From a virus: a DNA stretch of 21,131 nucleotides. The translations under genes were made by a program, and so were the position numbers. Under the pieces are notes generated by a model. That model was not told where the DNA came from. It saw nothing but the letters and a program-made list of their open reading frames with translations, and searched no databases. The stretch covers positions 1 through 21,131 of the IMG/VR virus record IMGVR_UViG_3300029990_000185. One strand, written 5' to 3'. This document shows, in pieces, positions 1-21,131 of the stretch; position 1 is the first letter of the stretch; every line of letters begins with the position of its first letter.

Positions 1-486
1 ATTCATAGCAGAAAGCGACCACGCCTGCTCCTGACGGAGCGTCACCGCATCGCCCGGTTCAACCCCATCCGCCAAGTGCACAATCCGGCGACCACGCGCA
101 TCCAGGTCACCATCATTGTTCACACCAATGGTGTCGGCGGTCAGGTCCCGCGCCTCTTCTGCGATATGCAGAGACTGGACCTGTGCGGTGTTCAAATCGT
201 AGGCCCTGAGAATCGAGCCATCACTAAAGTCCACAAGACGCTCAGTCGCCGAGGTCACCCGCCTGATTTCTATGTTGTCGAAACCTTGAGCAGGCCCCCA
301 AGCGGCCGTAGTGGTTATCTGCTTCTTGGTGGTAAAGCGATATTCCGAGTTAAGCACCAACACGCGCCGGGTCGTCCCAATGAGGGTCACCACGACAAAC
401 TTGCGGGCCAGATACTCGAATGGAATTGCGAAGTCCTTTGAGGCCCCATTAAGGGGATACGTGAGGACGGTTTTAGGTGCGGCCAT
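1..486 (-). CDS. 17: Tail fibre protein, N-terminal part (T7 gp17-like), truncated by window edge
   Basis: The reading frame opens with ATG at 486-484 behind a strong AAAGGAGGT ribosome site and stays open for 162 codons to base 1, so only the N-terminus is present. It reads MAAPKTVLTYPLNG, then FAIPFEYLARKFVVVTLIG, then an RRVTSATERLVDFSDGSILRA-type segment and TIGVNNDGDLDARGRRIV. This is close to the N-terminal domain of T7 gp17, which docks the trimeric fibre to the tail. The receptor-binding C-terminus, usually the variable part, lies outside the window, so nothing can be said about host receptor. The gene is the first one behind promoter phi17 and its leader hairpin. The frame is free of stops and starts at the expected place, so I am very confident of the family. 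Confidence 0.95.
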   Translation of the reverse strand, partial: MAAPKTVLTYPLNGASKDFAIPFEYLARKFVVVTLIGTTRRVLVLNSEYRFTTKKQITTTAAWGPAQGFDNIEIRRVTSATERLVDFSDGSILRAYDLNTAQVQSLHIAEEARDLTADTIGVNNDGDLDARGRRIVHLADGVEPGDAVTLRQEQAWSLSAMN

Positions 487-510
487 TAATACCTCCTTTC
501 AGATAAAAGA

Positions 511-573
511 AAGCAGGACACAGTGACCCTGAAGCGAACACCAGAAGGTGCCGCCAAGGTTTCTGTCCTGCTT
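511..573 (-). promoter_or_regulatory. Leader hairpin at +1 of promoter phi17
   Basis: The 5' leader of the phi17 transcript contains a perfect 10-base inverted repeat: AAGCAGGACA (573-564) pairs with TGTCCTGCTT (520-511). Nine of these pairs fall inside the transcript, which should start at 572. Inside the loop, CACC and GGTG form a smaller nested hairpin. A long irregular stem like this, just upstream of the gene 17 ribosome site, is the usual form of a T7-type RNase III processing or mRNA-end-protecting structure. The pairing is seen; the processing role is inferred. Confidence 0.7.
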
Positions 574-589
574 ATAGTGGGTGTTTTTA
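567..589 (-). promoter_or_regulatory. Phage RNA polymerase promoter phi17
   Basis: Reads TAAAAACACCCACTATA from -17 to -1 on the minus strand, with predicted +1 at 572. CACTATA is the same core as the T7 promoter at -7 to -1. The promoter's upstream end overlaps the TAA stop of gene 16 (589-587), and it lies just before gene 17, exactly as phi17 does in T7. It shares the A-rich then C-rich upstream half with the four other promoters in the window. Confidence 0.88.
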
Positions 590-3500
590 GCGAATCTCTA
601 CGCCCTGCCCTTCCATCATCAGTAGCAACAACTTCTGACTGACTGGATCGTTAGGCACGAGACCGCGAAGGCCATTGAAAACGCCTGTCATGTACTCTTG
701 GTCAGCACGGCGGGAGTCCGTACCAGATGCCCCAAAGGCGTTGTAACCAACCTGTCCGGCGCTCGCGAGAACCCCGTAAGCCGGAACCTGCTCAGCTATA
801 CGACCGAGAACGCCTGTGGTCCGATCATCCTTCGTAGCGCTGTACTTCATGGCACCTTGCGGACGCTGCTCTTTGGGGCCTCTTGGGAGAATCGAGGAAC
901 GGACCATTGCGGCCTGATCGAAGCCCAAAGGTGCCGCTACGATGTTCGCCAAGCCCAGAGGAGCGCCAATGTGGGAACTACGGGAGATAGCCGCATAGGC
1001 CAACATGTTGGGATCAAGCGCTTGCTTTAGGAACTTCTCACGCTGGTCCTTTGGCATCCCTGCTGCTTGGCTGTACTTCATTGCGACGTAGCCTGAAACA
1101 GCAAGGCCTGTCGAAAGGACCGCCTGCATGGTCTGGTCAATCGCTCGCCCGTTCTTGGTCGCATCGTGGTAACCACGGACGAGCCTGGAGTTGACGGAGC
1201 GCATCGTGAAGTTCTTGAACTGCATCGCCATCTTTACGCCAGCGCCATAGGCCTCAGTGTCCGTCGAAGAGAACTTGTGAGGCCTCAGAATGGTTTCATC
1301 CGCGATTTTATCGCCCATGCGCCATAGGTCCATCGTCCGAGGGTCACGCTGGAAAGCTGCACGATCAGTGATCTTGTAGGACCCATCAGGCTGCTTCTTC
1401 ACGTAAGTCGTGATGAGGTCTTTCATCCCTGTGAACTGCTCAGGGGTGATCGACATAGACTTCAAGCGTTCAGCATCAAAGAGCTTCGAGCTACGACCAC
1501 CGGCTACGTGATTCACAAAGTCCGATAAGACACCCTGACGGCCAGCGTCTGCGATGTAGTTGGAGGACTCAGTGAGGAACTTGGTGAATGGCGACCACGC
1601 TGATGCTTCCTGTGTGCCGTACTTGATCGTTCCCACGACCTGAGCAAGCGCCGGGTTCGTATTCGCATGGTCACGGAGACGCTGGATGATGTCCTGACGA
1701 GTTGGCCGAATGTGGTTATCCAGCTCCCGCCCGAAGACCATCGAATGCATATCAGCGAGGTCGTCTGCTTTGATCTTGGAACCCCAAGTAGTCATGTCCC
1801 TAAGGAGCGGAACGCCCTTCAAGAGCATCCGTGTGTGCCCCTTGGTCACCAAACCGGCAACCTCAGTGATGCTCTGCACACCCATGTAGGCGTTCTTTGC
1901 GAAGAAGCTCATATCCGTTAGGGCACGGGAAGCTGTCGCTAAGGCGCCTTCAGGATCACGACGTGCACGGCCTGTCAGAATCTTTACGGACTCCTCAAGG
2001 GCTTTACGCTCGGTAGCCGATCCAGTCTTCACCTTTGTGATGTCGTGGAGGAGTTCCGCTGTGGTCCTGCCCGTCGCGCCCATGATCCCAATGTCACCAT
2101 TTACACGGCGGTCGTAGCTGGGAGTGATGCGAGACAGGTCGAACTCACGAAGGTCATTGACCGCGAACTGCGAACCGTCCGACAACGGGACAGCCATGTC
2201 CGAGTCAAAGAGGTGCCGACCCTCAAGGAAGTTGTTGGAGGCAAGCCCCATAGAGCCGGGGATGCTTCCTTGGTCACTCAGAGAAAGCAGATTCGACGCA
2301 TCGAAGTCCTCAGACTTGGCGACACCAAAGGCCTTCCGCGTGGCGTAGTCCTCGACCAATTCATTCAGGATGTCTTCACGAAGCTTCACGGTATCCACTG
2401 GAGCCGCTGGTTTCTTCCCGACAGGCTTCGGCAGGCGTGCTGCCAGCTCTTCATCCACGGCAGCCTTCAGGTAGTTGTCCACCCGAGCTTTGACGTGGGG
2501 CCGAGCTGCATAGCTGGCAAGCCAAGATTCTTTGATTGCGTCTTGAAGGCCATCCTGCCCGCCGAACTTCTGGAGGTGAAGATTCTTGGCGGCGGCCGAA
2601 TAGATGTTAGGAATGTAGGAGCCAGCGTGACGAGTCTCCGGCAACACAGGGCGGGCCTTACGGTTACCGAACTGAGCGGGCGCGGCCAGATAGTCGCCCT
2701 TGGTGTCGTAGTGGTTCTTGATGGTGTCCATTAGCTTCCGCTCGCCCGCTGTTAGTTGGGCCAGCTTATTGCCTGAGACCTCCTCAATGGCCTCTGCGAC
2801 ACGGCGGTATGCACGTTCAATGTGAGCTTGTCGGCCACCATCGGACATCACATAGCTCGGGTCCTTGATTGCCTCCAAGACCTCTTCCGACATCTTGTTG
2901 TAGGTCACATGGTCCTGACCTTGGATGCGCTCAATGATGTCAGAAGCGGTAGCGCCGAACTTCCCGTTAGAGCCTGTGACGGTGCCTGTAGGGGAACGAA
3001 ACAGTTGGCTACCCAGCGCCAAGACATCAGGACTCTCTGAGCGATTGAGCAAATAGCCAATCTCCGTAAAGCCTCCCATCGACACACCCTTCGCAGCACG
3101 ATCAGGCATGACCTCAGCGGCCTCAGCCAGGAGCTTTGGATTCAACGGATTGGTGGCAGACAGGATAGAACCGTCCTGCAACCGCACAGCGCCCGGCTCA
3201 TTGGGATGGTCCACATAGTGCACCCCGAACGCTTCCTTAGGTTCCTCACCGGCCAGCCATGGGAAGCGTGAAGGATCTTCCTGACCCAACTGACGGGCAG
3301 TCTCACGGGCCTCCAAGCGAATGCTCGGACCGGCGAAGTCGTTAGGGTCGAAGGAATCACCATGGCGAGACAGGATGTCGCTGTAGTCCTCATCGGATAA
3401 CGAGCGACCGTCATTCTGTGGTCCACGCTCGCCGTGCTTGGCAAGGATGGCTTCCATCTCAGCATCGCCCATCTCAGCGGGAGCCTTAGCGGGTCTGGAA

Positions 3501-4843
3501 GAAGCCAGTAGATCAAGGTCTACGTCAACGTTGCGGTTTGGTAAGGCGGACTCCCCATGGCGCGCAAGGATCGACTCAAGGTCACCGTCTGCCATCTCGG
3601 GACGGGCAGCAGCCTTAGGGGCCGCTCGAAGAGCCTTATCGAACAGGGCCGTAGCACCTGCGCCGAAAAGAGCACCACCCACCAGCGCTGTACCGTAATG
3701 CGCTTCGATGCCCGTCATGTTTTCGCGAAGCCCCTCGGATGCCATTGCGGCAGCACCTGAGTACATCGCGCCCTGCGCTACACGGGAGATGAGGCGAACA
3801 CCTGTTGTTCCTGGGAGAGGTACGTAAGTCATTGGGTCAAGGCCAGCACCCGCAAAGCCGCCAACGATCTGCGCCCCTGTGCCAGTTGCATAGATACGCC
3901 GCTCGTACTCCATGTTCTCTTTAGCCATCGCAATGGCGTTCGGAAGGTTGGCCCGCTTGCCCTTGGAGTAGTCCTGTACGAAGCTGAAATACTGAGGGTC
4001 TACGCCTTCCTTGCGGATCATGTCGTAATCCTCAGCGGTCCACTGAGAGTTATCTGTGGGGTTCACCCAGTCCAGCGGGTCATGGTCTTCCTGAGTGGCG
4101 TAGCGGAAGATCGAGGCGCCCGATGATGTAGCCAGATAAGCGGCCATTGCATCACCTGTGCCCTCGAAGGTTCCCTTTTCAGGTTTCCCGATATGGTTCG
4201 ACAGCGTGATGTAATCCTGTTGAGTCTGAGGGGCAGCGCCGCCATCAAGGCTCATGTTCCCCAGTTGGGGCAAGTTCTCGCCTACGCGGACCTTTGAGCT
4301 TGCCGCCACACCCTGAGTAGCATCCTCAAAGGTGACGGCTTGAGCCTTTGGGTTTATGCCAGGGTTGGTCACCTCCTGCGCATCGAACCACTGACGGGAT
4401 GGCGAGTCACCGGAAACGTCCAGCAGCTTGCGCATATAGTTCTGACCCTCAGGGCTGATCTTGCTGAAGTCACCTGAGTCCAGAGCGCTCAACTGTGGGG
4501 AGCCTAAGCGGCCCTGCCCTTGGTTATAGGCCAATGCGGTTTTCAACAAGTCACCCTTGTAGGCACCGCTGAGGTCTTTGAGGTGGCTGGCAATCGCTGG
4601 GATAGCCTTCTTGGGGTCCATGCGGTCCGCAGGGGTCATCAGCCCGTAAGCCTTGCCGGTCAGCTCCGTCATCTGGCCGAGACCCAAAGGGCCTGTTGGG
4701 GACTTGGATGTGGGATCAAAGCTTGACTCATTGAAGATGAGCTTGTGCATGAAGTCGTAGGGGATGCCTTGGCGGTCAGCTTCCTGACGAATCATGCTGT
4801 CGTATGGCGTGCCCTTGGCTTTCACCGATGCGTAATCAGTCAT
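587..4843 (-). CDS. 16: Internal virion protein D with lytic transglycosylase domain (T7 gp16-like)
   Basis: A 1418-aa homologue of T7 gp16 (1318 aa), the large inner-core protein ejected into the cell to build the DNA-translocation channel across the envelope. Residues 10-145 form a soluble lytic transglycosylase domain: probable catalytic Glu39 in FNESSFDP, then GPLGLGQM (about 51-58) and ALAYNQGQGRLG (103-114). This domain opens peptidoglycan locally during infection. Later conserved T7 segments include RLEARETAR, SPTG...GKFGATASDI, YDRRVNGDIGIMG, FFAKNAYMG, LRPHKFS, MQFKNFT and SRSSHIGAPL, and the C-terminus ends LVPNDPVSQKLLLL-type. Residues about 414-500 are an insertion relative to T7 carrying three ILARHGE-like repeats. 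ATG 4843 follows AGGAG at good spacing, 18 bases after gene 15 ends. Confidence 0.97.
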   Translation of the reverse strand: MTDYASVKAKGTPYDSMIRQEADRQGIPYDFMHKLIFNESSFDPTSKSPTGPLGLGQMTELTGKAYGLMTPADRMDPKKAIPAIASHLKDLSGAYKGDLLKTALAYNQGQGRLGSPQLSALDSGDFSKISPEGQNYMRKLLDVSGDSPSRQWFDAQEVTNPGINPKAQAVTFEDATQGVAASSKVRVGENLPQLGNMSLDGGAAPQTQQDYITLSNHIGKPEKGTFEGTGDAMAAYLATSSGASIFRYATQEDHDPLDWVNPTDNSQWTAEDYDMIRKEGVDPQYFSFVQDYSKGKRANLPNAIAMAKENMEYERRIYATGTGAQIVGGFAGAGLDPMTYVPLPGTTGVRLISRVAQGAMYSGAAAMASEGLRENMTGIEAHYGTALVGGALFGAGATALFDKALRAAPKAAARPEMADGDLESILARHGESALPNRNVDVDLDLLASSRPAKAPAEMGDAEMEAILAKHGERGPQNDGRSLSDEDYSDILSRHGDSFDPNDFAGPSIRLEARETARQLGQEDPSRFPWLAGEEPKEAFGVHYVDHPNEPGAVRLQDGSILSATNPLNPKLLAEAAEVMPDRAAKGVSMGGFTEIGYLLNRSESPDVLALGSQLFRSPTGTVTGSNGKFGATASDIIERIQGQDHVTYNKMSEEVLEAIKDPSYVMSDGGRQAHIERAYRRVAEAIEEVSGNKLAQLTAGERKLMDTIKNHYDTKGDYLAAPAQFGNRKARPVLPETRHAGSYIPNIYSAAAKNLHLQKFGGQDGLQDAIKESWLASYAARPHVKARVDNYLKAAVDEELAARLPKPVGKKPAAPVDTVKLREDILNELVEDYATRKAFGVAKSEDFDASNLLSLSDQGSIPGSMGLASNNFLEGRHLFDSDMAVPLSDGSQFAVNDLREFDLSRITPSYDRRVNGDIGIMGATGRTTAELLHDITKVKTGSATERKALEESVKILTGRARRDPEGALATASRALTDMSFFAKNAYMGVQSITEVAGLVTKGHTRMLLKGVPLLRDMTTWGSKIKADDLADMHSMVFGRELDNHIRPTRQDIIQRLRDHANTNPALAQVVGTIKYGTQEASAWSPFTKFLTESSNYIADAGRQGVLSDFVNHVAGGRSSKLFDAERLKSMSITPEQFTGMKDLITTYVKKQPDGSYKITDRAAFQRDPRTMDLWRMGDKIADETILRPHKFSSTDTEAYGAGVKMAMQFKNFTMRSVNSRLVRGYHDATKNGRAIDQTMQAVLSTGLAVSGYVAMKYSQAAGMPKDQREKFLKQALDPNMLAYAAISRSSHIGAPLGLANIVAAPLGFDQAAMVRSSILPRGPKEQRPQGAMKYSATKDDRTTGVLGRIAEQVPAYGVLASAGQVGYNAFGASGTDSRRADQEYMTGVFNGLRGLVPNDPVSQKLLLLMMEGQGVEIR

Positions 4844-4861
4844 TCATTTCTCCTGTCTAAG

Positions 4862-7066
4862 TCATTGTTTGCGGGCTCCTCCGAGGATGTACCGCTCGTG
4901 AATTTCTTGGTTCTTCTGGGCAGACTTCACGTTCTTATCGAAGAGCGCTTGGTTCTGCTGTGCTGCGCGATCCCGTGCGAGGTTCCCGAGGGCTTCCTTG
5001 CTGAGTCGTAGGCGGCGCCCCGTAAGGGACTGGATGGTGATGTTTCCTTGGGTCGAAGTGACCGTAAGACCACCGGAACCCCAGTCAGCGTCTTTCTTTA
5101 GGTTCTGCATGGTTTCGTCGATGATGGACTTGCCGGTCTCCCATGAATTGACATCGTTCACGTCAGTCATGAGGTCCCGCTTACTAACCATCCCGTGGAA
5201 ACTGTCAGAGCCTGTCCAGCCGGTTGACTCTGTGAACGAGACGGCGGTTTTTGACAGGTAATCGGAGACGGCACGGGCTGCTTCGTTCGAGTCGCCAGAA
5301 CGCAAAGTCACCGCATCGAAGACCTGACGGGCCTGACCCTCGAATTGTCCGGGGATGAACTTCAGTTCCTTGAAGCCACCGTCATTTTTCACCGAGGACC
5401 ACTGCTCATCCCGGTATTTAGATTCGTCTTTGCTGAGGTTCTTTTTGGACTTCTCTGCATCGATCAGAATTTGAGGGTCAATGCCTGACTCAGCGGAGTA
5501 GCGAAGCTTCTCAAGGAGGCCCGCTTGATCTGGGAACAACTGGGCGATGGTCGAGGGGTCTTGCTGATAGGCCGCTTGCAGTTCCTTGAGTCGTGGCATC
5601 TCTTGGGTAGGCTCGGGATTTAGTAAGGCACCCTGCCATTCCCGTGAGGCGTCTGTGAGGAGTGCCTTGAAGTTCTCTTGAAAAGGCCCCTTGTCGTAGT
5701 CAGCGCGTAGCAAGGCTGCTTTCATTTCTGACTTACTCGACTCGGGAATCTCCATGGCGTTTATCTGATTCAGCTTGTTCGCTGCATAGGTCGCCATGTC
5801 GCTCTCTTTGAACTCCCCGGTACTGTCATTTACCGGCAAGAACTTGGGAGATACCGAGACGTTCTCTTGAGCCATGCGCCGTGTGTACGCATCGTCAATC
5901 ACAGCTTGGCGGTTGTCCGCTTGGGCCGACTGCTGCAACTTTACGAGCCCCGCTTGAGACTGCTGCGCCACTTTGGCAACCATCTGGGCCTTTGCTTGGA
6001 TGAGCTTCTGGCGCTGAGGCGTCATCTGTTCGCCGGTCTGAATCCAGTCGTTGCCCTGCTCCAGTTTGTTGAGTTTCTGCCACCCACTTGCTGGGTCAGC
6101 GTCATTCACAGCGTTAGCCACGCCGAGTTCAAATGTTTCGTTGCGCTTGGAGTCCCGTGTGTATGCCGATGTCGCGGCCTTCATCTTCAGATTGTCCATC
6201 ATCTCGGGACCCAGCAAGTCCGCTACCCGGCGATTGCCACCGTAGACGTTGAGCGTTTTGTCTCCGAGGTTGTCCAGCAGGGTCACGCCACCCTCTTTGT
6301 CCACAGCAGCAGACGCCACACGTTGAAGCGCTTGAACTGCATGGCCATCACTGGGAAAGATGCCGGTCTTTAAACCGTTGTTGAAGTAACTCGTGAAGTG
6401 GTCCGCCGAGGCCGGATTACCCAGCGTCTTAGGATCATCCAACATCGGCTGAAGGTCTGCCTGAGTCTCAAGAACTGCCTGAGTCTCAAGGTTCTTCGAG
6501 AGGTACTGTGAGTGCAGGTCATAAACAGCAGCGTTGCGTCTGGTGATGTCCGCATTGAAACCCCTCTGATACATGGCGTCATTAGGGTCAATGCCAGCCA
6601 TCTCAGCGTAGCTCTTAGACTTCTGTTCCATGCGGGCCTGACGCCACTCGTCCAGCTCTTGGCGGGATCTAAAGGAACCCTTTTGGATTTCTGTTTGGAC
6701 CTCGTTGTCCACCTCGTAGGCAGCATTCTGGCCAGACTTCAGACGTAGTTGCTGCATCGCGTCAGGATCATCTGCATAGAGCAAGGTGCCCTCTCCGATG
6801 GCCTGACGGCGCTGCTCAGGGGTCAGCTTGCGGATAATCTCGTTTGAGCGTTCATCAGCTTGGGATTTATTAGCGGCATCGTTCGCCATGAGCGCGTTGC
6901 CTCCCGCCTGAAGGAAGTTCCGCATAGCGTCACCCAGAGCGCTGTCTGCTACCTCGGGCTTGATGCGCGCAGCCTGATAACCAGTACCTTGGCCCGCACG
7001 GAAGCCTTGACGACCACTTGTGGTTTGAGCCGATTGCCCCAGTGCCTTAGCAATTTCGTTAGCCAT
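4862..7066 (-). CDS. 15: Internal virion protein C (T7 gp15-like)
   Basis: A 734-aa protein in the position and size class of T7 gp15 (747 aa), the middle layer of the inner core and, after ejection, the periplasmic part of the DNA-translocation channel. It is almost entirely predicted helical by composition, rich in Gln, Ala, Asp and Lys, with no signal peptide or membrane segment, as expected for this family. The start is decided by context: the ATG (7066-7064) shares one base with the TAA stop of gene 14 (TAATG), and a GGAGGA site sits inside the gene 14 end, so the two genes are translationally coupled. Identification rests mostly on synteny and length, because this family diverges quickly. 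Confidence 0.9.
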   Translation of the reverse strand: MANEIAKALGQSAQTTSGRQGFRAGQGTGYQAARIKPEVADSALGDAMRNFLQAGGNALMANDAANKSQADERSNEIIRKLTPEQRRQAIGEGTLLYADDPDAMQQLRLKSGQNAAYEVDNEVQTEIQKGSFRSRQELDEWRQARMEQKSKSYAEMAGIDPNDAMYQRGFNADITRRNAAVYDLHSQYLSKNLETQAVLETQADLQPMLDDPKTLGNPASADHFTSYFNNGLKTGIFPSDGHAVQALQRVASAAVDKEGGVTLLDNLGDKTLNVYGGNRRVADLLGPEMMDNLKMKAATSAYTRDSKRNETFELGVANAVNDADPASGWQKLNKLEQGNDWIQTGEQMTPQRQKLIQAKAQMVAKVAQQSQAGLVKLQQSAQADNRQAVIDDAYTRRMAQENVSVSPKFLPVNDSTGEFKESDMATYAANKLNQINAMEIPESSKSEMKAALLRADYDKGPFQENFKALLTDASREWQGALLNPEPTQEMPRLKELQAAYQQDPSTIAQLFPDQAGLLEKLRYSAESGIDPQILIDAEKSKKNLSKDESKYRDEQWSSVKNDGGFKELKFIPGQFEGQARQVFDAVTLRSGDSNEAARAVSDYLSKTAVSFTESTGWTGSDSFHGMVSKRDLMTDVNDVNSWETGKSIIDETMQNLKKDADWGSGGLTVTSTQGNITIQSLTGRRLRLSKEALGNLARDRAAQQNQALFDKNVKSAQKNQEIHERYILGGARKQ

Positions 7067-7668
7067 TACCGAGTTCCTCCATTATTGATGCTTCGGCTGT
7101 TGTTGGATGGAGCAGCCCCTGCGGGAGCCGTTGAGCCCCCCTTACCGAACTTACCGCCTGAGGACACGTAGGCATTCCCGCCAGCCGACACAATGTTCAG
7201 CGCGTTAGCGATGTTGTTCACCTTGCGGTTGTTACCACCCAAACCACGGACAGCAGCCTTAGCGTTCTCCGAGCTACCCACGCGATTCGCAAAGATGGCT
7301 TGATAGTCGCGGTCATAGTTGTCAGTGATGTTCATCTTCTCGGCGGACGCATCGTTCGCCACTGAGTTCTTCAAGCGGTCCATTGAGTTGCCTGCAAGAC
7401 CAGACTCGCCTATGGCCGTATTGATGGTCCCTTGATTTCGAATGGTCTGAAGATTGACTTCAGTGAGCTGGCGACGTGCCTCGTCCTGCTTATCTACAGT
7501 TGCAAGCTTCTGGTCGTTTTCAGCGAAGTTCGCCTGCTTAACGATTTCGTTCTGCTGCTTGCGCTCGTTGTCGGTCATCTGACCCTTGGCCTTGGCCCCT
7601 TCAGATGCACTCATAGCTGCACCTGCGACGGCAACGATAGCCATACCGATGCTTACGGGTTCGCACAT
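7066..7668 (-). CDS. 14: Internal virion protein B (T7 gp14-like)
   Basis: A 200-aa homologue of T7 gp14 (196 aa), the smallest inner-core protein, which in T7 forms the outer-membrane pore of the ejection apparatus. The N-terminus MCEPVSIGMAIVAVAGAA is hydrophobic with small residues, resembling the T7 N-terminus (MCWMAAIPIAMAGA). Conserved family segments include LTEVNLQTIRNQGTI, GESGLAGNSMDR (about 88-99) and ENYQRDYxxIFA-like NYDRDYQAIFANRVGSSE. The C-terminus is Gly/Ser/Asn rich. ATG 7668 follows AGGAGG with an 8-base spacer. The TAA stop overlaps the ATG of gene 15 by one base. Confidence 0.93.
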   Translation of the reverse strand: MCEPVSIGMAIVAVAGAAMSASEGAKAKGQMTDNERKQQNEIVKQANFAENDQKLATVDKQDEARRQLTEVNLQTIRNQGTINTAIGESGLAGNSMDRLKNSVANDASAEKMNITDNYDRDYQAIFANRVGSSENAKAAVRGLGGNNRKVNNIANALNIVSAGGNAYVSSGGKFGKGGSTAPAGAAPSNNSRSINNGGTR

Positions 7669-7680
7669 AAGCGATTCCTC

Positions 7681-8118
7681 CTATAACCAGAATTGTTTAA
7701 AAGCAAATCCGGCAGGAGACATAAAGATGCCCTCATTGAAGGAGGCACCCAGTTTTGTCAGCAGTCGGATATGCGCGTGGTTGTCCACTGAAACCCAGTT
7801 GGTTTTAGGACTTGGCGAGCTGGCTTTTACCTGTTCCAGGTTCTCTTTCAGAAGCCTGTAAAACTGGAAGCGCTCGGCTTTGGTAAGCATGTGGACGACG
7901 TTGGTGGTAACGAACCAAATACCCAAACTGGTGTGCCCACCTACGGCCAGAACCAAAGAGCCCAAGACGATGGCCTGAGCGTTCTCATCAAGAGCGGCTG
8001 GTAGAACATCGCGTGGGTCTCTTCCGGTTTTCATGCAGTGAAACTCTTGCAGGTCAGACGCGCAGAGGTCGTCAGCAGCGGCCTTCAAGTGGGCCTCCGT
8101 GGCCTTGATTAGATGCAT
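7681..8118 (-). CDS. 13: Internal virion/morphogenesis protein (T7 gp13-like, acetyltransferase-type fold)
   Basis: A 145-aa protein matching T7 gp13 (138 aa). The shared pattern is an AVGG segment, IWFVTTNVVHMLTKAERFQFYRLL, and NWVSVDNHAHIRLLTKLGASF, against T7 WFVTSDQVWRLSG...FRKL and NYVWVGNTSHIRFLKTIGAVF. This ladder resembles GNAT acetyltransferases, although enzymatic activity in these phages is unproven. T7 gp13 is needed for particle morphogenesis. The frame is open upstream to 8232, but that would run through promoter phi13 and into the end of gene 12. I therefore take ATG 8118-8116, the first after +1, with GGAG 11 bases upstream. That spacing is slightly long, so translation may be modest. 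Confidence 0.87.
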   Translation of the reverse strand: MHLIKATEAHLKAAADDLCASDLQEFHCMKTGRDPRDVLPAALDENAQAIVLGSLVLAVGGHTSLGIWFVTTNVVHMLTKAERFQFYRLLKENLEQVKASSPSPKTNWVSVDNHAHIRLLTKLGASFNEGIFMSPAGFAFKQFWL

Positions 8119-8141
8119 AGCGTTTAAATCTCCGTATGGGC

Positions 8142-8164
8142 AATAGTTATAGTGGGGGTTTTTG
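8142..8164 (-). promoter_or_regulatory. Phage RNA polymerase promoter phi13
   Basis: Reads CAAAAACCCCCACTATA from -17 to -1, predicted +1 at 8147. It lies in the 64-base gap between gene 12 and gene 13, the same place as phi13 in T7. Unlike the other four promoters here, I find no long hairpin between its +1 and the next start codon. Confidence 0.87.
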
Positions 8165-8182
8165 ACGTCCCCACCAGTTGCC

Positions 8183-10567
8183 TCACACGCCGCTTGAACG
8201 CCGCAGATAATTACCTTCCCAACCGCACCCAATGATGTTCAAAGGAACAGGGGAGTACGACGAAACGGTGACCCGCTGCATCTTCGCGTTGCCCGTAACT
8301 GGGAACTTGTATTGGCCCGTTCCAAGCGTCAGGTCACCAAGGACCACTTCTGTCCCGAGCCGACCACCAGACATCACGTAGACGTACTGAGTGGAGCCGT
8401 TGTTAACGTTGACCTCAAAGGCCCCCGACGTGTCGTAGTTGACCCACGCACGGCGAAGTTGAAGTCGCCCAATATCCTCGGTGGTGGTAGTGCCATCGTC
8501 AGCGGTTTGCTTAATGAGGAACTTTGAGAACTCGTATTGGAAGCCGTATTCACGGCCAATTACGAAGGTGGTGCCCATCCGGTTCCCGACGAATTTGATG
8601 CGGTCGTCTACGTTCCAGTTAGCAGACTCGTGGCGCTCCAAGACCCCTTGAGGGTCCAGCGTGTAGAACACGGAAGCCGAGTCAGGGACGCCGCCATACA
8701 CCGCCCCCAAGCTCACATAGGATTCATTGAGGTCCTCGTTGTAGCTTGATGGCGCCATCAGTTTCTTCATGTCCATGTAGGCGCGGTAAGGCTCCTGCAC
8801 ATAATCCACGGTGTCCGCTGTGAACTCGATGCGCTCCAGGCACATGCCGACACCCAACCGCTCATTCAATAGGTACATGTAGGAGCCAATGCAGTCGGCT
8901 GCGAGGATTCGATTGTTTAGACCGAACTCCCAATGGGACCACGACTGCTGCACCAACTCCTCTTTGAGGTAGAGAAACTTGTAGATGTAGACCTGATTTT
9001 CAGCATGGTCAGAGAGCATCGAGACGAAGTTCTCAGTGCCCGACCCGTGGATATGGTAGAGGGTGTTCTGCAAGTAACTCGGTACGTGTGCGGATACGTC
9101 CTCAGCAGATTTAACGTCGCTCACGTCCTGCACCGCGTAGTAACGCTTGAGGCTCGTGTAGCTGGCCCGAGGCGCTGCAAAGTAAACACCACGCCCAATC
9201 CCAAAGGGCCGTGCCCCATCGCTCACATCAAACTCTGTGGTTAGGTCCAACTGAATCGTCTTGCTCGAAAGGATGCCCTGTGAGGACAACACGAACTGAG
9301 CTTGGTCGGACCAGAGGAGCAACTGTTCGGAGAACGGAACGGCGTACTTCAGGATACTGACCCGGTTATGACTGATAGCCACGTCTATGGGGTCGTCGTC
9401 GCTGATCGCACTCACAGATGCCGGGAAAAAGTTGAAATACTTCGAAGTCCGGGACATGACTACGTTTTCCCCCGATAGAAATCCGAGACGGTTCCTGAAG
9501 AAGAAAATGTCGTTGACAGTGTCGCCCACAAACGAGGGCATTGGATTCGTGGTGTCATCCCCACAGGTCCTGTCAGGCCACGCCAACGGTGCCCAATCAA
9601 ACTGCCCATCTGCCGCCCGAATGAGCGCATGTGGCATTGAAGTGGGTTCAACTCCGGCAATAATTCCCGGCTTAACCGTTTCGCGCCAAACCTGACCACG
9701 GGCGTCGTACCTAACCCAATAATTGTCCCCGGTCCGTGAGGCCTCTCCTGTGATTTCCACGAGGTAGCCATCCATGCACTGAGCGGGCAGTTTTGCGAAT
9801 GACTGGACCTGATACACGAAGGAGTTTAGGAGTTGGTTTGCATAGCCATCCTCAGTACCTATCGTGGCGATAGCCCCGTCACCGGGACCTGTAAGACATA
9901 TCCAACCTTGACCAGCTACAGCACTCCAGCCCGTGCCGAGATTTGCGTTTAGTTGAGCGGCCATCGTTCGCGCTATGTACCCAGCATCTGTCTGCTCCAC
10001 TTGTGGTGGCACGGTAACTATCGAGTCACCCACGGGCATCTTGAGGTTTGCGTATTCACCCCCATTTACGAAAATCTTAAGGGTCCGGCCATACTGACCA
10101 CCTCGCACGTTGATGATTGCCCGGCGAGTCAGCCCCACGTACCCCGCTTGGGTCAGTACGCCCTTCATGGTGGTGACCTTGTTGCGGTTCGTAACGAACG
10201 TATAGTCAGCTACGGTAATCAGCCTCAGGTCGGTTCGGGGGTTCGTACAGTTGGCATAGCCGTTATAGCCACGGACAGCGTAAGAGTTGCCTTTAAGGTC
10301 GATCACACTTACGCCCTGACCTGTAAACACCATAAAGTATTGTTCGGCTGCATCGCGGTTCACGAGATGGATAAGAGGTTTGGCGCCGTACAGCCCCACT
10401 CCACCCAGCCGCTTAACGAAGGTCGTCGGAGAGCGCTTTTGGAGCCCTTCAGTTTCCGAAGACCATCCGTTGATTTGAAGTTCGCCTTGGTTGCTAAACC
10501 GAAGAATGTCCGGTTGTTGTGAAATACCTCCTTTGAGGTTCTTAGTTGACTGTGAAACGAGACCCAT
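8183..10567 (-). CDS. 12: Tail tubular protein B / nozzle (T7 gp12-like)
   Basis: A 794-aa protein, the same length I recall for T7 gp12, which forms the hexameric nozzle of the short tail. Conservation is obvious from the N-terminus (SQSTKNLKGGISQQPDILRF, then NGWSSETEGLQKRSP) through TVADYTFVTNRN, INVRGGQYGR, PSFVGDTVNDIFFFRNRLGF, FSEQLLLWSDQAQFVLS, DDGTTTTEDIGRLQLRRAWVN to the C-terminal PLNIIGCGWEGNYLRRSSGV. It works with gp11 to close the head and with gp17 to hold fibres. ATG 10567 follows AAGGAGGGTCCT. The gene is preceded by gene 11 with an 18-base gap. Confidence 0.97.
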   Translation of the reverse strand: MGLVSQSTKNLKGGISQQPDILRFSNQGELQINGWSSETEGLQKRSPTTFVKRLGGVGLYGAKPLIHLVNRDAAEQYFMVFTGQGVSVIDLKGNSYAVRGYNGYANCTNPRTDLRLITVADYTFVTNRNKVTTMKGVLTQAGYVGLTRRAIINVRGGQYGRTLKIFVNGGEYANLKMPVGDSIVTVPPQVEQTDAGYIARTMAAQLNANLGTGWSAVAGQGWICLTGPGDGAIATIGTEDGYANQLLNSFVYQVQSFAKLPAQCMDGYLVEITGEASRTGDNYWVRYDARGQVWRETVKPGIIAGVEPTSMPHALIRAADGQFDWAPLAWPDRTCGDDTTNPMPSFVGDTVNDIFFFRNRLGFLSGENVVMSRTSKYFNFFPASVSAISDDDPIDVAISHNRVSILKYAVPFSEQLLLWSDQAQFVLSSQGILSSKTIQLDLTTEFDVSDGARPFGIGRGVYFAAPRASYTSLKRYYAVQDVSDVKSAEDVSAHVPSYLQNTLYHIHGSGTENFVSMLSDHAENQVYIYKFLYLKEELVQQSWSHWEFGLNNRILAADCIGSYMYLLNERLGVGMCLERIEFTADTVDYVQEPYRAYMDMKKLMAPSSYNEDLNESYVSLGAVYGGVPDSASVFYTLDPQGVLERHESANWNVDDRIKFVGNRMGTTFVIGREYGFQYEFSKFLIKQTADDGTTTTEDIGRLQLRRAWVNYDTSGAFEVNVNNGSTQYVYVMSGGRLGTEVVLGDLTLGTGQYKFPVTGNAKMQRVTVSSYSPVPLNIIGCGWEGNYLRRSSGV

Positions 10568-10585
10568 AGGACCCTCCTTGTCTAA

Positions 10586-11164
10586 TTATCGGGAGATTCG
10601 GCCACCGGTCCATGCGTCACCATCGAGCATGTTGTAGTTGCCATAATCAAGTTCGTATTCCTGGCATTCCGCCCATGCTGTTGCTTCCTGTTCTTGCAAG
10701 GAGCCTTCAACTTCACCGGCACCGAAGAATCGGATATTGAAACGGCGAGATGCTTTAGCCACGATGTAGGAACGAAAACACTCAGGCATCTCTTGGTATT
10801 CTCGAAGGCGAACAAGAGTCACTGTCACGGGTTGCGTAAACACATCAGACTTTGTGGTCCGGTCGTACACAAAGCCCCCGCGATTCGAATAGGTCCCGGT
10901 GGTTATTTTCAGAAAATCAGACTGATAGTTAATTAGCCCCGAAAAACTATCGGGGACCAGCGCGGCATCCTCTTCGATATTGAAAGCCCATCCTTTGGAC
11001 TGCACTTCGCGATTGACTTGATTGAGTAAACGACGGCAGTTCGCCACATCAACGTTAGGGTCCCCTTCAAGAGAACTAACAGGTGACTCGCCAATTGCCG
11101 CAAGCATGTCATTAACCGCCTGTAGTTCCTCGTCGGACTCAATATTTGATTCAAAGCTTGCCAT
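10586..11164 (-). CDS. 11: Tail tubular protein A / head-tail adaptor (T7 gp11-like)
   Basis: A 192-aa protein (T7 gp11 196 aa) that forms the dodecameric adaptor between portal and nozzle. Conserved blocks: [19 protein letters not shown] (about 16-34), NRxxQSKGWxFNIEED, [37 protein letters not shown], and [19 protein letters not shown] at the C-terminus. The frame is open a further 17 codons upstream to 11215, but that segment is the terminator stem and gives a meaningless peptide. The ATG at 11164-11162 has an ideal AAGGAGGCCCT site just before it and matches the T7 N-terminus, so I use that. It is the first gene after the Tphi-like terminator, so its expression depends on read-through. Confidence 0.96.
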
Positions 11165-11196
11165 AGGGCCTCCTTGAAATTTTATTAATAGAAAGC

Positions 11197-11237
11197 AAAA
11201 AACCCCTCGCCCCATAGAGAACGGGATGAGGGGTTTT
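11197..11237 (-). terminator. Tphi-like transcription terminator after the capsid gene
   Basis: On the minus strand, AAAACCCCTC (11237-11228) pairs with GAGGGGTTTT (11208-11199) around a partly paired loop (CCC/GGG), and the strand ends in TTTTTTG (11202-11196). This is the same form and place as T7 Tphi between genes 10 and 11, whose stem also carries CCCCTTG...GGGGTTTTTT. It should make capsid mRNA more abundant than tail mRNA. It lies 7 bases past the stop of the 10B frame, so both capsid forms are encoded upstream of it. Confidence 0.92.
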
Positions 11238-11243
11238 AAGTGG

Positions 11244-12529
11244 TTATGGAGCTGGCACAGTCACTGCGCATGTCTTGGTAAAAGAACCATCGACAGTAGT
11301 GCAGGTGATAGTAGAAGTTCCTTGTGCAACGGCCGTAACGACTCCCGCAGAACTCACAGTTGCCACAGCAGGATTGCTGGACGTCCATGTAACGGAGGTA
11401 TTAGTGGCCTCAGCAGGCGCAACGGTAGCGTTCAGCGTCTTAGTGTTTCCGATTTGGAGACTCATAGTTGCTTGGCTAAGTGTCACGCCCGTTACTGAGA
11501 TCAGGCCGCTGTGAAAACCAATGCACCAGCAGCTTCAGGACGCAGACCGCCGTGACCCATTGCGTAGCGACCGATGATTTGGTCAGCTTGGTACTCAGGA
11601 CGACGCGCACGCTCAAGAGCCATGTCACGCAGTTTCACAGTACCCACAGCGGAGCGGTGGTTGAACAGACCCACAACGTTATCCAGTGCAACCTTTACGT
11701 CACCAGCAGCGGTTGCCGGGAAGGCGTGCTTGCGGTTAGTGCCAGCGAGGTCATCACCAGCACCACCAGCGGTCAAGTGTGGTACTTCGATAACTTCGAA
11801 GCCCATAACGTTCTTGATGTTGCCGGTTTCTGGATCGGTCAGAGCTGAGAAGTTTGCAGCGTTTGGCAACAGAGCGGCCAGAATTGCGCTGTAGTTCTCA
11901 GGGGTCGTGTAGAACTTACGGTCAGTCGAAGGTACGTAGGAACGGGTCAACTTGCCGCGAGCAACAGTAAGACCTTTCAGAATCGCCTTACCCATTGCCT
12001 CAGCGTCAGCCTCAAGTGCTGTCTTAGTGCCAATTGGCAGAACGGTGGCAGTACCCAGACCGGCGATGTTTTCGTTAGCAGCGGCTGGCAAGTTGCACAG
12101 CTTCGCCATTTCGGCCAGTACAGCACCGTCAGCGGCAATTGCCAGAGCCTCACCCAGTTGCGCCGAGTATTCAGCACGAACATCATAGTGAACCATTGCG
12201 TCTTCGATGTCGTAAATCAGTACATCGGAAGCCAACAGGCCATCGATCTGAATCACCTTTTCGGAGTGTTTGATTTCACCACGTTTGTCGTCCAGGCTCT
12301 CACCGGCTGCAAGGTAGTAACCAGCAGTACGGCCCATTACTGGGAACGAAGCAGATTTGCCGTTTTGAATGGTGCGAACCATGTGCTTATCCATGGTTAC
12401 AGCCCGACGCATGAAAGCAGTCAGAACTTCACCACCGAAGACTTTCAGGAAGTTCTTCAGTTTGTCGGCATCAGTTTGCCCCTTGCCTTGGTCCTTGCCG
12501 ATTTGTTGACCACCTTGTGCGTTTGCCAT
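11244..12529 (-). CDS. 10B: Minor capsid protein 10B: capsid plus Ig-like domain made by -1 frameshift
   Basis: If ribosomes slip back one base at GGTTTTC (11519-11513), the capsid's ...GALVF continues as [19 protein letters not shown] and on to a TAA at 11246-11244, adding 89 residues for a total of about 428. The extension is a textbook Big_2 bacterial Ig-like fold: [27 protein letters not shown], then the signature [19 protein letters not shown] and [15 protein letters not shown]7 makes 10B (398 aa) by the same -1 shift at the same codon pair, but its extension is not this Ig sequence. The frame's domain boundary (ISVTGVTLS) begins before its only nearby start-like codon (GTG 11486), which favours fusion over a free protein. 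Such domains on capsids are thought to aid weak surface or glycan attachment; that role is inferred here. Confidence 0.82.
11501..12529 (-). CDS. 10A: Major capsid protein (T7 gp10A-like)
   Basis: A 342-aa HK97-fold major head protein (T7 10A 345 aa). Almost every block of T7 10A is visible: N-terminal [17 protein letters not shown] (compare the T7 start MASMTGGQQMG), [110 protein letters not shown] and [26 protein letters not shown]. The zero-frame product ends FTAA and a TGA at 11503-11501. ATG 12529 follows AAGGAGA at 8 bases, behind promoter phi10 and a leader hairpin, and upstream of the Tphi-like terminator. This is the arrangement expected for the most abundant late protein. Confidence 0.98.
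   Translation of the reverse strand: MANAQGGQQIGKDQGKGQTDADKLKNFLKVFGGEVLTAFMRRAVTMDKHMVRTIQNGKSASFPVMGRTAGYYLAAGESLDDKRGEIKHSEKVIQIDGLLASDVLIYDIEDAMVHYDVRAEYSAQLGEALAIAADGAVLAEMAKLCNLPAAANENIAGLGTATVLPIGTKTALEADAEAMGKAILKGLTVARGKLTRSYVPSTDRKFYTTPENYSAILAALLPNAANFSALTDPETGNIKNVMGFEVIEVPHLTAGGAGDDLAGTNRKHAFPATAAGDVKVALDNVVGLFNHRSAVGTVKLRDMALERARRPEYQADQIIGRYAMGHGGLRPEAAGALVFTAA
11513..11519 (-). other. -1 ribosomal frameshift (slippery) site in the capsid gene
   Basis: GGTTTTC lies six codons before the 10A stop, read in zero frame as ...G GTT TTC ACA. A -1 slip over the T run keeps Val-Phe and re-enters as CAC AGC GGC. I recall the T7 slip at the same GTT TTC codon pair after the same [10 protein letters not shown] residues. 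The alignment of frame change, position and downstream open frame is seen directly; slippage efficiency cannot be judged from sequence. Confidence 0.78.
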
Positions 12530-12562
12530 GTAATAGTTCTCCTTATGCAGTTATCTCCGGGC

Positions 12563-12604
12563 ACAGGAAAACCTCAGACGAAATGTCCGAAAGTATCTTC
12601 CTGT
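12563..12604 (-). promoter_or_regulatory. Leader hairpin at +1 of promoter phi10
   Basis: The capsid mRNA leader begins ACAGGAA (12604-12598), which pairs with TTCCTGT (12569-12563). An inner stem TCGGAC (12590-12585) pairs with GTCTGA (12579-12574) with one G-U pair. The stem starts at the predicted first transcribed base and ends about 30 bases before the capsid start, leaving the ribosome site free. Likely RNase III target or 5'-end stabiliser. Confidence 0.68.
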
Positions 12605-12621
12605 TATAGTGGGGGTATTTA
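12599..12621 (-). promoter_or_regulatory. Phage RNA polymerase promoter phi10
   Basis: Reads TAAATACCCCCACTATA from -17 to -1 with predicted +1 at 12604 (A). It lies between the scaffold stop (12639) and the capsid start (12529), as phi10 does in T7, and drives the strongest late gene. Confidence 0.9.
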
Positions 12622-12638
12622 ATTGGGATCGCTAAAAG

Positions 12639-13547
12639 TTACCAGTTAGCGTTATGAACTTTCGTCTCAACTTCAGCGGTGTACGCTTTATCACGACCGT
12701 AGCGTTTATCGCTCATAGCCTTAACCATTTCATTCTGAGACTCGAAGCCTTGAACTTTGGTGGGAGCAGTTCGACCCGCAGGCGCAGCACCACGGCGATT
12801 CAAAGTCCGCTCAGGTTGCTTGCCAAACTTCTTGGTCTGACTCGCCATACCCAGATTGATAACGGTGCGAACCGTATTCAGGTCTTGGCGCTCCATGGCG
12901 TCATAGAGAGCGTCCATAGAGTTCGGGGAGTTTGCTTTAAGATGCGCAACGACACGGTCAAACTGTTCCTTGCCGCCTGCATAACCAACAATCTTGGTGA
13001 TGTAAGCCTCGGCGACAGCTTCCTGACCTTGCAGAAAGGAGTTAACGAAGCCTGCCGAATAGCCAGCCTTGGCGAGTTCCGTGTAGGAATCATCGGAGAG
13101 CTTGCCGTCAGCTTCATATTCCGCTTCGATGCGGGAAGCCACCTCAGCGGGTAGACCCGCCTTGATCGCCTGATTGCGCATCTCTTCGAAGCCCGAGGCG
13201 TACTCGTCGAGTTGTTGCGAAGCCTTGGTTAGCTCCTCGTCAGGCTCACCCAGAGGTGTAAATTCGCCACCCTCTTCACCTTCCTCCAGGTCACCTTCAG
13301 AACCCTCTTGGTCGCCGCCCTCCTCGTTCTGACCTTCTGTCTCGTCAGTGAGGTCATCAGGATTCACGAGGTCGATAGAGTCATCACCGTCGCGAGTCGC
13401 AACGTTCAGCTCAAGCATGTTCTGCTCGTGCTCCATTGGGTCGCTGGACGACATTACGGCGCTGTTCACACCGAAGGACGCATAGACATCGGCGGATTGA
13501 AGAACATGACCAAGTACGGCACTAAGGCCGAGAATTCCGACGCGCAT
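12639..13547 (-). CDS. 9: Capsid assembly scaffolding protein (T7 gp9-like)
   Basis: A 302-aa scaffold (T7 gp9 307 aa) that templates prohead assembly and then exits. Conserved segments: ADVYASFGVNSAVMS (19-33), EHEQNMLELNVATRDGDDSI, EEFTPLGEPDEEL, FVNSFLQGQEAVAEAYI, IVGYAGGKEQFD, and near the C-terminus SQNEMVKAMSDKRYGRD, the helical end that binds the capsid protein. Residues about 53-105 are very acidic, rich in Glu, Asp and Gly, as in other gp9 proteins. The frame extends to 13595, but ATG 13547 has the AAGGAGATTTTTA ribosome site and lies downstream of promoter and hairpin, so I use it. The first 18 residues (MRVGILGLSAVLGHVLQS) are hydrophobic and replace the short polar T7 start MAESN. 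Confidence 0.95.
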   Translation of the reverse strand: MRVGILGLSAVLGHVLQSADVYASFGVNSAVMSSSDPMEHEQNMLELNVATRDGDDSIDLVNPDDLTDETEGQNEEGGDQEGSEGDLEEGEEGGEFTPLGEPDEELTKASQQLDEYASGFEEMRNQAIKAGLPAEVASRIEAEYEADGKLSDDSYTELAKAGYSAGFVNSFLQGQEAVAEAYITKIVGYAGGKEQFDRVVAHLKANSPNSMDALYDAMERQDLNTVRTVINLGMASQTKKFGKQPERTLNRRGAAPAGRTAPTKVQGFESQNEMVKAMSDKRYGRDKAYTAEVETKVHNANW

Positions 13548-13576
13548 TAAAAATCTCCTTTCTGAATTGATAAATG

Positions 13577-13630
13577 AGCAGGCACACGGAGTCATCTCAG
13601 CGAATCGCCAAGGTTCCGTGTGTCTCTGCT
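13577..13630 (-). promoter_or_regulatory. Leader hairpin at +1 of promoter phi9
   Basis: AGCAG (13630-13626) pairs with CTGCT (13581-13577), and after a small internal loop CACACGGA (13622-13615) pairs with TCCGTGTG (13590-13583). The stem begins at the predicted +1 base. The loop contains a further short palindrome (GGCGATTCGCT). It is the strongest 13-pair structure of the set and sits 30 bases before the scaffold start. Confidence 0.72.
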
Positions 13631-13647
13631 TTTAGTGGGGGTTTCTG
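13625..13647 (-). promoter_or_regulatory. Phage RNA polymerase promoter phi9 (variant core)
   Basis: Reads CAGAAACCCCCACTAAA from -17 to -1, predicted +1 at 13630. It ends immediately beside the portal stop codon (13650-13648) and precedes the scaffold gene, the phi9 position of T7. The core is CACTAAA rather than CACTATA, so it is probably weaker; the AAACCCCCACTA part and the following hairpin support it. Confidence 0.78.
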
Positions 13648-15273
13648 TCAGGCTGCGATTGGGCCTGCTTGGACGCCAGCGGTATCCATAGCCGCCTGCA
13701 TGTTCTCGGGGCTTGCGGTTGCCTGAGCGGCTGCACCTGCACCAAGTCCAGCGGCTGCTGCCTGACCACCTTGTGCAACCATCTGTTCGGCTTGCTTCTT
13801 GGCCTTGTCGGCGTCGGTCAGCAGCAGTCCAGCGGTATCCATGCCGATGGCATTCGCAAGGCGAATCTTCAGGTTGCTCATATTGATATCCGGGTCCTGC
13901 ATCAGCGGTGCAATTGCTTGCAGGCCGTTGAAGAACTGAGTCAACTTGTCGAGGTCTTGACCACGGCCCAACGCTTCCAAGCCGGTGCTTACAGTCGGCT
14001 CAACGGCTTCCTTCGGCATGTCTGGAATCTGAGAGGTGGCTTGAAGCTGATTCAGGAGGATGCGCACCAAAGGCAATTGCAGCTCCTGCGAGAGGATCGA
14101 ATAGACGCCCCCAAGGGTGTCTTCAAGCTCACTTGCCACATACCGAATCTCCTCAGCGGTTACACGTTCACCCGACCGTTGGACGGCTGAGTTCAACATG
14201 AAGACGTAGGCAAGGCGCCCTTCGATTGCATCAGCCACGGACTTGGCGACTGAGAAGTCTGCTGTCTTTTCGAGCTGAAGGAATTCGATGTCCTGCTTCC
14301 GACCGGCAACAAAGTCACCTGTCTGAGCCTTGGTCAGACGGCGTACTTGGGTCATTCCGTTGGGGTTCACCAAGCCAACGACCTTTGAGGCGATCATTGA
14401 GAACTTAATCATCGACTCGTGAAGATTCTCAAGGGACGTTAAGTCACCCAGGTACTCCTCACAGTGGGACCGTCCATAGTTCTCACCATCGCGCTTGGTC
14501 CAACGCACAGCGATCCACGGAACAGCATCTGGCGGGTATTGCCCATCAGTGCCCTCCACTTCCTCACCGTCCACTTCCTGATAACTCAGAAAGTCGCCTG
14601 ACTCATCGTCAAGGTAGACGTGGGTGTAGACCTCTACTTGTTCATCCGGCTTCTTATCACCGCCATCACTGAGTGCGTTTCGGACATCTTCAGGTAGAGC
14701 GGCGTAAGCCACTTTGTCCAGGGTGATTATCTGCAAGACGTTCCCGAAGGAATCTCGCTGCACCACATAGGAGCTGAGCGGATAAAGCTTCATCGGGTTG
14801 TAGCCCGTCGAGCTGGCATCAGGTTGCGGTAGGTGCAGACATCCATTGCCTGCAAGGGCCAACTGTCGGATCAGCTCAAAGAGCGTCACGCGGTAACTGT
14901 TAGCTTCCATGAAGGACATCATGATCCTCTCAACCATGCCCAAACCCTGATCCACGATGGCAAGTTGTTCGGGGTCAGTGACCAATTGCTTGGCCTGCCA
15001 CTCGGACACCTTCAGCTTCATCCAGCTTTGCAGCGGGAACAGCGCGAGCATCACCTTGGCGGACAGGTTGTTCAGACCACGGGCGCCCACTGCCTGCCAC
15101 GGGGTCGTGTAGTCAGTCGAGGCGTTGTCAGAGGATTTAGGGAACAGCGAGGGGATTGTTACTTTCGCGCAGTTTTCAGCGCGGGTCTCGTAGGGAACAC
15201 GGTCGTTCTTCAGGCGGTCATAGACTGCTTTTGCCGATTCCTCTCCAAGCCCTGTTCGAGCCGTTGAGGCCAT
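13648..15273 (-). CDS. 8: Portal protein / head-tail connector (T7 gp8-like)
   Basis: A 541-aa portal (T7 gp8 536 aa), the dodecamer at the unique vertex through which DNA is packaged and ejected. Near-identity to T7 is visible in RTGLGEESAKAVYDRLKNDR, PYETRAENCAKVTIPSLFPK, SDNASTDYTTPWQAVGARGL, ANSYRVTLFELIRQLALAGN, YPLSSYVVQRDSFGNVLQ, VGLVNPNGMTQVRRLTKAQT, NSAVQRSGERVTAEEIRYVA, SELEDTLGGVYSILSQELQL and the tail AAQATASPENM. ATG 15273 follows AGGAGGTCTAT, ten bases after the gene 7.3 stop. The C-terminus is a Gly/Ala/Gln-rich tail as in T7. Confidence 0.98.
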   Translation of the reverse strand: MASTARTGLGEESAKAVYDRLKNDRVPYETRAENCAKVTIPSLFPKSSDNASTDYTTPWQAVGARGLNNLSAKVMLALFPLQSWMKLKVSEWQAKQLVTDPEQLAIVDQGLGMVERIMMSFMEANSYRVTLFELIRQLALAGNGCLHLPQPDASSTGYNPMKLYPLSSYVVQRDSFGNVLQIITLDKVAYAALPEDVRNALSDGGDKKPDEQVEVYTHVYLDDESGDFLSYQEVDGEEVEGTDGQYPPDAVPWIAVRWTKRDGENYGRSHCEEYLGDLTSLENLHESMIKFSMIASKVVGLVNPNGMTQVRRLTKAQTGDFVAGRKQDIEFLQLEKTADFSVAKSVADAIEGRLAYVFMLNSAVQRSGERVTAEEIRYVASELEDTLGGVYSILSQELQLPLVRILLNQLQATSQIPDMPKEAVEPTVSTGLEALGRGQDLDKLTQFFNGLQAIAPLMQDPDINMSNLKIRLANAIGMDTAGLLLTDADKAKKQAEQMVAQGGQAAAAGLGAGAAAQATASPENMQAAMDTAGVQAGPIAA

Positions 15274-15283
15274 ATAGACCTCC

Positions 15284-15580
15284 TTAGATGTTCAGACCGG
15301 TCCCCGAGCTGCGAGCGACTGACAGACCACGTTTACCTTTGGCTTTAGCAGCGCGCTTTGCGGCTTCGCTATCGCTATCCTCATCAGTAGTCGTGTCTTC
15401 TTTTGGGGCTTCAACCTGAGCGGCGGCGCTTGCAGGTTCCGGCGCGTTCACAGCAGCAGCCACTGGAGCAGCCTCTTTCGGCTTCTCTTCATTGTCGCCA
15501 CCCAGTAGGCCAGCGGGATCACCACCGACCTTGCTGATTACCTTCGTTACTTTCTTGAATGCTTTCTTAAAGAAACCCAT
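15284..15580 (-). CDS. 7.3: Small virion/tail assembly protein (T7 gp7.3-like)
   Basis: A 98-aa protein (T7 gp7.3 99 aa). Three parts are visible: a basic, Lys/Val-rich N-terminus (FFKKAFKKVTKVISKVGG), an Ala/Pro/Glu low-complexity middle, and a C-terminus GKRGLSVARSSGTGLNI that matches the T7 ending GKKSLSVARSSGGGINI almost residue for residue. T7 gp7.3 is a virion component needed for normal tail assembly and adsorption and is ejected into the cell early. ATG 15580 has AGGAGGACC directly before it. It follows 6.7 with a 19-base gap; T7 genes 7 and 7.7 are missing on either side. Confidence 0.93.
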   Translation of the reverse strand: MGFFKKAFKKVTKVISKVGGDPAGLLGGDNEEKPKEAAPVAAAVNAPEPASAAAQVEAPKEDTTTDEDSDSEAAKRAAKAKGKRGLSVARSSGTGLNI

Positions 15581-15599
15581 GGGTCCTCCTTGCTTCTAA

Positions 15600-15872
15600 C
15601 TATCGTTTAAGGGCACGTTTAACTGACGCATTCGTGGTCTTCTTCTTGGCTGTGATTCCGGTGTCAGTTGCGACCGTTGCCGCAGGTGTTCCATCACCCT
15701 TCTCTTCCTTCGGGATTTTCAGGTCCTTGATTCCATCCGGGGTGTCCGACTCATCACTATTACTCCCATCACCAAACTCGACCCCTTTAGGGGCTTCTTC
15801 CATTACGGGAGCTGGTGCGGCGATGGTCGCGGGGTCAACTTTTGGCTGTTTGGTTTTGCTGCTGAAGCACAT
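15600..15872 (-). CDS. 6.7: Small virion protein (T7 gp6.7-like)
   Basis: A 90-aa protein (T7 gp6.7 88 aa). The start MCFSSKTKQPKVDP matches the T7 MCFSPKIKTPKMDT pattern, followed by a VEFGDGSNSDESDT acidic stretch like T7 VEFGGSSDETDTEG, a KDLKIPKEEKGD segment and a basic Lys/Arg C-terminus. In T7, gp6.7 is a minor particle protein ejected early in infection. It is low complexity with no enzyme motif. ATG 15872 follows AGGAGGCCTTT, 12 bases after the 6.5 gene. Confidence 0.9.
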   Translation of the reverse strand: MCFSSKTKQPKVDPATIAAPAPVMEEAPKGVEFGDGSNSDESDTPDGIKDLKIPKEEKGDGTPAATVATDTGITAKKKTTNASVKRALKR

Positions 15873-15884
15873 AAAGGCCTCCTA

Positions 15885-16133
15885 TCAGTCGTCATCGGTT
15901 GGGGTGTTCCGCTGCTCCTGCATCAGCTCGATAAGCTCCGTGACAGAATTGAGGCCGTCTATGAAACCGAGGATGTACGCCTCTGAGAACCCAGCTCTAC
16001 GAAGATCGTCGAGGGCACCAGTGCGGACCAGATAGGAAGCGTTGCAGCGGACGTTGAGGTATTGCGCTGAAGCGTTGGGAATATCAGGGATGTTTTCAGG
16101 ATCACTGATTACCGCTTGAATATCGTTTAACAA
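15885..16133 (-). CDS. 6.5: Small protein in T7 gp6.5 position
   Basis: An 82-aa protein read from TTG at 16133-16131: (M)LNDIQAVISDPENIPDIPNA, then YLNVRCNASYLVRTGALDDL, RRAGFSEAYILGFIDGLNSV and an acidic tail ending DDD. The TTG has a perfect GGAGGT site seven bases upstream, better than the further TTG at 16148, which would overlap that site. Length and place, first gene behind promoter phi6.5 and before 6.7, match T7 gp6.5 (84 aa). I cannot recall the T7 sequence well enough to align it, so identity is by synteny. Function is unknown in T7 as well. Confidence 0.75.
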   Translation of the reverse strand: MLNDIQAVISDPENIPDIPNASAQYLNVRCNASYLVRTGALDDLRRAGFSEAYILGFIDGLNSVTELIELMQEQRNTPTDDD

Positions 16134-16153
16134 GAATCTCACCTCCAATTAAT

Positions 16154-16199
16154 GGAGACGAAAAGATGCCTTAAAGGAGATAAGTAACTTTCAGTCTCC
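16154..16199 (-). promoter_or_regulatory. Leader hairpin just after promoter phi6.5
   Basis: GGAGAC then GAAAG (16199-16188 region) pairs with CTTTTC then GTCTCC (16165-16154), a 12-position stem with one mismatch and one G-U pair, closing a 22-base loop. It lies six bases after predicted +1. T7 has RNase III site R6.5 in the same place, which makes a processing role likely. Confidence 0.72.
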
Positions 16200-16222
16200 C
16201 ATGGTTATAGTGGGGGGTTTTA
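16200..16222 (-). promoter_or_regulatory. Phage RNA polymerase promoter phi6.5
   Basis: Reads TAAAACCCCCCACTATA from -17 to -1 with predicted +1 at 16205. It is the best consensus copy in the window, and lies between the exonuclease gene and 6.5, as phi6.5 does in T7. It is the first phage promoter of the structural module. Its -17 to -15 bases are also the TAA stop of the small ORF at 16220-16330. Confidence 0.9.
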
Positions 16223-16330
16223 AATCTCGTACGTGAAGTAAGCGAGCGCTATTAACTGCAAAATCATAATGCCCACGCCCACCTCAGCTACCACGAAGAG
16301 GAGTCCATAGGATTGGGCTCTTGGCCTCAT
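16220..16330 (-). CDS. Candidate small hydrophobic protein (T7 6.3 position)
   Basis: A 36-aa ORF (MRPRAQSYGLLFVVAEVGVG then IMILQLIALAYFTYEI) with a basic N-terminus and one continuous membrane-like stretch from about residue 9 to 31. It begins 47 bases inside the end of the exonuclease gene in another frame, and its TAA is the first three bases of promoter phi6.5. T7 has a 37-codon gene 6.3 of unknown function between exonuclease and phi6.5, so size and place agree. Against it, the ribosome site is weak (GGGACC before ATG) and it partly overlaps another gene. A shorter start at ATG 16267 behind GAGGTGG is also possible. Confidence 0.4.
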   Translation of the reverse strand: MRPRAQSYGLLFVVAEVGVGIMILQLIALAYFTYEI

Positions 16331-17201
16331 GGTCCCAGTCGGACCAACGAAGAATCCGAGCAACTTGGGCCTGCTGCAAAAGCTCAGCTTCAGTCATGCC
16401 TTTGGACTCAGCCAGCGAGACCATGCAGGTCCATAGGTGAAGCTCCTCAGGTTGGTCCATGACTTCACTCGCGTCTTCCATAGGGCACGAATCCCAGAAC
16501 GTGACCGTTTCACCTTTACGGGCCCCTGACTTCATCACCTTGGATGCTGGAAAGAAGAACCTTGGGTTGTCCAAGAACTCTTCAGCAACCACAGGGCCAA
16601 CACTCGGGATACCTGAGTAGCCGTCAGTCACATCACCAATCAATGTCTGGTACATGTGATAGCGGTCGGCCTCTTCCTGAGTCGTCCTGAGCAGCTTGTA
16701 GGGAGTCAGGTGCATGAACATGCCTGGCACTGTCTTGAAGTCCTTGTCGCAGCTTGCCGACACCACAACGGTGCAGTCAGCGAGACCGGGATTGGTCATC
16801 AAGATGCCGCACACGTCATCACCTTCCACGCCATCCCAGCGATACGCACGGTCTCCGTAATGCTGCATGCAGGACTCCACGAAGTCCGGGTAACCTACTG
16901 GTTTGCGCTTGCCTTTACGGTTCGCCTTGTAGGTCGGCAAGACCTCCTTACGGAAGTTGTTGTCGCCCGAGATGATGCACAGCGGGACCATCTCAAAGGG
17001 CTTCTTGTTCTTCTTACGGATGTCCTCTTCGATGTCCGTGAGGATCGACTTGATGGTCCCACCGAGAATGCCCCGAGCTTTCGCGTGGTCACATTCCAAG
17101 GTCCAGATATCGGTGCCCCAATCCATTTCCGTCTCGCTTGCGGACATCGCTGAGAAGATCAGGAAGTCCATGTCCAGTGCTACGCCAATTCTTGCTGTCA
17201 A
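16284..17201 (-). CDS. 6: 5'-3' exonuclease (T7 gp6-like, FEN family)
   Basis: A 305-aa homologue of T7 gp6 (300 aa), which degrades host DNA for nucleotides, removes primers and acts in concatemer processing. FEN-family acidic residues are visible: Asp10 in ALDMDFLIF, Glu126-Gly-Asp-Asp129, Asp152 and Asp154 in CDKDFKT, and Asp190/Asp193 in IGDVTDGYSGIP; a DNA-binding YKANRKGKRKPVGY segment lies at 91-104. The start is TTG 17201, with GGAG six bases before it. The next ATG (17171) would delete Asp10, so TTG is required for a functional enzyme. The first 113 bases overlap the end of the upstream methyltransferase-like gene in another frame. Confidence 0.95.
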   Translation of the reverse strand: MTARIGVALDMDFLIFSAMSASETEMDWGTDIWTLECDHAKARGILGGTIKSILTDIEEDIRKKNKKPFEMVPLCIISGDNNFRKEVLPTYKANRKGKRKPVGYPDFVESCMQHYGDRAYRWDGVEGDDVCGILMTNPGLADCTVVVSASCDKDFKTVPGMFMHLTPYKLLRTTQEEADRYHMYQTLIGDVTDGYSGIPSVGPVVAEEFLDNPRFFFPASKVMKSGARKGETVTFWDSCPMEDASEVMDQPEELHLWTCMVSLAESKGMTEAELLQQAQVARILRWSDWDHEAKSPILWTPLRGS

Positions 17202-17850
17202 TTGAGTCTCCTTTAGTTATGTATGCTCCCCATTGCTCAGCCATAGCGGTTGCAATGCCGTCATAAGTTCTGCTCCTTTCCTTTTCACGTTCGGGCCCAG
17301 GTGCCATCAAGTGGCAGCGCGCAATGATTTCCTCAAAGTCTTCTTTACGGGACCACGGGACTAACGGAGGAAGATCCTTGAGCCAAAGGCTTGCGCCCTT
17401 GGTGTAGGGCTCACCGAACATGTAAGGCTGGACCGTCTGGTGTGGTCGACCGATCTCAGCCATAGCAAGGCCGTGAGGCTTGGAGTTCTCCAGGGCGATA
17501 TGCGGAATGGGTGCATCACGCAGCAACTTGAACAAGTCGATGCCCTCTCTGAATTTCTCCATGCGATCTGGATAGTTAGGATGGCGACGACGTGCGCTTG
17601 CCGGTAAGTGGGTATCTTCGGGGTGATAGAACCAACGGATTCCAGCGAGGGTGTTAAAAGTGCAATAAGGGTGACCTACCAACAGGTCCCAGCCCATTTC
17701 TAATACCCCCCCCCGGACATCGCCCTGGATGTGAAACCGGGGGTCGCCGTCGCAGGGCCGCAGGTCACACGACCATGCGTCAAACCCGAGCGACCTGAAC
17801 TTGTCCCGAACCGTCGCGCTGTATTCACAGGCAACCAGGACACGTCTCAA
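17089..17850 (-). CDS. Cytosine DNA methyltransferase-like protein (SAM-dependent MTase superfamily), variant motifs
   Basis: A 253-aa protein resembling the phage proteins usually annotated as DNA cytosine methyltransferases. VLVACEYSATVRDKFRSLGF (4-23) is the SAM-binding motif I region, then WSCDLRP (26-32), HIQGDV (40-45), WDLLVGHPYCTF (54-65) in the place of the catalytic PPC motif, ALENSKPHG (119-127) in the place of the EN(P/V) motif, and the family block QTVQPYMFG...GASLWLKDLPPLVPW. In C5 methyltransferases, Cys63 would be the nucleophile, but Pro-Pro is Pro-Tyr here. TTG 17850 follows GGAGGT by five bases and overlaps the 5.7 stop as TTGA, giving coupling. About 35 C-terminal residues overlap the exonuclease gene. 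It occupies the T7 5.9 slot. Activity and target are unknown. Confidence 0.75.
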   Translation of the reverse strand: MRRVLVACEYSATVRDKFRSLGFDAWSCDLRPCDGDPRFHIQGDVRGGVLEMGWDLLVGHPYCTFNTLAGIRWFYHPEDTHLPASARRRHPNYPDRMEKFREGIDLFKLLRDAPIPHIALENSKPHGLAMAEIGRPHQTVQPYMFGEPYTKGASLWLKDLPPLVPWSRKEDFEEIIARCHLMAPGPEREKERSRTYDGIATAMAEQWGAYITKGDSIDSKNWRSTGHGLPDLLSDVRKRDGNGLGHRYLDLGM

Positions 17851-18056
17851 ACAGCACCTCCATGTTTCTTGAGGAACAGTTGACCGGCCGTAGTCAGTGA
17901 CCAAACGCCCATGTTGCGGCCATCAGTAGACACGCAAGAAATATGACCTCGGGAGGCAGCTTCGGAGACCCCGTGAGCGTGCTTGCGGTAGAAGTCAGAT
18001 TGGAAAGTGCGAGCTTCCTTTTTGATGGCGTAAAGCATCCGAATGTATTCACCCAT
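17847..18056 (-). CDS. 5.7: Host RNA polymerase sigma-S inhibitor homologue (T7 gp5.7-like)
   Basis: A 69-aa protein, the same length as T7 gp5.7, which blocks the stationary-phase sigma factor RpoS form of host RNA polymerase so that late T7 development is not disturbed. The match is strong: MGEYIRMLYAIKKEARTFQS, then EAASRGHISCVSTDGRNMGV and FLKKHGGAV, against T7 SCPKTFQSNYVRN, EAASRGHISCLTTSGRNGGA and FLKRMGGCV. I take ATG 18056, matching the T7 start; GTG 18068 would add four residues. The start overlaps the end of the 5.5-like gene by 8 bases, with GAGG six bases before the ATG. The stop overlaps the next TTG as TTGA. Confidence 0.93.
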   Translation of the reverse strand: MGEYIRMLYAIKKEARTFQSDFYRKHAHGVSEAASRGHISCVSTDGRNMGVWSLTTAGQLFLKKHGGAV

Positions 18057-18387
18057 TGGTTGCCTCACGAAAGGTCACTTGAACAGGGCTCACTCGGGCC
18101 GACTTCTTGTCCGTGCAGTTGTCGCGGGCGAACTCACGGAGGGCTTCACCCAGATGTTCACGGATGGAAATCGTGAGGATGAACTTCAGAGCCTCCTCAT
18201 CCGACGCATCACTCAGCATCTGGTCCGCGATTACTTGCTCTTGAGCGTTCAGCTTTCCGGGTTTGAAGCCTTCAACAGCAGCGGCAGCTTTCGCCATGGC
18301 ACGAGCAACTTGGAAGCCTTTAAGGTCACTCCCGCCCAGCACGACACGTAGGCCAGCAGATACATCGAGATTCAAGGTGATAGACAT
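18049..18387 (-). CDS. 5.5: Probable gp5.5-like protein (H-NS antagonist in T7)
   Basis: A 112-aa protein (T7 gp5.5 99 aa). The C-terminal half aligns by eye with T7: EEALKFILTISIREHLGEAL then REFARDNC...SPVQVTFREA, against MEGLMTFVVRTSFREAIKDM then HEEYADKD...QSPATVREVF. The N-terminal part (MSITLNLDVSAGLRVVLGGS) has a short beta-like run similar in character to T7 KKFKVSFDVTAK. In T7, gp5.5 binds the nucleoid protein H-NS and relieves silencing of phage DNA. The immediately following 5.7 homologue strengthens the call, since 5.5-5.7 are paired in T7. ATG 18387 follows AGGAGACCCAA. If the host is Pseudomonas, the target would be an MvaT-type protein; that is speculation. Confidence 0.68.
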   Translation of the reverse strand: MSITLNLDVSAGLRVVLGGSDLKGFQVARAMAKAAAAVEGFKPGKLNAQEQVIADQMLSDASDEEALKFILTISIREHLGEALREFARDNCTDKKSARVSPVQVTFREATNG

Positions 18388-18409
18388 TTGGGTCTCCTAT
18401 AGAAATGAG

Positions 18410-18431
18410 AAAGGACCCTTTCAGGTCCCTT
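18410..18431 (-). other. Hairpin between DNA polymerase and 5.5-like gene
   Basis: AAGGGACC (18431-18424) pairs with GGTCCTTT (18417-18410) around a 6-base loop, with one G-U pair. It fills most of the 50-base gap between the two genes. There is only a short, interrupted T run after it, so it is at best a weak terminator; an RNA processing or stability element is equally possible. Confidence 0.5.
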
Positions 18432-18437
18432 GTTGAA

Positions 18438-20585
18438 TTAGTGACATTCGCGCCACGTTGGCCCGATCTTTCCTTCTGTATCGAGGACACAGCGGAAGTC
18501 GAACGACTCGCCTACGTTGCGAATAGCTTGTTGTGCAGCGGCCACGCAGATTTCCCCAATGGCTTGGGTACGAGCAGCGATTTGGAGTTCGTCGTGGACC
18601 CACGCCATGAAGCAGAAGTCGCCGTCCCATCCGTGGACAAGGCCGTGGTCTTCCATGAGGAGTCTTTCGGTTTCCACTACCCACGCCTTGCAGATGAGCG
18701 CACCGGCAGACTGGAGCAGCGTGTTGAGAGCTGAGTGAGGCGAACGGACGTGAATCTTTCGGCCATCAAGGCCTTTGATCCAACGGCGCTTCCACTTGAT
18801 GTCAAACTTGCGGGTTGCCTGATTCCACTTCTGCGAGGATATAAGCGACTCTTCAAGGGCTTCACGCAGGGACTTAATGACCGGCGTTCCTTCCAAGAAG
18901 GCTTTCTTCAGCTCCTTGCCACGCTTCGCACCGCCTCCAACGATCGATCCAATCTTGGCGTCACCAGCTCCATACAGAAACGCATAGATGAACGTCTTCG
19001 CATCGTCACGCCATCGGTCGTGCTGGTGGTTCGCCTTGTCCCGGATGATTTCCAAACAGATGCCAGCAGCCACACCGTTGGCCCAGTGAACGTCACCGTT
19101 AAGGACCTGATCGGCATAAGCGCCTTCGTCGTACTTGGCACCGAAGTGACCCAGGCAACGCAGCTCAAGGCCGCTCGCATCGACACCGACTTGAACGCAG
19201 TTTTCCCAACCCTTGAAGCGCTTCCTTGCGAACACGGCGCCAAACAAAGCACGGCATTCAGGACCATAAGGGCTCTTTGCGCTGGGCACTTGACCCATGT
19301 TCGGATAGCTGTGAGTGGCTCGCCCGGTGACTGCCCCGTTAGGGTTGATCGATCCGTGCATAGAGCCATCTGAGTGGACCAAACGCATCCAAGCGTTATC
19401 ACCCTCAGCCAACATCCCGATTCTCTTTTGGATCATCAGGTAGTCACGAACCAGAGCGATGCACGCCTGAGCGTTGGGGTCATCGACTGTCACGCCTTCA
19501 AGGGTCTCGTCATCGACCTTCGGGGCGCCCTTATCGGTGAACTCAGTTGGTTCCCATCCGGCCTCTTTGAGGACCTTGATGAGATGCTGACCCGATGCAG
19601 GGTTGAAGGTGACGAACTCGACAGGCGTATACGGCGCACCCACGAAGGTTTCTCGTGTGTCCCGCGTCTTGCCATTCTTCAGGAAAATCCCACCAACCTT
19701 CGGATACTTGACCCGTGGCATAGGGCGACCGTCAGACCACTTTTCGAGCGGCTTGCCGTTCTTCGGGTTGATGAACAGCGCAGTGCCGCCCTTGGCTTGA
19801 TACCAAGACCCGAAGGTCTGGATGAGCTTTACCAAGAGGTCAGAGCGTTGCCCTGCAAGGTCCGCATAGAGCCGCTCGGCGCCGTCAGAATCGAACGGGA
19901 AGCCATTGCGCTCCATCTGAGCCAAGGCCCATGCGGTGTCATGCTCAAGGTGAACTGCACGGATGGATTGCATCCAATGCTCACCATTCGGAGCCAGACC
20001 AGACGGGAAGTAGTAGGGATCGGACATCAGCTTTGTTACGAGCTTCGTCGTCACAACAACGTCCTGGACGCAATAGTCCTGCATGGCCTGTGACCAGTTG
20101 AGCCACTCCATGCCCTTCACGTAGGTCGTGCCATCGGCCAGACATTGAGCCTTGAAGTCGGTCGTGTACTCGCCCTTCATCTCACCCAGTCGATAGCCCC
20201 AAGCTTCCAAAGCGTGGGAGCCAAAGCGATTGCCGGGGAGTTTCCCTGTACGCAGTAAGCCGCCGTCTGTATCTCGGATGTTTGCGTGAATCAGGCGGGA
20301 CAGGACGAGGGTGTCCATGACTTTCTTGCGGGGGATGTTCAGGCGCTTGCCGAAGTATTGGCGCTTCAGCTTGTCGAGGACTGGGATGTCGTACTTGATC
20401 CCGTTATGGAACACGAGGAGGCCTTCGGGCTTTGCTGCTTCGGCTTCGAGCTGGGCGATGTACGCCTTGAGGTCGTTAGGTCCGTACTCGAAGACCTCGC
20501 CGGTGAAGTAATCCTTGCTGACACCGCAGTGGAACTTGCTGACATCCTCTAAGAGACCATCCGTTTCGATGTCAGAAGTCAGCAT
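18438..20585 (-). CDS. 5: DNA polymerase (T7 gp5-like, family A)
   Basis: A 715-aa replicative polymerase (T7 gp5 704 aa). The proofreading exonuclease domain keeps all four metal ligands: Asp5 and Glu7 (SDIE), Asp66 (HNGIKYDIPVL) and Asp175 (YCVQDVVVT). Polymerase motif A is GVDASGLELRCLGHF (Asp469), motif B DDAKTFIYAFLYGAG (Lys530), and motif C WVHDELQ (Asp665). The thioredoxin-binding thumb insert is present between about 259 and 331, suggesting a host thioredoxin processivity factor, but its basic loop is shorter than in T7. A 14-residue insertion lies between motifs A and B. The C-terminus GPTWRECH resembles T7 GPNWAICH. ATG 20585 lies 14 bases inside the upstream gene. Confidence 0.98.
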   Translation of the reverse strand: MLTSDIETDGLLEDVSKFHCGVSKDYFTGEVFEYGPNDLKAYIAQLEAEAAKPEGLLVFHNGIKYDIPVLDKLKRQYFGKRLNIPRKKVMDTLVLSRLIHANIRDTDGGLLRTGKLPGNRFGSHALEAWGYRLGEMKGEYTTDFKAQCLADGTTYVKGMEWLNWSQAMQDYCVQDVVVTTKLVTKLMSDPYYFPSGLAPNGEHWMQSIRAVHLEHDTAWALAQMERNGFPFDSDGAERLYADLAGQRSDLLVKLIQTFGSWYQAKGGTALFINPKNGKPLEKWSDGRPMPRVKYPKVGGIFLKNGKTRDTRETFVGAPYTPVEFVTFNPASGQHLIKVLKEAGWEPTEFTDKGAPKVDDETLEGVTVDDPNAQACIALVRDYLMIQKRIGMLAEGDNAWMRLVHSDGSMHGSINPNGAVTGRATHSYPNMGQVPSAKSPYGPECRALFGAVFARKRFKGWENCVQVGVDASGLELRCLGHFGAKYDEGAYADQVLNGDVHWANGVAAGICLEIIRDKANHQHDRWRDDAKTFIYAFLYGAGDAKIGSIVGGGAKRGKELKKAFLEGTPVIKSLREALEESLISSQKWNQATRKFDIKWKRRWIKGLDGRKIHVRSPHSALNTLLQSAGALICKAWVVETERLLMEDHGLVHGWDGDFCFMAWVHDELQIAARTQAIGEICVAAAQQAIRNVGESFDFRCVLDTEGKIGPTWRECH

Positions 20586-21024
20586 CAGGCGCCACCTTGA
20601 TGCAGCTCAACGGCAGCCACAGGCCTCGTGTACGTTGAGAACAGGAGAACGTGAAGTGGACAACCCAACCTGTAAATCCATGCAGCTTCTCGGACTGCTT
20701 AGAGCCTGCGACGATCCATTCAGAGGATTCCGCTTTGAAGCTCATGTGGCGGTACATATAAGCGTGCAGATAGTGCCCAGAAGGCAACGAGGTGACACTA
20801 AAGCGGGCACCATTGCGGATCGGGCTTTTACGTTCTTGGGGCGGCTTCAGGAGTTCTTGAAGTTGCTCCTTGAAAAGCTCCAATTCGCTCTTGGATGGTG
20901 CGATCCACAATGGCTCCCGTTGAGGGTGACCTTTCGATTCGTTGTAGGAGTAACCCAGCGATTCGAGCAGCGTTACAGCCAGTTCACCTTTACGCAGGTG
21001 TGCGCGTACTTTTTGATTGTCCAC
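20572..21024 (-). CDS. Unassigned 150-aa protein upstream of DNA polymerase
   Basis: GTG at 21024 with an excellent TTTGGAGGA site six bases upstream begins MDNQKVRAHLRKGELAVTLL, and the gene overlaps the polymerase start by 14 bases, so it is very likely translated and coupled to it. The N-terminal half is charged and helical (SKSELELFKEQLQELLKPPQ), the C-terminal half has alternating hydrophobic and aromatic residues (HYLHAYMYRHMSFKAES, WIVAGSK, GWVVHFTFSC) suggesting beta strands. The place corresponds to T7 genes 4.3-4.7 between primase-helicase and polymerase. LLESLGYSYNESKGHPQREP faintly recalls T7 gp4.7 ILKNLGWTWTRQTGW, too weak to name. No catalytic motif, signal peptide or membrane segment seen. 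Confidence 0.78.
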   Translation of the reverse strand: MDNQKVRAHLRKGELAVTLLESLGYSYNESKGHPQREPLWIAPSKSELELFKEQLQELLKPPQERKSPIRNGARFSVTSLPSGHYLHAYMYRHMSFKAESSEWIVAGSKQSEKLHGFTGWVVHFTFSCSQRTRGLWLPLSCIKVAPDADF

Positions 21025-21080
21025 AGTGAATCCTCCAAAGGAATTGGTGACGGGTTGGGTGTTTGAATTAAGGTTGAACG

Positions 21081-21105
21081 AAGGGTCCCCAGAACGGAGA
21101 CCCTT
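21081..21105 (-). other. Perfect 10-bp hairpin upstream of the 150-aa gene
   Basis: AAGGGTCTCC (21105-21096) pairs with GGGGACCCTT (21090-21081) with one G-U pair and a 5-base loop. No T run follows, so it is not a convincing terminator. It lies 57 bases before the GTG start at 21024 and shares the GGGTC/GACCC core with the hairpin at 18410-18431. It may be an RNA processing or mRNA-stability site at the downstream end of the gene that precedes this window. Confidence 0.5.
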
Positions 21106-21131
21106 GAGTCACTCTTAGATCAGAGCGGAAA

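Follow-up and report, generated by a model that had tools for sequence, protein, structure and literature searches.

How does a phage express an Ig-like domain that lies just beyond the stop codon of its major capsid gene, in the −1 frame? The question arises in a 21-kb virus record of IMG/VR (IMGVR_UViG_3300029990_000185), analyzed here over its full 21,131 nt, to which we refer as the window. The window comes from a T7-like phage, with Pseudomonas phages of the Studiervirinae as its closest named relatives. All window features described below lie on the minus strand, where the gene order is portal, scaffold, capsid 10A (12529–11501), and tail tubular genes. Gene 10A encodes the 342-aa major capsid protein (positions 11501–12529; Pfam Gp10A-like, E = 1.3e-103; phrog_267, major head protein) and has an AAGGAG Shine-Dalgarno sequence (−9.3 kcal/mol). 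Past the −1 frame extension of this gene is a Tphi-like intrinsic terminator (AACCCCTC...GAGGGGTT, then a T run; positions 11199–11237; fold −25.7 kcal/mol, z = −5.92); the next gene downstream is gene 11, tail tubular protein A (positions 10586–11164; Pfam Tube, E = 2.6e-51). Pfam and PHROG matches to the capsid and its neighbors, together with the terminator fold, place the locus in a T7-like capsid context, i.e., gene 9, gene 10, terminator, and gene 11. For the scaffold gene (13595–12639), the listed start codon, ATG 13595, has no good Shine-Dalgarno sequence (−1.9 kcal/mol), and translation probably begins at a codon further inside the gene.

Judged from sequence comparison and structure prediction, a −1 frameshift at G_GTT_TTC very probably yields a capsid-Ig fusion, 10B, beside 10A, with both proteins made from one start.

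The end of the capsid gene and its −1 frame

The 3′ end of the capsid gene reads GCA TTG GTT TTC ACA GCG GCC TGA. The initial annotation pointed to GGTTTTC ahead of the capsid stop codon, to a −1 frame that stays open to 11244, and to the use of the same codon pair by T7 in making 10B. Each of these readings holds. The heptamer lies at positions 11513–11519, in the register G_GTT_TTC, with GTT (11518–11516) and TTC (11515–11513) as its codons in the capsid frame. It is of the X_XXY_YYZ type, in frame, and shortly before the zero-frame stop, with 9 nt between its end and the UGA of 10A (positions 11501–11503). Among nine major genes checked, G_GTT_TTC occurs in frame only once, at the capsid site. 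The heptamer and its codon pair match those in the T7 sequence, where the first part of the heptamer is G_GU (PMC5009743). Following a −1 slip, the first codon would be CAC (11513–11511); the frame continues CAC AGC GGC CTG ATC TCA and ends ...VPAP. The extension (positions 11244–11513) thus comprises 89 codons and a TAA stop codon (11246–11244), of which 11244 is the last base. The predicted 10B has 339 + 89 = 428 aa.

The extension encodes one complete Ig-like domain, as initially proposed. This is a Big_2 domain (PF02368; positions 11262–11495), detected by Pfam (E = 2.4e-19; 69.5 bits versus a cut-off of 22.8; profile positions 2–79 of 79) and by an HMM search of the phage's own genome. 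The extension also matches PHROG 215, “structural protein with Ig domain” (1e-29). An AlphaFold model of the domain is a confident beta sandwich of nine strands (pLDDT 92.8). Foldseek aligns the model with 7quz, a Big_2 domain of a Paenibacillus glucanase (E = 1e-9, TM 0.86–0.90), with the Ig domain of lambda gpV (2l04; E = 2.2e-5, TM 0.78), and with phage tail-tube and capsid entries.

From these features, we infer slippage, its rate, the part played by a downstream stem-loop, surface display, and binding. Most ribosomes would halt at the UGA (11503–11501) and produce 10A. A minority would slip back by one base, with tRNA-Val and tRNA-Phe, paired to GTT TTC, re-pairing on GGT TTT; a stem-loop 5 nt downstream probably aids this step. 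The slipped ribosomes would read the −1 frame and produce 10B, in which 10A through ...GALVF is followed by the short linker HSGLIS and the single Big_2 Ig-like domain. Assembled into the capsid together with 10A, 10B would display Ig domains on the capsid surface. Binding to carbohydrates or cell surfaces has been proposed for phage Ig domains generally, and weak binding to sugars or other host cell-surface material is the most likely role of the displayed domains here.

Selection on the extension and other routes to the domain

The four nearest relatives are L097, L098, L099, and Pseudomonas phage vB_PaeM-G11 (L001), with capsids that are 98%, 96%, 90%, and 89% identical to that of the window, respectively. 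The slip heptamer, the stop codon, the −1 extension, and the domain are kept in all four, so that the junction alignment suggested in the initial annotation bears out conservation of both slip site and frame. vB_PaeM-G11 is the nearest named relative; its Ig extension is 86% identical to that of the window, and its record annotates the 10A product only. The GTT TTC (VF) codons are invariant in the window, L097, L098, and L099, while the neighboring Leu, Gly, and Thr codons vary.

In comparisons of the window with the four relatives, dN/dS (Nei-Gojobori counting; the L001 capsid value was left out for a one-residue misalignment) is 0.14–0.22 in the −1 frame and >1 in both other frames. By this measure, purifying selection acts on the −1 frame. 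Some sister capsids have no extension at all, as might be expected if the −1 frame were an unexpressed, decaying relic; given the purifying selection and the intact predicted fold, we regard decay as extremely improbable. Together, the domain, the same arrangement in five genomes, and the codon-level selection exclude a chance origin of the arrangement. Synonymous change per site is 0.19–0.27 by block across extension codons 1–66 (11513–11316) and 0.29–0.68 by block in 10A; this lower synonymous divergence in the extension could reflect RNA constraint or recombination.

The extension could also be reached by stop codon readthrough or by a +1 shift, or the change of frame could be an assembly error. 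The overlap of frames is all that these have in their favor: zero-frame readthrough would end after two residues (SQ*, TAA), the +1 frame stops after 11 residues, and the identical frame relation recurs in five separate records. There is next to no likelihood that any of the three accounts for the extension.

A more serious alternative is that translation starts within the −1 frame, perhaps by re-initiation after the 10A stop codon, and yields the Ig-like domain as a small protein of its own, unfused to the capsid. Two in-frame start codons precede extension residue 40: GTG 11486 and ATG 11465. The GTG (positions 11484–11486) is only 15 nt past the stop codon and would retain nearly the whole domain, all five phages keep the ATG, and comparable free ORFs were called by the annotators of phages PPpW-4 and PSA6. 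However, neither codon has Shine-Dalgarno pairing (+0.6 kcal/mol for GTG 11486 and +0.1 kcal/mol for ATG 11465), in agreement with the initial annotation, which placed the beginning of the domain upstream of any good start codon and saw no ribosome site for it. By comparison, of eight other phage genes with placed starts, seven score −7.4 to −12.9 kcal/mol. Moreover, of the four relatives, three (L097, L099, and L001) have GTA at the site of GTG 11486, a change that is silent in the −1 frame but abolishes the start codon. A free Ig protein from GTG 11486, the alternative named in the initial annotation, is therefore refuted as a conserved start, and we judge the codon to be unused. A start at ATG 11465 would, in the AlphaFold model, remove the first strand of the domain. 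A free start would also leave unexplained why the slip heptamer is kept and why slip sites and extensions are associated across the family (see below). Overall, a separate Ig protein is unlikely, with only a slim chance of being correct.

The frame could instead be changed in the mRNA, by phage RNA polymerase slipping on the T run, rather than by the ribosome. Four T do run together in the heptamer, a short stretch for a polymerase to slip on. tRNA re-pairing fits both the two-codon G_GTT_TTN pattern and the presence of A_AAG in relatives that lack the T run; transcriptional slippage is a very improbable source of the −1 product. Because the candidate starts have no Shine-Dalgarno sequence, the GTG is not conserved, and the readthrough and +1 tails are short, ribosomal frameshifting is the sole remaining route that fits well. 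This supports the view in the initial annotation that frameshifting is the only clear way to make the domain.

A candidate stimulatory stem-loop

A conserved stem-loop that was missed in the initial annotation begins 5 nt 3′ of the heptamer (positions 11406–11507; fold −36.8 kcal/mol, z = −2.76) and is a putative frameshift stimulator. Its helices pair 11507–11504 with 11409–11406, 11498–11493 with 11415–11410, and 11489–11475 with 11429–11416; the apical part spans 11472–11434. The structure, of ~100 nt, forms in the window and in the four relatives, with z = −2.8 to −5.7 versus dinucleotide shuffles, and a consensus structure was found. In the five phages, its folding energy is also below that of nearly all codon-preserving shuffles. 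Folding only 80 nt from the slip site gives an apparently unstructured RNA (z = 0.43), since the stem closes only with about 100 nt.

Covariation across the five sequences, in which most pairs are invariant, is not significant: 111 of 500 shuffles score as high. Folds stronger than the stem-loop also occur within the 10A coding region. For these two reasons, we consider stimulation of the frameshift by this element to be plausible, on thermodynamic grounds, and do not put it higher. An Rfam search returned nothing relevant. A CCCC in the T7 terminator, >200 nt downstream of the slip site, is reported to be involved in T7 frameshifting (PMC5009743). The window terminator is comparable to that of T7, and its own CCCC lies at a distance of about 280 nt.

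Capsid extensions and slip sites in T7-like phages

An Ig-like capsid extension is reported, in a review, to be made by −1 frameshifting in phage T3 (PMC5009743). As in T3 and other Teetrevirus phages, the extension in the window belongs to gene 10, occupies the same position, is a Big_2 Ig-like domain, and would be reached by a −1 frameshift at the capsid stop codon; the likely slip site in Teetrevirus (L010–L012), however, is C_CCA_AAG rather than G_GTT_TTC. With T7, the window shares G_GTT_TTC, the codon pair, the distance to the stop codon, and a terminator after the extension. By contrast, the T7 extension is not Ig-like (PMC5009743) but a short lysine/alanine-rich tail, and T7 has no strong local stem-loop (z = −0.2 to −1.6 with 60–120 nt folded). 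As in the window, the capsid gene of Pseudomonas phages of Pifdecavirus and kin (phiIBB-PF7A, PspYZU08, PPpW-4, and PSA6) has an Ig-like extension in the −1 frame, but their slip site is A_AAG (ACAAAG, GCAAAG, or GAAAAG), located two codons ahead of the stop codon. For phiIBB-PF7A, a −1 frameshift has been proposed, and the predicted product lacked proteomic support (PMC3080317).

On this comparison, the window combines a slip heptamer of the T7 type with a domain of the T3 type, and the mechanism has precedents in both T3 and T7. It is a further example rather than a new mechanism, because the Ig extension of T3 and the heptamer of T7 are published and a product has been predicted for phiIBB-PF7A. 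The interpretation given in the initial annotation stands; the novelty that it implied is lower, its design having been described for T3 (Ig) and T7 (heptamer).

We compared slip sites with extensions in 53 non-redundant relatives, a panel biased toward relatives of the window capsid. A slip site (G_GTT_TTN or A_AAG) precedes the capsid stop codon in 38 of 38 relatives with a recognizable −1 extension and in 2 of 15 without one (Fisher p = 1.2e-10, in a test that ignores shared descent). The two exceptions are L022 and L060, the latter with a truncated extension. In a capsid tree from which the final 12 codons were left out, five or six supported independent sister pairs agree with the association and none show the opposite (sign test p = 0.03–0.06). 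The slip motif is not uniform among Ig-bearing capsids: it is G_GTT_TTC in the window clade, A_AAG in Pifdecavirus and kin, and probably C_CCA_AAG in Teetrevirus.

Several variations were seen among these phages. Pifdecavirus-type relatives L002, L004, L006, L008, L009, L043, L051, L053, and L076 have no GGTTTTC, and all carry A_AAG two codons before the capsid stop codon. In several phages of this type, a GTGA overlaps the capsid stop codon and was taken by annotators as a free start. The −1 extension of phiIBB-PF7A (L003:2508–3041) holds two tandem Big_2 domains.

A group of Pseudomonas T7-like phages (L028:1254–2678, L046, L129 [Lepni01], L130 [IPa-1], L131 [Kompost-2], and L132 [MR1]) has a −1 capsid extension of about 470 aa, laid out as an Ig-like domain, a GDSL/SGNH-esterase-like domain, and a C-terminal part. 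Their slip site is GGTTTTC, GGTTTTT, or A_AAG, and their extension-less sisters mostly have GTC TTC. The L130 extension matches Pfam Lipase_GDSL_2 (2.1e-9). A single-sequence AlphaFold model of the L028 Ig and GDSL extension was uninformative (pLDDT 34), and the assignment for L028 therefore rests on the L130 Pfam match and on motifs. A capsid that bears an enzyme-like domain by frameshifting would be unusual.

A different −1 extension, of 96 aa (phrog_7473; no Pfam match), lies behind the same GTT_TTC in L081–L083, L085, L086, L088–L093, L047, L048, and L056. Most of these phages have a strong stem-loop close downstream, with z of about −5 in many.

A broader reading, to which we give even weight for and against, is that the capsid gene end serves as a cargo port in T7-like phages. 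Unrelated extensions (Ig, Ig plus GDSL-esterase-like, the phrog_7473 domain, and the T7 tail) would be swapped in behind the stop codon, and on each occasion a slip site (G_GTT_TTN or A_AAG), in many cases accompanied by its own stem-loop, would be retained or acquired anew. Selection, and not mere descent, would then maintain decoration by frameshifting, with the window as one case.

The window offers a clean further case of probable capsid decoration through programmed frameshifting. Such capsid fusions escape current annotation, in which only 10A or a free-standing Ig ORF is recorded. Lastly, since extensions and slip sites go together across the family, with two different motifs, sister phages with and without Ig domains could be compared to test why such domains are added out of frame.
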